DNA of 64,000 bases from an uncultured Burkholderiales bacterium. GTDB lineage: Bacteria > Pseudomonadota > Gammaproteobacteria > Burkholderiales > Burkholderiaceae_C. Shown piece by piece: positions 1 through 64,000 of the stretch. The notes under the pieces were generated by a model that was given only the letters and a program-made list of their open reading frames with translations, searched no databases and was not told the DNA's origin. A program made the translations under genes and the position numbers. Each line of letters opens with the position of its first letter. Positions within the stretch are counted from its first letter, which is position 1. The stretch lies in assembly GCA_903933115.1 (NCBI GenBank), contig CAIZIT010000070.1, positions 62,001 through 126,000 of the forward strand. The letters are read 5' to 3'.

Positions 1-2
1 TC

Positions 3-2060
3 ACGCAACTCACACCTGTCAGAAATGCGCAAAGCCAGTTCAAGCCTAGCCCGGCCACTTTGACCAGTTCCACCACTTCTACCACTTTGCCCATCAATAC
101 ACCGCTCAACAGCACCCACCGTGAAGAGGTGGGTGCTAAGAGGCCTCTCGATCTTGCGCCGCCACCGATAGCTGCTACAGCGATGGGTTCTGCAGCGATG
201 GGGGTGTCTACTGTGGCCTCTCGAGCAGCTGCACCAGTGGTGATTTTGCCTTCTGAGGCCCAGCGCACTGCAGCTGCCCCTTCGGTGCCGATGACTTCCA
301 CTGCGGACACTGCACCAAGCGCAGTTCCAAGCGCAGTTCCAAGCTCAGTTCCAAGCTCAGTTCCAAGCTCAGTTCCAGGGGCCGCTGCAAACTTGGTCTC
401 TGTTCACAACAGACCTTCTTCTCAAGTCGAGGCCACTCCACCTCAAGGGGCCAAAGCTTCTGAGCCCGATGACCCGCGCTACATTTCGAGCGAATGGGTC
501 AAAGCCAGACTCATGAGTCGCCAAGAGTTGGTTTTGGTGGATGCGAGAGAGGAGGATCCCTTTGCCAAGGCGCACCCGCTGTTTGCCTCTAATTTTCCTT
601 TGTCCAGTATTGAAGTGGATGCGTATCGACGCATTCCTCGGCTGAGCACGCCCATTGTGGTTTACGACAATCAAGAGGGCTTGGCAGAGCAGGTGGTGGA
701 GATTTTGAAGTCAATGGGCTATGAGTTTGTTCGGCAATTGAGGGGCGGACTCCAAGGCTGGATTCAATCGGGGGGAGAAATTTTTCAAGATGTGAACGTG
801 CCGAGCAAATCCTTTGGCGAGTTGGTTCAGGTGAAAAAGCAAACTCCCAAAGTCAGCGCCCAACTCTTAAAGGCTTGGATTGAGCAAAATGCCGATGTGG
901 TCATTCTTGATGCAAGACGATTTGATGAGTACCAGACCATGGCCATTCCTCGTGGAGTGAGTGTTCCGGGGGGGGAGTTGGTGCTGCGTGCGCGCACATT
1001 GGCACCCAAAGTCACAACCCGCATTGTGGTCAATTGTGCAGGACGCACCAGGAGCATCATTGGTGCGCAATCCTTGGTCAATGCAGGCATTCCCAATCCG
1101 GTCTGCGCCCTAGAAAACGGAACCATCGGCTGGGTGTTGGCAGGCCAAGCCTTGGTCACTGGCAGCGCGGAGCAGTTCCAGGCTGTGAGTGCAGAGGATT
1201 TGGCCAAGTCCAAACTCAACGCATTGTCCGTGGCCATTCGCTCAGGGGTCAAAAGGATTGATCGAGAAGAGCTGGTGCTGATGCAGCAAGAGTCTTTGAG
1301 AACCACTTATTTGTTCGATGTCAGAACGCCAGAAGAGTTCGCACAAGGTCATTTGCCCAAAGCCATCCACGCACCTGGTGGGCAGCTGGTTCAAGAGACG
1401 GATCATTTTGCACCTGTTCGTGGTGCGCGTGTCGTGCTCTATGACACGGATGGCGTCAGGGCCCACATGACGGCTTCGTGGTTGGCTCAAATGGGTTGGG
1501 AAGCCTTTGTCTTGAAGGAGGTGAAGGTGACGGATTTGCTCAGCAAAAGTGTGGAGTTGATGCTCCCCCCCGTTGCTCAAACGGCACCCACGGTCAAGGC
1601 CTCGGTGTTGAAGGAGTGGCTGAGCAATCGGTCCAATTTGACTTTGGTGATCGATGTGGGCACCAGTCAACAGTACGTCAAGGCCCATATTCCAGGTGCT
1701 TGGTGGATTTTGCGTTCACAAATGGCTCAAGATTTCCAACGTGTTCATCGAGCAAATCGATACGTCATCACTTCCTCCAATGGACATGCGGCACAATATG
1801 CCGCCCGTGCCTTGAGGGCTTGCGTCAAAAGCACTGTAGAGGTTTTGGTCTTGGAGGGGGGCACAAAGGCTTGGACAGATGCCGGCTACTCCTGTCAGCA
1901 AGGGGAGTCTTATTTGGCAAGCCCAAGAATTGACCGCTATCAAAGGCCCTATGAGGGCACCCACAACAGTGCAGCTGCCATGCAAGCCTATTTAGACTGG
2001 GAGTTTGGATTGGTCGAGCAGCTGAAAAGAGATGGGACCCATCATTTCAAGGTGATTTAA
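3..2060 (+). CDS. Four-module rhodanese-like protein, 5' end outside window
   Basis: Four rhodanese-like modules follow about 135 residues rich in Pro, Ser, Thr and Ala. Counting from a TTG at 60, they lie near residues 141-235, 264-367, 400-489 and 513-607. Only module 2 keeps a catalytic cysteine loop (NCAGRTRS, Cys326). The matching loops of modules 1, 3 and 4 read YDNQEG, YDTDGV and TSSNGH, so these are probably binding or structural modules. The frame is open to the window edge and there is no convincing ribosome site at 60, so the true start is probably further upstream. A sulfurtransferase or persulfide-handling role is known for the family; the substrate is unknown. Its stop codon overlaps that of the convergent Rrf2 gene. 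Confidence 0.85.
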   Translation, partial: TQLTPVRNAQSQFKPSPATLTSSTTSTTLPINTPLNSTHREEVGAKRPLDLAPPPIAATAMGSAAMGVSTVASRAAAPVVILPSEAQRTAAAPSVPMTSTADTAPSAVPSAVPSSVPSSVPSSVPGAAANLVSVHNRPSSQVEATPPQGAKASEPDDPRYISSEWVKARLMSRQELVLVDAREEDPFAKAHPLFASNFPLSSIEVDAYRRIPRLSTPIVVYDNQEGLAEQVVEILKSMGYEFVRQLRGGLQGWIQSGGEIFQDVNVPSKSFGELVQVKKQTPKVSAQLLKAWIEQNADVVILDARRFDEYQTMAIPRGVSVPGGELVLRARTLAPKVTTRIVVNCAGRTRSIIGAQSLVNAGIPNPVCALENGTIGWVLAGQALVTGSAEQFQAVSAEDLAKSKLNALSVAIRSGVKRIDREELVLMQQESLRTTYLFDVRTPEEFAQGHLPKAIHAPGGQLVQETDHFAPVRGARVVLYDTDGVRAHMTASWLAQMGWEAFVLKEVKVTDLLSKSVELMLPPVAQTAPTVKASVLKEWLSNRSNLTLVIDVGTSQQYVKAHIPGAWWILRSQMAQDFQRVHRANRYVITSSNGHAAQYAARALRACVKSTVEVLVLEGGTKAWTDAGYSCQQGESYLASPRIDRYQRPYEGTHNSAAAMQAYLDWEFGLVEQLKRDGTHHFKVI
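318..377 (+). repeat. Five 12-bp tandem repeats inside the rhodanese gene
   Basis: Five in-frame copies of AGCKCAGTTCCA encode a Ser-(Ala/Ser)-Val-Pro tetrapeptide repeated five times in the low-complexity N-terminal region. Copies 1-2 share one variant and copies 3-5 the other, which suggests stepwise slippage. Copy number can change without breaking the frame. Confidence 0.9.
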
Positions 2061-2584
2061 AAAGCCGATGAGGCCCAATTGAAGACAGAGTTGGGTCCAT
2101 TGGGGCGTTTGGCAGCGATCAAGGGTTTCAATTTGAAGCGGTTGAAGTTGTCATCTTGTCGAATGAAGGGCGAGGGTTGACCCGACATACAAAGATTCAC
2201 CGCCTCTTGAACGGTCATGTCTTCCAGCAGCGACTCACTCACGCGTTGGAATTCAGCAAACAACGCATCTTGGCAAATCGCCTGTCCATCTCCAACGGGC
2301 ATTGTGGACTTGCTGGGCATGGCGCTGCTGCTGGGCTCAAAGGGTTGGGCAATGTCCCAAAGGGTCATGTCTTCCAGGCGCTTTAACAAAAAGTATCCCC
2401 CACCGGGTCCTTTGAAGGATTGAATCAATTGAGCGGCTTTGAGGCCGGCAAAAATTTGTTCCAAGCAAGAGATGGACAAATTCAAGCTTTCGCTGATTTT
2501 TTGCAAACTCACCGGCCCCGTGGATTGTAAAAAGCCTAGCCAAACCACGGCATTGATCGCATTGATGGATTTTTTAGACAACAT
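2057..2584 (-). CDS. Rrf2-family transcriptional regulator
   Basis: A 175-residue protein with the N-terminal winged helix of the Rrf2 family (residues about 5-82, including the KGPGGGYFLL wing). Family members such as IscR and NsrR sense Fe-S status or nitric oxide through three clustered cysteines. Here the cysteines are Cys40, Cys104 and Cys132, without the usual C-x5-C-x5-C spacing, so a classical Fe-S cluster site is doubtful. The ATG at 2584 is preceded by GAAGAG. The gene is divergent from a MerR-type regulator across an AT-rich spacer and convergent with the rhodanese gene. Pairing with a sulfurtransferase makes a sulfur or redox signal attractive, but that is inference. Confidence 0.85.
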   Translation of the reverse strand: MLSKKSINAINAVVWLGFLQSTGPVSLQKISESLNLSISCLEQIFAGLKAAQLIQSFKGPGGGYFLLKRLEDMTLWDIAQPFEPSSSAMPSKSTMPVGDGQAICQDALFAEFQRVSESLLEDMTVQEAVNLCMSGQPSPFIRQDDNFNRFKLKPLIAAKRPNGPNSVFNWASSAF

Positions 2585-2748
2585 ATGGAGCTCTTCATTT
2601 GAGTGGGTTTATATGTACATTATTATATAAAAAATCAACTAATGTGTATGTTATTTGAGTTTTATTTGTATTTTTAACCCTTATAATTCAAAAATACTTA
2701 AACAAAACATAGACAAAATGTATTTAAATTTCTTTGACGGGTTGCGCC
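2585..2748. promoter_or_regulatory. AT-rich divergent promoter region between Rrf2 and MerR genes
   Basis: This spacer is much more AT-rich than its surroundings. On the plus strand TATAAT at 2682-2687 is a likely -10 for the MerR gene, without a good -35. On the minus strand a TTGATT ... TATAAA pair about 18 bp apart could serve the Rrf2 gene. Both regulators may control this spacer; no clear operator palindrome was found. Confidence 0.4.
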
Positions 2749-3771
2749 ATGGGCAATGAACTGTACACACCTCTACAAAAGCCTCAGTACAGAATTGGGG
2801 CGGTCAGTCAACTGACCGGCATTGCAGTTGCGACCCTCAGGGTTTGGCAGAGTCGTTATGCGGTGGTCAGTCCATTTAAGAACGAAGGCGGCCAGCGTCT
2901 TTACAGCGATCTTGAGGTTTCAAAGCTGAAGATGCTCAAATCCTTGTGTCACTTGGGGCATTCCATCAGCAGTTTGTCCAAAATGAGTTTGGATCAACTC
3001 CAAGAGCTTTTGAATGGTGAGAAATTCAAGGTTCAAAACCCTGCTCGCCTCAACACGTCCTCCACGCCCCAAATGCTTTGCGTGATCGGTCAAGGGCTGT
3101 CGGCTCGGCTTGAGGCGATCAAATTCAATGTCAATATGAAACTGCAAGCCATGGAGTGGGGGCCCACTTTTACGGATCTTGAAGCAGCGTTGAACACCCC
3201 ATCAGGGCAATGGGACTGGAGCCAGGCGCTGGTCTTGTTGATCAAACTCGATACGCTTCAGATGCTGGGCGTTGAACGTATTCAGGCTCTACAAAAGAGA
3301 CTTCCAAATGCACACATTGGCGTCCTTTACAACTATGCGCAATCCCAGTGTCTCTTGGCACTTTCGCGCTCCGGTGTGCAGCTCAAGCGAGACCCATTGA
3401 GCCATGAGGAGTTGAGTTCGTGGATCCAAGAGCTCTCGAGCTCACCTGTTCCAATGCCCTTAGCCCCAGAGGCTCAAGTGGCCGTCCAAGATCAACGCTT
3501 CGATCAAGACGCATTGGCCTACATGATGACACTCAGCACCGCCATCAAATGTGAGTGTCCCAAGCATTTGGCTGAATTGCTCTCTCAAATCAATGCCTTC
3601 GCTCAATATTGTCAAGAGTGTTTGAGTCAAAGTCCACAAGACCAAATGCTTCACGCCAACTTGTTACTAGTCGCCCAAAGCACACGCACGATGTATGAAA
3701 ATGCCTTGGAGACCATTTTGGAACACGAAAAAATCACCTTGCCTTCCCCTCGTGTCTCTGCCTCTCGCTAA
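2749..3771 (+). CDS. MerR-family transcriptional regulator with long C-terminal domain
   Basis: A 340-residue protein. Residues about 14-85 form a MerR-type HTH and wing (YRIGAVSQLTGIAVATLRVW followed by NEGGQRLYSD). The remaining 250 residues match the size of the B12-binding domains found in some long MerR/CarH/LitR regulators, but I see no D/E-x-H-x-x-G cobalamin-ligand motif, so the ligand is unknown. A TTG at 2734 would add five residues; the ATG at 2749 is preferred although neither has a strong ribosome site. It is divergent from the Rrf2 gene and downstream of an AT-rich promoter region. Confidence 0.8.
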   Translation: MGNELYTPLQKPQYRIGAVSQLTGIAVATLRVWQSRYAVVSPFKNEGGQRLYSDLEVSKLKMLKSLCHLGHSISSLSKMSLDQLQELLNGEKFKVQNPARLNTSSTPQMLCVIGQGLSARLEAIKFNVNMKLQAMEWGPTFTDLEAALNTPSGQWDWSQALVLLIKLDTLQMLGVERIQALQKRLPNAHIGVLYNYAQSQCLLALSRSGVQLKRDPLSHEELSSWIQELSSSPVPMPLAPEAQVAVQDQRFDQDALAYMMTLSTAIKCECPKHLAELLSQINAFAQYCQECLSQSPQDQMLHANLLLVAQSTRTMYENALETILEHEKITLPSPRVSASR

Positions 3772-3776
3772 AGACG

Positions 3777-3884
3777 CATCAAAGGCCCATCAAAGGCCCA
3801 CCCCCATCGAGATACCTATAATTCAAGCTGCATGTTGCAAAGAGACCTGAGCGCCAAATTGGCGCTGGGAGTCGATGCGACTCC
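3777..3884 (+). promoter_or_regulatory. Structured leader upstream of HAD gene
   Basis: The spacer between the MerR and HAD genes contains an 11-bp direct duplication (3777-3798, unit CATCAAAGGCC) and a TATAAT at 3817-3822. Two adjacent perfect hairpins follow: AGCGCCAA-A-TTGGCGCT (3850-3866) and GGAGTCG-ATG-CGACTCC (3868-3884). If transcription starts just after the TATAAT box, both hairpins lie in a leader of about 100 nt. No known riboswitch was recognised. Confidence 0.4.
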
Positions 3885-3928
3885 AGCTGCATTGAATCGG
3901 CGCCCCTTCTTTTTCTATTTCAAATGTC

Positions 3929-4627
3929 ATGTTGAAACAACCCCGAATTTTGGTTTTTGACACTTTTGGTACCGTAGTGGATTGGTACGGCAGCATTGTT
4001 CGAGAGCTGGAGGATCAGTACCCTGGTGTCGATGCCCACGCCTTTGCCAAAGCTTGGCGTGAGCAATACCACCCCATGATGCAAAAAGTCATGCGCCAAG
4101 AGTTGCCCTGGACCAAGATTGACGATCTGCACCGAATGATCTTGGACGATCTTTGCCCCCAATTCGGGCTTGCTCATTTGGATGAGCATGAGCGATCGGA
4201 TTTGAACCGGGTCTGGCACAGGCTCCACCCCTGGTCAGACGCAGTCTCGGGTCTTCAACGCTTGAAGTCCAAGTTCTTGATTGCACCTTTGTCCAATGGC
4301 AACATGAGCTTGCTCACGCACATGGCCAAAAAAGCCCATTTGCCTTGGGACTGTGTCTTGAGTGTTGAAATCTTCAAAGCCTACAAGCCCGACCCAAGGA
4401 CCTACAAGGGGGTTTTAGAGCTCTTTGACGCTGAGCCTCATGAGGTCATGATGGTGGCCTGCCATGCCAGTGACCTCGAAGCAGCAAGAGGATGTGGGTT
4501 GCAAACGGCCTTCATTTTTAGACCTCTGGAGTGGGGTGAGGAGGCCCAACACATGGCCAAGATGCACGAAGAGTTTGACCTCACTTGCACAAACCTTGAG
4601 GATTTGGCCGCTCAATTGGGGTGTTGA
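3929..4627 (+). CDS. HAD superfamily hydrolase, haloacid dehalogenase type II-like
   Basis: A 232-residue cytosolic HAD hydrolase. Motif I is VFDTFGTVVDW with nucleophile Asp11. Motif II is LSNGN near residue 120, the lysine motif is KAYKPDP, and the C-terminal acidic motif is CHASDLEAARGCGL. This matches the size and layout of the type II haloacid dehalogenase family, which displaces halide from 2-haloacids; members also act on other small acids, so the substrate is unproven. The usual SSNxxD motif is replaced by ACHASD, a variant seen in the broader subfamily. A second, more canonical member lies at 61105-61827. A terminator-like hairpin follows the gene. Confidence 0.85.
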   Translation: MLKQPRILVFDTFGTVVDWYGSIVRELEDQYPGVDAHAFAKAWREQYHPMMQKVMRQELPWTKIDDLHRMILDDLCPQFGLAHLDEHERSDLNRVWHRLHPWSDAVSGLQRLKSKFLIAPLSNGNMSLLTHMAKKAHLPWDCVLSVEIFKAYKPDPRTYKGVLELFDAEPHEVMMVACHASDLEAARGCGLQTAFIFRPLEWGEEAQHMAKMHEEFDLTCTNLEDLAAQLGC

Positions 4628-4649
4628 GCATCTGAGTGTCGAAGGGGCG

Positions 4650-4684
4650 TTCGTGCACTCTTGCACGAAATTCGTCTTTTTTTT
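4650..4684 (+). terminator. Candidate intrinsic terminator after HAD gene
   Basis: A perfect 8-bp stem TTCGTGCA-CTCT-TGCACGAA (4650-4669) is followed seven bases later by eight T residues (4677-4684). The gap between stem and T run is longer than ideal. It lies 22 bp after the HAD stop, between convergent genes. Confidence 0.55.
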
Positions 4685-4706
4685 GAGGGGATGGCTGAAA
4701 TGGGGC

Positions 4707-5324
4707 TCAGCGCTCAAGCCATCTCACAATGGGCTCCCACTGCTCCAAATCTCGGGCCACTCTTTTGGGTGACATATCAAAGAGGCTAAAGCCATGCGCA
4801 GCCATTTGGATGTAGTACTGCGTGTCACGGATGAAGCCCACCACGGGAATTTCAAGTGCATCCATGAATTCCTTGAGTTTTCCTGCCGCAATGGTTCTTT
4901 CATCCACCCGCATGCCCACGATGCCGATGGAGAGTTTTTTGATTTTTTTGTAAGAATTCAATTCGTTCAAAAACTCACGAGAGGCGAAAATGTCAAAGAT
5001 ACTGGGCTGAATGGGGATGAGAATCTTGTCAGAGATGTTCAACACCTCCTTGAGTCTCCAGCCATGCAGGCCGGCAGGCGTATCGATCACCGCGTGCTCA
5101 ACATCTTGGGGGGGAGGGATGATGTTGTCGAAATTGGTTCTCCAGCTCTCAATTCTTGAAATGTTGGTCGGACGCAGCCCCAGCCACAATTGCGAAGATT
5201 GTTGGCGATCGATGTCGCCCAATGCCACTCGATGACCTTGCGTTGCAAAGTAACCCGCAATGTTGGTCGCGATGGTGGACTTGCCCACTCCACCTTTGAT
5301 GTTTGCAACGGCCACGACACTCAT
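4707..5324 (-). CDS. Orphan ParA-family ATPase
   Basis: A 205-residue ParA/MinD-type ATPase. The deviant Walker A is KGGVGKST (signature lysines Lys10 and Lys15), the switch region is DIDRQQSS and Walker B is VIDTPAG near residue 80. The start is supported by AGGAAG seven bases upstream of the ATG at 5324. It lacks the N-terminal extension of plasmid ParA proteins and no ParB or parS-like array adjoins it, so it is not an obvious chromosome or plasmid partition locus. Positioning of a protein cargo in the cell is a family-level possibility. It is convergent with the HAD gene. Confidence 0.85.
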   Translation of the reverse strand: MSVVAVANIKGGVGKSTIATNIAGYFATQGHRVALGDIDRQQSSQLWLGLRPTNISRIESWRTNFDNIIPPPQDVEHAVIDTPAGLHGWRLKEVLNISDKILIPIQPSIFDIFASREFLNELNSYKKIKKLSIGIVGMRVDERTIAAGKLKEFMDALEIPVVGFIRDTQYYIQMAAHGFSLFDMSPKRVARDLEQWEPIVRWLER

Positions 5325-5632
5325 GAAAATGCTTCCTATCTCTAAACTTGAAAGAGCGCTTGATCTTATCTCAAGCTTGGTAAATCTGTGATGAATACCC
5401 CGTCTATCGTTTGCAAAATAAAGACAAACTCACAAGGTTCAAGGGTTTGTCTCCCCCTTTGATCAAGTCCGCTCCAGCAAAATGAAACCCTTTGTTGCAC
5501 GCCACAGAGACTTTTCTAGTCTTGATAAAGATCAGGAACTGGGGGACTTTACCTCTTGTTGACCGAAAAGTTAACACATTGGACATCTAAAAGTCTGATA
5601 ATGGCATTCTCACGTTCGAATAGGAGCACCTC
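5325..5632. other. Intergenic region between parA-like and glycine-zipper genes
   Basis: This 308-bp divergent spacer must hold the promoters of both flanking genes. I found no convincing coding sequence, repeat or operator in it. A strong ribosome site (AGGAG) sits at its right end for the glycine-zipper gene. Confidence 0.5.
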
Positions 5633-6358
5633 ATGAAAACAACACTCACCCGCCAACCTTGGATGCTGGGCTTGCCGCTGAGCGTTTGTGGCTTGTTGGG
5701 CCTCACCGCTGCCCATGCCTATGAGCAAGCGCGCGTCATCTCCAGCACCCCCATTGTTCAACAAGTCAATGTGCCACAACAAAATTGTCAAAACGTCGCT
5801 GTCGCTGTTCAAGAGCCCAAGTCGGGTGCTGGTGCGGTCATGGGCGCCATTGCCGGGGGCGTGATTGGCAATGCTGTGGGTCAAGGTGGGGGCAACGCTG
5901 CCGCGACCGCACTGGGCATGATGGGAGGAGCGATTTTGGGCGATAAGGTTGAGGGCAATGCCCCAACGATTCAAAACACCCAGCAGTGCACCACACAATA
6001 CACCGTTCAAAGCCGCGTGACCCAGTACAACGTGGTTTATGAATATGCGGGCAAGCAGTACAACGTGATCATGCCCACCGACCCCGGTCCGACCTTGAGC
6101 ATTCAGTTGACGCCTGCCGTTGCCTCCGCACCTGCTCCCCAAGGCGTGGAGCCGGGTGTGAGCACCCAACAAGTTTACACACAACCCATTTATGCGCCGC
6201 AATCGGTTTATGCGCCGCAGCCCGTTTATGTGAACCCCTATCCTTATTCATACCCCTATGCCTATCCCAATTACGGCTACCCATTGGCCATTGGCATTGG
6301 CCTTGGCTACGTCTGGAGAGGGGGAGGCGGGGGCTACCATGGTGGGCGCTGGAGGTGA
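5633..6358 (+). CDS. Exported glycine-zipper 2TM protein
   Basis: A 241-residue protein with a signal peptide probably cleaved after AAHA (about residue 29). A glycine-zipper hairpin follows (residues about 65-108, GAVMGAIAGGVIGNAVG then LGMMGGAILGD), as in the SlyB/Rickettsia 17-kDa type outer-membrane domain. The C-terminus is rich in Tyr, Pro and Gly. There is no lipobox cysteine at the cleavage site, so it is not an obvious lipoprotein. AGGAG lies seven bases before the ATG. An envelope-structural role is inferred from the family; the C-terminal repeats resemble no enzyme. Confidence 0.8.
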   Translation: MKTTLTRQPWMLGLPLSVCGLLGLTAAHAYEQARVISSTPIVQQVNVPQQNCQNVAVAVQEPKSGAGAVMGAIAGGVIGNAVGQGGGNAAATALGMMGGAILGDKVEGNAPTIQNTQQCTTQYTVQSRVTQYNVVYEYAGKQYNVIMPTDPGPTLSIQLTPAVASAPAPQGVEPGVSTQQVYTQPIYAPQSVYAPQPVYVNPYPYSYPYAYPNYGYPLAIGIGLGYVWRGGGGGYHGGRWR

Positions 6359-6440
6359 TGGGCTACCCCAAGCGCCTTTGCCATGAAAACGCGTATGAGG
6401 CCAGCCACGGCTTTCCTGAAGGCTGGGCGGCACTAGGCCA

Positions 6441-6457
6441 AGACCCCTTCGGGGTCT
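6441..6457. terminator. Hairpin between convergent genes
   Basis: AGACCCC-TTC-GGGGTCT forms a perfect 7-bp stem between the glycine-zipper gene and the end of the liv operon. There is no T run on either side, so intrinsic termination is doubtful; it may act with Rho or protect mRNA ends. Confidence 0.35.
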
Positions 6458-6544
6458 ACCCTTCGAAATAGAGATTGCCCAAAAAACTTCCTGCTCAAAA
6501 AGTCTGAGCGATGAGTTGGACCCCTTTTTGGGGGAGGGGGCAGG

Positions 6545-7267
6545 TCAGTGCGCTGCGCCCAGATAGGCGGCTTTCACCGCGTCGTCGTTCATGAGCTTGG
6601 AGGCTTCGCCGTGAACAGAGATTCGGCCATTTTCCAGCACATAGCCATAGTCCGCCACTTTGAGCGCGGCTGCAGCAAATTGCTCCACCAACAGCATCGT
6701 CACGCCTTCCTTTTTCAGCCGAGCAATGATCTTGAAGACCTCTTCGACCAAGATCGGCGCCAAGCCCATAGAGGGCTCATCAAGAAGCACCACCTCAGGG
6801 TTCAACATGATCGCACGGGCCATGGCCAGCATTTGTTGCTCCCCACCTGACAAGGTGCCCGCCAACTGTTGGCGACGCTCCTTGAGTCGGGGAAAGAGCT
6901 CCATGGCACGTTCCAAGTCGGCCTTCACATCCCCTTTGGGCCGTGACCCCGTGAGACGAGGAAAGGCGCCCAGGATCAAATTGTCCGTCACCGTCATCGT
7001 AGCAAAAACCCTTCTGCCTTCTGGTGAGTGGGCCAGACCGAGCTTGGCGATTTGATTGGACTCGAGTTGATCGATGCGTTGACCATTCAGCGTGATCTCT
7101 CCAGCGCTTGCTTTGATCATGCCCGACACAGCACGCATGGTGGTGGTCTTGCCCGCACCGTTGGAGCCGATCAAGGTGACCACCTGCCCCTTGGGCACGT
7201 CGATGGAAATGCCCTGCAAGACGTGAACCTTGCCGTATCCGGCTTCAAGATTTTTGATCTGTAACAT
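6545..7267 (-). CDS. livF: Branched-chain amino acid-type ABC transporter ATPase, LivF-like
   Basis: A 240-residue ABC ATPase with Walker A GSNGAGKTT (residues 34-42), signature LSGGEQQMLAMARA near 139, Walker B VVLLDEPS and switch LLVEQ. Length and sequence fit LivF, one of the two ATPases of the HAAT importers, which act at the inner membrane with LivG. It is the last gene of a livK-livH-livMG-livF operon, 17 bp after livMG. In Burkholderiales such systems often import aromatic acids or amides rather than leucine, and the neighbouring catabolic genes fit that. Confidence 0.92.
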   Translation of the reverse strand: MLQIKNLEAGYGKVHVLQGISIDVPKGQVVTLIGSNGAGKTTTMRAVSGMIKASAGEITLNGQRIDQLESNQIAKLGLAHSPEGRRVFATMTVTDNLILGAFPRLTGSRPKGDVKADLERAMELFPRLKERRQQLAGTLSGGEQQMLAMARAIMLNPEVVLLDEPSMGLAPILVEEVFKIIARLKKEGVTMLLVEQFAAAALKVADYGYVLENGRISVHGEASKLMNDDAVKAAYLGAAH

Positions 7268-7284
7268 CTTTGATTTTCCTGTCT

Positions 7285-9246
7285 TTATGCAGCACTTCCG
7301 CCCAAATAAGCTTCGATGACTTTTTCATTGGATTGAACCTCAAGAGGTTTGCCCTCTGCAATCTTTTGACCAAAGTCGAGGACAGAGACGGTGTCGCAAA
7401 TGCTCATCACCACGTCCATATGGTGCTCAATCAAAATCACCGTGATGTGATGGTCGCGAATCTTACGGATGATCGAGATCAGCTCCTTGATGTCTGGTGC
7501 AGTCAGACCGGCCGCGGGCTCATCAAGGAGGAGCAATTCGGGATCCAGAGCCAAAGCCCTGGCAATCTCCAAGAGCCTTTGTTTGCCATAGGGTAGATTC
7601 CTCGCTTGCTCCAAAGCCAAGTCACCAAGACCCACAAATTCCAAAAGGGCGTAGGCCCGGTGGGTGGCATCAAGGTCTTCATGTTGGTAACGAGAGGTGG
7701 ACAAGGCCACATCCAAGAGGTTGCTTTTGAAGGTGTGGTGCAGACCCACCAAAACGTTTTGCAAGGCCGTCATTTCGCCAAAAAGCTGCACGTTTTGGAA
7801 TGTCCTTGCAATGCCCGAGAGTGCAATTTCAGAGGAGGTCTTGCCAATGACCGTTTGGGTTTTAAAGTCGATGTCGCCCGATGTTGGCGTGTAGATGCCC
7901 GTGAGCACATTCATCATCGTGCTCTTGCCTGAGCCATTGGGGCCAATCAAGCCATGAATTTCTCCCCTTTTAACCACCAAATCAACTTGATTGAGCGCTT
8001 TGAGGCCGCCGAACTGCATCAGCACCCCTTTGGCCACCAAGAGCTCTGAGCCTTGAGGGGAGGTGCTAGAAGCGGCCCAGTTGGGGTTGAACGCATTTTC
8101 TTGTTGGCCCTTGGAGGCCAAGCCAGTTTCTTGTAAACCCAGCGCCTTTTGATCGCTGAGGGCCTTTTGGGCCGCAAGAAGCTTGTTCATGAATCCAATG
8201 ATGCCGTCTTGCAAGTAATAAACCACAAACAAAATCATCAGTCCAAAAATACTGAGTCTCCAATCGGTGATGTTTTCCAATTGGTATGAAAATACGGCCA
8301 AGCAAAAGGTGCCGATCACGGGAACCAAGACGGCGTTGAGGGTGAGCCACTTCTTCATCAATCCCACCAATGCGCCCAAAGCAATCAAGGCACAAGACAG
8401 GGTCGCTACGATTCTGAAGATCTCAATATCGTCCAAGAGTTTTGGCAAGAGCACAATGATCGTGGCACCCAGTATGGCACCGCTTCGGGTCTTTCTTCCG
8501 CCCATGATGATGGCCAAGAGGAACAACACCGTGAGCTCAAAGTTGTAAGTGTTTGGTGAGATGTATTGCTCAGAGTAGGCATACAAACTTCCAGCCAAGC
8601 CCGCAAAACCTGCACTGATCACAAAGGCGTAGACTTTGTACCTGTAGACCGATACACCCATACAGTCCGACGCAACAGGTGAGCCCCTCAAGGCTTCAAA
8701 GGCGCGCCCCAAGTGGGAGCGCAAAATCCTGTGCACGATCAAAAGGGAAAGCGCCAACATCAAACACACCAACCAATAAAAATCACGTTCATCGAGCTTG
8801 ATGCCTGCGATTTGAGGCTTTGGAATTTTGACACCCAAGGGCCCCTCGGTCAGAAAAGTCATCTCATTGATCAAAATTTGAATGATGGTGCCAAAGGCCA
8901 AAGTCACCATGGCCAAATAAGGCCCCGAGACTTTCAAGGCCGGTAGCGCTAAGATCGCTCCGAAAAAGGCGGTGACCAAAATGCTGGTGGGCAAAATGAG
9001 CCACAAGGGGGCCGCAAGTTTCATGAACATCACGCCCACCGTGTAAGCACCAATGCCAAAAAGGCCCGAGTGACCCAATGAGACTTGACCGGTGTAGCCC
9101 ACCACAATGTCCAGCCCAAACAGCAAGATGGAGTAGATCATGATCGTCTCCACCAAGTGAATGTAGTACGGGTTGGGTGTGATCACGGGGACAAACGCGG
9201 CACCCACGAGTGCGAGTGCAGCAAATACAAACGATTTCTTGAACAT
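7285..9246 (-). CDS. Fused LivM permease-LivG ATPase
   Basis: A 653-residue fusion of two HAAT transporter parts. Residues about 1-345 form a LivM-type permease with many membrane segments, including the GYTGQVSLGHSGLFGIGAY motif. A linker of roughly 50 residues leads to a LivG-type ATPase (residues about 398-650) with Walker A GPNGSGKST near 434, the signature region LPYGKQRLLEIARAL near 548 and Walker B LLLLDEPAAG near 571. It lies 2 bp after livH and 17 bp before livF. Fusion fixes permease and ATPase stoichiometry; it is known in other Burkholderiales and is not a sequencing artefact here because the frame is continuous. Confidence 0.92.
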   Translation of the reverse strand: MFKKSFVFAALALVGAAFVPVITPNPYYIHLVETIMIYSILLFGLDIVVGYTGQVSLGHSGLFGIGAYTVGVMFMKLAAPLWLILPTSILVTAFFGAILALPALKVSGPYLAMVTLAFGTIIQILINEMTFLTEGPLGVKIPKPQIAGIKLDERDFYWLVCLMLALSLLIVHRILRSHLGRAFEALRGSPVASDCMGVSVYRYKVYAFVISAGFAGLAGSLYAYSEQYISPNTYNFELTVLFLLAIIMGGRKTRSGAILGATIIVLLPKLLDDIEIFRIVATLSCALIALGALVGLMKKWLTLNAVLVPVIGTFCLAVFSYQLENITDWRLSIFGLMILFVVYYLQDGIIGFMNKLLAAQKALSDQKALGLQETGLASKGQQENAFNPNWAASSTSPQGSELLVAKGVLMQFGGLKALNQVDLVVKRGEIHGLIGPNGSGKSTMMNVLTGIYTPTSGDIDFKTQTVIGKTSSEIALSGIARTFQNVQLFGEMTALQNVLVGLHHTFKSNLLDVALSTSRYQHEDLDATHRAYALLEFVGLGDLALEQARNLPYGKQRLLEIARALALDPELLLLDEPAAGLTAPDIKELISIIRKIRDHHITVILIEHHMDVVMSICDTVSVLDFGQKIAEGKPLEVQSNEKVIEAYLGGSAA

Positions 9247-9248
9247 GC

Positions 9249-10127
9249 TTAAACCTTTTTGATCGCTGTTTTACCGAACAAGCCCGCGGGTTTGACCGCC
9301 AAGACCATCAATAGGAGCACCAAGCCAGGCACATCCTTGTATCCGGTGGAGATGTAAAAGCCCGTGGTCGTCTCAGCGATGCCCAGCAAAATACCGCCCA
9401 CCACAATGCCCATGCCACTTGTGAGTCCACCAATGATGGCCACGGCAAACGCTTTGAGCCCGAGTACGGAGCCCATGGTGGCCCCCGTCAGGGTCAAGGG
9501 GGCGATCAAAATGCCTGCGAAAGCTGCGGTGAGTGAGGACATGGCATAGGAAAAAGTGATGACCAAACCGGTGTTGATGCCCATCAGTTTGGCCGCATCG
9601 CGGTCGTTGAATGTGGCCACCACGGCTTTGCCATAAATGGTTTTGCGGTTGAAAAACTCCACCGCGAGCATCATGAACAAAGCCCCCCCAATCACCAGCA
9701 ACTCCATGGGCAAGACGTTGGCGCCAAAGAGTTTGATGGGAGACTCGTCAAGGGGTGAGGGGAACCTCAAGTCATCTCGACCCCAAATATTTTCTGCAAC
9801 GTTTTTAAAGATGATCCCCAAAGCGATGGTCGACATGATCCAACCAAATTCGCTTTTGATTTTGATCGCTGGGCGCACACCTATGCGCTCGACCAAAGCG
9901 CCTTGAACCAATCCAAAGAGACACACCAAGGGAATGGCCAACCAATAATTGAGACCCATGCCATCGACCAAGGTGAGTCCAAACAAGGCCCCCAACATCA
10001 ACGCCTCACCTTGTCCAAAATTCAAGGTGTCCGATGTCGCAAAGGTCAATTGATAACCAAATGCTATGACAGCATAAATCATCCCAAGCGCAATGCCGCT
10101 GTAGATCAGTTGCAGTAATATTTCCAT
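9249..10127 (-). CDS. livH: LivH-type ABC transporter permease
   Basis: A 292-residue inner-membrane permease with the LivH signature near the N-terminus (LNFGQGEALMLGA) and about eight hydrophobic segments. It forms the translocation channel with the LivM part of the next gene, which starts 2 bp after it. It is separated from livK by an intrinsic terminator, so it is probably expressed by partial read-through. Confidence 0.92.
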   Translation of the reverse strand: MEILLQLIYSGIALGMIYAVIAFGYQLTFATSDTLNFGQGEALMLGALFGLTLVDGMGLNYWLAIPLVCLFGLVQGALVERIGVRPAIKIKSEFGWIMSTIALGIIFKNVAENIWGRDDLRFPSPLDESPIKLFGANVLPMELLVIGGALFMMLAVEFFNRKTIYGKAVVATFNDRDAAKLMGINTGLVITFSYAMSSLTAAFAGILIAPLTLTGATMGSVLGLKAFAVAIIGGLTSGMGIVVGGILLGIAETTTGFYISTGYKDVPGLVLLLMVLAVKPAGLFGKTAIKKV

Positions 10128-10176
10128 GGCGTTTTTTTTAGAGGTGAGACAAGGTCGAAGCGGGTAAATTTAACAC

Positions 10177-10212
10177 AAAAAAAAGCACTGTAACCCATTG
10201 GGTGACAGTGCT
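10177..10212 (-). terminator. Intrinsic terminator between livK and livH
   Basis: On the minus strand the stem AGCACTGT ... ACAGTGCT (10184-10212), with an inner ACCC/GGGT pairing, is followed directly by a run of eight T. It lies about 30 bp after the livK stop. Partial read-through here would give more binding protein than membrane complex, which is common in this transporter class. Confidence 0.85.
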
Positions 10213-10240
10213 TCGTGCACCAAACACTCAAAGTGATGGT

Positions 10241-11470
10241 TTATTTTTTGGCAGTGGGTGCTTTTTTGTCTTTTAGACGTAAATCAGCACCTTTTTCTTG
10301 ATCCTCTTGGTAGGCGTAGACGACGCGACCATTCTTTACTTCGCCGAAAACGGGGATGTTGGCCGTGATCGCTTCGTGGTCATCCTTGGTGAAAGGGTGG
10401 TCATAAACAGTCACAACGCCTTCCACTTTGGTTTGCAAGTTCTCCAGCGCTTCCTTGATCTTTACACCATTTGTGGAGCCTGCTTGTTTGATGGCTGCTG
10501 TCAAGAGGTAGATGGAGTCATAGGCTTGGGCCGCAGAAACGGGCGAATCGATGCGGTTGTTTTTGGGCTTAAAGCTCTTGACGTAAGCATCGATGAAGGC
10601 TTTTCTCTTGACCGTGTTGGGCTCTTGAATGAAGGTTTGTGGCATGCGCGCACCTTGACCGCCTTGACCCGCGTTGTCGATGAAGTTGGCCATGGACAAG
10701 GTCCAGCTGCCAATCATCGGTACTTTCCAGCCCAATTTGGTCATGCCATTGGCGATTTGAGCGAGCTCAGGGCCAATACCGTAGGTCAAAATCACCTCTG
10801 CGCCGGCCTCCTTGGCCTTTAAGAGCTGAGCGGTCATGTCGATGTCTTTGATGTTGAATTTTTCAACAGCAACGGGCTTCATGTTTTTGGCGCCCAATGC
10901 TTTTTCCAAATCGGCGAGTCCCAACTGACCGTAGTTGGTGGAGTCGGCCAAAATCGCCACTTTCTTAAAGCCACGCTTGACCACAGCCTCTTCAACAATC
11001 ATGGGTGCTTGAATGCTGTCGTGCGCTGCGTTTCTGAAAATGTAGTTTTCAGTGTAATCGGGCGCTTTGAACTGTTGGGTCAAAATGGAGCCCGTCGCCA
11101 CATTGTTCATGACGGGAATTTTGGCTTCTTGGTAAAAACGTTGTGCCGCTTGAGCCACACCGGTGTTGATGAATCCAACCGTGGCCACCACTTGCTCTTT
11201 GTTGATCAACTCTTGAGCAATTTGAACCCCGCGTTCATTCTTCGCCTCATCATCGCGCTCAATGAGTTGGATTTTTTTACCCAAAACGCCACCGGCCTTG
11301 TTGATCTCTTCGGCTGCCAAACGAACGCCGTCTCGCATGCTCACACCCATGGACGACGAGCCACCGGTGTAGGGGCCACTGACCCCGATTTTGATGGTTT
11401 CTTGAGACCAAGACAAACCTGCACTCACCAATAAGCTGGTGATCAAGCTCAGTTGAACAATTCGTTTCAT
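10241..11470 (-). CDS. Periplasmic substrate-binding protein of HAAT transporter, LivK-like
   Basis: A 409-residue periplasmic binding protein (type 1 fold) with a signal peptide ending near SWSQ (residue 22). The fold begins IKIGVSGPYTGGSSSMG and continues with AAEEINKAGGVLGKKIQL, typical of LivK-type proteins. TTGGAG precedes the ATG at 11470. A TTGAAT-N18-TTTAAT pair upstream is a possible promoter. It heads the transporter operon and lies downstream, on the same strand, of an amidohydrolase and a small gene, so its ligand may be the aromatic acid they process. The ligand cannot be read from sequence. Confidence 0.9.
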   Translation of the reverse strand: MKRIVQLSLITSLLVSAGLSWSQETIKIGVSGPYTGGSSSMGVSMRDGVRLAAEEINKAGGVLGKKIQLIERDDEAKNERGVQIAQELINKEQVVATVGFINTGVAQAAQRFYQEAKIPVMNNVATGSILTQQFKAPDYTENYIFRNAAHDSIQAPMIVEEAVVKRGFKKVAILADSTNYGQLGLADLEKALGAKNMKPVAVEKFNIKDIDMTAQLLKAKEAGAEVILTYGIGPELAQIANGMTKLGWKVPMIGSWTLSMANFIDNAGQGGQGARMPQTFIQEPNTVKRKAFIDAYVKSFKPKNNRIDSPVSAAQAYDSIYLLTAAIKQAGSTNGVKIKEALENLQTKVEGVVTVYDHPFTKDDHEAITANIPVFGEVKNGRVVYAYQEDQEKGADLRLKDKKAPTAKK

Positions 11471-11586
11471 GTGCTAACTCCAAATGTTTTAATAATTAAA
11501 TGTCAAAATCAAAAGGCGATTCAAAGGGTGTGAAGAACCATCCGTTGTCCTCAAGGGTTCAAGCGCGTTTTGAACTTCACCCGTGA

Positions 11587-11736
11587 TCACCCAGTGATTT
11601 CAACCCCATGCTTCTTTTTGAATCGACCGATGCGAGCATCAGGTTTTTCAATATACGTGAAACTTCGGGTTTCCAACCAAGGGAAATCACCTAAGAGTGG
11701 CAAGTCCTTCTTCAGTTCAACCTTGATCTGACTCAT
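11587..11736 (-). CDS. Small 49-residue protein overlapping the amidohydrolase end
   Basis: An ATG at 11736 opens a 49-codon frame (MSQIKVELKKDLPLLGDFP at its start, ending GRFKKKHGVEITG). It overlaps the last 20 bases of the amidohydrolase gene in another frame. The composition looks protein-like, with alternating hydrophobic and charged residues, a Pro-Trp-Leu core and a basic C-terminal stretch, rather than random. Such short overlap suggests translational coupling. I do not recognise the family. It would be missed by a length cut-off of 60 residues. A possible role as an accessory of the amidohydrolase is inference only. Confidence 0.5.
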   Translation of the reverse strand: MSQIKVELKKDLPLLGDFPWLETRSFTYIEKPDARIGRFKKKHGVEITG

Positions 11737-12748
11737 GCCAGCCGAGGAGTTTGAAGGCGTTGCCAAAGTAGATCCTCCGGGCGTCCTCTTCGGGCAAGTT
11801 CAAGGTCTCGATGGAGCGGATGCCCTCTCGAATGAACATGGGACCCTCCTCAGGGTCAAAGGGGCAGTCGCTGGCAAAGACCACGTGTTCTGAGCCAAAG
11901 AAGTCCAATCCGCATTGAAGTGCCGACGAAGAGCCGCCCAAGACGGTATCGCCGTAGAACATCTTGAAGTATTCCATGGGTTTTTTCTTCAAGTTCTTCA
12001 ACACTTGCGCTTCTGAGCCGTCCACACTTCTTGAACCCAGTTGGGCCCAAAGGGTCTCCGCTCTGCCCGAGAAGTAAGGCAGCATGCCTCCGCAGTGATG
12101 GGTGATGAGTTTCAAATCAGGCAACTTGTCAAAAAGGCCAGAGAAGACCATTCTTGACATGGCCACACTGGTTTCATAAGGCCAGCCCAAAACTTGCCAA
12201 ATTTCATACTTGGATTTGTCCTCTGTGTCGTAATCGGGCTTGGAGCCAGGTCGTGTGGGGTGCATCCAGACTGGCAAGTGGTGCACATTGGTGATGCGCT
12301 CAAAGATGGGAAAAATATCGGGGTGATCGAGAGCTTTTCCATTGGCGTGCGACAGAACTTGAACGCCCTTGGCGCCCAAATGGTTGATGGCGTGGTCCAT
12401 TTCTTCCAAGGCCGCCTGGGTGTTGTTCATGGGCAGCGAGGCCACAAAGGTGGGAAACTGTTGGGGCCACTTTTGACAAATCTCAGCCATCCCTTCGTTG
12501 GCCACGCGAGCATAGTGAGGAGATTCCTCTGGACCACCGAGCATCTCAGGCGAGGGCACGGCCAAGGAGATGATCTGTTGAACATCGGGCCAGGCCTTCA
12601 GCATCTCCACCCTCGCTGGCATGTCCCAGAGCATTCTGAGGTTGCTCATGCGTTTGATCATGCCTGCTTCTTTGCCATGCTTTTTAACCAATTCCACGTA
12701 AGAGGGCGGCATGACGTGGTTGTAGATGTCAATTTTTGGCGTTTTCAA
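11717..12748 (-). CDS. Amidohydrolase-2 (ACMSD-like) family protein
   Basis: About 343 residues. This TIM-barrel family contains ACMSD and gamma-resorcylate decarboxylase and usually decarboxylates or hydrolyses aromatic acids at a metal centre. Visible ligands are the His of VWMHPTRPG, the His of LITHHCGGMLP and the Asp of FASDCPFDPEEGP. The N-terminal H-x-H motif reads YNH here (IDIYNHVMPP), so one classical ligand is missing. I chose a TTG at 12748 because AAGGA lies seven bases upstream and the fold starts straight after it; a TTG at 12820 would add 24 unlikely residues. It is divergent from the intradiol dioxygenase and upstream of livK. Confidence 0.8.
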   Translation of the reverse strand: MKTPKIDIYNHVMPPSYVELVKKHGKEAGMIKRMSNLRMLWDMPARVEMLKAWPDVQQIISLAVPSPEMLGGPEESPHYARVANEGMAEICQKWPQQFPTFVASLPMNNTQAALEEMDHAINHLGAKGVQVLSHANGKALDHPDIFPIFERITNVHHLPVWMHPTRPGSKPDYDTEDKSKYEIWQVLGWPYETSVAMSRMVFSGLFDKLPDLKLITHHCGGMLPYFSGRAETLWAQLGSRSVDGSEAQVLKNLKKKPMEYFKMFYGDTVLGGSSSALQCGLDFFGSEHVVFASDCPFDPEEGPMFIREGIRSIETLNLPEEDARRIYFGNAFKLLGWHESDQG

Positions 12749-12978
12749 TTCAAAATCCTTGTTCGTTGAATCTTCTGTGGATGAGAGGAGGGATCTTCTC
12801 ACGCCTGAGTTCCGGTACAAACCCTTAGATACCCTAATTTAAGAGACAAAGCGCGTCATAATTGTGGGCTTTTTCAAGTCTCCATGTCTTGCGCGAAAGC
12901 TCACCCTAAAAGACTTGTGGGACTCTTTGATCCCTTTTTTTCTTCCTATTTATTATTCTCAATGAACGGTTAACGATC

Positions 12979-13893
12979 ATGCTCAATACTCCTCAAGAAC
13001 TGACCGCATTCGTGCTCGAGCAAATGAAGCGCACCGAGGACCCTCGCTCTCGTGAGATTTTTACGCAATTGGTCAAACATTTGCATGCTTTCATCAGCGA
13101 AGTCAAGTTGACAGAGGCTGAGTTTCACTTGGCGTGCTCTTTGATTGCAAAACTTGGGCAGCAAAGCAACCCCTCCCACAACGAGGTCACCTTGATGGCG
13201 GGGTCTTTGGGGGTGTCGGCTCTTGTTTGCTTGCAAAACAATGGTCAAGGTGGCACAGAGCCCACCAGCGCCAATTTGATGGGGCCCTTTTGGCGAGATG
13301 ATTCGCCCCTCACGCCCAGTGGAGGCTCACTGTTGCGGTCCCCAACAGCGGGTGAGCGCGTTTGGGTCAATGCCTATGTCAAGGACTTGAAGGGCCAGCC
13401 TGTTGCCGATGCGCGTGTGGATGTATGGCACTCCTCCAACGAAGGGCTTTACGAAAACCAAGATCCCAAGCAAGCGGAGATGAATTTGAGAGGTCGATTT
13501 ACAACCGATCAAAACGGACATTTTCAGTTCGAGACGATCAAGCCCTCCGGCTACCCGATTCCCGTCAATGGACTGGTCGGCGACTTGTTAAAGCAATTGG
13601 GTCGGCACAATATGCGGCCTGCACATTTGCATTTTTTGGTCTTTAAGGATGGCCTCAAAACACAGTTTTCTCAGGTTTACTCAAGCGATGACCCTTACTT
13701 GGAAACGGATGTGCAATTCGGTGTGACCAACGCGTTGGTGGGGCAATACGTTCGCCACACCCAAGAGCCCTTTCCAAGCGATCAAGTCCTAGGGGACTGG
13801 TGGAGTTTGGACTACACCTTCAAAGTGGAGCCTGGCCACTCTTATTTACCCAAACCCCCTATTACACAAAAGGTGGAAGCCCCAAGAGGGTAA
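12979..13893 (+). CDS. Intradiol ring-cleavage dioxygenase, hydroxyquinol/catechol type
   Basis: A 304-residue non-haem Fe(III) dioxygenase. An N-terminal helical dimerisation domain (residues about 1-100) precedes the beta-sandwich catalytic domain. All four iron ligands are visible: Tyr158 (GLYENQ), Tyr192 (SGYPIP), His216 and His218 (RPAHLHF). Length and the MGPFWRDDSP segment fit the catechol/hydroxyquinol 1,2-dioxygenase branch, which opens the ring between the two hydroxyls to a muconate or maleylacetate. Which diol is used cannot be decided from sequence. A FAH-family hydrolase follows 40 bp later and an ACMSD-like amidohydrolase is divergent, together suggesting a short aromatic-acid pathway. 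Confidence 0.88.
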   Translation: MLNTPQELTAFVLEQMKRTEDPRSREIFTQLVKHLHAFISEVKLTEAEFHLACSLIAKLGQQSNPSHNEVTLMAGSLGVSALVCLQNNGQGGTEPTSANLMGPFWRDDSPLTPSGGSLLRSPTAGERVWVNAYVKDLKGQPVADARVDVWHSSNEGLYENQDPKQAEMNLRGRFTTDQNGHFQFETIKPSGYPIPVNGLVGDLLKQLGRHNMRPAHLHFLVFKDGLKTQFSQVYSSDDPYLETDVQFGVTNALVGQYVRHTQEPFPSDQVLGDWWSLDYTFKVEPGHSYLPKPPITQKVEAPRG

Positions 13894-13933
13894 AGTGTTC
13901 AAGTGTTTATTTTTTTAGAAAGAGAGACGTTTT

Positions 13934-14803
13934 ATGAGATTTTTCAGTTTCGAGCAAAATGCTCAAACAAGCGTGGGCGTTTTGTTGAACGCTCAAGACC
14001 AAGACTTTGTTGATTTTTCAGCACTGGGCTCCAAGTTGCCCAACGATTTAAAAGCCCTCATTGAGATCCCTGGGGGTTTGGAGCAGGCTTACGCTGAAGC
14101 CAAGAAAGCGCCAGTCAGCGCTCACAAGGCCCTCAAAGATGTGAAATTCAAGACCCTCATTGAAAACCCCTCCAAAGTGGTTTGCATGGGTTTGAACTAC
14201 GCCGATCATGCCAAAGAGGGCGGTAACGCCAGACCGGAGTTTCCCAGCTTCTTTTTAAGAGGCAATTCCTCTTTGGCAGCACACCATGCACCTTTGATTC
14301 GTCCCCGTGCCAGTGATAAATTGGATTACGAGGCCGAGCTGGCCCTTGTGATCTCTAAACGTGCTCGTCATTTGACCCCCGAAAATGCTTTGGCGCATTT
14401 GGCAGGCTATGCATGCTTTAACGATGGCTCCATTCGCGACTATCAAAGAAAGTCTTCCCAGTGGACACTCGGCAAAAACTTCGATCAAACGGGTGGTTTT
14501 GGTCCCTATTTGGTCACGCCAGAGGAATTGCCTGCCGCAGCTGCTGGTCTCAGAATTCAGACGCGTTTGAACGGTCAAACCATGCAAGATGCCAACACCA
14601 ATGATTTTTTATGGGGCGTGGTGGAATCTTTGTGCATCATCACCGAGTGCATGACGTTAGAGCCCGGTGATGTCATCATCACGGGCACGCCTGCCGGTGT
14701 GGGCTATGCAAGAACACCGCCCGTCTGGATGAAACCCGGCGATGTTTGTGAAATCGACATTGAAGGTGTCGGCGTGTTGGTCAATACCATTGCTGATGAG
14801 TGA
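13934..14803 (+). CDS. Fumarylacetoacetate hydrolase (FAH) family protein
   Basis: A 289-residue FAH-fold enzyme. The GLNYADHAKE motif (near residue 93), the metal-ligand pair in DYEAELALVI and the FNDGSIRDYQ segment match this family. It contains fumarylpyruvate hydrolases, 2-hydroxyhepta-diene-dioate isomerases and related C-C hydrolases. It is probably co-transcribed with the dioxygenase upstream and followed by an intrinsic terminator. It could process the ring-cleavage product here, or act as fumarylpyruvate hydrolase for the gentisate branch at 28.2 kb; sequence alone does not choose. Confidence 0.87.
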   Translation: MRFFSFEQNAQTSVGVLLNAQDQDFVDFSALGSKLPNDLKALIEIPGGLEQAYAEAKKAPVSAHKALKDVKFKTLIENPSKVVCMGLNYADHAKEGGNARPEFPSFFLRGNSSLAAHHAPLIRPRASDKLDYEAELALVISKRARHLTPENALAHLAGYACFNDGSIRDYQRKSSQWTLGKNFDQTGGFGPYLVTPEELPAAAAGLRIQTRLNGQTMQDANTNDFLWGVVESLCIITECMTLEPGDVIITGTPAGVGYARTPPVWMKPGDVCEIDIEGVGVLVNTIADE

Positions 14804-14881
14804 CGTAAGGGGGGGCAAAAGGTGGCACAAGGGGGGATGCATCACCCCTTGTAAAAGACCTCTCGGGTGCTCAACTCTCAC

Positions 14882-14920
14882 AAGGCATGGATCTCTTGGG
14901 TCGAGATGCATGCCTTTTTT
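14882..14920 (+). terminator. Intrinsic terminator after dioxygenase-FAH operon
   Basis: Stem AAGGCATG ... CATGCCTT (14882-14916), extended inside by ATCTC/GAGAT, ends in a run of six T. It lies 79 bp after the FAH stop. Confidence 0.85.
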
Positions 14921-15201
14921 GTGCCCTGAATCCTCAGCGCTGGAGAGATGGCGTGTGTGCTCAATGAGGAGTGCGTTGGAGCAAGCGAGTTGAGCTCATT
15001 ATCTTTCAAAGGCGTGACTTAGCCTTTGCTGATGTTGGTGCCGAATAGGATGATCAGGTGCTGAAAGTTGGGGTTGGAGGCCGCACTTTCTATTTATCTC
15101 GAGCGTACGTTTAAATGCACGTTTAAATGCACGTTTAAAGGCACGCTTGATTCATGACCTTTATGCATCTTTTTTTGTTCAATCACTTGCATAATACAGG
15201 C
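14921..15201. other. Spacer upstream of the radical SAM gene
   Basis: This stretch has no convincing gene. Its only distinct structure is the 12-bp tandem repeat at 15107-15146. A CATAAT sequence at 15189-15194 just before the start codon is a weak -10 candidate. Confidence 0.45.
15107..15146 (+). repeat. Three and a third copies of a 12-bp tandem repeat
   Basis: Units ACGTTTAAATGC, ACGTTTAAATGC, ACGTTTAAAGGC and a partial ACGC follow each other without gaps, about 56 bp upstream of the radical SAM start. Each contains the palindrome TTTAAA and the unit length is near one helical turn, so the copies face roughly the same side of the DNA. A regulator site or plain slippage are both possible. 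Confidence 0.8.
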
Positions 15202-16935
15202 ATGCTCAATTCGGCCCCCATTCCACTCCAACTCCAGTCTTTAGAGTCTCAAGCGCCTTCCATTGTTCTGTGCACCTTAAATGCCAAATACATCCACGCC
15301 TCCTTGGGCCTGAGGTATTTGTTGGCGAACATGTCACGTCACGCGAGCCAGGCCTTGGCCGATCGCACCCAGCTCATGGAGTTCACCCTTTCTAGAAAAA
15401 CGAAAGAGATGGTGGAGGAGCTTTTAGGACTCCTTGGACCCGAGCAAGAGGGAAGTGTGCAAATCATTGGTTTTGGTGTCTACATTTGGAACATCCATCA
15501 AACGACAGAGCTCGTGCGGAAACTTAAAGAAGCACGCCCCTCTCTCAAGATCGTACTGGGTGGACCTGAGGTCAGCCACGAGACCGAGGGGCAAGAGATT
15601 GTTCAATGTGCTGACCATGTGATCACGGGCTGGGGGGATGTGAGCTTTCCCAAGCTTTGTAAAGCGCTGATTGATGGCCCCCAACCATTGATGAAAATCA
15701 TGGTGGGCGAGCAGCCTGATTTGGATCAAATTGAGTTGCCCTACAAAGCATTCACAGATCAAGATTTGGCACACCGGGTGCTCTACGTTGAGGCCTCGCG
15801 TGGGTGCCCCTTTAAGTGTGAGTTTTGCTTGAGTTCACTAGACAAAACGGCTTGGGGGTTTGAGACTCAAAAATTTCTGAGTGAGTTGGCGTCCCTCTAC
15901 GACAGGGGTGCTCGTCATTTTAAATTTGTAGACAGGACCTTCAATTTGAAGTTGGAGACCTCCATTGAGATCCTTCAATTCTTTTTAGATCGACTGGCAA
16001 GGAACGATGGCTCGGGTGTGTTTGTCCATTTTGAAGTGATTCCAGACCACTTACCCGATCGATTGAAAGCGTTGATTGCGCAATTCCCACCTGGTGTGCT
16101 TCAATTTGAGGTTGGCATTCAATCTTTTAACGTTGAGGTGCAAAAGCTCATTTCACGCCGTCAAGACAATGCGCAGACCGAGGCCAATTTGCGATGGCTG
16201 TTGACTTCATCGCATGCACACTTGCATACAGATTTGATTTTTGGCTTGCCTGGCGAGAGCATGGACAGCTTTGCCAAGGGATTTGATCGCTTGGTGGATA
16301 TTGGGCCGCAAGAGATTCAATTGGGGATCTTAAAGCGTTTGCGTGGTACCCCTTTGTCAAGGCATACGGTTGAGCATGGCATGGTCTACGACAGCAACGC
16401 GCCATATGTGGTTCGTCAAACCCAACTCTTGAGCGCTGATGACGTGGCGCGTTTCACAAGAATGGCGAAATTTTGGGATTTGATCGCCAACTCCGGGCGG
16501 TTTAAAAAAACCATGCCCTTGATCTTGCAGCCCAGAGCCCCACAATTTTCGAAATTTTGGTCTTTCATGCTCTTGTCAGATGCACTTTGGACTCGATTTG
16601 GACGCAGCTACGGTCTAAGCCCAGAAGAATTGCTGGATGCGGTCTTTGAGCATTTGAGCCATGGGTGTGGTGAAGATGCGCACCAGCTCAAAACCTTGCT
16701 CAGAGAAGATTATGAGTCGAGCGGTGCAAGGGGTGCTCCCAAGTGCTTGTCGGCCATTCGGACATCTGAGAAAGATCGAAGGGCAAATCTCATGGCCCTT
16801 GCTGATGCCAAGACAAGATTTTCCAATGACTCGATTGAAGCCGTTTCACCTGCTTCATCCCCTGTCAGCAACCCCCCCCGTGCCTCAGCCGCCTTCAAGT
16901 CCCTACCTCAGCGCCAACGTCGACATGAACGTTGA
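15202..16935 (+). CDS. B12-binding radical SAM protein (DUF4080-type)
   Basis: About 577 residues. An N-terminal Rossmann-type B12-binding domain (residues about 15-165, with LGGPEVSHE) is followed by a radical SAM domain with the [4Fe-4S] triad Cys202, Cys206 and Cys209 (RGCPFKCEFC). A C-terminal helical DUF4080-like region and a basic tail end the protein. Such enzymes use SAM and cobalamin for radical methylation or rearrangement; this subclass has no defined substrate. An in-frame ATG at 15154 would add 16 residues; I prefer 15202 because the extra segment is unlike the fold, but neither start has a strong ribosome site. No obvious partner gene adjoins it. Confidence 0.85.
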   Translation: MLNSAPIPLQLQSLESQAPSIVLCTLNAKYIHASLGLRYLLANMSRHASQALADRTQLMEFTLSRKTKEMVEELLGLLGPEQEGSVQIIGFGVYIWNIHQTTELVRKLKEARPSLKIVLGGPEVSHETEGQEIVQCADHVITGWGDVSFPKLCKALIDGPQPLMKIMVGEQPDLDQIELPYKAFTDQDLAHRVLYVEASRGCPFKCEFCLSSLDKTAWGFETQKFLSELASLYDRGARHFKFVDRTFNLKLETSIEILQFFLDRLARNDGSGVFVHFEVIPDHLPDRLKALIAQFPPGVLQFEVGIQSFNVEVQKLISRRQDNAQTEANLRWLLTSSHAHLHTDLIFGLPGESMDSFAKGFDRLVDIGPQEIQLGILKRLRGTPLSRHTVEHGMVYDSNAPYVVRQTQLLSADDVARFTRMAKFWDLIANSGRFKKTMPLILQPRAPQFSKFWSFMLLSDALWTRFGRSYGLSPEELLDAVFEHLSHGCGEDAHQLKTLLREDYESSGARGAPKCLSAIRTSEKDRRANLMALADAKTRFSNDSIEAVSPASSPVSNPPRASAAFKSLPQRQRRHER

Positions 16936-17053
16936 GGGACGCTTCACTGTAAAGACGCGCATCGACCCAACAAAGCTCTCTTGCTCCTCAGTTGATAGAG
17001 GTCAAGGTCCTCTGAGGTGGGACGGTGCATGAGACGCATATCACTCTATAAGC

Positions 17054-17779
17054 CTATACGCCTAAAAAGCCGGGCAACTTGGGGTCTTGAAGGATCTCCT
17101 TGGCGTCTCCTTCGATCACGCACAAACCCTTTTGTAAGACCAGGGCCCGGTCGCTTCTGGAGAGCACTTTGTGCCAATCCCGATCCACAATCAAGACAGC
17201 CATGCCGCTTGATTTGATGGTGTCGATCACACGCCAGATCTCACTGACAATCATCGGCGCCAACCCCTCAGTGGCCTCATCCAAGATGATCAATTCCGGA
17301 TGGGTCATCAGTGCGCGTCCAATCGAGAGCATTTGTTGCTCTCCACCCGATAAAGCGCCGCCCAAATTGTTCAAACGTTCAGCCAGTCGAGGAAAGGTGT
17401 GCAATATTCGTTCAAGCGTCCAGTCCTCTCGCTCATCACGGCTTTTGCGTGCGGCCATGATCAAATTTTCTTTGACGCTCAAATTGCCAAATACCCCTCG
17501 ACCCTCGGGAACATAAGCAACACCGTGTCGTGCCACCTCATGAGGCCTCGCGTGAGAGATGTCATGGCCCAAAAAGCTGATGTGTCCATCACGTTGTCGA
17601 ACATGTCCGAGGAGGGTGCGAATCAAGGTGCTTTTGCCCATGCCGTTGCGACCCAATAAGCCCATGGTCTCGCCTTTGCGAATGTCAAGGCTGATGCCGT
17701 GTAGGACATGACTGCTGTCATACCAAGCGTGAAGGTCTTGAGCTTGTAATAAAATTTCTGACTCGGCTTTCAATCTCAT
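17054..17779 (-). CDS. LivF-like ABC transporter ATPase, orphaned
   Basis: A 241-residue ABC ATPase with Walker A GRNGMGKST, signature LSGGEQQMLSIGRA, Walker B LIILDEATEG and a final switch reading VDRDW. It is intact by length and motifs and most similar in layout to LivF. Walker B ends in DEATE rather than the usual DEPS, and the switch histidine/glutamine region is VDRDW instead of VEQ, so catalytic competence deserves doubt. It overlaps the preceding livG remnant by 4 bp, the usual coupling of these genes. No permease or binding protein of this system remains nearby. Confidence 0.85.
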   Translation of the reverse strand: MRLKAESEILLQAQDLHAWYDSSHVLHGISLDIRKGETMGLLGRNGMGKSTLIRTLLGHVRQRDGHISFLGHDISHARPHEVARHGVAYVPEGRGVFGNLSVKENLIMAARKSRDEREDWTLERILHTFPRLAERLNNLGGALSGGEQQMLSIGRALMTHPELIILDEATEGLAPMIVSEIWRVIDTIKSSGMAVLIVDRDWHKVLSRSDRALVLQKGLCVIEGDAKEILQDPKLPGFLGV

Positions 17780-18147
17780 GCGTGGTCTCCCAAATAGGCG
17801 CTTTTGACCTCTGCGTTTTGTTTCACCTCATCAGGAGTTCCCGTGGCAATCACGACGCCATTGACCATCACCGTGATCAGCTCGGCAATTCGAAAGACCG
17901 CGTCCATATCGTGTTCGACCAAAAGGATCGCGTGATCCGACTTGAGCTCATCTAAAAGCTCCAGCATTCGCTCGGTCTCCTCTGCACCCATGCCCGCCAA
18001 GGGCTCATCAAGGAGGAGAACTTTGGGGGATGTGGCCAAGCACATGGCGATTTCGAGCTGGCGCTTTTGGCCGTGGCTCAGAACACCCGCCTGGCGTTCG
18101 AGCACATCGCCATAATCAAAATGAGCAAGAGGTGCTCGACCTAGAGG
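17776..18147 (-). pseudogene. 5'-truncated livG ATPase remnant
   Basis: About 120 codons match only the C-terminal half of a LivG ATPase: signature LSHGQKRQLEIAM, Walker B VLLLDEPLAGMG and the LLVEHDMDAVF switch. The Walker A half is absent. In frame, homology continues upstream of the first possible start (GTG at 18105) to about 18130 and then meets a TGA at 18148-18150. Beyond it lies AT-rich DNA unrelated to liv genes. This is most simply a deletion that removed the rest of livG and the permease genes. A 109-residue product could be made but could not bind ATP normally. Confidence 0.85.
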
Positions 18148-18409
18148 TCACGAGCTTGTTCAAAATTGAATGAGCGCTGGATATGGAGGTCAATTGGTGT
18201 TCATTCAAACATCATCAATACAACAAAAAAAATTACATGAAATGAAATAGGCAATTAGTTCTAGGTGGTGTATTGTGTTCATCCAAGCGCAAATTCCCCA
18301 ACTTTATTGTCATCCGATACCCTGATTCACATAAAACATCTTCATAATGACGCGTGATGAAAGTAATGCATGAAATGTTCTCATGCAGCCGACGAATTGG
18401 GAAGTTTTT

Positions 18410-19009
18410 ATGTATTCAGGTTCAATTCTCATTGTTGATGATCATCCCATTTATCGAGATGCGCTTTGTGAAAAGTTGACCAATGATTTTAAAAGTGCGG
18501 GTGTAGAGGTTTTATCGGTTCCAAGTGTTGAAGATGCGCTCCTCACCATATCGAGGGGCAATAAAAGTTGGCTGGTCCTTCTTGACTTGCTGCTGCCTAA
18601 TCACACACCTCTTGAGGCAATTGAACTGCTCAAAGCGAACAACCATGTGGTCCACGTGATTGCCATGTCGGGTTTGGATGAGCAAGAATGGAGAGACAAG
18701 TGTGTGGAGTCAGGTGCCTCTCTCTTCATCTCCAAGAACAACACGAGCAACTTCATTTATAGCAAATTGTGTGAGCTTCTCAATATTGCCTCTTTAAAAA
18801 GCGATGAACAGCAAAATTTCAGCCTCACCGCAAGGCAATTGGAGGTTCTGGCCTTGATGAGCAAGGGCCTTGCGAACAAAATCATTGCAGATCAATTGTC
18901 CATCAGCGAGCAAACTGTCAAGATCCATATCAATGCCATTTTTAAGTATTTGAAGGTCTCTAACAGGACTCAGGCTGTTTATAAAGCAAATCTATTGAGG
19001 CTGATCTGA
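18410..19009 (+). CDS. LuxR/NarL-type response regulator
   Basis: About 199 residues. The receiver domain has acidic pair Asp10-Asp11, phospho-acceptor Asp59 (LLDLLLP) and a conserved Lys near 108. The C-terminal LuxR-type HTH spans about 135-198 (LTARQLEVLALMSKGLANK). I chose the ATG at 18410, preceded by GGGAAG, over an ATG at 18383. The stop overlaps the start of the hybrid kinase by one base, so they form a translationally coupled two-component pair. The upstream region is AT-rich and borders the liv deletion point. The target genes and signal are unknown. Confidence 0.88.
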   Translation: MYSGSILIVDDHPIYRDALCEKLTNDFKSAGVEVLSVPSVEDALLTISRGNKSWLVLLDLLLPNHTPLEAIELLKANNHVVHVIAMSGLDEQEWRDKCVESGASLFISKNNTSNFIYSKLCELLNIASLKSDEQQNFSLTARQLEVLALMSKGLANKIIADQLSISEQTVKIHINAIFKYLKVSNRTQAVYKANLLRLI

Positions 19010-20811
19010 TGAGCTTGCAAAATCCCAATTCCTCCATGGCTGATGACGAGCTTGCGTTAGCGAATTACGTCGCCATTGAGAAAATGCAGTACATGCATCA
19101 ATTTGCCAAATCCAGCACCATTGCAACCATATTGGCGCCACTTTTATGCATCCCGATCTACCTGAGCAGCATCGATGATTGGAGATTTTATTCTTGGTTT
19201 GCTTTGATGGTGCTAGTGGTGTTGATCAGGTTCTACATCATTGGCTATATCAAACTAGAGAAAAATTTAGAAAGTAACTTCAATTTGCTCAATTGGGGTG
19301 TTGGCATCACAACGCTGGCATGGGGCTTGGGATGGCTCTTGTTGATTCCGAATCCAACGCCTTACAACTATTTGATCTACGAGGTCATTTCGTTGACAGT
19401 ACTTTTTGTCGGTATGGTGGGTTATTGCGTGAATTTAAACACATTCATCGCATTTGTTTTGCCTTTGAAGTTGCCAGAGTTTTTGTTTTTAGCCCTCAAT
19501 TTTGAACACGTTGTTTGGCCCATCGCGGCTGGCTCGATCATTACCTTTTATTTGGCCATCAAGATGGCATTCTTATTCTCTAAGTCTTGGGAAAAATCGA
19601 TTTCACTGAGATTTAAAAACGAAATGCTCTTTAATGAGTTGGTTCGCGAAAAAGATGCTTCACAAGCTGCCAATATTGCAAAGTCGGAGTTCATTGCGAC
19701 CGCCAGTCACGATCTTCGTCAGCCCATGCAAGCAATCAACTTGTATTTGGAGTTGATCGATGCGAACAAATTCGATGAAAAAGAAAAGCTATTTTTCATG
19801 CGCTTTAAGGTTTGTGTGGATCAGCTCAACAAGATGTTCAATACCCTTTTGGACATCAGCAAGTTGGATTCTTTGAGCGTCTCTTTGAAGAAAGAAACCT
19901 TCAATTCCTCTGGGTTTCTGTCAGAAATCCATGACTCATATTTGCCCATTGCTAAAAGCAAGTCATTGGAACTGGTCTTTATTACAAAAGACTTCACCGT
20001 TCTAGGCGATCCCTTGCTGCTTTTACAGATCCTTAGGAACTTGGTCTCTAACGCGATTCAATACACGTCGCTTGGGCGAGTAGAGGTTGAGTTCTTGGGA
20101 GAGAGTGGATTTTTAGTGATTGAGGTGCGAGATACGGGCTGCGGCATACCGCCAGATGAAATTGCGCTGATTCAGCAAGAGTTTTACCGGGTTCCCTCAT
20201 CACGCTCCATGCACGATGGGTTGGGTCTGGGTTTGTCCATTGTCAATCGGGTTGCCAAAATCATGGGCGCCACTCTTATGATTGATTCTGAAGTCGGTAA
20301 GGGTTCAGTCTTTAGATTGCTGACCCATTGTCCTGTCACGCAGTTGATGGAAAATGATGGTGCTGGGATAGGTTCGAATCCGTTTTTAACAAAGAACGCT
20401 TATAACGCGCTGAGCACAGTGGTCCCCCATCACTTCAAATCCATGCACATAGCGATCTTAGAAGATGATCTCCAATTGTCCGCCGCATACGAGCAATTTT
20501 TTTCGGTTGCTGGTTTTAAGGTTCATTTGATTCCTGTCGAATTCAACGCCTTGTCGTCCAATCTTAAAGATATCAATCAAATTGATTTTATATTGAGTGA
20601 CTTTAGACTTGAACATAAAAACGGCGTTGATTTTATTCAGGCGATTCGAGAAGAGTTCAATCTCGATATTCCTGCTTTGATCCTCACAGCGGACACCTCA
20701 CCCAAGCATTTGTTGATGTTCAAGGAGCTTGGGATTCAAGTGCTGTTCAAACCTGTTGAGCCTGCACATATCATTGATTACATCAAAAAATATTTCAATT
20801 TCGTGAACTGA
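19009..20811 (+). CDS. Hybrid sensor histidine kinase with C-terminal receiver
   Basis: A 600-residue inner-membrane protein. Six to seven hydrophobic segments (residues about 35-195) are followed by a short coiled coil and a HisKA domain with His234 (ASHDLRQPMQA). The HATPase has NLVSNAIQY, DTGCGI and GLGLGLSIV, and a receiver with Asp531 (LSDFRL) ends the protein. The membrane part lacks a large periplasmic loop, so it probably senses a membrane or intracellular signal. The HDLRQP H-box resembles the group of kinases paired with LuxR-type regulators. It is coupled to the preceding response regulator, and a weak hairpin without a T run (20817-20839) follows. Confidence 0.88.
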   Translation: MSLQNPNSSMADDELALANYVAIEKMQYMHQFAKSSTIATILAPLLCIPIYLSSIDDWRFYSWFALMVLVVLIRFYIIGYIKLEKNLESNFNLLNWGVGITTLAWGLGWLLLIPNPTPYNYLIYEVISLTVLFVGMVGYCVNLNTFIAFVLPLKLPEFLFLALNFEHVVWPIAAGSIITFYLAIKMAFLFSKSWEKSISLRFKNEMLFNELVREKDASQAANIAKSEFIATASHDLRQPMQAINLYLELIDANKFDEKEKLFFMRFKVCVDQLNKMFNTLLDISKLDSLSVSLKKETFNSSGFLSEIHDSYLPIAKSKSLELVFITKDFTVLGDPLLLLQILRNLVSNAIQYTSLGRVEVEFLGESGFLVIEVRDTGCGIPPDEIALIQQEFYRVPSSRSMHDGLGLGLSIVNRVAKIMGATLMIDSEVGKGSVFRLLTHCPVTQLMENDGAGIGSNPFLTKNAYNALSTVVPHHFKSMHIAILEDDLQLSAAYEQFFSVAGFKVHLIPVEFNALSSNLKDINQIDFILSDFRLEHKNGVDFIQAIREEFNLDIPALILTADTSPKHLLMFKELGIQVLFKPVEPAHIIDYIKKYFNFVN

Positions 20812-20959
20812 TCAAACACCATAAACACTGTTTGTGGTGGTCCAAGCGATTAGAAAAATTAAAGCTCTAGATCTTATGTACTATTGTCGTTTGTAGGGTC
20901 GACTCTTAAAATTTGTTCATTGTTTTAACAAGTTTTATTGATTGGCACTTGAATTCACC

Positions 20960-21271
20960 ATGAGCAACAGAAGTATTTTTTTATTGTGTTTGATCACCAC
21001 AATTCTTTTTTTGATGTCGGTTGAGTTGGTAAGGGCCGAAGATTCTCGTGCGGCCCATCAGTCAATGGGGAACGATGAGTTGGAGTTTATTTTTGTGGGT
21101 CACTGCAAAGCGGGTGGGGACTATCGTATTTTTTCTTATGAAAAAGTGATCGGCGGTACACTGCAATCGTTTTATGACTACAAAGGCCCTTATGGCCAGG
21201 AGACCATCAAGTCTCAGTTGCAGCCGAGGGAAGTGGTTGCCCTTGTTTGCCAGGCTTCGCCAAAGGCTTGA
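20960..21271 (+). CDS. Small exported protein of unknown function
   Basis: About 103 residues with an N-terminal hydrophobic signal (SIFLLCLITTILFLMSVELV) probably cleaved near VRAED. The mature part of about 75 residues contains two cysteines (GHCKAGGDY and LVCQASPKA) that could form a disulfide. I prefer the ATG at 20960 over an upstream TTG at 20942. It lies about 150 bp after the hybrid kinase in the same direction, so it may be part of that regulon, for example as a periplasmic partner; this is inference. No family recognised. Confidence 0.55.
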   Translation: MSNRSIFLLCLITTILFLMSVELVRAEDSRAAHQSMGNDELEFIFVGHCKAGGDYRIFSYEKVIGGTLQSFYDYKGPYGQETIKSQLQPREVVALVCQASPKA

Positions 21272-21542
21272 TGGAAGGTTTTGTCAAGGCATCAGCTCTT
21301 GGCGTTTGAGCCATTGCTCCACATCTTTGCTTTTTAGCCCTACTTTCTCACCCTTCACATGCTTTTGCGTTATTGGCTTTGAGCACCGGTTGGAGGTGAC
21401 TCAGCTGATAAAGCTTTAAGTGACAAAACGCCGCTATGCCTGCTCTCAGGCGGTGGATGGCTCAGAATAAGGCTCGTTTGATGTCCTCACCCAAGGGGTT
21501 AGACGAACCCAGTTGGGGAGGGAGAGTCAACAGCTCTTGTTG

Positions 21543-23153
21543 TCAATGCGCGCTTGCCTGCGCACTCGAATTCAAGGGGTCTGTTGATGAAGAACCTTGA
21601 GTCTTGGGTCCAGCATTCATTTGTGATGGCCTTTGAGCGAACCAAATCATGCCGATCAAAGCCAAAAAGATCCAGCCTGAGGCCAAGAAAATATCATCTG
21701 CTGCTCGGGTATAAGCTTGTTGATCGATGAGTCGATTGATTTGGGTGAGGATTTGAGCCTGAGACAAGCCCAGTCTCTCCAGTTCAGCACTGGCTTGAGC
21801 CAGTGCGCCTGAGCCTTGATGGAGTGGTTCGATCAAGTGCGAATGGTGCAAGGCCGCTCTTTGCTCCCAAAGCGTGGTGGCGATGGAGGTGCCCATCGCT
21901 CCCGCTGTGATTCTTACAAAGTTCGACAGCCCAGCTGCCGCTGGAATTCGCTCAGGCGCCAGGCCGGCAAGTGTCACCGTGGTCAGGGGAATGAAAAACA
22001 ATGCCAATGCAGCACCTTGAATCAGAGTGGGGATCAGTATGATCTCAAAAGTGGACTGGGTGCTGAAATGGGACCTCATCCAAAGCACTATGGCAAAGAG
22101 AATGAATGCAATGGTGGCCATGACGCGTGGGTCCCAGACATTGACTTTTTTACCCACCAAGGGCGTCAATAAAATGGCAAAAAAACCGACCGGCGCCAAG
22201 GCCATCCCGGCTGTTGTTGCGGTGTACCCCATCCATTGTTGAAGCCACAAGGGCAAAATGACCAAATTGCCAAAGAACAAACCATAGGCAATCGACAGTG
22301 AGAGGCATCCGAAAATGAAATTGGGTTTTGTAAAGAGCTTCAAGTCCACCACAGGATGCTCATCGGTCAACTCCCAGACCAAGAAGACGATAAAGGATAC
22401 CAACGCCACCACACCCAACACCACAATGGTGCTTGAGTTGAACCAATCGAGCTCTTTGCCCTTGTCCAGCATCAACTGAAGCGAGCCCACCCAAATGAAC
22501 AACAAGCTCAAACCGACCGAGTCAATGGGGCGCTTGATGATGGGTGTTTCTCGCTTTCGGTAGATGATCCAAGTGATGGCTGCTGCAGCCATACCGACGG
22601 GTACGTTGATGTAGAAAATCCAAGGCCAACTGAAGTTGTCTGTGATCCAGCCGCCAAGTAAAGGGCCCACAACAGGGGCCACCAAAGTGGTCATCCCCCA
22701 AAGTGCCAAAGCCATTCCTGCTTTCGCTTTGGGGTAACTGCTCAAAAGCAGGGTTTGAGACAAAGGAATCATGGGCCCTGCGACTAAACCTTGAAAAACT
22801 CTAAAGACCACCAGGGCTTCAATGGAGGAGGCGAAGCCACATAAAAAGGAGGTGAGCATGAAGAGCAAAATGCTCAGGGTAAAAAGTCGAACGGCGCCAA
22901 ATCGTTGTGTCAACCATCCTGTGAGGGGGACCGATATCGCATTGGCCACGCCAAAGCTCGTGATCACCCAAGTGCCTTGACTGGGACTCACACCCAAGTC
23001 GCCCGAAATGCCAGGTATCGAGACGTTGGCAATGGAGGAGTCGAGCACATTCATGAATGTGGCCAAAGACAAGCTCAGTGTGCCAAGTAAAAGCTCCAAG
23101 CCCTGCAAGGGTTCAATGGGCTTGGGTGCGCTGGGGGAGGAACTGGGTGTCAT
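21543..23153 (-). CDS. emrB: DHA2-family drug:H+ antiporter, EmrB-like
   Basis: A 536-residue major facilitator with about 14 membrane segments. The N-terminal motif LDSSIANVSIPGISGDLG and the GPLLGGWITDNFSWPWIFYI stretch are typical of EmrB/QacA-type (DHA2) transporters. These export hydrophobic drugs or acids across the inner membrane, working with an EmrA adaptor and an outer-membrane channel. It is the last gene of a marR-OMF-emrA-emrB set on the minus strand. A 125-bp gap with a 15-bp duplication (23235-23264) separates it from emrA. Substrates are unknown; neighbouring aromatic-acid genes make aromatic acids plausible. Confidence 0.92.
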   Translation of the reverse strand: MTPSSSPSAPKPIEPLQGLELLLGTLSLSLATFMNVLDSSIANVSIPGISGDLGVSPSQGTWVITSFGVANAISVPLTGWLTQRFGAVRLFTLSILLFMLTSFLCGFASSIEALVVFRVFQGLVAGPMIPLSQTLLLSSYPKAKAGMALALWGMTTLVAPVVGPLLGGWITDNFSWPWIFYINVPVGMAAAAITWIIYRKRETPIIKRPIDSVGLSLLFIWVGSLQLMLDKGKELDWFNSSTIVVLGVVALVSFIVFLVWELTDEHPVVDLKLFTKPNFIFGCLSLSIAYGLFFGNLVILPLWLQQWMGYTATTAGMALAPVGFFAILLTPLVGKKVNVWDPRVMATIAFILFAIVLWMRSHFSTQSTFEIILIPTLIQGAALALFFIPLTTVTLAGLAPERIPAAAGLSNFVRITAGAMGTSIATTLWEQRAALHHSHLIEPLHQGSGALAQASAELERLGLSQAQILTQINRLIDQQAYTRAADDIFLASGWIFLALIGMIWFAQRPSQMNAGPKTQGSSSTDPLNSSAQASAH

Positions 23154-23278
23154 GGCTGGGTGTCGTCGGTGCGAGGCGCAAATAAAAGGTCAGAATGGGA
23201 TCGATCAAAGGGACGGTTGTGATGTGGCCTGGTGTCAAAAGGCCTGTTATCAAAAGGCCTGGTGATTGAGTCGTTGCA

Positions 23279-24484
23279 TCATTGGGGCGCCAAATTGCTT
23301 TTGATGATGCTTTGGATCAATTCATGGTTGTGCTTGGATTGGATCTCAAACGCATGGGTGTTGGAGCCCTCATCGGCTCTGGGCGATTGAGCGACGAAGT
23401 CGCCTGATTTGTCAGCCGTGTTCACACTCACATCCATCGACAAGCCGATTCGAAGGGGGTTTTTCCTCAACTCCTGTGCATCCAGGGAGATCCTCACTGG
23501 AACGCGCTGAACAATCTTGATCCAGTTGCCTGTGGCGTTTTGAGCGGGTAAAAGGGAGAAGGCTGCTCCTGTGCCCGATCCTAGGCCCAAGACCTTGCCG
23601 TGGTAAATCGTTTTGCTGCCATAGACGTCTGCACTCAGTTCCACCTCTTGGCCGATGCGGATGTTTCTCAGTTGCACTTCCTTGAAGTTGGCCTCCACCC
23701 AAAGTTGATCCAAGTTCACCAAGGTCATCAAGGGTGCTCCAGGGGCCACACGTTGACCGAGCTGAACGTAACGTTTGGCCACATGGCCATCGATCGGAGC
23801 GAGGAGCTCACTTCTTTGCATGGCCAAAGCGGCCTCATTCAACTTGCTCGCGGCTTTCTTCACGCTGGGGTGGTCTTGAACGAGACCATTGGGCGTGAGG
23901 GTTTTGCTTGCACGCAATTGATCCTTTGCACTTTGGAGTGCGGCTTGTGCAGAGGTCAGCAAACTCTTGGTGACCGCCACTTGCTGGGCGGCGTGTTCAA
24001 CTTCCTCCTTACCCACACCCCCTATGGATGCCACTTGGGTGCGACGTGCAAAATCGTCTTGTGCTTTTTGCATCTCGTGCTGCACCCGTTCGAGATCGGA
24101 TTGTTTGATTTTGACTTGTTCTTCTAAGACGGCATTGTTGATCGCTTGTGCGCTCACCTCTCGCGTGCTTTGCGCAAGTTGCTCGGCCGCTTGTTCGAAG
24201 GCCAATTTGGTGTCTGAGGGATCCAGTTTCACCAAAACCTGCCCACTGTTGACTCGATCGGCCTCTTCCACTTTGATGGACACCACCGTACCCGCGATTT
24301 GGGGGGTGATTTGAACAACGTTACCGCTCACATAGGCGTTGTCTGTGGTTTCCAGATTTCTTGCGTTGAACCATTGCCAAGCGGTGTAAGACAAGGCACA
24401 AATTAAAACAGCACTCGCCACAAGGGTGAGGCCCTTTTTTCTAGAGGCGGCGGGAGAGGAGGTGATGGGGGCGCTTTGGTTCAT
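23279..24484 (-). CDS. emrA: Membrane-fusion protein, EmrA/HlyD family
   Basis: A 401-residue periplasmic adaptor anchored by one N-terminal membrane helix (residues about 17-36). The ETTDNAYVSGNVVQITPQIA segment opens the lipoyl/barrel-sandwich domain. It is followed by a coiled-coil hairpin (about 100-215) and the second half-lipoyl (ELLAPIDGHVAKRYVQLGQ). It links the EmrB pump to the outer-membrane factor encoded just upstream at 24608-26086. The gene order OMF-emrA-emrB gives a complete tripartite pump. Confidence 0.9.
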   Translation of the reverse strand: MNQSAPITSSPAASRKKGLTLVASAVLICALSYTAWQWFNARNLETTDNAYVSGNVVQITPQIAGTVVSIKVEEADRVNSGQVLVKLDPSDTKLAFEQAAEQLAQSTREVSAQAINNAVLEEQVKIKQSDLERVQHEMQKAQDDFARRTQVASIGGVGKEEVEHAAQQVAVTKSLLTSAQAALQSAKDQLRASKTLTPNGLVQDHPSVKKAASKLNEAALAMQRSELLAPIDGHVAKRYVQLGQRVAPGAPLMTLVNLDQLWVEANFKEVQLRNIRIGQEVELSADVYGSKTIYHGKVLGLGSGTGAAFSLLPAQNATGNWIKIVQRVPVRISLDAQELRKNPLRIGLSMDVSVNTADKSGDFVAQSPRADEGSNTHAFEIQSKHNHELIQSIIKSNLAPQ

Positions 24485-24607
24485 GGTCTTGCAATTAATA
24501 AATGTGGGTGAAAATCAAAGGAGATGATCAAGGTTGGCGTGAATGAGAGAAACAGCATCTTGTCTTCTTGTCATCATGACTGGAGTGCTCAAGCAGTTGT
24601 ATTTTGA

Positions 24608-26086
24608 TTAGGGTTGTTGGGCCAGTTGGTGAGGGCGTTCAACGGCATCAGGCCCACCAGCGCCCAAGGCTTTGAGGAGCCCCACTTCGCTGCTCAGTTG
24701 TTTGGCATGGAGCTGCGCATAGAGCCGCTCTTGCTGCAACTGAGCAAGCGCCTCGCGAAGAACGCTCACCTGGTTGCTCAGGCCGGCTTTTGCTTTTAGA
24801 GTTTGTATGTCGAGCCTCTCACTGGCAAGTTTCATGGAGTCTTGGGCCGAACTCAATTGAGTCGAGGTGCTTTGAAGCGTACTGAGCGCATCGCTCGCTT
24901 CTTTCACTGCATCGAGCAAGGTGTTGTTGTACATTGAAATGGCTTGGTCTCTTTCTGCACTTTTGGCGCCCAGTTGTGCATTGAGCCTACCGCCATCAAA
25001 TATGGGCAAGTTCAGCGATGGAAGCACCCCGTATTGAGCACTTGAATTTCGTGTCAATTGGTTGATCGTCAGGCTGTTGTATCCAGCAAAGAAGCCTAAA
25101 CTTAAATTGGGGTAAAAGTCCAATTGGGCAGCCTCAACGTTTTGTAGTGACGCCAAGACTCGAGCCTTTGCGGCCGCGACATCTGCTCGCCTTCCAAGGA
25201 GATCGATGCCAACTTGAGTTTCCATCTTGATGCCCTGGAGTTGTCTCAAATGAGGTGTCAAGGACGACAAGGCAGCGGTGGGTTGTGCACTCAGTGCGGC
25301 CAAGGCGTTGCGGTAAAGGTCGATTTGGTTGTTGACTTGTGAGAGTTGATTCATCAAATCGTTGTTTTCAATTTCTAGGGACTTCAAATCCAAGCTGGCG
25401 TCCAAGCCCGCTTTGACCCTCTCACTCAGCAAGTGCTGTAAGCTGGCCACATATTTTTTTCGCTGTAAAAGCAAATCTCTTTCGTCCACGCTGTAAGCCA
25501 GACCAACAAACTGAAGAGCAATTTGGCTGCTCAATTGAGTCTTCACATAGATCGCCTCCAGAGCACTGGCTTGGACTTGTCCCAAGGCGCTTTGATAAGC
25601 GGCTTGGTATTTACCAAAGACATCTGGAATCCAAGCGCCTGAGAGCTGCAAGGTGCTCAATGTTTGCATGCTCCCGCCCAGTGGAGGCGGGTAGATGCCG
25701 GTTTGGGTAAAGCGTTGTCGATCCAAATCCACGCCTGCATTCATTTGAACTTGGCTGGTTGCACGTGTGATGCCTGCAAGGGCCTGGGCCTTTTCAATCC
25801 GTGTGTTGGCCAAAGCAATGCTGGGATTGTTCTGAATGGAGGCCTCAATGAGCTTGGAGAGATCGGGATTTTGAAACCCTTCCCACCAAGTCTCAGAAAT
25901 CTTTGGGCTCTGTGCATTCGACAGATGGAGCGCACTCGGATCCATGGCTTTTAGAGCGGGGGCTTGGGGAGCCATCTGAGCACAAGAGGCCAACAAAAGC
26001 GCAAAAGCAGTCGTGGCCCACAGGCGGCTCATCGGCAAGGCTTTGCGGCCCTTGGGTTTTAAAGCTGGATTGAAAATCATGTTCAT
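24608..26086 (-). CDS. Outer-membrane efflux lipoprotein, NodT/TolC family
   Basis: A 492-residue outer-membrane factor. A signal peptide with lipobox LLASC (cysteine near residue 35) suggests lipid anchoring. The mature protein has the two repeated helical-hairpin segments of the OEP family (LANTRIEKAQALAGITRA and the ASERLDIQTLKAKAGLSNQV region). It would form the exit duct for the EmrAB pump. It begins 7 bp after the marR stop, so both are co-transcribed. Confidence 0.9.
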   Translation of the reverse strand: MNMIFNPALKPKGRKALPMSRLWATTAFALLLASCAQMAPQAPALKAMDPSALHLSNAQSPKISETWWEGFQNPDLSKLIEASIQNNPSIALANTRIEKAQALAGITRATSQVQMNAGVDLDRQRFTQTGIYPPPLGGSMQTLSTLQLSGAWIPDVFGKYQAAYQSALGQVQASALEAIYVKTQLSSQIALQFVGLAYSVDERDLLLQRKKYVASLQHLLSERVKAGLDASLDLKSLEIENNDLMNQLSQVNNQIDLYRNALAALSAQPTAALSSLTPHLRQLQGIKMETQVGIDLLGRRADVAAAKARVLASLQNVEAAQLDFYPNLSLGFFAGYNSLTINQLTRNSSAQYGVLPSLNLPIFDGGRLNAQLGAKSAERDQAISMYNNTLLDAVKEASDALSTLQSTSTQLSSAQDSMKLASERLDIQTLKAKAGLSNQVSVLREALAQLQQERLYAQLHAKQLSSEVGLLKALGAGGPDAVERPHQLAQQP

Positions 26087-26093
26087 TTTTTAC

Positions 26094-26657
26094 TTATTGA
26101 TGCGTGAATGTGTGCGTTACCTGCTTGGATGGGGTGTCCAAGATGGGTGAGATGGTGTCTTTGGCGTGGGAGGCGTTTTGGATCACTTGATTGAGTGCCA
26201 AGATGAGCCTTTCATACTCCTCACTCTCAAAGCCTTTCAAGTGTTGGTTCATGACTTCAGCCAAAATGCTTGGGATCACGCCTATCCATTCTTGACTTTT
26301 AGGACTCAATTCGATTTGGCTCAATCTTTTGTCCTGTTGGGTCCTCACCCGGTGGATCAGCCCTTTGAGCTCCAGTCGGTCAATGGTGCGGGTCAAGGCT
26401 CCGGGATCCAACTCCAAAGCCTTGGCCAAGGTCAAAAGACCTGTGGGCCCGCTCGTGTTCAATTGATCAATCACCATCCACTGGGCATAGGTCAGATCAA
26501 AGGGCTCCAACGCTTTATCGGCCTGGCCCACGATGCATTGGAAAGCTTTTTTCATCAAAAAGCCGAGGCATTGGTTTTTGACGTAAGGGGTGGCTTGAGG
26601 CATGGGATGAGTTGGGGCTGAACTTGAATTTGGACTTGGGAAAATTGAGATGTCCAT
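26094..26657 (-). CDS. MarR-family regulator of the efflux operon
   Basis: A 187-residue winged-helix protein. The MarR fold spans about residues 27-165, with recognition region LAKALELDPGALTRTIDRLE and wing RTQQDKRLSQIELS. The family usually represses its own operon and releases DNA on binding phenolic compounds. It is first in the efflux operon and divergent from the 3-hydroxybenzoate hydroxylase gene, so an aromatic acid inducer shared by pump and pathway is plausible. A perfect inverted repeat lies directly upstream of its start codon. Confidence 0.9.
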   Translation of the reverse strand: MDISIFPSPNSSSAPTHPMPQATPYVKNQCLGFLMKKAFQCIVGQADKALEPFDLTYAQWMVIDQLNTSGPTGLLTLAKALELDPGALTRTIDRLELKGLIHRVRTQQDKRLSQIELSPKSQEWIGVIPSILAEVMNQHLKGFESEEYERLILALNQVIQNASHAKDTISPILDTPSKQVTHTFTHQ

Positions 26658-26660
26658 TTT

Positions 26661-26676
26661 AATTGCCTAAGCAATT
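26661..26676. promoter_or_regulatory. Likely MarR operator (inverted repeat)
   Basis: AATTGC-CTAA-GCAATT is a perfect inverted repeat lying three bases upstream of the marR ATG, across its ribosome-binding area. The TTGC-N4-GCAA core is the shape bound by many MarR-type repressors. Autorepression of the efflux operon is inferred. Confidence 0.6.
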
Positions 26677-26945
26677 GTTGCTGAGCTCGGCATTTTAACC
26701 TTCTAAATTAAGGGTAAATACTAGGATCCTTGTTTTCTTTCTTGCGTTTTTTCCCGTTTTGTCCTCAACGAATAGAAGTCTCTATGGCGTTGATGAGGCC
26801 CAAAGCATGAAGACCTCTGTGTGGTCAAGCCCATGTTTTCCCAGCGCATAGGGAGCGTCATCCATAGGTATACTGAAGGCTTTTCGGGCGCAGCCATCTG
26901 TGCTTCGTACCGATGAACCGACAACTCAGCAAAAGGATACGAAAT

Positions 26946-28154
26946 ATGGCCAAAAGCCAAAAAGACACCCCTATTTTGATCGCTGGAGGAGGCATTGGAG
27001 GCTTGGCTGCAGCCCTGTCTTTGAGCCGCAGGGGGTTTAGGGTTCAAGTGCTGGAGCAGTCACCCGAGATTGGAGAAATCGGAGCGGGTATTCAGTTGGG
27101 CCCCAATGGTTTTTCAGCCTTTGATGCCCTAGGCATTGGAGAAAAGGCACGCTCCAGAGCGGTGTACACCGATTACATGGTGATGCAAGACGCGGTAGAT
27201 GCCAAACAGGTTGGACAAATTCCAACGGGTGAGGCTTTTCGGGCTCGATTTGGAAACCCCTACGCGGTGATCCACAGGGCGGATGTGCACTTGTCACTTT
27301 TTGAGGGTGCTCAACAAAGTGATTTGGTGGAATTCAAAACCTCAACCCGTATCGAACGCATCGAGCAAAACGATCAAAGTGTGACGGTTTACGATCAAAA
27401 CGGACAGGCCTATCACGGTCAAGCTTTGATTGGTGCAGATGGGGTGAAGTCGGTGGTGAGACAGCACTTTGTTGGCGACCCTCACCGTGTCACGGGTCAT
27501 GTGGTCTACCGTGCGGTGGTTGAGAAAGAGGATTTTCCAAAAGACTTGCAGTGGAATGCCGCAGCGATTTGGGTGGGCCCCAATTGTCACTTGGTTCACT
27601 ATCCCATTCGGGGTGGAGCACAATACAACGTGGTGGTGACCTTTCACTCCAGAGAAACTGAGGAGTGGGGCGTCAAGGACGGCAGCCCCGAAGAAGTTCA
27701 GAGTTACTTTCAAGGCGTTTGTGACCAAGCACGCCAACTGATCGATTTGCCAAAAAGCTGGCGTCGTTGGGCCACAGCAGATCGTGACCCCATCGCACAG
27801 TGGTCCTATGGCCGAAGCACCTTGCTCGGCGATGCGGCGCATCCCACAACCCAATACATGGCCCAAGGTGCATGCATGGCCATGGAGGATGCAGTGACGC
27901 TTGGCGAAGCGCTGAGGGTTTGTGATGATGACTTTGTCAAAGCCTTTGACGTGTACCAAAAAGCGAGGGTGGCCAGAACAGCAAGAATCGTCTTGTCCTC
28001 TAGGGAGATGGGACGTCTCTACCACGCCAAGGGCGTTGAGAGGCTTGTGAGAAATGATTTGTGGCGGGGCAGAACGCCAGAGCGTTTTTATGACGCTTTA
28101 GAGTGGTTGTACAGTTGGAAGTTGGAGAATTGCCTCTCTGCTGTGAACGATTGA
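26946..28154 (+). CDS. FAD monooxygenase, likely 3-hydroxybenzoate 6-hydroxylase
   Basis: About 402 residues, a class A flavoprotein monooxygenase. It has the FAD-binding GGGIGGLAAAL near the start, the DG motif (GADGVKSVVR) and the GD motif (GDAAHPTTQYMAQGA). The C-terminal YDALEWLYSWKLENCL ending resembles 3-hydroxybenzoate 6-hydroxylases, which make gentisate using NADH and O2; salicylate 1-hydroxylases are close relatives. The ATG at 26946 is chosen because AAAAGGATA precedes it at proper spacing; 26913 would add 11 residues. Gentisate 1,2-dioxygenase follows 78 bp later, which strongly favours gentisate as product. Confidence 0.87.
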   Translation: MAKSQKDTPILIAGGGIGGLAAALSLSRRGFRVQVLEQSPEIGEIGAGIQLGPNGFSAFDALGIGEKARSRAVYTDYMVMQDAVDAKQVGQIPTGEAFRARFGNPYAVIHRADVHLSLFEGAQQSDLVEFKTSTRIERIEQNDQSVTVYDQNGQAYHGQALIGADGVKSVVRQHFVGDPHRVTGHVVYRAVVEKEDFPKDLQWNAAAIWVGPNCHLVHYPIRGGAQYNVVVTFHSRETEEWGVKDGSPEEVQSYFQGVCDQARQLIDLPKSWRRWATADRDPIAQWSYGRSTLLGDAAHPTTQYMAQGACMAMEDAVTLGEALRVCDDDFVKAFDVYQKARVARTARIVLSSREMGRLYHAKGVERLVRNDLWRGRTPERFYDALEWLYSWKLENCLSAVND

Positions 28155-28200
28155 GAGCTGAGCTCAAGGTCTCTTCATCACAACCGACGCTATAAAAAAA

Positions 28201-28220
28201 TTACGCAAACGTTTACGCCA
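28201..28220. promoter_or_regulatory. Operator-like palindrome upstream of gentisate dioxygenase
   Basis: An imperfect 20-bp palindrome centred on AAACGTTT (TTACGCAAAC/GTTTACGCCA) ends 12 bp before the dioxygenase start. The core resembles LacI/GalR-type operators, but no such regulator is in this window. It lies in the spacer between two co-directional genes. Confidence 0.3.
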
Positions 28221-28232
28221 ACAATTGGAGAC

Positions 28233-29285
28233 ATGCACATGAAAGAAGATGTTGAATTGGGTCGATTGGAAGACTTGCCCAAAGATTATGTTGATGACCT
28301 CACTCAAGTGAATTTAGTTCCCTTATGGCCCAGTTTGAGAGGGGTTTTACCTCCTCAAAAGCCCAGGCCCTTGACCCAAGCCACGGCTTGGAATTACAAA
28401 GACATCAGACCCCTTTTGATGAAGGCTGGGGAGGTCACCCCCATCGAGAAGGCTGAGCGCCGAGTTTTGGTCTTGGCCAATCCTGGCCATGGCCTACAAA
28501 AGATGCAGGCCAGTGCGGCCATTTATTTGGGCATGCAGTTGTTGCTGCCTGGCGAATTGGCGCCCCCACATCGCCACACGCCCAACGCCGTTCGAATGAT
28601 CGTGGAGGGAGAGGGCGCCTACACCACGGTGCAGGGTGAGAAGTGTCCCATGTCCAGAGGTGACTTGATCCTCACTCCTACGGGCTTGTGGCATGAGCAT
28701 GGCCACGATGGGGACCAACCGGTGGTTTGGTTGGATGTCTTGGATCTTCCCTTGGTTTATTACACAGAGACCTCATACCACATCAATGGTGAGGAGCAGC
28801 CCATCACCCCAGGTCACGGGGAGCAGCAGTACAAGGCTGCGGGTGTGATCCCCACGCCCATGTTCACCAGAAGTGATAAGGCTTATCCCATCTTGCGTTT
28901 TCCTTGGGCAGATGTGAAGGCTTCACTCGAGAGTTTGGCCAATGATCCCAGTCATGTAGAGGCGGTTCAAGTCACATACATCAATCCCTTGACGGGACAA
29001 GATGTGGAGAATATTTTGGGCTTTTACGCGCTGATGCTCAGGCCGGGTCAAAAGCTCAGATTGCCTGCAAGATCGCCCGCTTGTGTTTTTCACGTGATTG
29101 AGGGCGCCATGGTTTTGAAATTTGAAGACAAAACATTCCCGCTCGGCGACGCAGACACTTGCTGTGTTCCTGGCTATGGAGAAGTGTTTTTGACCAATCA
29201 AAGTGCCACAGAACCTACTTTTGTTTTTATGACCGATGAGAGTCCCTTGCACCGCAAGTTGGGTGTGTACGAAAACTGGGGTTGA
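28233..29285 (+). CDS. Gentisate 1,2-dioxygenase
   Basis: A 350-residue bicupin. The first cupin carries the Fe(II) ligands in PPHRHTPNAVRMIVEGEG and WHEHGHDG; the second cupin (about 250-330) lacks a full ligand set, as is normal in this family. The enzyme opens gentisate between the carboxyl and the adjacent hydroxyl to give maleylpyruvate. It follows the 3-hydroxybenzoate hydroxylase and probably shares its transcript. ATG codons at 28233 and 28239 are both possible; GGAG lies nine bases before the second. Maleylpyruvate isomerase is not adjacent; the FAH-family gene at 13934 is one candidate for the later hydrolase step. Confidence 0.92.
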   Translation: MHMKEDVELGRLEDLPKDYVDDLTQVNLVPLWPSLRGVLPPQKPRPLTQATAWNYKDIRPLLMKAGEVTPIEKAERRVLVLANPGHGLQKMQASAAIYLGMQLLLPGELAPPHRHTPNAVRMIVEGEGAYTTVQGEKCPMSRGDLILTPTGLWHEHGHDGDQPVVWLDVLDLPLVYYTETSYHINGEEQPITPGHGEQQYKAAGVIPTPMFTRSDKAYPILRFPWADVKASLESLANDPSHVEAVQVTYINPLTGQDVENILGFYALMLRPGQKLRLPARSPACVFHVIEGAMVLKFEDKTFPLGDADTCCVPGYGEVFLTNQSATEPTFVFMTDESPLHRKLGVYENWG

Positions 29286-29413
29286 GACGACGCTTGTCGT
29301 TGGAGCAGCGAAATAAGTTCTGGTTGAATGAGGCGACCAATTAGAAGGCACTTGAGACGCCAATTGAGATGACCATGTGCGCAAGCTGCTTTTGTACGCC
29401 AAATGACTAGACT
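29286..29413. other. Spacer between gentisate dioxygenase and left repeat arm
   Basis: No gene recognised. A short frame at 29289-29345 reads RRLSLEQRNKFWLNEATN before a stop, which looks protein-like but is too short to assign; it may be a remnant of an inserted gene. Confidence 0.3.
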
Positions 29414-29604
29414 CGCACGGGTCGCTCTAGTGGTGTCACCGTGCGATAAGGTCATATTGAATCTAGGAACCTTTGACGTTCACCTCGTGTCCATGAGCGG
29501 CAAATGGACACTTGGTCACTATCGAAGAAAGCTGACCTGTACCGTCTCGAGCGAAACCAAGACTTGAGTCCCTCGATTTAAAGGCCAAAATCATACGGTA
29601 ATGC
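29414..29604 (+). repeat. Left arm of 191-bp inverted repeat
   Basis: Begins CGCACGGG and ends near CGGTAATGC. It contains two internal hairpins: CGCACGG ... CCGTGCG near its outer end and GTGTCCAT-N9-ATGGACAC in the middle, plus the palindrome GACTTGAGTC. No long open frame is conserved between the arms. Confidence 0.85.
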
Positions 29605-29727
29605 AACCATCAAGCACGGGCAGAGCGCAAAAGCCGCCATCTTACAAAGAACGTCAAACCGTGCTTTGATCAACCCACTGCTCAAGCAGTCGATTCGTCA
29701 TCAAACAATATTTGGTGAAGAATAGAA

Positions 29728-29755
29728 TTGACTAAGATAGCATATTTGCTATAAT
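29728..29755 (+). promoter_or_regulatory. Strong promoter of the toxin-antitoxin pair with overlapping operator
   Basis: TTGACT (29728-29733), 16 bp, then consensus TATAAT (29750-29755). A perfect inverted repeat ATAGCA-TATT-TGCTAT (29737-29752) overlaps the -10 box and is of the kind bound by XRE-type antitoxins. The -10 box ends six bases before the toxin ATG, so transcription should start at or next to that ATG. Confidence 0.75.
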
Positions 29756-29761
29756 TTTTTG

Positions 29762-30088
29762 ATGGGTTACAAACTCCTGTTCTTCAATGCCAAAGTTCAG
29801 GCCTCAATAGAGGCTTGGCCTTCTGGGATCAATGCGAGTTTTGTTCGTATTGCAGAGCAGATGGTGGTCTCGGGTCCAAATCTTGGGATGCCGTACACCC
29901 GTGCTTTTGGCGATGGACTATTTGAGATTCGTGCCAAGGGTGCTGAAGGTATTGGCAGGGCGTTCTTTTGCTGCATTATGGGGCGTCGTGTGATCATTTT
30001 GCATGGATTCATCAAAAAGACCCAGACAACACCCAAGAAGGAAACTGAAATTGCACGAAAACGTCTTAAGGAGATTCATCATGACTGA
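29762..30088 (+). CDS. higB: HigB/RelE-type toxin (phage Gp49-like, DUF891)
   Basis: A 108-residue protein with the Gp49-like toxin fold: LFFNAKVQASIEAWP at the N-terminus, then the MPYTRAFGDGLFEIRAKG and RRVIILHGFIKKTQTTP segments typical of this family. Members cleave mRNA at the ribosome and inhibit translation. I use the ATG at 29762; a TTG directly before it adds one residue. The predicted transcript is leaderless. The toxin-first order and an 8-bp overlap with the antitoxin gene fit HigBA systems. It sits between the two 191-bp inverted repeats. Confidence 0.85.
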   Translation: MGYKLLFFNAKVQASIEAWPSGINASFVRIAEQMVVSGPNLGMPYTRAFGDGLFEIRAKGAEGIGRAFFCCIMGRRVIILHGFIKKTQTTPKKETEIARKRLKEIHHD

Positions 30089-30404
30089 TGACAATAACTT
30101 CAGCCCCGTCGCCTTTGACCCATCTGGATATGCTACCAAGCGCCGCAAAAAGGATGAGAAATTTGCGATGGCTTACGATGCATTAGAAGACGAGTTCGAC
30201 GCATTGGCAGCCCTTTTAAAGGCACGTGCAACAGCAGGTCTTACTCAAGCAGAAGTTGCTACTCGCATGGGTGTTTCGCAACCAGTAGTCGCTCGCATTG
30301 AGTCAAGTTTGGGCAAGAAGGACCACTCACCCTCACTCAATACACTTCGTCGATATGCAGATGCCTGCGGAATGAAGCTCGTGATCCAGATGGTTGCACA
30401 ATAA
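30081..30404 (+). CDS. higA: XRE-family antitoxin, HigA-like
   Basis: A 107-residue protein with a charged N-terminal third and a helix-turn-helix in the second half (LTQAEVATRMGVSQPVVARI, near residues 55-75). Such antitoxins neutralise the toxin and repress their own promoter. AAGGAG precedes the ATG at 30081 at good spacing, so this start is better than the upstream in-frame start at 30003. The overlap with the toxin stop implies coupling. The likely binding site is the palindrome over the -10 box at 29737-29752. Confidence 0.87.
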   Translation: MTDDNNFSPVAFDPSGYATKRRKKDEKFAMAYDALEDEFDALAALLKARATAGLTQAEVATRMGVSQPVVARIESSLGKKDHSPSLNTLRRYADACGMKLVIQMVAQ

Positions 30405-30598
30405 AGGATTTCCATCCAATCAGACCCATAAGATCTATTTCGCAGAGGAACGAAAGCTGCCATTACAACAATGCCGTCAGGTGGGCATTTGTGTAAGACC
30501 TCTCCTGAGGCCTTGGTTTACCTTAGCAAGCGATGCAATCAACTGTCCTTGATGTCATATTGACATTCAATAAATGCAATCGAATTCCCTGGACGAAA
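30405..30598. other. Spacer between antitoxin and right repeat arm
   Basis: No gene recognised. It contains the small inverted repeat TGTCA-TAT-TGACA near 30554, without a T run. Nothing else stands out. Confidence 0.4.
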
Positions 30599-30789
30599 GC
30601 ATTCCTGTATGATTTTGGATCTTAAATTGGGGGACTCAAGTCTTAGACTCGCTCGAGACGGTTCAGGTCAGTTTTCTTCGTTAGTGACCAAGTGTCCATT
30701 TGCCTTTCATGGACACGAGGTGAACGTCAAAGGTTCCTGGTTTCAATATGACCTTATCGCACGGTGACGCCACTTGAGCGTCCCGTGCG
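30599..30789 (-). repeat. Right arm of 191-bp inverted repeat
   Basis: Reverse complement of the left arm with about 20 substitutions and no gaps. The same internal hairpins are kept, including the GTGTCCAT/ATGGACAC stem, while the loop between its arms has changed. The outer hairpin lies just beyond the cytX stop and may also end its transcript. Confidence 0.85.
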
Positions 30790-30802
30790 TACCCGTGCCC
30801 GA

Positions 30803-32065
30803 TCAGGCTTTAGCGCGAGTGAACCAAGCTAGGGTCCATGTGATGATGAGGCTTGGGAGAGTTGAGCCGTATTCAGGCGCGAACTGCGTTGCGGCATGAA
30901 AAACCACAACACCAAGCACCCAAATGATTGCTGCGCTTAGGTTGACAGCGGCTGGAGTCTGAATGTTGCTCGTGCTGTTTGCTGTATGGGTAAAACCCAT
31001 GCGTCCCAAGATCACGCCATAAAGGGGGATGAACACAGAGCTGAGCATCAGTAAAAAAGGCTCCAAATCATGCATTGGCAAGACCATAGCCAATGCGGTA
31101 CAAATCACTGCCATGGCCACTCCTAAATTGCGGATCGAAAAGCTGGACTTCAAACTTTGCGCACTCACCGCACCAGAGTAAATGTCACCGTATGCATTGT
31201 CAATTTCGTCAAGCAAAATCAAGCCCAATGCCAAGAGACCACCTTGAGCCACCAAAAGCGCTGTGACCAAATCTGCATCAGGTGCGCTGACACTCACCAC
31301 CAAAACGCCCAGCGCATAGCACCAAATGTTGGCCAGTGAATAGCCCAACCAAGTGCCTTTAAAAGCACTTTTACCGTCTTTGGCATGGCGGGCATAGTCT
31401 GCCACCAACGGCAGCCAAGACACGGGCATTGCAATGACCAAATCGATGGCCGAGAGCATGCCCATCTCACCTGTTCCACTCTTGCTCCAAAACTCACTGG
31501 CCCCTTGGATTTGTAAGACGCTTACAAAGTGCCATGTGAGCCACAGCAGGGACAAAACCACCAATGGAAGTCCAACGCGCGATACAAATTGTCGGACCAA
31601 GGTGAGCATAGAGCCCGTCATCAAAGCGATCAACACGCCACCCCACAACAATGTTGTCCAAAGGGGGTTGATCTCCATGCCAACGGCTTTGAGCAAAATG
31701 GCATTCGTTCCATCTCGCATGATCACCAACTCAAAAGTGGTCCATCCCACCAGTTGGAGAATGTTCAAAACGACAGGCAGCTTGGCAAATCCTGGTCCAA
31801 ATACTTGGTGCATCAATCCCGCACTTGACAGACCACTGTCACCTCCAACTTTTGCGGCCCAAGCCAATAAAGCTGAGCCCAATACCGAGCCGATCAAAAT
31901 GGCCAGAAAAGCCTCTTGGGTGCCTAGGGCGGGCACCAAATAGGCGCCAATTTGGATCACCAAGAGCCCCACGCCAAGGCTGAACCAAAGGCTGGCCATC
32001 GAGGCACCTGTGAAGACCCGTTCTTCAGCCGGTATGGGCGAGAGGGGAGTGTTTGAATTGTTCAT
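30803..32065 (-). CDS. cytX: NCS1-type permease, putative hydroxymethylpyrimidine transporter CytX
   Basis: About 420 residues with some 12 membrane segments. The N-terminal PAEERVFTGASMASLWFSLG and the MPVSWLPLVADYAR segment are typical of the nucleobase:cation symporter-1 family. The CytX branch is thought to import the thiamine precursor hydroxymethylpyrimidine. The strongest evidence is the TPP riboswitch directly upstream. The start is uncertain: ATG at 32065 or 32074, or a TTG at 32113; none has a good ribosome site and I chose 32065. No thiamine biosynthesis gene is in this window. Confidence 0.85.
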   Translation of the reverse strand: MNNSNTPLSPIPAEERVFTGASMASLWFSLGVGLLVIQIGAYLVPALGTQEAFLAILIGSVLGSALLAWAAKVGGDSGLSSAGLMHQVFGPGFAKLPVVLNILQLVGWTTFELVIMRDGTNAILLKAVGMEINPLWTTLLWGGVLIALMTGSMLTLVRQFVSRVGLPLVVLSLLWLTWHFVSVLQIQGASEFWSKSGTGEMGMLSAIDLVIAMPVSWLPLVADYARHAKDGKSAFKGTWLGYSLANIWCYALGVLVVSVSAPDADLVTALLVAQGGLLALGLILLDEIDNAYGDIYSGAVSAQSLKSSFSIRNLGVAMAVICTALAMVLPMHDLEPFLLMLSSVFIPLYGVILGRMGFTHTANSTSNIQTPAAVNLSAAIIWVLGVVVFHAATQFAPEYGSTLPSLIITWTLAWFTRAKA

Positions 32066-32151
32066 GTTTACCATTTCTGTGTTGATAAGAATGGCAGATC
32101 GGCAAAACCCCAAGGCGAACTCATTGCATGAGCGCTTGTCTTAAAGGCCGG

Positions 32152-32280
32152 CTTCCCTGCGCGAGGATGATCTCTAGCAACTTGGGATTACTCTAACAAG
32201 TTGCCATGGTGTGATTTCACACCAACAGGTTCAAAGGGACTTTCTCAGCCTGATCAACCATGTTGATCAGGCACCCCTAG
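32152..32280 (-). ncRNA. TPP riboswitch (THI element)
   Basis: Read on the minus strand, the conserved blocks appear in order: AGGGGTGC, GCTGAGA, CCCTTTGAACCTG, an optional stem GGTGTG/CACACC, TAAT, and GCGCAGGGAA. This is the classic THI-box architecture that binds thiamine pyrophosphate and usually shuts off expression. It ends about 86 bp before the cytX start chosen here. The variable P3a arm is longer than minimal but keeps pairing. Confidence 0.93.
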
Positions 32281-32351
32281 CGAATACCTTTCCGATAAGG
32301 AAAAGTAAGTCTCAATTATAGGTCAGTAATAAAGTAAAAAATCTCAAGCCT

Positions 32352-33377
32352 TTAATCAATGGTGACGTTGCCGGTTTTGATGACCGCTCTCCACCTCTCG
32401 GTGTCCTCTTTCATCCAAAGGGCGAGCTCCTCGGGAGTGTTGGCCACCACCTCAGCGCCGACTTCAGCATATTTTTTAATCATCTCTGGTGTTTTCAAAA
32501 TGTCCACCATGGTTTTGGAGATCTTTTGCGCCAGGGCCATAGGGGTCTTAGGCGGGGCAACCACAGCAAACCAAGTCACCGAGATGAAGCCCGGAATGGT
32601 CTCATTGATACAAGGCACTTGGGGGTAAGCGCTGAGCCTTTTGGCACTCGAGACGGCCAAGAGTTTGAGTTTGCCACTTTTGAGGTGACTGGACGCGGCA
32701 GCGATATTGCCAAACATGACTTGCACGTGGCCAGCCAAAAGGTCCGCAATGGCTGGTGCATCGCCTTTGTAAGGAACATGGACCATGGGGGCGCCTGTTT
32801 TTTGTTTGAACAGCTCTGCCGTCAAATGAGATGTCGATCCGTTGCCCTGTGAGGCATAAGCCAATTTGTCAGGATTTGCTTTTGCATAAGTAATGAGCTC
32901 TTGAACCGTATTGGCGCTGATGGAGGGGTGAACCAAAAGGGCGTTGCTCACTGTGGCCAAGATCGTGATCGGAACGAATTTGGAGGGGTCGTAGTTGATC
33001 TTGGGGTAAAGGCTCACGTTGATGGACAAGGAGGGGGGAGGTGCAGCAAACAAGGTGTATCCATCAGGCTCTACACCGGAAAACCATTCGGCTGCAATAT
33101 TACCTGCCGCACCAGGACGGTTCTCAACCACCACCGGTTGAGAGACTTTCAAGGACAGGGCCTCAGAGATCAATCGTGGCAACAAGTCGGCCGAACCTCC
33201 AGCAGGATTGGGCACAATGATATGGATGGGTCTTTGAGGCCAAGCGTTCGATGTGGTTTGTGCAAAACTATTGCTGGTACCCCATGTGCCAAGGGTGCCA
33301 AGGGCGCCAAGCGCACCCCATTGGCACAATGTTTTGAGGTGTTGTCTTCTTGAAGTGGTGAATTCAAATGCGCTCAT
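32352..33377 (-). CDS. Bug/TctC-family periplasmic substrate-binding protein
   Basis: About 341 residues. The Bug fold is clear: PIHIIVPNPAGGSADLLPRL, then VVVENRPGAAGNIAAE and VHVPYKGDAPAIADLLAGHV. The N-terminus has a twin-arginine-like SRRQHLKTL followed by a Gly/Leu/Thr-rich hydrophobic stretch ending near SFAQ, so export may use Tat. Such proteins bind carboxylates; they normally feed TctAB membrane proteins, which are absent here. It is 27 bp after the Rieske beta gene on the same strand, so it probably captures that oxygenase's aromatic-acid substrate. Confidence 0.88.
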   Translation of the reverse strand: MSAFEFTTSRRQHLKTLCQWGALGALGTLGTWGTSNSFAQTTSNAWPQRPIHIIVPNPAGGSADLLPRLISEALSLKVSQPVVVENRPGAAGNIAAEWFSGVEPDGYTLFAAPPPSLSINVSLYPKINYDPSKFVPITILATVSNALLVHPSISANTVQELITYAKANPDKLAYASQGNGSTSHLTAELFKQKTGAPMVHVPYKGDAPAIADLLAGHVQVMFGNIAAASSHLKSGKLKLLAVSSAKRLSAYPQVPCINETIPGFISVTWFAVVAPPKTPMALAQKISKTMVDILKTPEMIKKYAEVGAEVVANTPEELALWMKEDTERWRAVIKTGNVTID

Positions 33378-33404
33378 GGACAAATCGAGGTAAAGGGTTT
33401 TTTG

Positions 33405-33887
33405 TTACAAAGGGATGATCATCAGTGTCTCAATGACACGCGAGTCAAAGAGAAAAAGTCGATCTTTAAAGAGAGGAGCTTGGTCTTTGAGACTAATCAA
33501 GTCTTGGGTTTGTCCACTTGCAAAGATCTTCATGTCGCCTGAGAGGTCCATGGTTCGGGTGATTAAGAAATTAGACCGAACTTCAAAGACCATGGGCTCG
33601 GGTTCAGAGAGGATCTGAATGCCGGAGATCATGTGCCTGTAGTGGTGGGGTTGGTAAACATTGGCTTTTCTCATCGACAAAATTCGGTCCCTGAGTTGGG
33701 CCACGCCCTTGCAGTCAATCACCGCCAAGGGCAGCCCTCGGTCGTGATTGAATCGGGACTTGACTCTGTAGCGTCCCGTGTCCTCCATGTGTTGAGCGAT
33801 GTCCTCTACGCGGTCCTCGTCAATGGCTCTTGCCCAAGAGTAAATCAATTGTTCTATGGCTTTGTAGTGTTGTTCAAATGCAATCAT
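33405..33887 (-). CDS. Rieske ring-hydroxylating oxygenase, small (beta) subunit
   Basis: A 160-residue protein of the NTF2-like beta-subunit family of ring-hydroxylating oxygenases (YSWARAIDEDRVEDIAQHME, then QPHHYRHMISGIQI). It has no catalytic metal and stabilises the alpha hexamer. Its size matches the small subunits of salicylate 5-hydroxylase and anthranilate 1,2-dioxygenase. It follows the alpha gene by 78 bp. Confidence 0.85.
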   Translation of the reverse strand: MIAFEQHYKAIEQLIYSWARAIDEDRVEDIAQHMEDTGRYRVKSRFNHDRGLPLAVIDCKGVAQLRDRILSMRKANVYQPHHYRHMISGIQILSEPEPMVFEVRSNFLITRTMDLSGDMKIFASGQTQDLISLKDQAPLFKDRLFLFDSRVIETLMIIPL

Positions 33888-33965
33888 GATTGGCGAGAAA
33901 GATAAAGTGGTTGGTGTTGTTCTCAGCGGGAGTGGTCAAAGGTGGGGGGCCTTTGACCCTAAAAC

Positions 33966-35261
33966 TCAGAGTTTCATGTCCAACTTGTAGTGATGCCAGA
34001 AATTGCGAATTGCACGCTCAGACAATTTGCTGGAGCCCGAGATGTCCAAATCCTTTCCGCCCATTTCAATGAAGGACGCACCTTCTTGAGCATCCCCGAA
34101 GGCGTGTTGCATCATCTCGCAAACGGCAGCATCCTCCACCGAGATCATGCCCGCTGAGCCCGCCAAATTGGTTTGAACGAGGCGGCGTTCAGTGAGGGCT
34201 TCATCATCGTCTTCGAAACCAAAGTAAGTCCAGACCAAATCGGTTTGACCTGGTCCTTTGGTGCAAATTTGACGGGTGGCTAAACTGTTGGCAATTTGAT
34301 GAAGCACAAAACCAGGATAAGTGGTCAAAATTTGAACACTCACACCGTCGCCGTACTCGTCGCTCCACTTCAAGATGCTGGGGTCTTCAAGCTTCAAGCC
34401 GTCGTTGTGTGACCGCAATTGGGTGGAGGTTTTTTCATAATCTGCAGATTTTTTCTCTGTGCCTGCCTTGGTGTAAAAGTAGACATGGCGGCCATTCTTA
34501 TCCAAAATCATGCCAGATTCCTGGGACATGCGAGAAAGCCCAAAGGTGCCATAAAAGGTGTGCAATATATTGGCATGGTAGGAGTCACGTGGGTTTTCGT
34601 GATAGGCCTTCCAATTGGCATGGATGCGTTGAGTGTCATAGCCCAATACTTTGAGGGGTTTTTTCAATACACGTCGAATGCCATTTGCCACCTCACCCAG
34701 CCACTCCTCAAGGGGCGGGGTTTCTTGTGAGAAAGTGGCAAAAACAAGACCGCAAATCGTTTCAACTCGAAGTTTTTGCAGTCCATGGTCTTCGTGTTTG
34801 AAGTCCTTGGGCAATCCCCCTTCACCCCTGAGGCCTTGACTGAAGGCTGCATGACTCAAGTCGCCCTTTAAGGTGTAGCTCCAGGCGTGATAAACGCAAT
34901 AAAGTTTCTTGGTGCTTCCAAATGCTTCTCGGGTCATCATGTTGCCCCGGTGAGCGCAACGGTTGAGCATGGCGTTCAAGGAGCCATCATCCGCTCGGGT
35001 CAAAATCACGGACTGCTCACCAATGTAAGTGCTCTTGAAGTTACCAGGCTCTTTCACCTCCGCTTCTAAGCCCAAATAGTGCCAATTGGCGCCTCTGAAG
35101 ATGTGTTCTTGCTCTTTTAAAAAGATCTCCTCGTCTTGATAAACCCAATAAGGTGCGCGTGTAAAGCCCTCACTTGGCCATTGGCGAGATGACTTCGCAG
35201 TAGGTGTAGTGATGCCTGAGGAGATTGGCGCATGAGGGGTCTGAGGATCGGATGGAGGCAT
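33966..35261 (-). CDS. Rieske ring-hydroxylating oxygenase, large (alpha) subunit
   Basis: A 431-residue catalytic subunit. The Rieske [2Fe-2S] ligands are in CAHRG and CVYHAW. The mononuclear iron ligands are in DSYHANILH with a later Asp (EDAAVCEMM region). The alpha/beta pair of 431 and 160 residues is close in size to salicylate 5-hydroxylase (NagGH) and anthranilate dioxygenase (AndAc/AndAd). A nearby gentisate dioxygenase favours a salicylate-type substrate giving gentisate, but this is inference. No ferredoxin or reductase gene is in this window, so electrons must come from elsewhere. The operon continues with the beta subunit and a Bug protein. Confidence 0.87.
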   Translation of the reverse strand: MPPSDPQTPHAPISSGITTPTAKSSRQWPSEGFTRAPYWVYQDEEIFLKEQEHIFRGANWHYLGLEAEVKEPGNFKSTYIGEQSVILTRADDGSLNAMLNRCAHRGNMMTREAFGSTKKLYCVYHAWSYTLKGDLSHAAFSQGLRGEGGLPKDFKHEDHGLQKLRVETICGLVFATFSQETPPLEEWLGEVANGIRRVLKKPLKVLGYDTQRIHANWKAYHENPRDSYHANILHTFYGTFGLSRMSQESGMILDKNGRHVYFYTKAGTEKKSADYEKTSTQLRSHNDGLKLEDPSILKWSDEYGDGVSVQILTTYPGFVLHQIANSLATRQICTKGPGQTDLVWTYFGFEDDDEALTERRLVQTNLAGSAGMISVEDAAVCEMMQHAFGDAQEGASFIEMGGKDLDISGSSKLSERAIRNFWHHYKLDMKL

Positions 35262-35648
35262 GGTGGTGATTTCTAAGTTGAACGGGTAATCTTTGACGTT
35301 TCTTGATGGATGAAATGCTCTGAATCAAGAGGAGTTGCACGCCATCAATTGTAAATAAGGGATTTTGAGCAAAAGAAGGGCTCTTACATGGTCCCGAGTT
35401 GACGACTCTTCTGGTCAATGGGTCCGATTTTTACATGTTTTGTAGACCTAAAGCATCAGGGTTTTTCAGTCTTTTTCCCCTTTTTTGTATTTCAAAAAAC
35501 GGTGGAAAATACAAATGCGCAAAAAGATATAGGATGGTGCCCTGTGCAACAGCAAATCACTTTGGACTGCGATGTTGAAGCGGGGTCATTAAGCCCATGA
35601 TGTTCAACGGCACCTAAGACATGTCAACTTTAGAAAGAGACTCAAATC
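35262..35648. promoter_or_regulatory. Divergent spacer between Rieske alpha and quinone reductase genes
   Basis: A 387-bp region without a supported gene. It contains an inverted repeat TTTGTATTT (35484-35492) and AAATACAAA (35507-35515) separated by 14 bp, which could be an operator or a hairpin. Promoters of both flanking genes must lie here. Confidence 0.45.
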
Positions 35649-36626
35649 ATGCGAGCAGCTTGGTACACAAAAAACGGTTCAGCCAAAGACACCTTGGTGC
35701 TTGGAGACATTCAAAGGCCATCGGTGGGTGCGGGAGAGGTGTTGGTCAAAATTAAAACCTCAGGTGTGAACCCTTCCGATGTTAAAAATAGAAAGGGCAG
35801 ACCCCCTATTTCACCGCAAATCATTCCCCATAGCGATGGCGCAGGCGTGATCGAAGAGGTGGGTGCAGGTGTGGATCCAGCAAGAAAGGGTGAGCGTGTT
35901 TGGCTTTGGAACGCTCAATTTGGACGCGCCCATGGTACAGCTTGCGAGTTCGTGTCCCTTCCTGAGAATCAAGCAGTCAAAATGCCCGATTCCCTTGACT
36001 TTGCAAGTGCTGCATGCTTAGGAATCCCAGCCTTAACAGCGTTTGAGGCTGTTCGTTTGTGCCACGACTTGAAGGACCAATGGGTGCTGGTGACTGGGGC
36101 TGGTTCTTCGGTCGGCTACTATGCGTGTCAGCTCCTGCTTCTTCAAGGGGCCAAGGTGATCGGTACCGTCGGTAACAAAGCACGAGCCCAATTGGCCAAA
36201 GACATTGGCGTGAACCATTTGATTCACTACAAAGATGAGCCTGTGGCCGAGCGTATTTTTGAAATCACACAAGGACAGGGAGTGAGCCGAGTCATTGATT
36301 TGGATTTCTCCAGTACCAAAGAATTGATCGCAACTCAAGCCGTTGCCCATCATGCTCAAATTGTTTGCTATGGCTCCAATGAGATTGATTTTTCAATGGT
36401 TTTTAGGACTTTGCTTTTCAAGTCGATTGAATTGAAATTTTTCTTGGTCTATGACTTGACCCCACAGGCCAGACAATTCGACGTGAGTGGTCTTAATCAA
36501 CTGATGAGTGAGGGAAAGATCAAGCATTGTGTGGCCAAGACCTTCCCACTTGAAGAGGTGGTATTGGCCCATGAGGCTGTGGAGTCTGGTCTTTGTGTGG
36601 GCAATGTGGTGATTGAGGTTTCATGA
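35649..36626 (+). CDS. Zinc-independent MDR oxidoreductase (NADPH:quinone reductase-like)
   Basis: A 325-residue medium-chain reductase. The GroES-like N-terminal half (TSGVNPSDVKNRKGRPP) is followed by a Rossmann half with VLVTGAGSSVGYYACQLL. The zinc-ligand cysteines of alcohol dehydrogenases are absent, placing it with quinone oxidoreductases that reduce quinones or enones with NADPH. It is divergent from the Rieske oxygenase operon. A role in reducing aromatic-derived quinones is possible but unproven. Confidence 0.87.
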   Translation: MRAAWYTKNGSAKDTLVLGDIQRPSVGAGEVLVKIKTSGVNPSDVKNRKGRPPISPQIIPHSDGAGVIEEVGAGVDPARKGERVWLWNAQFGRAHGTACEFVSLPENQAVKMPDSLDFASAACLGIPALTAFEAVRLCHDLKDQWVLVTGAGSSVGYYACQLLLLQGAKVIGTVGNKARAQLAKDIGVNHLIHYKDEPVAERIFEITQGQGVSRVIDLDFSSTKELIATQAVAHHAQIVCYGSNEIDFSMVFRTLLFKSIELKFFLVYDLTPQARQFDVSGLNQLMSEGKIKHCVAKTFPLEEVVLAHEAVESGLCVGNVVIEVS

Positions 36627-36742
36627 GGACCTGCTTGCCCATTCAATTACACGGATAAAAGTGCCGCTGAGTACCCGTGGCCTTGGATTACAAAACCGTT
36701 ATTTTCAAGGGAATCGCTCTGGTTTTCCTATAAAGTAGAGCA

Positions 36743-37438
36743 ATGAAGATTTTATTGATCGAAGATGAATTGAAAATTGCAGACTTTGTGCTTCAGGGGT
36801 TTGCTCAGGCAGGTTTTGAAACCGATCACTTCACCCAAGGCACGATTGGGTTAAAGGCGGCTTTTGCCGATACTTACGACTGCATGGTCTTGGATTTGAT
36901 GCTACCTGGCATCGATGGCCTAGACATTTTGAAGCGCGTTCGCGCTTCGGGCAATATGACGCCGGTTTTGATCTTGACTGCAAAAGGAGATTTGAACGAC
37001 AGATTGCTGGGTTTTGAGGCCGGGGCAAACGATTATTTGGCCAAACCTTTTTATGTTGAGGAGCTCATCGCTAGGGTCAAATCCTTGTTGACCAGAAACA
37101 AGGTTCAAGAATCCAATACATTGTCCGTGGGTCACTTGGTCTTGGACCGCATCTCTAGGCGTGTTCAATGGTTCGATCATTCGATGGTTTTGAGCCAAAG
37201 AGAGTTCTCTTTGCTTGATTACTTGATGCGCTCGCCAGGCCATATCTTCACCAGAAAACAAATCTTAAAACACGTTTGGAACATTGACTTTGATCCCCAA
37301 ACCAATGTGGTGGATGTATGTATTCAACGCATCAAGAAAAAGCTGTCCTCTCCTACAGTTCAGCAGCCTGATTTTCCAATAGAGGCCATCAGGGGAGTTG
37401 GATACAAGATCAAAAGCACAGATGAACATCTTCAATAA
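36743..37438 (+). CDS. OmpR-family response regulator
   Basis: A 231-residue regulator with receiver domain (acidic pocket Glu7-Asp8, phospho-acceptor Asp51 in LDLMLPG, Lys in YLAKPF) and a C-terminal winged helix (SQREFSLLDYLMRSPGHIFT). TATAAA lies close to the start codon, so the leader is short or absent. It overlaps the kinase gene by 17 bp. It may control the TonB receptor and MipA-type genes downstream, but no binding-site repeat was identified. Confidence 0.9.
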   Translation: MKILLIEDELKIADFVLQGFAQAGFETDHFTQGTIGLKAAFADTYDCMVLDLMLPGIDGLDILKRVRASGNMTPVLILTAKGDLNDRLLGFEAGANDYLAKPFYVEELIARVKSLLTRNKVQESNTLSVGHLVLDRISRRVQWFDHSMVLSQREFSLLDYLMRSPGHIFTRKQILKHVWNIDFDPQTNVVDVCIQRIKKKLSSPTVQQPDFPIEAIRGVGYKIKSTDEHLQ

Positions 37439-38879
37439 GCATCTTGTCTACAAGTTCCTAGGTTCTTTCCGGTTTGTTTTGTTCTTTCAGCTCATGCTGG
37501 GTTTGATCGTCATTGCATTTCTGAACCGCTGGATGTCGCAAAACATGGTTTGGGGGCTGGTTTTTGACAAGGTCAAAATTGAGCTCATCTCCAAAGAGCT
37601 CAATCTTCAAGCGCCTCGGCAAGAAAAAAACCTGGAGAACGATTACACAGAATTTTTTGTGCGAGAGTTGATCTCAAAGGCCAAGAAATGCAACTCTCCT
37701 TCGGCTTTTCAAGCCAATGACGCTGATCGTCTATCGAAAGATTTTGCCAATGCAAGCGAATTTTGCACAGCACTTTACAAATCAGCAGATCAGTACAAAG
37801 ACTGGAAACTGATCAAGCTCAAAGTGCCAGGCAAGGCGTTTTCAGCCCTCCTGAATGTGGGTAAACAAGAGTGGATGGTGGTGAAGCACTCAGCGCCTGG
37901 CGTACAAGATGTTTTTCTTGCTGTGCCCAGTCAAAGTTTAGACGACTATGTGACGATCATTTGGGATATTCGTGACAAGGTCGTCTCCTCCATTTTGCCC
38001 GTGGTCTTCATCTGTGTTGTCATATTGAGTGTTTTCATGAGCTATTCGCTCATTAGGCCATTGGAGATTTTGCGAGACCGTTTGATCACGCTCGAGTCCA
38101 AAGACTTGGCCGTCCCGATTAAAACCAAAAGCAATTTCACAGAATTCCAAGACTTTGTGGATGTCTTTAACGAGTTGCGCCAAAGACTGGAGACTTCTTT
38201 TTTACAAGCGAGCAGATTCTCTGCTGACGCTTCCCATGAGCTCAGAACGCCTTTGACCATTTTGAGGGGCTATACCGAGCGGGCCATCACTGACGCGGAG
38301 GAAGGCTCCATCCAACAAATTCGTCTAAGCCAAATGTCTGACGAAATTGAGCGTCTCATTCAAATCACCGATAAATTGCTTTTGTTGTCTCGTGCGGATT
38401 CGGGTTCCTTGTCACTCAGTTTAAAGCAGGTTCATCTGAGTGACATGCTCAATGAGCTGGTCTTGGATGCCAATATTTATCAAGAGAAAATCAAAGTGAC
38501 CTCAGAGATTGAAAATGGTCTGTTGTGGTACTGCGATGAGCAGCTGATCCGGCAGCTTTTCAATAATTTATACACCAATGCCGTCAATTACAACAAAGCA
38601 GAGGGTTGGGTTCATGTGTCGGCTGAGAGTCAAAATGAACAGGTGTTGGTTAAATTTGCCAACTCTTCAGAAAACGTTTCTGTGGAGTCCATGTCCAAAC
38701 TCTTCGAGCGCTTTTACCGTGGAGCAGAGTCGCACGAAAGGCTGATCGATGGATTCGGTTTGGGTTTGAGTTTGTGCCAAGAGATTGCTCGACTCCACCT
38801 TGCACAGTTGAGTATTGAGGCCAATGAGGACAGTGAAGTAACTGTGACCATGGTTTTGTCACCCCAGGCGCTCGCTTAG
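37422..38879 (+). CDS. Sensor histidine kinase partner of the OmpR-type regulator
   Basis: About 485 residues. Two membrane helices (about 10-35 and 185-210) enclose a periplasmic sensor domain of roughly 150 residues. HAMP follows, then HisKA with His272 (SADASHELRTPLTIL), and a HATPase with NLYTNAVNYN and GFGLGLSLCQ. The ATG at 37422 is preferred to a TTG at 37398. It is convergent with the TonB receptor gene. The signal is unknown. Confidence 0.9.
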   Translation: MNIFNKHLVYKFLGSFRFVLFFQLMLGLIVIAFLNRWMSQNMVWGLVFDKVKIELISKELNLQAPRQEKNLENDYTEFFVRELISKAKKCNSPSAFQANDADRLSKDFANASEFCTALYKSADQYKDWKLIKLKVPGKAFSALLNVGKQEWMVVKHSAPGVQDVFLAVPSQSLDDYVTIIWDIRDKVVSSILPVVFICVVILSVFMSYSLIRPLEILRDRLITLESKDLAVPIKTKSNFTEFQDFVDVFNELRQRLETSFLQASRFSADASHELRTPLTILRGYTERAITDAEEGSIQQIRLSQMSDEIERLIQITDKLLLLSRADSGSLSLSLKQVHLSDMLNELVLDANIYQEKIKVTSEIENGLLWYCDEQLIRQLFNNLYTNAVNYNKAEGWVHVSAESQNEQVLVKFANSSENVSVESMSKLFERFYRGAESHERLIDGFGLGLSLCQEIARLHLAQLSIEANEDSEVTVTMVLSPQALA

Positions 38880-38894
38880 CAATCTAAGCAAACC

Positions 38895-41048
38895 TCAGAT
38901 GGGGTGTTTGACTTGCAAACCAATGGTGTAATTTCTATTCATGCCAGGCTCAAAAAATTGATTGCTGGCTTGATTGACAATGACTGAACCAATGGTTTTT
39001 CTGTTGGTCAAATTATCAACGCCAAGATAGAGCATGTTTTCGAAATCTTGAACCTTAAAGGCATGTCGGAGTTTCAAATTCAAGATGCCGTATCCACTGG
39101 CGTAGTCCATGTTGCTGTCGTTGGCCCAGATGCCGGATCTGGCCAAAACATCCAACTGGGCTTGTGTTCCCAGTTGGGTTTTTGTCAAATGTTGGCTTTG
39201 ATCTCTCCAAACGAATGAGGCAAAAAACTGATGCTGAGCAATCCCGGGAAGTTGATTGCCCGATTGAATCAAAACGTTTTGCCCAGAACTGTTGATCGAT
39301 GAGAAGCCGTTCACATAAGTCGCACGCATGCTGCTCAATGCCATGGTGCTGGATATTTGTTGGCTCCAGTTCAATTTATGGGTCAACTCGATGCCTTCTC
39401 GAAGTGTTTTACCCGCGTTACCGTAAACGGTTTGACCAGCTTTTGAGAGTTGGGCAATGATTTCATCATCACTCTTGATTTGAAAAAGTGAGGCGTTGAA
39501 GCTTTGTTGAGGGCCCAAGCGCCATTTGCTGCCCAATTCAAAATGCTTGCTGTGTGAGGCCAGTAAATTGGGATTGAATGTTCCTTTGATGTTGCCTCCA
39601 ATCAGACTGTAAGCCAATTCCGAGAGGGCAGGCGTTTCAAATCCACGTCCCTCTTGTACGTAGAGATTAAGCATGTCACTGGTATGCCATGTCAATCCCA
39701 AAATGGGACTCAGCGCCTTGTATTTGATGCGCCCAGAGCCGTCACCATCGCTGAGGTAGTAGTCTGCATTCTCGATGGTGACTTCGCTGTACCTGGCTCC
39801 AGCGGTCAAAGACCATGATTCGCCCATGTGCACATTGGCTTGTGTAAAGAAATCTTGATTGCTGGATTGATTGAGCTCATTTCTTGTAAGTCCAGGAGTG
39901 GTCACGCCAGCATGCGTAGCGCCTCCTTGTCGCAATTCGTTCGAGCGGTCAAACTCGGTCCCCACCATCCAGTCTACGAGCACGTTGTCGCTCAAGTTTT
40001 GTGAGGATTTGGCTTGTAAGCCCAGGCCTGAAAAGTGGCGCCCAAGTCCAACCCAAGTGGAATTGATGGCAACGGAGGGCAATGGGCTGGAGCTCGCTTG
40101 GTACTGCAAGTTGTCTCTCGTTCCTGAGTAGACTTTGGCCTGAAGGGATGTGCGTGCATCAAGTCGCTGCTCGGCCACCAGTCCGTATTGAAGTTGGGTG
40201 ACCGTTTTTCGGGTCCCATCAAGCAGGGCGTTGTTGCCTGCAGAGCTTGGGGAGCTTGCGTATTGAGCGCTGGTCAGTCCGAGGGGGTCTCTGGCCAATG
40301 GCATGTCAAAGGAGTTGAAAATCCATTTCAGCTTGGTGTCGGCTTGAGGTTGAGAGGTGATGACGGTGTTCAATTGTTGGCGCTGTGCGTCGGAGTTCTC
40401 TCTGAAGCCTTGTGTGCTGAAGGTGCTGTAGTCTGTGACAATGCCCAAATCGCCACTCTTTTGTGACAATTGAATATCTTTTCTGAGCAATCCATACGAG
40501 CCCACATACAGTTGTGAGTTGAACATTGGGGTACCGCTTGCTTCACGGGTAAAGGTTTGAATGACACCACCAGATGCATTGCCATAGATTTGGGCGAGGG
40601 GACCGGTGAGGACCTCAATGCGATCGGCAGAGGTCAAACTCACACTGGATGCTTGTCCTTGTCCATCGGGAGTCGTGGCAGGAATGCCATCGGTCATCAA
40701 ACGAATGCCCCTCAGACCAAAAGCCGCGCGCGCACCAAAGCCTCGAATCGAGATTTGAAGGTCTTGAGCGTAGTTGTTTCTGTTCAAGGCCATGACGCCT
40801 GGAACTTGGTTGAGGGTTTCGGTCATGTTGACTTGCGGACCAGATCCAGACAGGGTGTTCGCATCGATCACACTGATGCTGGCTGGCGCATCAAATTGGC
40901 TCTGAGACATTTTTCCCGCTTGAATCACAACACTTTGAATGGGGGCTTCATTGTTGCTCTGAGCCAAGACCAGTGAAGAGACCGCCATGCAGCTCACACC
41001 AAAGAGTGACAAAATGGGGGTCGTGTGGATTTTGTGGGGTATGCTCAT
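38895..41048 (-). CDS. TonB-dependent outer-membrane receptor
   Basis: About 717 residues. A signal peptide ends near LVLAQ. A plug domain follows (residues about 45-160: ASISVIDANTLSG ... ETLNQVPGVMAL ... GGVIQTFT) and then a 22-strand barrel. The ATG at 41048 starts the signal peptide; an upstream in-frame start at 41147 would add 33 improbable residues. The final residues (LQVKHPI) lack the usual terminal Phe or Trp. Such receptors import siderophores, haem, metals or vitamins. It is divergent from a MipA/OmpV gene and next to a two-component pair, which suggests coordinated envelope regulation. Confidence 0.9.
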   Translation of the reverse strand: MSIPHKIHTTPILSLFGVSCMAVSSLVLAQSNNEAPIQSVVIQAGKMSQSQFDAPASISVIDANTLSGSGPQVNMTETLNQVPGVMALNRNNYAQDLQISIRGFGARAAFGLRGIRLMTDGIPATTPDGQGQASSVSLTSADRIEVLTGPLAQIYGNASGGVIQTFTREASGTPMFNSQLYVGSYGLLRKDIQLSQKSGDLGIVTDYSTFSTQGFRENSDAQRQQLNTVITSQPQADTKLKWIFNSFDMPLARDPLGLTSAQYASSPSSAGNNALLDGTRKTVTQLQYGLVAEQRLDARTSLQAKVYSGTRDNLQYQASSSPLPSVAINSTWVGLGRHFSGLGLQAKSSQNLSDNVLVDWMVGTEFDRSNELRQGGATHAGVTTPGLTRNELNQSSNQDFFTQANVHMGESWSLTAGARYSEVTIENADYYLSDGDGSGRIKYKALSPILGLTWHTSDMLNLYVQEGRGFETPALSELAYSLIGGNIKGTFNPNLLASHSKHFELGSKWRLGPQQSFNASLFQIKSDDEIIAQLSKAGQTVYGNAGKTLREGIELTHKLNWSQQISSTMALSSMRATYVNGFSSINSSGQNVLIQSGNQLPGIAQHQFFASFVWRDQSQHLTKTQLGTQAQLDVLARSGIWANDSNMDYASGYGILNLKLRHAFKVQDFENMLYLGVDNLTNRKTIGSVIVNQASNQFFEPGMNRNYTIGLQVKHPI

Positions 41049-41145
41049 GGTGGCCGTGCTCGTGCAAAATGTATAAGTGTTGGCGCTGATGACGCTGACT
41101 TCAAGTATAGATTCTCCAGACCCGATCAAAAAACCAGTTGACCCC

Positions 41146-41964
41146 ATGAAAACACTGATAACAAAATCGATATTTCTCTGTGCGTTGTTCTTGGCTTTGC
41201 CTATTGAAGTCGTTAAGGCTCAAAGTGGCATATTCCCCAGTGCAGAAGAAGATTTTCTAAAGCCAAAGAACATGGACGTGACGCTGGGCTGGAGTCAAAC
41301 CAATTTATCCATCACCAATGGCGTTCTTTTACAAACGCAATTGCTGCCTACTTTCAATTTCAACGCAGAAAATGCCAAGGGTTTTTTGAGCATTCAAAAT
41401 GGTGCAGGTCTTTGGCTCTTTAGAGATGAGGATGTCAAAGTTGGAGCGTCTGTCAATTACATGTTGGGCCGGTATGCCAAGTTTGATCCCAAATATGCGC
41501 CACTTGGAGATGTTTCTGGCTCTTTTGATGTCTACCTCTGGGCAGAATGGCAACCCATCAAAGAGGCGGTAACGGCCTATGCCAACTATGCCAGAACCGT
41601 GGACGCCAGCTACCGCGCCTACGGTCAGCTTGGGGTGACATTGGGCCTGCCGTTGATCGGTCCCTTCAATGCCTTTGCGGATCTCAATTTGAATTACGCC
41701 AACCAGACCTATTTGCAAAAATACTACGGCGTCGATGCGCGTCAATCGATGGCATCGGCCAGGTCCACCTTCTTGCCCACCCAGGCAGGTTTGATCAATG
41801 GAGCGGGTTTGATGGGCCTGGATATGGTTGTGAGCAAGGACAGCGACTTGATACTGGGAGCCGGACAGCTCAAGTACGCTAAAAATGTGTCTGTGAGTCC
41901 CTTGAATGCTCAAGCACAACAAAAAACATTGTTACTGGTTTGGAATCAAAAATTAAAGCCCTGA
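41146..41964 (+). CDS. MipA/OmpV-family outer-membrane protein
   Basis: About 272 residues with a signal peptide ending near VVKAQ. Alternating hydrophobic strands, including the YYGVDARQSMASARSTF motif, fit the MipA/OmpV porin-like family. MipA is known as a scaffold for murein enzymes, while OmpV-type members affect permeability. The ATG at 41146 is chosen because it begins a clean signal peptide; an upstream start at 41077 would overlap the promoter region. The divergent TonB receptor starts 97 bp away, so the two share a regulatory region. Confidence 0.8.
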   Translation: MKTLITKSIFLCALFLALPIEVVKAQSGIFPSAEEDFLKPKNMDVTLGWSQTNLSITNGVLLQTQLLPTFNFNAENAKGFLSIQNGAGLWLFRDEDVKVGASVNYMLGRYAKFDPKYAPLGDVSGSFDVYLWAEWQPIKEAVTAYANYARTVDASYRAYGQLGVTLGLPLIGPFNAFADLNLNYANQTYLQKYYGVDARQSMASARSTFLPTQAGLINGAGLMGLDMVVSKDSDLILGAGQLKYAKNVSVSPLNAQAQQKTLLLVWNQKLKP

Positions 41965-41967
41965 TGT

Positions 41968-42756
41968 TCAGGGCTTGAGGCTACAAATTAAAAGGGGATC
42001 GGTTGCAACCTTGACATGTTTGAAAACGCCGGAACGCCTGGGGTCGGATGCATTTTCAAAAGAAAAACGAAATTCAAAGGGACTTGCTAAATTGCCCAGG
42101 TCTTGAGCTGCAGCCTTCGCTTCAAGTATGCCGGGCAAGTCTTCGCTTAAAAACAGTGCAGTCCAATTGTTGCCGAATTGCTCGAGCACAGATTCCTCGA
42201 AATGATGGTGAGCTTGTCTTAAAAATTGTGTTTTTTGGTCGCCGCTCAATAAGAAAATGTTGGCATCCAAGCTCCCAATCAAGTCATCTACTGTTTTTTG
42301 ATTGGCTCGGAGTTTTCTGGAGATGTCAATTTTCTCGTTTTCGCTGAAAAGGGATAACCGGTAGTTGGAGTCTGCAACTTTTAAGAGCAGCTCTGAGGAG
42401 TACATCAGTCTCCTTGTATACTCGGTGAGCGCTTGCATGACCAAAGAGGTCGTGCCGTAGGTGATCATCACCCAAATATCACTCTCTGAGGGTGTTGCAA
42501 ATGAATCATAGGGACGGGTGAAGTAGTAGAAACCAGAAAACAAACCTAGCAACAAAGATAAAATTCCTGGACCTACACCCCAAAGCAAGCTGACAATAAA
42601 AGTGGAGAGAAAAAACAGTTGAAAGGGCAGATACGGTTCAATGTAGGGATGTATCAACAACCGTATGGCCAGTGCCAAGCCCGTCACAAAAACCGCCCCT
42701 AAGTAGCGCGTAAGGAGACTTGAATTGTTCCAATCTTTGGCATTTTTTAAAAGCAT
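41968..42756 (-). CDS. Kinase-less DUF4118 membrane sensor protein
   Basis: A 262-residue protein. Residues about 15-115 form a four-helix DUF4118 membrane domain as in KdpD-type sensors (LLWGVGPGILSLLLGLFSGF). A short coiled coil and a C-terminal domain of about 110 residues resembling a partial PAS fold follow. There is no HisKA, HATPase or GGDEF domain, so it is either a stand-alone sensor or a truncated kinase. The stop is clean and close to the MipA gene end. Its start codon faces that of the hydrolase gene with only 6 bp between them, leaving no room for separate promoters or ribosome sites. Confidence 0.7.
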   Translation of the reverse strand: MLLKNAKDWNNSSLLTRYLGAVFVTGLALAIRLLIHPYIEPYLPFQLFFLSTFIVSLLWGVGPGILSLLLGLFSGFYYFTRPYDSFATPSESDIWVMITYGTTSLVMQALTEYTRRLMYSSELLLKVADSNYRLSLFSENEKIDISRKLRANQKTVDDLIGSLDANIFLLSGDQKTQFLRQAHHHFEESVLEQFGNNWTALFLSEDLPGILEAKAAAQDLGNLASPFEFRFSFENASDPRRSGVFKHVKVATDPLLICSLKP

Positions 42757-42762
42757 GACGCG

Positions 42763-43623
42763 ATGATAGTCAAAAGCAACCTAGAACTCAAGGGGGGCAA
42801 CCATGCGGTGCTCATGCTGCATGGTCTCTCGGGCAGTAATTTAGAGGTGGCCCGAATTGGTCAAAGCCTTCACGCTCGAGGCTTCAGTGTCTTTGCACCC
42901 AACATTGAGGGTTACTGCTTTGATACGCCCACCACGCCCTGGCGCGAATGGATTGAAAAAGCCAAAGAGCATCTGGAGAACATGCTCAACCGCTATGAGA
43001 CCGTCTCCGTTTTGGGGTTGTCCATGGGCGCCACTTTGGCCTTGGCCTTGGCCGAGCAAGAGAACATTGCATCCATGGCGCTTTTAGGTACGGCCATGGA
43101 CTACAAAGGATGGGCCATTCCTTGGTACCGTTTTTTACTGCGACTGGGTCGAATTTTTCCAGACATCAACTTCACTTACAAGGAGGAGTCTCCCTTTGGT
43201 GTGAAGGACCCCGAGCTCAGAGCCAAGATGAAGCAGTCGTTCACCAAACGCAAGTACGCTGAGGCAGGGGGAGAGGAGATCTCATTGAAGCATTTGATTC
43301 AAGGGGATTATTTGATTGAGTATGTTCAGAAAAATCTAGACGCTGTGAGTGCGCCCGTTTTGGTGATTCACGCCATTGAGGATGAAACTTGCAGCGTTCG
43401 AGGGGCGGAGAAAATGTACCAAAGCATCAACTCCAAACAAAAAGAATTCATTTACTTGGGTGACAGTTATCACCTGATCACCTTGGACAATCAGCGTCAA
43501 ACCGTTTTCAATGAGGTCGAGCGATTTTTTTGTGCCAATATCAATGCACTGACGCACACCGAGGTCTTTGATATTCCTAAAATTTACACCAAAGAGCTCA
43601 AACGCTACGCGGCAAAGGTTTAG
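42763..43623 (+). CDS. Alpha/beta hydrolase, carboxylesterase-like (copy 1)
   Basis: A 286-residue hydrolase. The oxyanion strand is LMLHGLSGS, the nucleophile elbow is GLSMG (Ser87), the acid is in AIEDETCS and the His is in SYHLITLD. This matches the Est30-type carboxylesterase/lipase group. It shares the motif YKEESPFGVK with the second copy at 45619 (YKESSPYGVK), so the two are paralogues. It is first in a tight operon with a BLUF protein (1 bp gap) and an MgtC-family protein. The substrate is unknown. Confidence 0.85.
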   Translation: MIVKSNLELKGGNHAVLMLHGLSGSNLEVARIGQSLHARGFSVFAPNIEGYCFDTPTTPWREWIEKAKEHLENMLNRYETVSVLGLSMGATLALALAEQENIASMALLGTAMDYKGWAIPWYRFLLRLGRIFPDINFTYKEESPFGVKDPELRAKMKQSFTKRKYAEAGGEEISLKHLIQGDYLIEYVQKNLDAVSAPVLVIHAIEDETCSVRGAEKMYQSINSKQKEFIYLGDSYHLITLDNQRQTVFNEVERFFCANINALTHTEVFDIPKIYTKELKRYAAKV

Positions 43624-43624
43624 C

Positions 43625-44041
43625 ATGAAATTGATGGAACTCGCTTACGTCAGCCGATCCACTCAAAAAATGAATGAAATTGAGTTCATTAATTTTTTGG
43701 GTGAAATCAGGTATTTGAACAAGAGAAACAACCTCACGGGGATCATGTCCTACAAGCACTCCGGTGTTTTTGGTCATTTGATCGAGGGCTTTGAGTCGGT
43801 CGTGGAGCCCTTGTTTGAAAAGATCAAACTCGACGCCAGACACACCGATGTCACACTCATTCACCGTGCCTTCATCACCGAGAGAAACTACGCCAAGTAT
43901 CCGGTTAAATTTTTCGGTGATGTTGACATCGTGTTCAATGAGTTTGAGGAGGATGAAGACTATTTGGAAATCAGCCCACCTCTTCCCAAGTACCTGGGTT
44001 TGGGCATGATGGAGTTGTCTCGGAAATTTACTTTGAAATAG
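43625..44041 (+). CDS. BLUF-domain protein with atypical flavin site
   Basis: A 138-residue single-domain BLUF protein. The ATG at 43625 (AAAGG upstream) gives Tyr8 (LAYVS), Asn32 and the NNLTGIMSY segment in the expected places, followed by DARHTDV and ITERNY. BLUF domains bind FAD and sense blue light through a Tyr/Gln pair. Here the usual F-x-Q-x-L-E-G reads VFGHLIEG, putting His51 at the glutamine position. The usual Trp near the last strand is Tyr. It probably still binds flavin, but classic photochemistry is doubtful. It lies between a hydrolase and an MgtC gene in one operon. Confidence 0.82.
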   Translation: MKLMELAYVSRSTQKMNEIEFINFLGEIRYLNKRNNLTGIMSYKHSGVFGHLIEGFESVVEPLFEKIKLDARHTDVTLIHRAFITERNYAKYPVKFFGDVDIVFNEFEEDEDYLEISPPLPKYLGLGMMELSRKFTLK

Positions 44042-44075
44042 GCTTTCAAAGCTTGGGTTGCTACAAAAGGGATTT

Positions 44076-44750
44076 ATGAGTATTGATTTGGTGGTTGCCG
44101 TTTTGAGTGCATTGCTGTTGGGCTCCATCGTTGGCGTCGAGAGGCAGTGGCACCGCAGATTGGTGGATTTGAAGACCAACGCTTTGGTGGCCTTGGGGGC
44201 GTGCCTTTTTGTCTGGACATGCAGAACAGGGTTTCAATACCAAGACACGGCCAGAATGGTGGGCCAAATTGTCGTCGGTGTTGGCTTCATTGGTGGGGGA
44301 CTCCTTTTTAGAGATGGCTCCATCACGAAGGGTGTCAACACAGCCACCACCATTTGGTGCTGCGCTGCGGTGGGTGCGTTTTGTGGCCTTGGGCGTTGGC
44401 CTGAGGCTTTGTTTTGTTCCGTGGTGATTGTGTTGGCCAATACCATTCTCAGGAAGGTGGCTCACCAATTGAATCTGCAAATGGGCGTCAATGATTATTT
44501 GGTAGAAACCATTTACTTCGAAGTCGAATGCAGATCAGAAAAAGTCAGTGAAATTGAAGCGCAGTTTGAGGGCTTGATCAAGAGCAACAAGTGCGAAATT
44601 CGCTCTTATGCGATCAGGCAAAAGGAAGAGGCTTCAAAGGTGTTGAATTACGCGCTGATTTTTGATCAGGACCGACTCGAGGAGAAATTGCACACTTTTG
44701 TCAAAACGCTCAACCCTCAGGACATACTGTCCATCAAATGGAGCCGTTGA
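44076..44750 (+). CDS. MgtC/SapB-family membrane protein
   Basis: About 224 residues. Four or five membrane helices (residues about 3-130) carry the family signature (LLLGSIVGVERQWHRR, then GVGFIGGGLLFRDG and GVNTATTIW). A C-terminal ACT-like cytoplasmic domain follows. MgtC proteins affect magnesium or phosphate homeostasis and inhibit the F-type ATPase in some bacteria. The ATG at 44076 has AAAGGG upstream; a TTG at 44058 is less likely. It lies 34 bp after the BLUF gene, suggesting light- or flavin-linked control of ion homeostasis, which is inference. Confidence 0.88.
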   Translation: MSIDLVVAVLSALLLGSIVGVERQWHRRLVDLKTNALVALGACLFVWTCRTGFQYQDTARMVGQIVVGVGFIGGGLLFRDGSITKGVNTATTIWCCAAVGAFCGLGRWPEALFCSVVIVLANTILRKVAHQLNLQMGVNDYLVETIYFEVECRSEKVSEIEAQFEGLIKSNKCEIRSYAIRQKEEASKVLNYALIFDQDRLEEKLHTFVKTLNPQDILSIKWSR

Positions 44751-44866
44751 GCCTCTAAATCCGACGAGCTCCCCTCTCTAAGCGATGAAGGATGGATGTG
44801 CAAAGCCTGGCTTTGGATCCAGGGCTTTCAGATGTGGGTTTCCTTGACCCCCAGTCACCTTGAGGT

Positions 44867-45427
44867 TCAGCGCGGTGAAAACACCCTAGACTGCCTGTAA
44901 TTTCTCTCAAAGTGCTCCAAATAGGCGTGGGCCAATTTGGGGTTGTTCCAGTGAACAATCACGTTTTCTGAGTTGCGATGGGCTGCGGCTTGAGAGTAGT
45001 TGAAACTTCCCGTTTCCACCGTTTCTTGATCAATGATCATGGTCTTGTCGTGGTGGATGGGGTAGGCCGATATGGTCCTTACCTCACAGCCCGCATAGGC
45101 CAGTGCAGCGAGTGCGGCTTGAGCTTTACCACTGCGGTCTTCATTGATGTTGCTCTTTTGGTCGACCACCAAGGTGATTTGGACGCCTCTTTTTTTAGCT
45201 CTCAACAGGGCTTGGGTGATGGGGGCACTGGTGAAACTGTATGCCAAGACTTGAATCTCAGTGTGGCTCGAGTCAATGGCCTTGATCACCAAATCTTCAC
45301 TGCCTTCGTTGGGTGAGAAGGCCACTTCAATGTGACCCAAGGATGCAATTTCCGTAGCTGCATGGCTGACTTGTTGTGTCAAGGCCATGAAGGCCAAAAG
45401 TGCCCAGAGGAGCAAAGATTTTTTCAT
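44867..45427 (-). CDS. Exported phospholipase D-family nuclease
   Basis: About 186 residues with a signal peptide ending near VSHAA. One H-x-K-x4-D motif (HHDKTMIID, then TGSFNYSQAA) places it with the Nuc/BfiL-type single-HKD endonucleases, which dimerise to form the active site and act in the periplasm. The ATG at 45427 is preceded by AAGGA; upstream in-frame codons to 45475 are unlikely to be used. It is divergent from the second hydrolase. Plasmid-type Nuc proteins are relatives, but nothing here indicates a plasmid. Confidence 0.88.
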   Translation of the reverse strand: MKKSLLLWALLAFMALTQQVSHAATEIASLGHIEVAFSPNEGSEDLVIKAIDSSHTEIQVLAYSFTSAPITQALLRAKKRGVQITLVVDQKSNINEDRSGKAQAALAALAYAGCEVRTISAYPIHHDKTMIIDQETVETGSFNYSQAAAHRNSENVIVHWNNPKLAHAYLEHFERNYRQSRVFSPR

Positions 45428-45618
45428 GGATGGGTGTTCCTTACGGATGAAGTGTGGGTTTTTAGAAGTTTTCAAATCAGGTAGGCTTTGATGATTAAGG
45501 CCTCTTTAATTGGGGTAAGTGTAGCTCAAAGCGTTTGATTTTCTTTTGAACAATTGAAGGATAATAATGGCGCCGGATGGTATGTGCCTTCTGATGCCCT
45601 TCACAGAACCTCCCTCAA

Positions 45619-46407
45619 ATGAGTCTCCCCACACAACGCGTCAATCTTTTATTGCACGGACTTTGCAGCACCCCTGATGAATTGCTGTCGGTGAATGGCG
45701 TCTTGAGCCGCGCAGGGCTCAGGGTACAAAACATGATGATTCCTGGTTACTCTTTTGACCCCTCCAAAACTCGGCAAGAGGCGACCAGTCATGAAAGCTG
45801 GATTCAGTCTGTGATCGAGGAGGTTCGAGCCATCCGAGCCCAAGGCATGGGGGTCAACCTGATTGGACTATCAGCAGGGGTGACGGTTGCTTTGGGTGTT
45901 GCTCTTCAAATTCCCAAAGAAATCGATCAACTCATCTTGTTGTCGACACCATTGATCATCGACGGTTGGAACATTCCTTTTTACCATTTTTTATTGCCTT
46001 TGGCTTTGTACACCCCCGTGGGGGCTTTATGGCGCTACAAGGAGTCGAGTCCCTATGGCGTGAAAAATGAGCGCATCAGGCAATGGATTGAGCGAGAGTT
46101 GGTTCAACGTCGTGTGTCCCAAGCGGGAGCCAGTGTTTTGGAGGTTGCTCACTTGAGAGAGCATGATCGACTGCGCCGTGCGGTGATGAGAAATTTGCCA
46201 GGACAAGGATTGCCAAATGTCATGATCATCCACGCCAAGGAGGATGAGGTGGCGGGTTTGTCCAATGTCAAGTGGTTGGAGGAGAGGTGGCAGGGGGGTG
46301 AGGTGCAAACCCTCTTGTTGGACAACAGCTATCACATGATCACCATTGACAATGACCGCGCACAGGTTTGTGCTGAGATTTTAAAATGTGTGAGTCAAGA
46401 GCACTGA
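45619..46407 (+). CDS. Alpha/beta hydrolase, carboxylesterase-like (copy 2)
   Basis: A 262-residue hydrolase with oxyanion strand LLLHGLCST, nucleophile elbow GLSAG (Ser85), acid in AKEDEVAG and His in SYHMITID. It is a diverged paralogue of the hydrolase at 42763 but is not in the BLUF operon. No ribosome site is evident. A terminator serving mainly the opposite strand follows. The substrate is unknown. Confidence 0.85.
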   Translation: MSLPTQRVNLLLHGLCSTPDELLSVNGVLSRAGLRVQNMMIPGYSFDPSKTRQEATSHESWIQSVIEEVRAIRAQGMGVNLIGLSAGVTVALGVALQIPKEIDQLILLSTPLIIDGWNIPFYHFLLPLALYTPVGALWRYKESSPYGVKNERIRQWIERELVQRRVSQAGASVLEVAHLREHDRLRRAVMRNLPGQGLPNVMIIHAKEDEVAGLSNVKWLEERWQGGEVQTLLLDNSYHMITIDNDRAQVCAEILKCVSQEH

Positions 46408-46420
46408 TGCCTTGGCGTAT

Positions 46421-46470
46421 AAAAAAAGCCTGTTCGGCATTCGTTCGCATAGGCGAACAGCTGAACAGGC
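46421..46470 (-). terminator. Intrinsic terminator of the TPR/glycine-rich gene
   Basis: On the minus strand the stem GCCTGTTC ... GAACAGGC, with an inner GTTCGC/GCGAAC stem, is followed by seven T (46427-46421). It lies between convergent genes, about 125 bp after the TPR gene. It may also hinder read-through from the hydrolase. Confidence 0.75.
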
Positions 46471-46594
46471 GATGAGCTCTCATGAATGAAGCGGCCCAGG
46501 TACGGCCTAGGCCATCAAAATAACAGGTCCTTCGAATTCGCTGGACCCTAAGTGCTCGAGTCATGCTTCATGTACATTTTAGGTGTTCGAGCAT

Positions 46595-47455
46595 TTACCA
46601 ATCGTCTGAACCACCACCAGAGCTCGACGAGTCGTCCCAAGAGCTGGAGTCATTGACCCCAAAGTTGGAGCCCCCCATGTCGTAATTGCTGCTGGGAGTG
46701 GGTTGAAATCCATTGTCTTGGAAGCCCTGTCCGGGCATGGGGTTCGAGCCGTTGTGATGGTCCCCCAGCATGTTGTGCATGAGCGCCTCTCCTGCCACCA
46801 TTCCAGCACCCACTGCAGCACCGGTGGCCAAGCCCCCCAAAATGCCTGAGCCCATGGAGGAGCCTCCACCTCCCATCATGCCGGGGCCGCCCATGGGCGT
46901 TGGTCCGTAGCCACTGGGCTGCAATCCACCAGGGTTGCCGCCATAGCCAGGCATTGGGCTGTAGATCTCTCTGGGGCGAGTCATCATGCGAACTATAAAG
47001 AGGATGAAGGCCAAAGCAGCAAATCCAAGCACCCAAGGCAAAAGGCTTGAACCAGAGGAGGAGGGGTGAGTGTTTTGATAGGTGTTGCCTGAGGTTTGAG
47101 CGGGCAATGGCGCTGGAGCGCTCAGCCTGGCCTCTAAGCTTTGGACAGCCTCTTGTTTGGCAAACGGCAGCCCAGGCGCAAGTTTGTCTGCAATTTGGAG
47201 TTCGTCCTTGGCTGCAGCCAATCGACCCTCTTTGGCCAAAATCTCAGCGTGTACAAAGTGAGCTTTGGCGGAGTTGGGGTGGTCGCTCAAAACTTGCTTC
47301 ATCATGGCCTCTGCTTGGCTGAAGTTACCCGATTCAGCGGCCTTGTAGACCTCAGACATGCTGGGGTCAGCGGCGTGTACCCAGCCAAAGGCGATCAAAG
47401 CGCAGCCCAAGAGCCAAGTTTTGGCTGAGCGGTTGAGGAACTGGATATTTTTCAT
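46595..47455 (-). CDS. Membrane protein with TPR-like N-terminus and glycine-rich tail
   Basis: About 286 residues. A signal or anchor segment ends near VHAAD. Two TPR-like helical repeats follow (ESGNFSQAEAMMKQVLSDHP, then AEILAKEGRLAAAKDELQIA), a linker, a membrane helix (LLPWVLGFAALAFILFIV) and a long Gly/Met/Ser/Pro-rich region ending GSDDW. TPR parts mediate protein contacts; glycine-rich tails of this type occur in envelope proteins. The ATG at 47455 has GGAG upstream; 47488 is less likely. No specific function recognised. Confidence 0.75.
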   Translation of the reverse strand: MKNIQFLNRSAKTWLLGCALIAFGWVHAADPSMSEVYKAAESGNFSQAEAMMKQVLSDHPNSAKAHFVHAEILAKEGRLAAAKDELQIADKLAPGLPFAKQEAVQSLEARLSAPAPLPAQTSGNTYQNTHPSSSGSSLLPWVLGFAALAFILFIVRMMTRPREIYSPMPGYGGNPGGLQPSGYGPTPMGGPGMMGGGGSSMGSGILGGLATGAAVGAGMVAGEALMHNMLGDHHNGSNPMPGQGFQDNGFQPTPSSNYDMGGSNFGVNDSSSWDDSSSSGGGSDDW

Positions 47456-47890
47456 AAGCGGAAACTCCGTGTTGAGGATTTTGGACATTTGGGGGTGAAA
47501 TTTCGAATTTCAAGCCCCCCAACTTCGCCCTTCCAATGGGTTATGACATTTTGCACGAAATGTTTGATGTTTTCGTGAATTTAAATCTTACAGATCGGGA
47601 TCACGCTTTCAACCTTTTTCTTGTTGTGTCCATGCCCATCTCAGGGTCATTCAAGGGGGCTTCTGGCGATCTTGACAGGCCAATGCTTAAAAAAAGAGGG
47701 GCTGCTAGAAAAGAGATGGGTCGCAAAGGGATGGGTCGCTAAGGGGGGGTATTGCCGGACTTTAAAAGCCCTACTCTTTTTGAGGGAGATGAATTTCAGA
47801 GGTCTTTGAAAAAATTGCTACCATCGCGGTTTGGATCAAAACTCGTGTTTTAATCCCCTCAGTTCATTTTATTTTCATAAGGATTTTTTC
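47456..47890. other. Spacer with 15-bp duplication
   Basis: A 435-bp region without a supported gene. It holds two copies of GATGGGTCGCWAAGG in tandem (47715-47744). AAGGA at its right end is the ribosome site of the DUF1993 gene. Promoters for both flanking genes are expected here. Confidence 0.45.
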
Positions 47891-48409
47891 ATGTCTGCCT
47901 TGTTGTCCAGTGCCTCCATTCCCGTTTTCAAACTGATGCTTGGGAATTTGCAATTTTGTCTAGAAAAAGCCCAAGCCGATGCTGCTCAAAGAGGGTTTGA
48001 CCCCCAAGTGTTTGTGGACTACAGGCTTGCACCAGACATGTTGCCTTTTAAAAAGCAGGTGATGATCGCTTGTGATGCGGCCAAGCTTTGTGTGGCGCGT
48101 ATTGCGCAGCTTGAGGCGCCTAAATTTGAGGACAATGAGAGCGAGTTTGCTCAATTGATTGCGCGCGTGGCCAAAACCGTTGAATGGATCTCCAGCGTCT
48201 CTCCAGAAGAGATGGACAAAGGAGCCGGTCGTGAAATCACTTTTCCGGTGGGCAAAACCATGACCAAGACCATGAAGGCCGAGGACTATTTGACGCAATG
48301 GGCCTTGCCCAATATGTTTTTTCACATCACCACCACCTACGCCATCTTGAGGCACAATGGCGTGCCCTTGGGCAAGATTGATTACTTGGCTGGTGCAGTG
48401 CCTGCCTGA
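47891..48409 (+). CDS. DUF1993 family protein
   Basis: A 172-residue protein fitting the DUF1993 (DinB-like four-helix) family: LPFKKQVMIACDAAKLCVAR, then the FFHITTTYAILRHNGVPLGK ending that is typical of it. The family is small, cytosolic and of unknown function, common in proteobacteria. The ATG at 47891 has AAGGA seven bases upstream. It is followed in the same direction by a YaeQ gene. Confidence 0.85.
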   Translation: MSALLSSASIPVFKLMLGNLQFCLEKAQADAAQRGFDPQVFVDYRLAPDMLPFKKQVMIACDAAKLCVARIAQLEAPKFEDNESEFAQLIARVAKTVEWISSVSPEEMDKGAGREITFPVGKTMTKTMKAEDYLTQWALPNMFFHITTTYAILRHNGVPLGKIDYLAGAVPA

Positions 48410-48531
48410 GAGGCTCAATCGTCCAGACCTTAACGCTCTAAGGACAAGAGCGGTGCTTGCACCTGATCAGGGACTTGTTGGGCCTCTCGCCCTCAAGTCC
48501 CATTTTTACACCTATACCTCACACTCCTCCT

Positions 48532-49095
48532 ATGGCCATCAAGTCCACCATCTACAAAGCCAATTTGCAAATCGCAGATATCGATCACGGCTACTACGCC
48601 GATCATGCGCTCACTTTGGCCAGGCATCCCAGTGAGACCGATGAGCGCATGATGGTGCGCTTGGTGGCACTCTCACTGAATGCATACTTGCTCAATGATT
48701 TGTGCCAAGGCGATGCCACTTGGGCATTTGGTGCGGGTTTGTCGGACCCGAACGATCCCGATATTTCTTTGACCGATTACACGTCAAGAAAGCGCGTATG
48801 GATTGAAGTGGGGCAACCCGATGAAAAGCCCTTGGCCAAAGCGTGCTCCCAGTCGGACAAAGTCTTGGTGTATGCCTTCAATCACGCCAGGGGGATTTGG
48901 TGGAACGCATTGAAAAACAAAGTCTCTCGTTTGGAGAAGTTGAGTGTTTGGGGTTTGGACCATGAGGCAACACAATCGTTGGTCTCGATGGCCGAGAGAA
49001 GCATGCAGCTGCAAGCCACCATCCAAGAGCAAACGCTCACCCTCAGCAGTCACTTGGGAAGCATCTCGATCGAGCCCACCCTCATGGTCGCTTGA
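48532..49095 (+). CDS. yaeQ: YaeQ family protein
   Basis: A 187-residue protein beginning MAIKSTIYKANLQIADIDHG, the standard YaeQ N-terminus, with LTDYTSRKRVWIEVGQPDEK in the middle. YaeQ has a PD-(D/E)xK nuclease-like fold and unknown function; E. coli YaeQ was once proposed to affect haemolysin expression. The ATG at 48532 is chosen from the conserved start. It is probably co-transcribed with the DUF1993 gene. Confidence 0.9.
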   Translation: MAIKSTIYKANLQIADIDHGYYADHALTLARHPSETDERMMVRLVALSLNAYLLNDLCQGDATWAFGAGLSDPNDPDISLTDYTSRKRVWIEVGQPDEKPLAKACSQSDKVLVYAFNHARGIWWNALKNKVSRLEKLSVWGLDHEATQSLVSMAERSMQLQATIQEQTLTLSSHLGSISIEPTLMVA

Positions 49096-49128
49096 AGCGT
49101 CTCGAAGAGGCGAGAACCCTCAGCATTT

Positions 49129-49569
49129 TTAAACCTGAGGTGTCGATTTGAGAGGGGTCTTTTTGATGTACAGGTGCACCAGTTTGAGCGCCAAGGGCCC
49201 TAATGCTTTAGACAAAATGTGTCTGTGCTTGGCAAATTTCAAATAGGCCCATGACAAGAGCCCTTGGAGTCTTGGGGCGCCAAGGAGCTGAGCATAGCGC
49301 TTCATACCCACCAATTCATAGGCCTTGGCAAATACAGCGACACCGTCCAGCAGTTCACCTGTGCTGGTTTTGCCCTTGATGCTTTTCATGGCCAATTCGC
49401 AGCTGAAGCCGTGACGCTCTACTGAGAAGTCTTTGCCCGTGATGTCTTCGAACTTTAAAACACCCCCTTGATCCTTGTGTTTGAGCAAGTCCATCTCTGC
49501 CAAGCACAAGGGGCAACTGCCATCAAAAAACAGGGTGAGTGCGGGTTGTTGTGCAGAGACGTCTTGCAT
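49129..49569 (-). CDS. DCC-family (DUF393) thiol-disulfide protein
   Basis: A 146-residue protein with the DCC motif FFDGSCPLCLAE near residue 15, a thioredoxin-like CxxC. Known DCC proteins are predicted thiol-disulfide oxidoreductases. It is 51 bp downstream of the Rieske oxygenase on the same strand and may be co-transcribed, but it is also common as a stand-alone gene. A role in that pathway is unproven. Confidence 0.85.
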   Translation of the reverse strand: MQDVSAQQPALTLFFDGSCPLCLAEMDLLKHKDQGGVLKFEDITGKDFSVERHGFSCELAMKSIKGKTSTGELLDGVAVFAKAYELVGMKRYAQLLGAPRLQGLLSWAYLKFAKHRHILSKALGPLALKLVHLYIKKTPLKSTPQV

Positions 49570-49620
49570 GGATCAATGGGGGCTAAAGATCAAAGGGCTC
49601 AGGGGCTCAGGGTGCTCGAC

Positions 49621-50895
49621 TTATAGGGTGTACAAAGGGTGATGCAATCCACCAGCCAAATGCTCTGCAGCCCAGGTCAAAGGGTCTTGCTCTTTGGCAA
49701 GCAAAACGCCAGCGGCTCGGATTTGGTGAGATTGACCTTTGAGTGCAGGAGGAGCGCCCTTCGATTGGGGGTCCATGGCGAATTCATAAAGCATTCTTCT
49801 GGCCATCACAATGGCACGGTCGGTGGGTAGAAGCTTCTCGTTCTCATGGTCTTGGATCACACCCATGCTCTCTTGGAGTGAGGCGTCTTGCATGGAGATG
49901 CCAAATACGCCGGAGTAGGAGCGCTTTTCCTTTTGAGCCACACGGTCGATGAGGTACTCGTTTTCCTTGTTTTGAGCAGGTCTGAAGCTTTTGTCGGACT
50001 CATAAGCCACGTGAATGCCTTTGCCCGCTTTCATGGCCTCTCTCTCTTCGCTGGAGAGGGGCTTGTCGATGTGGTAATTGATACTCCAAGCCATGGTGTT
50101 GTGGTCGTCTACGGGCACCCACAAATGACCCCCTAGGGCGTGTTCGCCAAATGGGGGGATCAAGGTGTACCAGGGGAAAATCCATTGCGTGATGCGCCAG
50201 TAGTAATTTTGATCATCTCCGTTTCTGCGCCCGTAAAGCGTCATGCCAAAGTCTGTCTTCTCGATGGTGAAGATCACATTGCCATCGGCTTTGATGTATT
50301 TGAGGGCTTGGGTGCCCACGTGCATGGGGTCGATGTCGACCTCATAGCGGTGAACAAAGGAGACGTGGGCCGTATCAATGCCCCCTTCCATCGCTTGGAG
50401 GAAGTTGGACTCTTGAAGACGTCTAGAGATGTAGACATGGCTCTCAGGCACCAAGCACCACTCGAGCTCTGGCAAGTCTGGCTCCGTGCCAGGCTCACCC
50501 ATGTAGGCCCAAACCAAGCCCGCTCTTTCCACACAGGGATAAGATTTGATGTGCATCTTCGAGCAAAGCTCGGGTGCTGAAGGGATGTCAACACATTTGC
50601 CGTTTCGGTCAAATTTCACCCCGTGGTAGGCGCAGCGCAGTCCCCCTTCCTCATTTCTTGCAAAATAAAGCGAAACGCCTCTGTGCGAACAAAACTCACT
50701 CACCACGCCAACAACACCCTCAGTGTCCCTGAAGACGATGAGTTTTTCACTCATGATTTGAACCTTCACTTGAGGACCATCTGGGTCCTTCACCTCATCG
50801 CTGGCCACCACAGGAACCCAGTACTTTCTGAGTAAATTGCCCATGGGTGTACCGGGTCCTGTTTGAGTCAACGCTTGTGACATCTCTTTGTTCAT
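49621..50895 (-). CDS. Rieske aromatic oxygenase (phthalate dioxygenase-like)
   Basis: A 424-residue mononuclear iron oxygenase. Rieske ligands are in CSHRGVSLYFA and CAYHGVKFD; mononuclear iron ligands are in DTAHVSFVH. Being 424 residues and having no beta subunit alongside, it fits the phthalate 4,5-dioxygenase/LigX-like class that uses a separate reductase. GAGGGAA precedes the ATG. It is the last gene of the liv-ThDP-Rieske block, 51 bp after the ThDP gene. A substrate among aromatic carboxylates is likely; no reductase gene is in this window. Confidence 0.9.
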   Translation of the reverse strand: MNKEMSQALTQTGPGTPMGNLLRKYWVPVVASDEVKDPDGPQVKVQIMSEKLIVFRDTEGVVGVVSEFCSHRGVSLYFARNEEGGLRCAYHGVKFDRNGKCVDIPSAPELCSKMHIKSYPCVERAGLVWAYMGEPGTEPDLPELEWCLVPESHVYISRRLQESNFLQAMEGGIDTAHVSFVHRYEVDIDPMHVGTQALKYIKADGNVIFTIEKTDFGMTLYGRRNGDDQNYYWRITQWIFPWYTLIPPFGEHALGGHLWVPVDDHNTMAWSINYHIDKPLSSEEREAMKAGKGIHVAYESDKSFRPAQNKENEYLIDRVAQKEKRSYSGVFGISMQDASLQESMGVIQDHENEKLLPTDRAIVMARRMLYEFAMDPQSKGAPPALKGQSHQIRAAGVLLAKEQDPLTWAAEHLAGGLHHPLYTL

Positions 50896-50946
50896 TGCAA
50901 AATTCCCTCAATCAAAAAAATAAAAAAATGTCGACGTGCTGAGCGA

Positions 50947-52698
50947 TCAGAGCTTGGGGATAGAGACCACCATCACGGCGGCTTGTCCTGCGTCCACTGC
51001 GCTCAAACAACGCTCAATTGCAGGCTCTAAATCTTTGGGCTCGCTCACGCGTTCCGCGTGCGCGCCAAAGGCAGCCGCCACTTGTTCAAACTGTCTCTTT
51101 TGACCTTTGTGTTTGGCATGAAAGTCTTGCCCCTTGGCCGCAAATCCATCAGGATGAACGCGAAGGGTGGCTTCTTTGACCGCTTGCCATCCGCCGTTGT
51201 CCAAAACAACGGTGAAGATCGGTAAGGACTCCGCTTGCGCCACTGCGTAGACCGAGGTGGGGGTTGAGAAGTGAAAGCCACCGTCACCAACGATTTGAAC
51301 CACGCGTTTATTCGGGTTGGCCAAACGAATGCCTAAAGACATGCCTCCGCTGTAACCCAAGCCACCACCTGCTGCGCCAAACAATGTCTTGGGCGCGTTT
51401 CTGGGCAAGTGGTTCATGACAGCCAAGGAGTGCCTGATGGCCTCGTTCAAAATGACATCCTCCTGGTCAAGTAAGCGGTTAAGGGTGTGGCAAACAAAAC
51501 TGGGTTGTACAGCATCTGTGCTTCCCATGTTTTGCGCTTCAGCCACGAGTTTGGCATGCCGCGCTTGGGTCAAGACATTTACATTTTGTAAACGCTTGGC
51601 CACCTGAGCTTGGTGCTCAGGCGTGACGAGCGTTTTGGCAACACGGAGCAAGTCTTCAAGAAACAAAGCACTATCAGCTTGAATTCTAGTTTGCGTGGAA
51701 AAGCCCCACATGGGAAAGTCTTTTTTGATCGGATCTTGATCAATATGGATCCACTGCGTGGTGCTCTCGGGCTGACTGTATTTGGGCAGCCAAGGGACAT
51801 CGGTGTCGATCAAAACACCAATATCGGTTTGTGCAAAGCCATGAGAGGGATCAAAGCCACAAAACCAAGCGTTGTCTCTGGCGATGTTGTTGTGGGTGGA
51901 GCTGTATTCGTAGACGCGAATACCCAGTAGGTTTGCCAGTTCGCCCAGAGCATGAAAGGCCTTCGCGCTTCTACCCAAATAGCTGGTGACCAGCATCGGG
52001 TTTTGGGCATGGATCAACTGAAGTGCAACGTCCTTCAGTTGTGCTTCTGAACTCGAGCCTTGTTGGACCGATCCATAGTCTTTGGCGCTGAAGGGCTGGA
52101 CACGGGACTCTTCCCAGTCTTCTGCCAAGACCTCTCTTGGAAGGCTCATGAACACGGGGCCAGGAGGGTCTGAGTGCATGATGCTGTGCGCACGACGCAC
52201 CACTTCCTTGGCCACCACGCCAGAAGGCAAGGTGTATTCCCACTTGGTGTAGGGACGAACCAGTGAGGCCATGTCAAAGGGGTCTTGCACAAAGTGCACA
52301 TAATTGTCCCTCGATCCCATCAACTCGCCTCGAATGGTGAAAGGTGCACGACCGGCCATCAGCATGACCGGCAAGCGTGCTCGCATGAGGTTGTGCATGC
52401 CCATCACGGCATTGGCGGTTCCCGCATCCACATGCACCAAAACCCCTTGACCACGGCCCGTGTAGGCGGCAAATCCACCCGCCATGTGGATGGCCACATT
52501 CTCATGGGGGCAAGTGATGACGGTGGGGATGGCTTTGCCTTGGGCTTTGAACTTGGCCATCTCCTCGATGAGGGTCGCATGATCGGTGCCTAAATTGCAA
52601 AACAAATATTCGATGCCCGCCTCCACAAGACCTTCTAAAAAATAGTGAGCGGCAGAATGAAGGGTTGGACTCGCTGGGTTTTGATCTTTTGAAGTCAT
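50947..52698 (-). CDS. ThDP-dependent decarboxylase/acetolactate synthase-like enzyme
   Basis: About 583 residues with three ThDP-enzyme domains. The PYR-domain glutamate is Glu66 (CPHENVAIHMAGG). The PP domain carries GDGGFHFSTP and ends its ThDP-Mg motif in LDNGG rather than LNNxG. This family includes benzoylformate decarboxylase, acetolactate synthase and related carboligases; the GGGLGYSGGMSLG loop fits benzoylformate-type enzymes. An upstream in-frame start at 52812 adds 38 unlikely residues, so the ATG at 52698 is chosen. It lies between a liv transporter and a Rieske oxygenase, suggesting decarboxylation of an aromatic 2-oxo acid, which is inference. Confidence 0.85.
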   Translation of the reverse strand: MTSKDQNPASPTLHSAAHYFLEGLVEAGIEYLFCNLGTDHATLIEEMAKFKAQGKAIPTVITCPHENVAIHMAGGFAAYTGRGQGVLVHVDAGTANAVMGMHNLMRARLPVMLMAGRAPFTIRGELMGSRDNYVHFVQDPFDMASLVRPYTKWEYTLPSGVVAKEVVRRAHSIMHSDPPGPVFMSLPREVLAEDWEESRVQPFSAKDYGSVQQGSSSEAQLKDVALQLIHAQNPMLVTSYLGRSAKAFHALGELANLLGIRVYEYSSTHNNIARDNAWFCGFDPSHGFAQTDIGVLIDTDVPWLPKYSQPESTTQWIHIDQDPIKKDFPMWGFSTQTRIQADSALFLEDLLRVAKTLVTPEHQAQVAKRLQNVNVLTQARHAKLVAEAQNMGSTDAVQPSFVCHTLNRLLDQEDVILNEAIRHSLAVMNHLPRNAPKTLFGAAGGGLGYSGGMSLGIRLANPNKRVVQIVGDGGFHFSTPTSVYAVAQAESLPIFTVVLDNGGWQAVKEATLRVHPDGFAAKGQDFHAKHKGQKRQFEQVAAAFGAHAERVSEPKDLEPAIERCLSAVDAGQAAVMVVSIPKL

Positions 52699-53120
52699 GA
52701 TGAATGAGAGATGGTGAAAGATGAAGGCTGGATGAGGACTCGAAAAAGCCCAAAAAATCGACCGAAGAAAAGGATGCAACGGGGCATCCATTTTTCTAAA
52801 CAATCTGGACATATTTTATATTTTTTCAACTCTTGAAACCTCTTGAACTTTGCCCCGATGACAATTTATTCATGCGGCAGTGCCAAAGCGGGCTCAAAAG
52901 CACCTGAAAAGGGTTTCATAATGCTTCTTCATAAGGCTTCATTAGGTTTCATAGGCCCGGATTTAGAGGCGTATTTTGCCAGTCCCATGTACACCAGTTG
53001 GGGTCATTGGCAACACCAAGTCGGTGAGAACGTGCGCATCAGCTGTCCAGGTCAATTCTGGCTTCTTGCCGCTTTTGAGCATGAGCTGAAAGCGCCTCCA
53101 AGAAGGGGTATCTGGAGTGC
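52699..53120. other. Spacer between livM and the ThDP gene
   Basis: A 422-bp gap inside an otherwise compact block. Overlapping open frames on both strands look unconvincing and share no recognisable family. No T-tailed hairpin was seen. It may hold a promoter for the ThDP and Rieske genes. Confidence 0.4.
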
Positions 53121-54080
53121 TTAAGGGTGGATTTTGCTGGAATTCGTTTTGTTGGCGTGGCGGTTGAAGTAGCTTTGCGCCTCTCCCACAATGCCTTTTC
53201 GAAAGGTCATCACACAGAGCACAAAAATCCCACCAATGATCACCGTCACCCAAGAGCCCACTTTGTCCGACAAGGTGTCTTGAAGCGTGACCACAATGCC
53301 GGCACCCAGGACGGGGCCAAAGAACGTGCCCGCTCCGCCGAGCATGGTCATCAAGATCACCTCTCCTGAGGTCGATTGAAGAACATCCGACAGGGCTGCA
53401 AAACCCAGCACCACACACTTCAACGATCCCGCCAAGCCCGCCAAGCTCGCCGACAAGACAAAGACCAATAATTTTTGACGCTCAACGAAGTAGCCCAGTG
53501 AGCAAGCGCGACTTTCATTTTCACGAATGGCTTTGAGCACTTGGCCAAAGGGCGAGTTGACGATCCGTTTGATGAACAAAAATGTCATGACAAAGATCAA
53601 AAAGACAAAGTAATACATCACCAGGTCATTTTTAAGTGAAATCCAATGGAACACTTCCCCTCTAGAGACCCCTTGGATGCCGTTTTCTCCGCCTGTGAAG
53701 CTCGCTTGCAGGCAAACAAAATAAACCAATTGCGCCAAAGCCAAAGTGATCATCGCAAAGTAAATCCCCGATCTTCTGATGGCGATGAATCCAATGACCA
53801 ATCCCAAAACACTGGATGCAGCCACCCCCAGCAAAATGGACATGACCGTGTTCAAACTGTATTGAGTAATGAGGTGTGCGGTGATGTAGGAGGAAAAGCC
53901 AAAGTAGGCGGCGTGACCAAACGAGAGCATGCCACTAAAGCCCAGCATCAAATTGAAAGCACAGGCAAAGATGGCATAACAATAAAGCGTCATCAAGTAA
54001 ACCGGATAAATGCCGAGCCAAGGTGCCATCAAACCCAGCACCAACAAAACACCGTAGAACATTGAAGTTGAATGTTTCAT
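53121..54080 (-). CDS. livM: LivM-type ABC transporter permease
   Basis: A 319-residue inner-membrane permease with LGFSGMLSFGHAAYFGFSSY, the LivM signature, and about nine hydrophobic segments. It pairs with LivH of the same operon, which ends 5 bp upstream. Unlike the first liv cluster, LivM and LivG are separate here. Confidence 0.92.
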   Translation of the reverse strand: MKHSTSMFYGVLLVLGLMAPWLGIYPVYLMTLYCYAIFACAFNLMLGFSGMLSFGHAAYFGFSSYITAHLITQYSLNTVMSILLGVAASSVLGLVIGFIAIRRSGIYFAMITLALAQLVYFVCLQASFTGGENGIQGVSRGEVFHWISLKNDLVMYYFVFLIFVMTFLFIKRIVNSPFGQVLKAIRENESRACSLGYFVERQKLLVFVLSASLAGLAGSLKCVVLGFAALSDVLQSTSGEVILMTMLGGAGTFFGPVLGAGIVVTLQDTLSDKVGSWVTVIIGGIFVLCVMTFRKGIVGEAQSYFNRHANKTNSSKIHP

Positions 54081-54085
54081 GGACT

Positions 54086-54970
54086 TTACTCTTTACCAAA
54101 AAGGCCACTCGGGCGCCAGCAAAGCACCATCGCCATGATGACGAACACCACGATATTGGAGGCCTCAGGGTAGAGCACCTTGGTGAAGCCCTCAATCACC
54201 CCCAAAGACAACCCACTCAATATGGCTCCCAAAATTGAACCCATCCCACCAATCACCACCACCGCAAAGACGACGATCACCAAGGAGGAGCCCATCAAGG
54301 GGGATACTTGAATGATGGGTGCAGACAACACCCCGGCAAAGGCGGCCAGGGCCACCCCCGCCCCGTAGGTGAGCATGACCATTCGAGGCACATTGATGCC
54401 AAACGCTTGAACGAGTTGGGGGTTCTCCGTGGCCGCCCTGAGCGTGGAGCCCAGACGGGTTCGCTCGATCAAGAACCATGTTAAAAAACAAACGGTTAAA
54501 GACGCCACAATGACCCATACTCGGTAAATCGGCAGCATCATGAACCCGACATCAAGCGCGCCTTGAAGGAGCTCAGGGACTGGATAGCTCTGACCGGAAG
54601 AACCGAAGAGCTCTCGAAGCACCCCTTCTGCGATCAAAGATAGGCCAAAAGTCAGTAGTAAGCCATAGAGAGGGTCAATTTTGTAAAGGTGCTTGAGAAA
54701 TGCTCTCTCCATCAAGACACCCAGTGCCCCGACCGCCAAAGGAGCGATCACAAGGGCCATCCAATAGTTCACCCCCAATTGACCCAACAAGAACCAAGCC
54801 GCATAAGCACCCATCATGTAAAAAGCGCCGTGGGCAAAGTTGACCACACCCAAAAGTCCAAAGATCACGGCGAGCCCCAAACTGAGCATGGCGTAAAAGG
54901 AGCCGTTCAAAAGACCCAGGAGCAGTTGCCCCAAAATCACGGGAAGGGGAATGCCAAAAAAGTCATTCAT
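54086..54970 (-). CDS. livH: LivH-type ABC transporter permease
   Basis: About 294 residues with the LivH signature LLGVVNFAHGAFYMMGAYAA and eight or so membrane helices. The ATG at 54970 starts MNDFFGIPL; an upstream start at 55015 is unlikely. It follows livK by about 100 bp and is followed by livM after 5 bp. Confidence 0.92.
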   Translation of the reverse strand: MNDFFGIPLPVILGQLLLGLLNGSFYAMLSLGLAVIFGLLGVVNFAHGAFYMMGAYAAWFLLGQLGVNYWMALVIAPLAVGALGVLMERAFLKHLYKIDPLYGLLLTFGLSLIAEGVLRELFGSSGQSYPVPELLQGALDVGFMMLPIYRVWVIVASLTVCFLTWFLIERTRLGSTLRAATENPQLVQAFGINVPRMVMLTYGAGVALAAFAGVLSAPIIQVSPLMGSSLVIVVFAVVVIGGMGSILGAILSGLSLGVIEGFTKVLYPEASNIVVFVIMAMVLCWRPSGLFGKE

Positions 54971-55073
54971 GTGGGATTCGAGGAATAAATGAAGGGACTG
55001 ATCAGGCCAGCCCAAGAGCTTTTACCACCCCACCCGTGGGTGGGGTATGCGTTCGATCAGCATGAAGAGTGGC

Positions 55074-56297
55074 TTATTTCTTCTTCAACAGGGGACAAGT
55101 GGAGTCAGACAAAGGGCCAAAGGCCTCTTCACCGCTCATTTTCTTGACCAATTTGTAATAGTCCCAAGGATATTTGGATTCTGCAGGCGTTTTGACCTGC
55201 ATCACGTACATGTCATGGACCATCACACCGTCTTCTCGGATGTAGCCCCCTTTGGCAAACATGTCGTTGATTTTGAGTTTTCTCAACTGCTCCATCACTT
55301 TGTCGGGATCGGTGGTGTTGGCCGCCTTGACGGCATTCAAATAAGTCATGGTTGCAGAGTAGTAAGCCGCTTGGTTCATGGTGGGCTCTTTTTTCATTTT
55401 CTCAAAATAGCGCTTACCAAAAGCCCTGGTCTCAGGGTTCAAATCCCAGTACCAACCTGTTGTGAGATACAGGCCCTGAGCGGTTTGAAGTCCGAGGCTG
55501 TGAATGTCGCTGATGAAGGCCAAGAGGGCTGCGGGCTTCATGGTTTTGGTGATGCCAAATTCATTGGCCGCTTTGAGCGAGTTGGTGAAATCGGTGCCCG
55601 CGTTGGACAAGCCTAGGACCTGAGCGTTAGAGCCTTTGGCTTGCAGCAAGAAGGAGGAAAAATCGGAGGCGGAGAGCGGGACTCTCACCGATCCGATGGA
55701 TTTGCCGCCGTTGGCGGTAAGCACCTTGGTGGCAGCATCTTGGAGTTGTGTGCCAAAGGCGTAATCGGCCGTCAAGAAAAACCAAGATTTACCACCGTTT
55801 TGTGTGATCACGCTGGCCGTCCCATTGGCCAAAGAGGTGGTGTCGTAGGAGTAGTGAACGGTGTAGGGCGTACAGTCTTGATTCGTCAAAGACGAACCCG
55901 CAGCACCAATGGCCATGAAAGGCACTTTTTTCTCGCCCGCCACTTTGGCCATGGCAATGCTGACCCCTGTGTTGGAGCCGCCCAGCAACATATTGAGTTC
56001 ATTCTTATCGGCCCATTCTCTGAATTTCGAGGAGCCAATATCGGGTTTGTTTTGATGGTCTGCGCTGATGAAGACAATTTTTTTACCAATGACCGTGCCT
56101 CCAAAATCAGCGATGGCCATCTTGACCGCCTCGATACCACCTGGGCCAATCACATCGGCGTAGAGGCCTGACATGTCATCGATGTCACCAATGACCACCT
56201 CATTGCCCGCATTTGCAGCCAGTGGGCTCAGCAAGGCGGCCACTGCACTGGCACAGGCCAAAAGGGCAGACGGTTTTTTAAGTTTGAATGTTTTCAT
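55074..56297 (-). CDS. livK: LivK-like periplasmic binding protein
   Basis: About 407 residues with a signal peptide ending near AANAG. The type 1 binding fold starts EVVIGDIDDMSGLYADVIGP, a variant typical of the aromatic-compound-binding branch of the family. AAGGAG lies seven bases before the ATG at 56297, clearly better than 56357. The ligand is probably an aromatic acid given the ThDP and Rieske genes downstream; this is inference. It follows livF rather than heading the operon. Confidence 0.9.
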   Translation of the reverse strand: MKTFKLKKPSALLACASAVAALLSPLAANAGNEVVIGDIDDMSGLYADVIGPGGIEAVKMAIADFGGTVIGKKIVFISADHQNKPDIGSSKFREWADKNELNMLLGGSNTGVSIAMAKVAGEKKVPFMAIGAAGSSLTNQDCTPYTVHYSYDTTSLANGTASVITQNGGKSWFFLTADYAFGTQLQDAATKVLTANGGKSIGSVRVPLSASDFSSFLLQAKGSNAQVLGLSNAGTDFTNSLKAANEFGITKTMKPAALLAFISDIHSLGLQTAQGLYLTTGWYWDLNPETRAFGKRYFEKMKKEPTMNQAAYYSATMTYLNAVKAANTTDPDKVMEQLRKLKINDMFAKGGYIREDGVMVHDMYVMQVKTPAESKYPWDYYKLVKKMSGEEAFGPLSDSTCPLLKKK

Positions 56298-56349
56298 GGT
56301 TGTCTCCTTAGAAAATAATGATGAAAAGCCTCTTGAAGGTCTTCTTTTT

Positions 56350-57063
56350 TTAAACACCTAAAAACTCATGCAGCATGCCCATCTTCTCACTCAATTGCGC
56401 TTGTGAGAAGGTGTCAATGATTTGCCCATGTTCCATGACGTAAAAACGATCGGCCAAGGGGGCGGCAAATCTGAAATTTTGTTCAACCATCACGATCGTG
56501 AAGCCCTTTTTTCTGAGTGAGGAGATCATTTGGGCCAAGGCGTTGACGATGACGGGGGCGAGCCCTTCAGAAATTTCGTCAAGGAGAAGCATCTTGGCGC
56601 CTGTGCGAACAATTCTGGCGACAGCCAGCATTTGTTGCTCTCCCCCAGACAGGCGAGTGCCAGGGCTGTGCCTGCGCTCTGCCAAATTGGGGAACATGCT
56701 GTAGATGTCCTCTAGGCTCAATCCCCCAGGTTTCAAGATGGGCGGCAAGAGCAGGTTTTCTTCGCAAGACAGGCTCGAAAAGATCCCTCGCTCCTCAGGA
56801 CAATAAGCGATGCCCAGTTGAGCAATTTGGTGGGGGCTCAACTGAATGCACTCCTGTGAATCCACCAAAATGCTGCCCGTGCGGTCTTCGATCAAGCCCA
56901 TGATCGATTTGAGTGTGGTGCTCCTGCCAGAGCCGTTGCGCCCTAAAAGGGTTACCACTTCACCCTCATGAACGCTCAAATTCACGCCGTGCAGCACATG
57001 CGACTCACCGTAGTGGGCATGAAGGTCTTTCAATTCCAACACCACCTTTGGCGTCTCAAGCAT
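56350..57063 (-). CDS. livF: LivF-like ABC transporter ATPase
   Basis: About 237 residues with Walker A GRNGSGRST, signature LSGGEQQMLAVARI, Walker B MLLLDEIS and switch MVEQN. Walker A has Arg before Ser-Thr (GSGRST), where Lys is normal, so ATP hydrolysis by this subunit is questionable. GGAGGG precedes the ATG at 57063, which overlaps the livG stop by 8 bp. It partners the LivG encoded directly upstream. Confidence 0.9.
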   Translation of the reverse strand: MLETPKVVLELKDLHAHYGESHVLHGVNLSVHEGEVVTLLGRNGSGRSTTLKSIMGLIEDRTGSILVDSQECIQLSPHQIAQLGIAYCPEERGIFSSLSCEENLLLPPILKPGGLSLEDIYSMFPNLAERRHSPGTRLSGGEQQMLAVARIVRTGAKMLLLDEISEGLAPVIVNALAQMISSLRKKGFTIVMVEQNFRFAAPLADRFYVMEHGQIIDTFSQAQLSEKMGMLHEFLGV

Positions 57064-57835
57064 GGTGAGCACCCTCCAAGGACGCATCGGATCGCCCCAT
57101 GTAGGCATCGAGCACTTGAGGGTTTTTAGAGACCACCTCATAACTGCCCTCGGCAATGATTTGTCCGCGTTGCAAAACGCTGATGCAGTCGGCGATGCTC
57201 GAGACCACTTTCATGTTGTGTTCCACCATCAAAATGGTTCGGTTCTCAGATACCTTTTTAATCAGTGCCGTGACTCGGGCCACATCCTCAAGACCCATGC
57301 CTTGGGTGGGCTCATCCAGGAGCATCAGCTCAGGATCCATGGCCAGTGTGGTGGCAATCTCCAGAGCTCTCTTTCTGCCGTATGGCAACTCGGCGCCCAA
57401 CTTGTGGGCGAATTCCAATAGATCGACTTGCTCCAAGAGATCAAAGGCTTTTGCATGCAAATGATGCAAGCTCGACTCGGGCTTCCAAAAATGGTAGGAC
57501 ATGCCCGCACTGCGTTGGAGTGCAATGCGCACGTTTTCAAGCACACTCAAGTTCGGAAAGATGGCTGAAATTTGAAACGAGCGAATGACCCCTTTCAGTG
57601 CAATTTGGGCGGCGCTGTCCTTGGTGATGTCCAGCCCTTTGAAGACAATACGCCCTGAATTGGGGGTCAGAAATTTGGTCAATAAATTAAAGCAAGTTGT
57701 TTTGCCCGCACCATTGGGGCCAATCAATGCATGAATGTGACCCTTTTGGACTTTCAGCGACACGTCATTGACCGCTACAAAGCCCTTGAATTCTTTGATC
57801 AAGTTGTGGGTTTCTAAGAGTGTCTCATGGTGCAT
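57056..57835 (-). CDS. livG: LivG-like ABC transporter ATPase
   Basis: About 259 residues with Walker A GPNGAGKTT, the LPYGRKRALEIATTLAM region in place of the signature, Walker B LMLLDEPTQGMG and switch MVEHNMK. The ATG at 57835 starts MHHETLLETHNL; an upstream in-frame start at 57967 is unlikely. It is first in the second liv operon, opposite a divergent Bug gene across a repeat-rich spacer. It is full length, in contrast to the truncated livG at 17776-18147. Confidence 0.92.
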   Translation of the reverse strand: MHHETLLETHNLIKEFKGFVAVNDVSLKVQKGHIHALIGPNGAGKTTCFNLLTKFLTPNSGRIVFKGLDITKDSAAQIALKGVIRSFQISAIFPNLSVLENVRIALQRSAGMSYHFWKPESSLHHLHAKAFDLLEQVDLLEFAHKLGAELPYGRKRALEIATTLAMDPELMLLDEPTQGMGLEDVARVTALIKKVSENRTILMVEHNMKVVSSIADCISVLQRGQIIAEGSYEVVSKNPQVLDAYMGRSDASLEGAHHA

Positions 57836-58066
57836 GGTCAGGCGCTCAGGGAACTTGTTGATCCAGCATACCATGAGCACTTCAAGACGCAGCGGTTTAT
57901 CAGCGGTAAAATCTCGCTCCTCAGGGTATATCCTAGTCGAGTCGATGCGGTGGGCGTGCAATTGCATTTCCCCATTCTTGTGGGCGATTTAGGGAGCCAA
58001 GAGGAAGACCGATTCATTAAAGTTGGATAATCAGGCCCTTTGGATGTTGTGGTGCGATGTTTAGAA

Positions 58067-58108
58067 CTGGGGCCTAGAATCTGGGGCCTATAGTCTGGGG
58101 CCCAAAAC
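58067..58108 (+). repeat. Three 14-bp tandem repeats
   Basis: Three consecutive 14-bp units start with CTGGGGCC (CTGGGGCCTAGAAT, CTGGGGCCTATAGT, CTGGGGCCCAAAAC). They share a rigid GC-rich half and vary in the other half. Confidence 0.75.
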
Positions 58109-58186
58109 TTCGGGCGTTAAAGCTGTAGAACTTATGTTTTGGGTGCAATCCACTTAAAGCAAAGCCTCACAACAAAGTGTCTGAAT

Positions 58187-58263
58187 TGAGCCTTTGAACT
58201 GGGCCTTTGAACTAAGCCTCTTCACTGAGCGTGTTCACTGAACCTGTTCACTGGGCGTCATCC
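58187..58263 (+). repeat. Six degenerate 13-bp tandem repeats
   Basis: Six consecutive units of about 13 bp follow the pattern TGRGCCTNTTCAC or a close variant, the last being partial. They are more diverged than the 14-bp array, so they are older or under weaker copying. They end about 78 bp before the Bug start codon. Confidence 0.7.
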
Positions 58264-58340
58264 TCGAACCGATTGAGTGACCATTTATAAAAACCCTACC
58301 TTTTCCCATCTTTGTGATTGAAATCTGAGAGAACTCAAAA

Positions 58341-59363
58341 ATGCCACACTTTTTAAATACCATTGGTCTTCAGCCATCCCTTGCGCGAAAGTTTCGCTTG
58401 TTCAGTCAACTTGGTGCAGTTTTGCTTTGTATGGCGCTCGATCTTGGGGGGTTGGGAGTCTCTCAAGCTCAAAGCGGACAGACCATCAAAATGATTGTGC
58501 CTTTTACGCCCGGCACGGGCATGGACACCATCGCTCGGGCGATTTCACCAAAACTCAGCGACCGACTGGGCGTGCCCGTGATTGTGCAAAACTCACCAGG
58601 TGCGAGTGGCAACATTGGCGCAGAGATGGTGGCCAAGTCAGCTCCCGATGGCAACACCATTTTGATGGGTGCCAACACCATGTTGATCGCAGCGCAGTTG
58701 TACAAAAACGTGCCTTTCAATCCTGTGAAAGATTTCTCTCCCGTGTCCATGACAGCATGGGGCACTTTGATGCTGGTGGCCAACCCTAAAACGGGCTTTA
58801 AAACCGTTCAAGACTTGATCAAGGCGGCCAAAGCCAAACCAGACGCCATCAATTTTGGCTCCCCAGGCGTTGGAACACCTCATCACATGGCCATGGAGCT
58901 CTTCAAAGTAGACTCTCAAATTTCTTTGTTGCACGTGCCCTACAAGGGCACGGCCGGTTATACGCAAGACTTGTTGTCGGGTGAAATCAATGTGGGCTTT
59001 TTACCCATTCATGTGGCGCAGAACTTTGTGAGCAGCGGCAAACTCAATGCCATTGCCGTGGGTTCAGCCAAACGTCACCCTGTGGCGAGTGGCGTGCCCA
59101 CCTTCATTGAGTTGGGTTTCAAAGGGGTGAATGTGGACATGTGGTATGCCCTCTTTTATCCAGCCAAGACACCACAGGCTTTGGTGGATCGATTGAACAA
59201 GGAAACGGTTGCTGTTTTGAAAATGCCAGAGATCAAAGAAATGCTCGGCAAAGCGGGCCTGGATGCAGCGGGCTCTACGCCTGAGGAGTTGGCTCAAATT
59301 GTGGCCAGTGACTACCCCAGGTGGGGCCATGTGATTCGCCTCAAAGGCATCGAGGCCGATTGA
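58341..59363 (+). CDS. Bug/TctC-family periplasmic substrate-binding protein
   Basis: A 340-residue binding protein with a signal peptide ending near VSQAQ. Family segments are IKMIVPFTPGTGMDTIAR, VIVQNSPGASGNIGAE and LHVPYKGTAGYTQDLLSGEI. GAGAGA lies upstream of the ATG. It would capture a carboxylate in the periplasm; no TctAB partner is nearby. It heads a co-directional set with PCD and amidase, divergent from the second liv operon. Confidence 0.88.
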   Translation: MPHFLNTIGLQPSLARKFRLFSQLGAVLLCMALDLGGLGVSQAQSGQTIKMIVPFTPGTGMDTIARAISPKLSDRLGVPVIVQNSPGASGNIGAEMVAKSAPDGNTILMGANTMLIAAQLYKNVPFNPVKDFSPVSMTAWGTLMLVANPKTGFKTVQDLIKAAKAKPDAINFGSPGVGTPHHMAMELFKVDSQISLLHVPYKGTAGYTQDLLSGEINVGFLPIHVAQNFVSSGKLNAIAVGSAKRHPVASGVPTFIELGFKGVNVDMWYALFYPAKTPQALVDRLNKETVAVLKMPEIKEMLGKAGLDAAGSTPEELAQIVASDYPRWGHVIRLKGIEAD

Positions 59364-59397
59364 GAGAAGTGGGGTGCCTTGCACTCTACTTCCCATC

Positions 59398-59718
59398 ATG
59401 GACAACGCTTTCATGGAAAATATCAATCCATTGAACCCTGAAGAATTGGAGGCCCTGAGGGCCTCCTTGCCTTTGTGGACCTTTGAGCCTCAAGGGGCCT
59501 GGATGCGCCGAGAGTGGGTCTTCCCAGATTTCTTAAAGGCTTTTGAATTCATGACACAAGTGGCGACATTGGCGCATGAACAAGACCACCATCCCAATTG
59601 GAGCAATGTCTACAACCGGGTGACGATTCAACTCTTCACGCATGACTGCTCTGCTTTGACGCACAGGGACAGTCGTTTGGCTCGGGACATTGAGCATTTG
59701 TTCGCTCAGAGGCAGTAA
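59398..59718 (+). CDS. Pterin-4-alpha-carbinolamine dehydratase (PCD/DCoH)
   Basis: About 106 residues matching the PCD family: DHHPNWSNVYNRVTIQLFTH then ALTHRDSRLARDIE, with the three conserved active-site histidines. PCD regenerates tetrahydropterin for aromatic amino acid hydroxylases; here no such hydroxylase is nearby. The start is ATG 59398, 34 bp after the Bug gene, or 59413. It precedes an amidase, so its presence in this set is unusual. Confidence 0.88.
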   Translation: MDNAFMENINPLNPEELEALRASLPLWTFEPQGAWMRREWVFPDFLKAFEFMTQVATLAHEQDHHPNWSNVYNRVTIQLFTHDCSALTHRDSRLARDIEHLFAQRQ

Positions 59719-59769
59719 CATAGAGGCTCTCTGGTCCTTGATTCATTGTTCTTCACCGAAGGAAATGCC

Positions 59770-61140
59770 ATGTCCGCTTTGAACTCCTTATTCTCTCACT
59801 CGGGTGGATTTGAAGAGACATTTGCACAAATTTTTAAGGTCGCCCAAAGCCATTCAGCGCGGTTCGTTTTCACCAAACTTTTTGAATCGGAGACCCTGGC
59901 TCAAGCCCGTTATTTGGACACCTTGGCGCCAGAGCAACGCAACCGCTCGCCCTTGATGGGCTGGTCTGTGAGTGTGAAAGATTTGTACGATGTGGCCGGT
60001 GAGGTCACCTTGGCGGGCACTCGTGTTTTGGCGCAAAACGAGCCTGCAAAAAAGGATGCCCTGGCGGTGCAAAGGCTCAGACAAGCTGGCGCCTTGATTG
60101 TGGGGCAGACCAACATGACCGAGTTGGCCTTCTCCGGTGTGGGGATCAACCCGCACTACAACACGCCTGTCAATCCCTGCGATGCTGCGAATGAGCGCAT
60201 CCCCGGAGGCTCTTCCTCCGGTGCAGCCGTATCGGTGGCTTTGGGGCTTTGCCATGCGGGACTGGGTTCAGACACGGGAGGCTCCATTCGAATTCCGGCT
60301 GCACTTTGTGGGCTGGTGGGCTTTAAGCCCACGCAGTCGAGAGTTCCCTTAACGGGTACCGTTGCCTTGGCGCCGTCTTTGGACACGGCTTGCGCGATGA
60401 CCCGGTCTGTAGAGGACTGCATCAAAGTCGATCGTGTGCTCTCCATGGAGAGTTTGGATGTTGAAAAACGGGACTTGCTCGGCATGCGGTTTTTGGTCCC
60501 TCAAGCCGTGGTGCTCGAGCAGTTGAGTGGGCCTGTGGCCAAGGCTTTTGCGCGTGCTTTGAGTGTCTTGTCTTCAAAGGGCGCATTGATTGAGGAGCGG
60601 CCCTGTGAGTTTTTCAATGAGGTGGGTGCAATCAATCAGCCTGGGGGGCTCTCACCCATTGAGGCTTGGGCCTCACACGCCAGCGCTGTGGCCCATCAAC
60701 TGGAGAGGATTGACCCCCGAGTCGTGCAGCGCATGCTCTTGGGGCGAGAGGTGTCAGTGGCAGATTACTGGCAATTGTTGCGACAAAGGTCCAGTTGGTG
60801 TGAAGCGGTCTCTGCCAAGATAGAAGGCTACGATGCAGTCTTGTGTCCCACAGTGCCCATGCAGGCGCCTTTGATCGAGCCCCTTCTCAAAGACGATGCT
60901 CTATTTGGAGAGACCAATCGTTTGCTGCTCAGGAACACCTTTCTCTTTAACTTCCTTGATGGATGCTCCATCAGTTTGCCAATGCAAGCCCCCGACGAGT
61001 TGCCCATGGGCTTGATGGTGTCTGGGGCAGGGGGAAGAGATGCCCGAGTTTTAAGAAGTGCTTGGGCCATCGAGCATGCGCTATCTCGACACGTGGATTG
61101 GGGGTCAGACGCTGGTGGACAAGGCCTCTTTACCCAATAG
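59770..61140 (+). CDS. Amidase-signature family amidase
   Basis: About 456 residues. The catalytic Ser-cisSer-Lys triad is visible: Lys70 (SVSVKDLYD), Ser149 (GGSSSG) and Ser172 (SDTGGSIR). The family hydrolyses amides to acids and ammonia. AAGGAAA precedes the ATG at 59770; a TTG at 59746 would add eight residues. It overlaps the convergent HAD gene by 36 bp. Together with the Bug protein it may convert an imported amide to an acid, but the substrate is unknown. Confidence 0.88.
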   Translation: MSALNSLFSHSGGFEETFAQIFKVAQSHSARFVFTKLFESETLAQARYLDTLAPEQRNRSPLMGWSVSVKDLYDVAGEVTLAGTRVLAQNEPAKKDALAVQRLRQAGALIVGQTNMTELAFSGVGINPHYNTPVNPCDAANERIPGGSSSGAAVSVALGLCHAGLGSDTGGSIRIPAALCGLVGFKPTQSRVPLTGTVALAPSLDTACAMTRSVEDCIKVDRVLSMESLDVEKRDLLGMRFLVPQAVVLEQLSGPVAKAFARALSVLSSKGALIEERPCEFFNEVGAINQPGGLSPIEAWASHASAVAHQLERIDPRVVQRMLLGREVSVADYWQLLRQRSSWCEAVSAKIEGYDAVLCPTVPMQAPLIEPLLKDDALFGETNRLLLRNTFLFNFLDGCSISLPMQAPDELPMGLMVSGAGGRDARVLRSAWAIEHALSRHVDWGSDAGGQGLFTQ

Positions 61141-61827
61141 CCCTAGGAGGCTTCTCAAGTCCTGGATGTGGTGAGACACATCTGGGCCCAACCGGTCTTT
61201 GGGAGCATTTTGTCGGTTGAGCCATACGGCATCCCAGCCAAACCAAGTGGCCCCCAATGCGTCCCAGTCGTTGCTGGAGACAAACAAGATTTCACTTTTT
61301 TGGACGTTGAAGAGGGTTTCAATCAAACCGTAAGTGCTGGGATGTGTCTTGAACTGCCTGACACGGTCAACAGAGACAATTTGGTCAAAGAGGTGGTGAA
61401 TTTGAGCGTTCTGACTCACGCGCTCGAGCATCTGGGGATTGGCATTGGACAAAATGGCGGTTTGCAGTCCAAGGGATCTGAGGCGTTCCAGGACCATGGC
61501 GTTTTCTTCATAGGCTTCCAAATGCTCATACGCTTGCATCAGCTGCTCCTCATGCTGGACGCTCAAGTCCAGGTTCAACTTTTGCGCACTGTAGCGAAGC
61601 GCTTTTTGGGTGATGTCCCAAAAGGTTTCGTAGTGCTGACTGCCATTGATGCCGTGGGGATCGCTCAAGGAGACGAGACGGGTGTAGTCAATTTGCTTGT
61701 CACGCCACAGTTGAGCCAGGGCTTGTCCTGAGGATGGGAATAGACGCTCGCAAGCCTTGGAGATGCTGTAGACATCAAATAAAGTTCCATAGGCGTCAAA
61801 AACGATCAGGGTTTTGTGTGGGGTCAT
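61105..61827 (-). CDS. Haloacid dehalogenase, type II
   Basis: About 240 residues. Motif I is FDAYGTLFD with nucleophile Asp11. Next come SNAN in ILSNANPQML, a lysine motif replaced by RQFKTHPSTY and the SSNDWDALGA motif typical of L-2-haloacid dehalogenases. This is more canonical than the HAD protein at 3929. AAGGAG precedes the ATG at 61827, which rules out the longer in-frame start at 61908. It ends inside the end of the amidase gene on the opposite strand. Confidence 0.88.
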   Translation of the reverse strand: MTPHKTLIVFDAYGTLFDVYSISKACERLFPSSGQALAQLWRDKQIDYTRLVSLSDPHGINGSQHYETFWDITQKALRYSAQKLNLDLSVQHEEQLMQAYEHLEAYEENAMVLERLRSLGLQTAILSNANPQMLERVSQNAQIHHLFDQIVSVDRVRQFKTHPSTYGLIETLFNVQKSEILFVSSNDWDALGATWFGWDAVWLNRQNAPKDRLGPDVSHHIQDLRSLLGLLGKEALSTSV

Positions 61828-62056
61828 CTTGAGCTCCTTAGGGGCTTTGCTGGGGGGATCTTTGGCGTATTTGCTTGTGGCCGCCTGCGTACAACGGGTC
61901 TGACCCAAACGTTGGAGCCACGGCGGCTGAACAATTCACGGCCCATCATATCGGATTCACCCCCCCTTTTTTTAGCTCCAGACTCAGGCCCTGGCCCAAG
62001 CTGCTCATGTGCTAAAGTCTCCTCCATCTCTTTCTCCATCCAAATAGGAAACACAG

Positions 62057-62437
62057 ATGAACATGACTTATGCGTGCGTTTTGTTGGCGGGTTTAACCCC
62101 TTTGATTGCGGTGACGGTTGCCAAGTGGAAACTCAAGGGCTACGACAACAACAATCCTCGTGAATGGATGGCCCAGCAAACGGGCTTCAGAGCTCGGGCT
62201 TATGCGGCGCATCAAAATTGTTTTGAGTCTTTCCCCTTCTTTGCGGTCGCGGTCATCATGGCGATGATGGCGGGTGTGGATGCCAAACCACTGGACACTT
62301 GCTCGTTGCTGTATGTGGTGGCGAGACTGCTCTACATCTTGTGCTACGTCAAAAACTGGGCAACAGCGCGTTCTATTTTTTGGACCATTGGATACGGCAG
62401 TGTCATTGCTATTTTTGTTTATGGCTTTCAGGTCTGA
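62057..62437 (+). CDS. MAPEG-family membrane protein
   Basis: A 126-residue protein with four membrane helices and the MAPEG pattern (RARAYAAHQNCFESFPFFA). Eukaryotic members are glutathione-dependent; bacterial ones are of mostly unknown function. AGGAAA precedes the ATG. It stands alone, followed by a 12-bp perfect hairpin without a T run. Confidence 0.88.
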   Translation: MNMTYACVLLAGLTPLIAVTVAKWKLKGYDNNNPREWMAQQTGFRARAYAAHQNCFESFPFFAVAVIMAMMAGVDAKPLDTCSLLYVVARLLYILCYVKNWATARSIFWTIGYGSVIAIFVYGFQV

Positions 62438-62504
62438 GGCGCATTGGAGACGAAAAAAACCGGCACCCTGTGTCAACCGCTTCATCTCCCAGCCCGTTAT
62501 GAGT

Positions 62505-62536
62505 TCATCCAAGCCCTAAAAATGGGGCTTGGATGA
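62505..62536. terminator. Perfect 12-bp hairpin after MAPEG gene
   Basis: TCATCCAAGCCC-TAAAAATG-GGGCTTGGATGA forms a perfect 12-bp stem 68 bp after the MAPEG stop. There is no T run after it on either strand, so it is a weak terminator at best; it may stabilise an mRNA end. Confidence 0.4.
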
Positions 62537-62590
62537 GAAAGATCTCTAAAGAAACGACCAAAAATCAGATCAGCCATTTTGGGAGGCATC

Positions 62591-62965
62591 ATGAAAAAGT
62601 TAACTCAATCCTTGCTCGTCATCACTTTGGCCTTGGCCAGTGCTTTGGCGCAAGCCCACCCTGGTGGATTTGGACATGGGTACGGGAGATCTTATGGTTA
62701 TGAAGGCCATGGTGGTGGTTGGTCCAGGGGCGGCTGGGTGGCTCCAGTGGTGGCTGCTGGATTGATTGGGGGCGCGATCTATGCGGGTACCCATCCCCTT
62801 TATGCACCCAGCTATGTGAACCCACCCGTGGTGATCAACCCTGCACCCGTTTACATGAACGGCGTACCAGGTGCGCCAGCGCCTGTTGCTTACTACTGCT
62901 CAGCCTATCAACAGTACTACCCTCAGGTGGGGAGCTGTCCCGTGCCTTGGCAGATCGTGAATTGA
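62591..62965 (+). CDS. Small exported His/Gly/Tyr-rich protein
   Basis: A 124-residue protein with signal peptide MKKLTQSLLVITLALASA ending near AQAHP. The mature part is rich in Gly, His, Tyr and Pro with a central hydrophobic stretch (VAPVVAAGLIGGAIYAG) and two cysteines near the end (YYCSAYQQYY, VGSCPVPW). GGGAGG precedes the ATG at 62591; a TTG at 62579 is unlikely. It resembles small envelope proteins common in Burkholderiales; function unknown. Confidence 0.7.
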   Translation: MKKLTQSLLVITLALASALAQAHPGGFGHGYGRSYGYEGHGGGWSRGGWVAPVVAAGLIGGAIYAGTHPLYAPSYVNPPVVINPAPVYMNGVPGAPAPVAYYCSAYQQYYPQVGSCPVPWQIVN

Positions 62966-62971
62966 GGCCAG

Positions 62972-63006
62972 GGGTTTAGGGCTTAGGGTTAAGAGTTAAG
63001 GGTTCC
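62972..63006 (+). repeat. Five 7-bp telomere-like tandem repeats
   Basis: Units GGGTTTA, GGGCTTA, GGGTTAA, GAGTTAA and GGGTTCC follow each other in the spacer after the small exported gene. Resemblance to telomere repeats is probably chance; slippage is the simple explanation. Confidence 0.7.
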
Positions 63007-63104
63007 CAACGCGGACTTGTCTTCCACCCTGGAGAACCTCAGCCCGATCGTTCTTCAGAATAAAATCAAAGCTCCCACTCGGGGAAGATTCTTGGAGCTC
63101 TATT

Positions 63105-63545
63105 GTGTCTGTGTTCAAAACATCCCGCTTTTTCAGCGAGTCCGTTGATGCCGTTTTTCAAGCCTTTGCCTCTCCAGAGCGACTGGCACGCTGGTGGGGG
63201 CCGGATGGTTTCACCAACACCTTTGATGTCTTTGAGTTTAAAAATGGGGGGTCTTGGCGCTTCACCATGCATGGTCCAGATGGACAACATTACCCCAATG
63301 TGGTTGTGTTCGAAAACATCGAGATCAATCGTTTGCTGGTTTTGAGCCACGTCACGCAACCTGCATTCAAGCTGACCATTCAATTTGAGCCGAACAAAGA
63401 GTCTCCCTCTTTAGGCACCACCGTGACTTGGCAGCAAGCATTTGAGAGTGCCGATTTGGCGGCCTCTATCCAGCACATTGTGGAGCCTGCCAATGAGCAA
63501 AACCTGAGCCGTTGGCAAAAAGAGTTGGCCCAAGAGGCGTCTTAG
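63105..63545 (+). CDS. SRPBCC (AHSA1-like) domain protein
   Basis: A 146-residue single-domain START/SRPBCC protein: FFSESVDAVFQAFASPERLA, RWWGPDGFTNTF and the closing helix with ANEQNLSRWQKELA, typical of the AHSA1-like group. The fold binds hydrophobic ligands; most members have no known role. The start is a GTG at 63105 with GGAG nine bases upstream. Confidence 0.85.
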   Translation: MSVFKTSRFFSESVDAVFQAFASPERLARWWGPDGFTNTFDVFEFKNGGSWRFTMHGPDGQHYPNVVVFENIEINRLLVLSHVTQPAFKLTIQFEPNKESPSLGTTVTWQQAFESADLAASIQHIVEPANEQNLSRWQKELAQEAS

Positions 63546-63646
63546 AAACGAGTATGGGGTAAGCCTCTGTCAGGCCACCGATCCGAAGTCAATAAACGTG
63601 AGGACCTGCATCTTCTGAGCTCCTGAGTTTTTAGCCCATCGGTGGA

Positions 63647-64000
63647 TCAAGACTCCGTGAGCGCACTCAAGTCCTGCAAATGCTTCTTGCCCCCGCGCTC
63701 TGAGTGGCGCTCCAAGGCGCTCAAGGATTCAATCTCCACCTTTGCGCCTTTTCTGGGGCCGTACACATTGTGTTTGAGCCACAGCAGCTCTTCTTTGAGT
63801 TTTTCTGAGCTGCCAACCGTTTTGCTCCAGCATTTGATCTCCGCCGACCAACGGTACGCCCTTGCTTTCAAGATGTCTTTGGTTTCGTAGGGCGAGCCAA
63901 TCGCATAGACTTTGCTTTGCATTTGCGCAGACGACTCAAAGAGCGTTTGGATGGCACTTTGTTGTGTCTTGGGCAAAACCATGTTCAACACTTCTAAAAG
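63647..64000 (-). CDS. C-terminal part of a probable 3'-5' exonuclease, 5' end outside window
   Basis: The frame is open to the right edge of the window (LLEVLNMVLPKTQQSAIQ at the edge), so only the last 117 or so codons are visible. The segment KDILKARAYRWSAEIKCWSK resembles the C-terminal region found in DnaQ-like exonucleases of Burkholderiales. The catalytic DEDD motifs would lie outside the window, so the assignment is tentative. Confidence 0.55.
   Translation of the reverse strand, partial: LLEVLNMVLPKTQQSAIQTLFESSAQMQSKVYAIGSPYETKDILKARAYRWSAEIKCWSKTVGSSEKLKEELLWLKHNVYGPRKGAKVEIESLSALERHSERGGKKHLQDLSALTES

Follow-up and report, generated by a model that had tools for sequence, protein, structure and literature searches.

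A Gp49-HTH toxin-antitoxin pair between 191-bp inverted repeats: a possible non-autonomous mobile unit in a Burkholderiales genome

Introduction

Can a toxin-antitoxin pair be the sole cargo of an element that carries no transposase? The question is raised by an island of 1,376 bp in which two long inverted repeats, included in that length, bracket a single gene pair. It lies in a 64,000-nucleotide stretch of DNA from an uncultured Burkholderiales bacterium, and we call this whole stretch the window. Toxin-antitoxin pairs are credited with stabilising mobile DNA, and a cassette holding nothing else would separate the selfish value of the pair from any passenger. The original prediction, made from the letters of the window, spoke of a non-autonomous mobile unit whose plan is not that of a standard insertion sequence. 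It proposed to look for copies of the repeat with other cargo, for empty sites and for target duplications, and it named as grounds for abandoning the idea a repeat found only in a known insertion sequence, or a locus shared by all relatives.

Results

Two long arms, the only inverted pair of their size in the window

A repeat search of the window places the arms 994 nt apart and 90% complementary, and direct comparison gives 171 identical positions out of 191 with zero indels, so that the predicted description (two opposite 191-bp arms, gap-free and about 90% identical) proves exact. They are the sole inverted pair of at least 35 nt in the 64-kb window (11-base seed), which makes chance an unreasonable source for them. 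G+C content is 50% in the left arm, 46% in the interior between the arms and about 52% in both flanks. The features of the island and of its immediate surroundings are the following.

29286..29413: left-hand part of the dioxygenase-cytX spacer, 128 bp
29414..29604, + strand: left 191-bp repeat arm; matches the right arm, read as its reverse complement, at 171/191 positions without gaps
29414..29445, + strand: tip palindrome of the left arm, a weak hairpin (-7.4 kcal/mol, z -1.96; 11/200 shuffles fold at least as well)
29470..29530, + strand: internal dyad stretch of the left arm, GTGTCCAT-N9-ATGGACAC (z -2.17, 7/200 shuffles)
29728..29755, + strand: TTGACT-16-TATAAT, promoter-like site for the toxin-antitoxin pair; a short dyad seen by eye, AGCATATTTGCT, overlaps it
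29762..30088, + strand: toxin gene of the Gp49/HigB type, in the RelE/ParE superfamily; 108 aa if the ATG at 29762 is the start, 109 aa if it is the TTG at 29759
30081..30404, + strand: antitoxin gene, XRE-type HTH (Pfam HTH_3 and HTH_31), overlapping the toxin gene by 8 bp
30599..30789, - strand: right 191-bp repeat arm, the only other copy in the organism's own genome
30673-30733: mirror copy of the internal dyad stretch, in the right arm (z -1.92, 8/200 shuffles)
30758..30789, - strand: tip palindrome of the right arm, a strong hairpin (-14.3 kcal/mol, z -5.69; equalled or bettered by 0/200 shuffles)
30790..30802: right-hand part of the dioxygenase-cytX spacer, 13 bp

Both half-sites of the internal dyad are identical in the two arms, and the folding of this stretch is only mildly unusual in either of them. 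The 20 differences between the arms fall seven in the outer 108 positions and 13 in the inner 83 (Fisher p 0.055), a hint, not significant, of the trend expected if the outer ends were constrained. If the arms were once identical, their divergence of about 10% suggests that there has been no recent movement. By eye the differences look partly periodic. We rejected the arms as coding relics: small ORFs within or overlapping them (two ORFs) have no Pfam or PHROGs family, and tblastn of the arm ORFs against plasmids gave nothing better than E ~1, a stretch of MobF relaxase in five Mycobacterium records being among the matches.

The pair belongs by sequence to an ordinary type II family

The toxin scores 87.6 bits against the Pfam Gp49 model (PF05973, cut-off 23.9); its sole PDB match at E 0.01 is the HigB toxin 6af3 (E 2.5e-5), and it matches phrog_2523 of PHROGs at E 2.9e-30, with zero NCBIfam families at E 0.001. 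The antitoxin reaches 39.2 bits for HTH_3 (cut-off 23) and 38.1 for HTH_31 (cut-off 27), and falls short for HTH_37, the model cited for the antitoxins of Tn3 pairs (19.7 vs a cut-off of 27). By sequence we assign the pair to the type II Gp49-HTH (HigBA-type) family: both proteins pass curated cut-offs, and the genes are adjacent, toxin first, and kept as a pair. The promoter-like site upstream matches 11 of 12 consensus positions and has a TG before its second hexamer. A scan of the region returned 2 sites, vs 1.9 expected in shuffles, so that a consensus match alone proves no promoter, and the support for this candidate is its position together with the 11/12 match. A TGCTATA- or TGATATA-type box can also be seen by eye directly upstream of the toxin in the six nearest relatives. 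Between arms and genes lie non-coding stretches of 154-157 bp on the left and 194 bp on the right.

Five further small ORFs between the arms have no Pfam match above cut-off (one sub-cut-off hit to DUF5437, 16.6 bits vs 27), in line with the claim that the arms enclose the HigBA-type pair alone. The predicted lack of a transposase held as well: Pfam detected none in the toxin, the antitoxin, these five ORFs or the eight neighbouring genes between 24608 and 35261, that is, inside the island or within some 4 to 5 kb of it. Those eight neighbours are metabolic, transport or regulatory genes.

Related pairs are found elsewhere without the arms

Toxin relatives are present in 35 of the 84 genus genomes and in 75 of 280 of the family sample (the own genome counted in both), and in all 46 genome loci examined, which are those fetched for the best toxin matches and not every match, an antitoxin relative stands beside the toxin. 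A toxin relative was also found in 1,093 plasmid records, every one below 60% identity. The pair therefore belongs to an ordinary, widespread family. The six nearest pairs of the genus (toxin 67-73% identical, antitoxin 65-69%) come from genomes in which we saw no convincing arm match and no long enclosing inverted repeat, so the pair also exists without these arms.

An enclosing inverted repeat below E 1e-4 turned up at one of 54 other toxin loci (46 genome and 8 viral), scanned with flanks of at most ~1.5-2 kb (one viral locus whole), with the default toxin position for most, and with several loci ending at contig ends. At this one locus, L019, two inverted copies of a motif (1276-1304 and 2063-2091) have the toxin-antitoxin pair between them. 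We rejected it as an arm-like case: the repeat is a motif dispersed across the genus. Among the toxin loci examined, long arms are thus peculiar to the window's own copy. Motifs of the type AATTGGGGTCAGATTCCAATT (up to one mismatch), which we take to resemble a REP-type repeat, occur in 65 of the 84 genus genomes, at times as inverted pairs, with 85 sites in one genome (G425), 95 in another (G461) and none in the window's genome; a reversed-pattern control gave 0 in all 84.

An extra segment between two convergent genes

The island sits in the spacer between two convergent genes and disrupts neither. On its left is a cupin dioxygenase, whose best NCBIfam model is gentisate 1,2-dioxygenase, below cut-off (250.2 vs 442.1), and on its right a CytX-like NCS1 transporter, likewise scored below the NCBIfam cut-off (257.3 vs 309.85). 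The spacer measures 1,517 bp in the window and 141 bp if the island is subtracted. A cytX search of the 84 genus genomes gave matches in 31, own included, and we compared 20 cytX loci, the window's own and 19 others of these matches. The dioxygenase adjoins cytX in four of the 19 (L024-L027, from four genomes), each time without the island and with a spacer of 132, 109, 109 and 155 bp, respectively. Because two of them, L025 and L026, are nearly identical over the dioxygenase-cytX stretch, the four empty sites amount to about three independent observations; and because the relatives' spacers are too diverged to align, the exact base of insertion is unreadable. The empty sites proposed by the original prediction were therefore found, in four genomes of the same genus with spacers of 109-155 bp, and the locus is not in all relatives. 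The simplest reading is that the island was gained in the window's lineage; its loss in the relatives is possible and needs more events.

The search for a target-site duplication had a negative outcome. Within 12 bp of either boundary the longest direct match has 3 bp and lies inside the arms, and outside the arms no direct repeat of at least 3 bp was found at the island boundaries; in a random control, 886 of 1,000 place pairs gave at least 4 bp. A duplication is absent, has decayed or was never made. The window contains no tRNA gene that could have served as a target. Two side observations come from these comparisons: genome G453 has two cytX copies (C95 and C14), both with 79% identity to that of the window, and the L025 region of G453 and the L026 region of G435 are nearly identical.

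The arms have no relatives in the genomes searched

In the own draft genome (99.3% complete) the arm occurs twice only, at the two ends of the island. With 119 contigs, however, this draft assembly could lack a parent element that is present in several copies. Across the 84 genus genomes, searched at E up to 10, the best outside match is 24 bp long (E 0.0099, G430); it falls inside a TctC receptor gene, and we rejected it, like the weaker genus matches, as chance. The arm was found in one of 399 genomes of the family sample, one of 399 of the order sample (27-mer, up to 3 mismatches) and one of 209 of the phylum sample, always the own genome. The whole island matched in 8 of 369 genomes of the class sample, and the seven others match only the equivalent of 29738-30304, that is, the promoter region and the gene pair, with the arms matched in none. 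These samples overlap, are drawn from larger groups and are not exhaustive; per genome, we scored the best two or three first-look candidates (family, class and phylum) or up to nine (genus).

Plasmids carry many Tn3 elements. Against plasmids and phages, the whole island found nothing at E 1e-5. The arm alone, searched against plasmids at E up to 10, matched three Cupriavidus records over 25-28 bp (E 7). In one record the match coincides with an annotated transposase gene; we took all three as chance. Scans of viral contigs with longer arm pieces found none. In sum, an autonomous parent element with these ends was detected neither in the own genome nor in the genome samples, plasmids and phages, and none of the genome samples, from genus to phylum, holds an arm copy with other cargo, as the original prediction had envisaged. 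Its ground for abandonment, an arm known only from an insertion sequence, found no counterpart among the plasmid and phage records. As far as we searched, the segment is peculiar to the window's lineage.

We also rejected the internal dyad as a signature of the arms. Its 16-base pattern occurs in at least 118 stretches of genome contigs and in 12 of viral contigs, and a 22-base version gave zero matches. When the arms were compared by BLAST with 229 fetched non-own loci, the best dyad locus reached E 0.014 and the longest match 45 bases among the matches listed, so that within these no dyad locus is a relative of the arms. As observations in their own right, five copies of GTGTCCAT-N9-ATGGACAC lie in one viral contig (L198, 652-4025), the two inspected both overlapping promoter-like boxes by eye, and in many Pantoea stewartii loci among L080-L159 the same pattern stands ~50-75 bases in from an end, a placement that would be expected of a repeated insertion sequence breaking the assembly.

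Discussion

Our preferred account, which we hold by a narrow measure of belief, is that the 1,376-bp island is a non-autonomous element without a transposase, whose arms are its ends, which was moved in trans and retained by its pair. The 191-bp arms would be the ends of the element, and its sole cargo the type II Gp49-HTH pair, which has a promoter-like site to itself. The element would once have been moved by a transposase from elsewhere into the dioxygenase-cytX spacer, where the pair, to judge from its family, may have penalised loss of the segment by killing or arresting the cells that lost it. The island would then have persisted while its arms drifted about 10% apart, and it is probably no longer mobile. 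What we observed is the anatomy of the island, the open reading frames of the pair, the empty site in four relatives and no transposase inside or within some 4 to 5 kb; the role of the arms in transposition, the mobilisation in trans and the retention by addiction we infer. An element is favoured by the sharp ends of the arms around just one gene pair and by the four empty sites. Against it stand the single copy, the lack of other cargo, of a parent and of a target duplication, the weakness of the hairpin at the left tip, and an arm length far above the 24-38 bp of the repeats in described cassettes. It is the first of these points, together with the missing parent and target duplication, that keeps our confidence near one half. 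The notion of a non-autonomous mobile unit, as originally proposed, thus fares well as to an extra segment, with four empty sites beside it, and less well as to mobility, for which two arm copies, a single cargo and no target duplication were found. A bolder version would make the arms the ends of an undescribed transposon family, defined by long terminal repeats with a tip hairpin and an inner palindrome, of which the compact toxin-antitoxin form would be a minimal selfish unit: the ends move, addiction retains and the transposase is borrowed. We regard this version as quite improbable.

The island could also be the relic of a larger autonomous transposon with the toxin-antitoxin pair as a passenger, from which the transposase was lost by internal deletion while the pair resisted being deleted. 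Gp49-HTH pairs are indeed known as transposon cargo beside transposase genes, in the portions available of the report (PMC7157771), and the non-coding stretches on either side of the genes (154-157 and 194 bp) could be deletion scars. However, the interior of the island shows no vestige of a transposase reading frame, and none of the genome, plasmid or phage searches found an autonomous relative with these ends, so we consider this history unlikely, if still a serious contender. It is also conceivable that there was no transposition at all, the pair having arrived through recombination with foreign DNA and the arms being an inverted duplication, born of template switching or rearrangement, instead of ends. 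The missing target duplication and the lack of other arm copies fit this well, as does the rarity of enclosing repeats around other pairs of the family (the one case in 54 being a dispersed motif). Yet each arm has a clean boundary, with only one gene pair enclosed, and in both the tip palindrome and the internal one follow in the same order; we think such an origin unlikely.

A last alternative would see the arms maintained by the host, as a bidirectional terminator or a structured spacer of the convergent genes, with the pair incidental. The flanking genes are indeed convergent, and there are palindromes in the arms, a strong one among them. Four relatives, however, do without the island; a terminator scan gave one site, located outside the arms, vs 1.4 expected in shuffles; and no Rfam family came near or reached its cut-off. 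We give this explanation very little credence.

Under the preferred account of a transposase-less element moved in trans, the island works like a mobile insertion cassette (MIC). As described in the available excerpts of the reports cited here, MICs carry cargo between two inverted repeats without a transposase gene, mic-qnrD having imperfect inverted repeats and its own promoter (PMC3913671); further examples are the qnrS2 cassettes, mic-qnrS2 (PMC4444841), and a MIC that interrupts a toxin gene and does not carry a pair (PMC5736529). The island is likewise bracketed by two inverted repeats, with no transposase gene inside or between 24608 and 35261. The original prediction was hence right that this is not a standard insertion-sequence design, though the same excerpts show that transposase-less inverted-repeat cassettes had already been described (PMC3913671). 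The differences are of several kinds. The repeats of MICs measure 24 and 37 bp in the excerpts (PMC3913671, PMC8508797), whereas those of the island have 191 bp. MICs usually show a target duplication and the island has none. Their ends are common to the element that mobilises them, MIC231 being moved by the IS231A transposase (PMC3913671, PMC8508797) and a Listeria example resembling a Tn3-family transposon at its ends (PMC8508797), while our searches found no such element for the island. And its cargo is a toxin-antitoxin pair, unlike that of the MICs described there. We do not file it as a MIC, because neither a target duplication nor ends in common with a known element were found in our searches.

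Two groups of Tn3 derivation invite comparison, again as far as the available parts of the sources go. TIMEs and mosaic non-autonomous elements derived from Tn3 lack a transposase gene between their terminal inverted repeats; their ends are 38 bp long, of the Tn3 family, and they make target duplications of 5 or 6 bp (PMC4133298). The island has 191-bp arms and shows neither, to judge, for the ends, by arm-plasmid matches that never exceed 28 bp. Tn4662a and its relatives, of the Tn3 family, do have a PF05973 toxin before an HTH antitoxin as cargo, but they carry transposase and resolvase genes (PMC7157771), neither of which was found in the island. Chromosomal and plasmid higBA-like type II pairs share with the island the Gp49 and HTH families and the order of the genes, toxin first with an overlapping or adjacent antitoxin; unlike the island, the six nearest such pairs of the genus have no long inverted repeats around them. 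In the literature available to us, which mostly leaves out subscription journals and in part consists of excerpts, and is thus weak evidence of absence, no toxin-antitoxin pair appears as the sole cargo of a MIC-type cassette.

Were a moving relative to be found, it would offer a minimal system for testing addiction alone as the keeper of a non-autonomous element. With a single copy and unassigned ends, the island only suggests such a minimal addiction unit.

The surroundings of the island deserve a final mention. A FAD monooxygenase and the cupin dioxygenase lie side by side at 26913-29285, the latter scoring for both gentisate and 5-aminosalicylate dioxygenase models, below both cut-offs, and beyond cytX and a TctC receptor a Rieske ring-hydroxylating dioxygenase is found with a small subunit (33405-35261).
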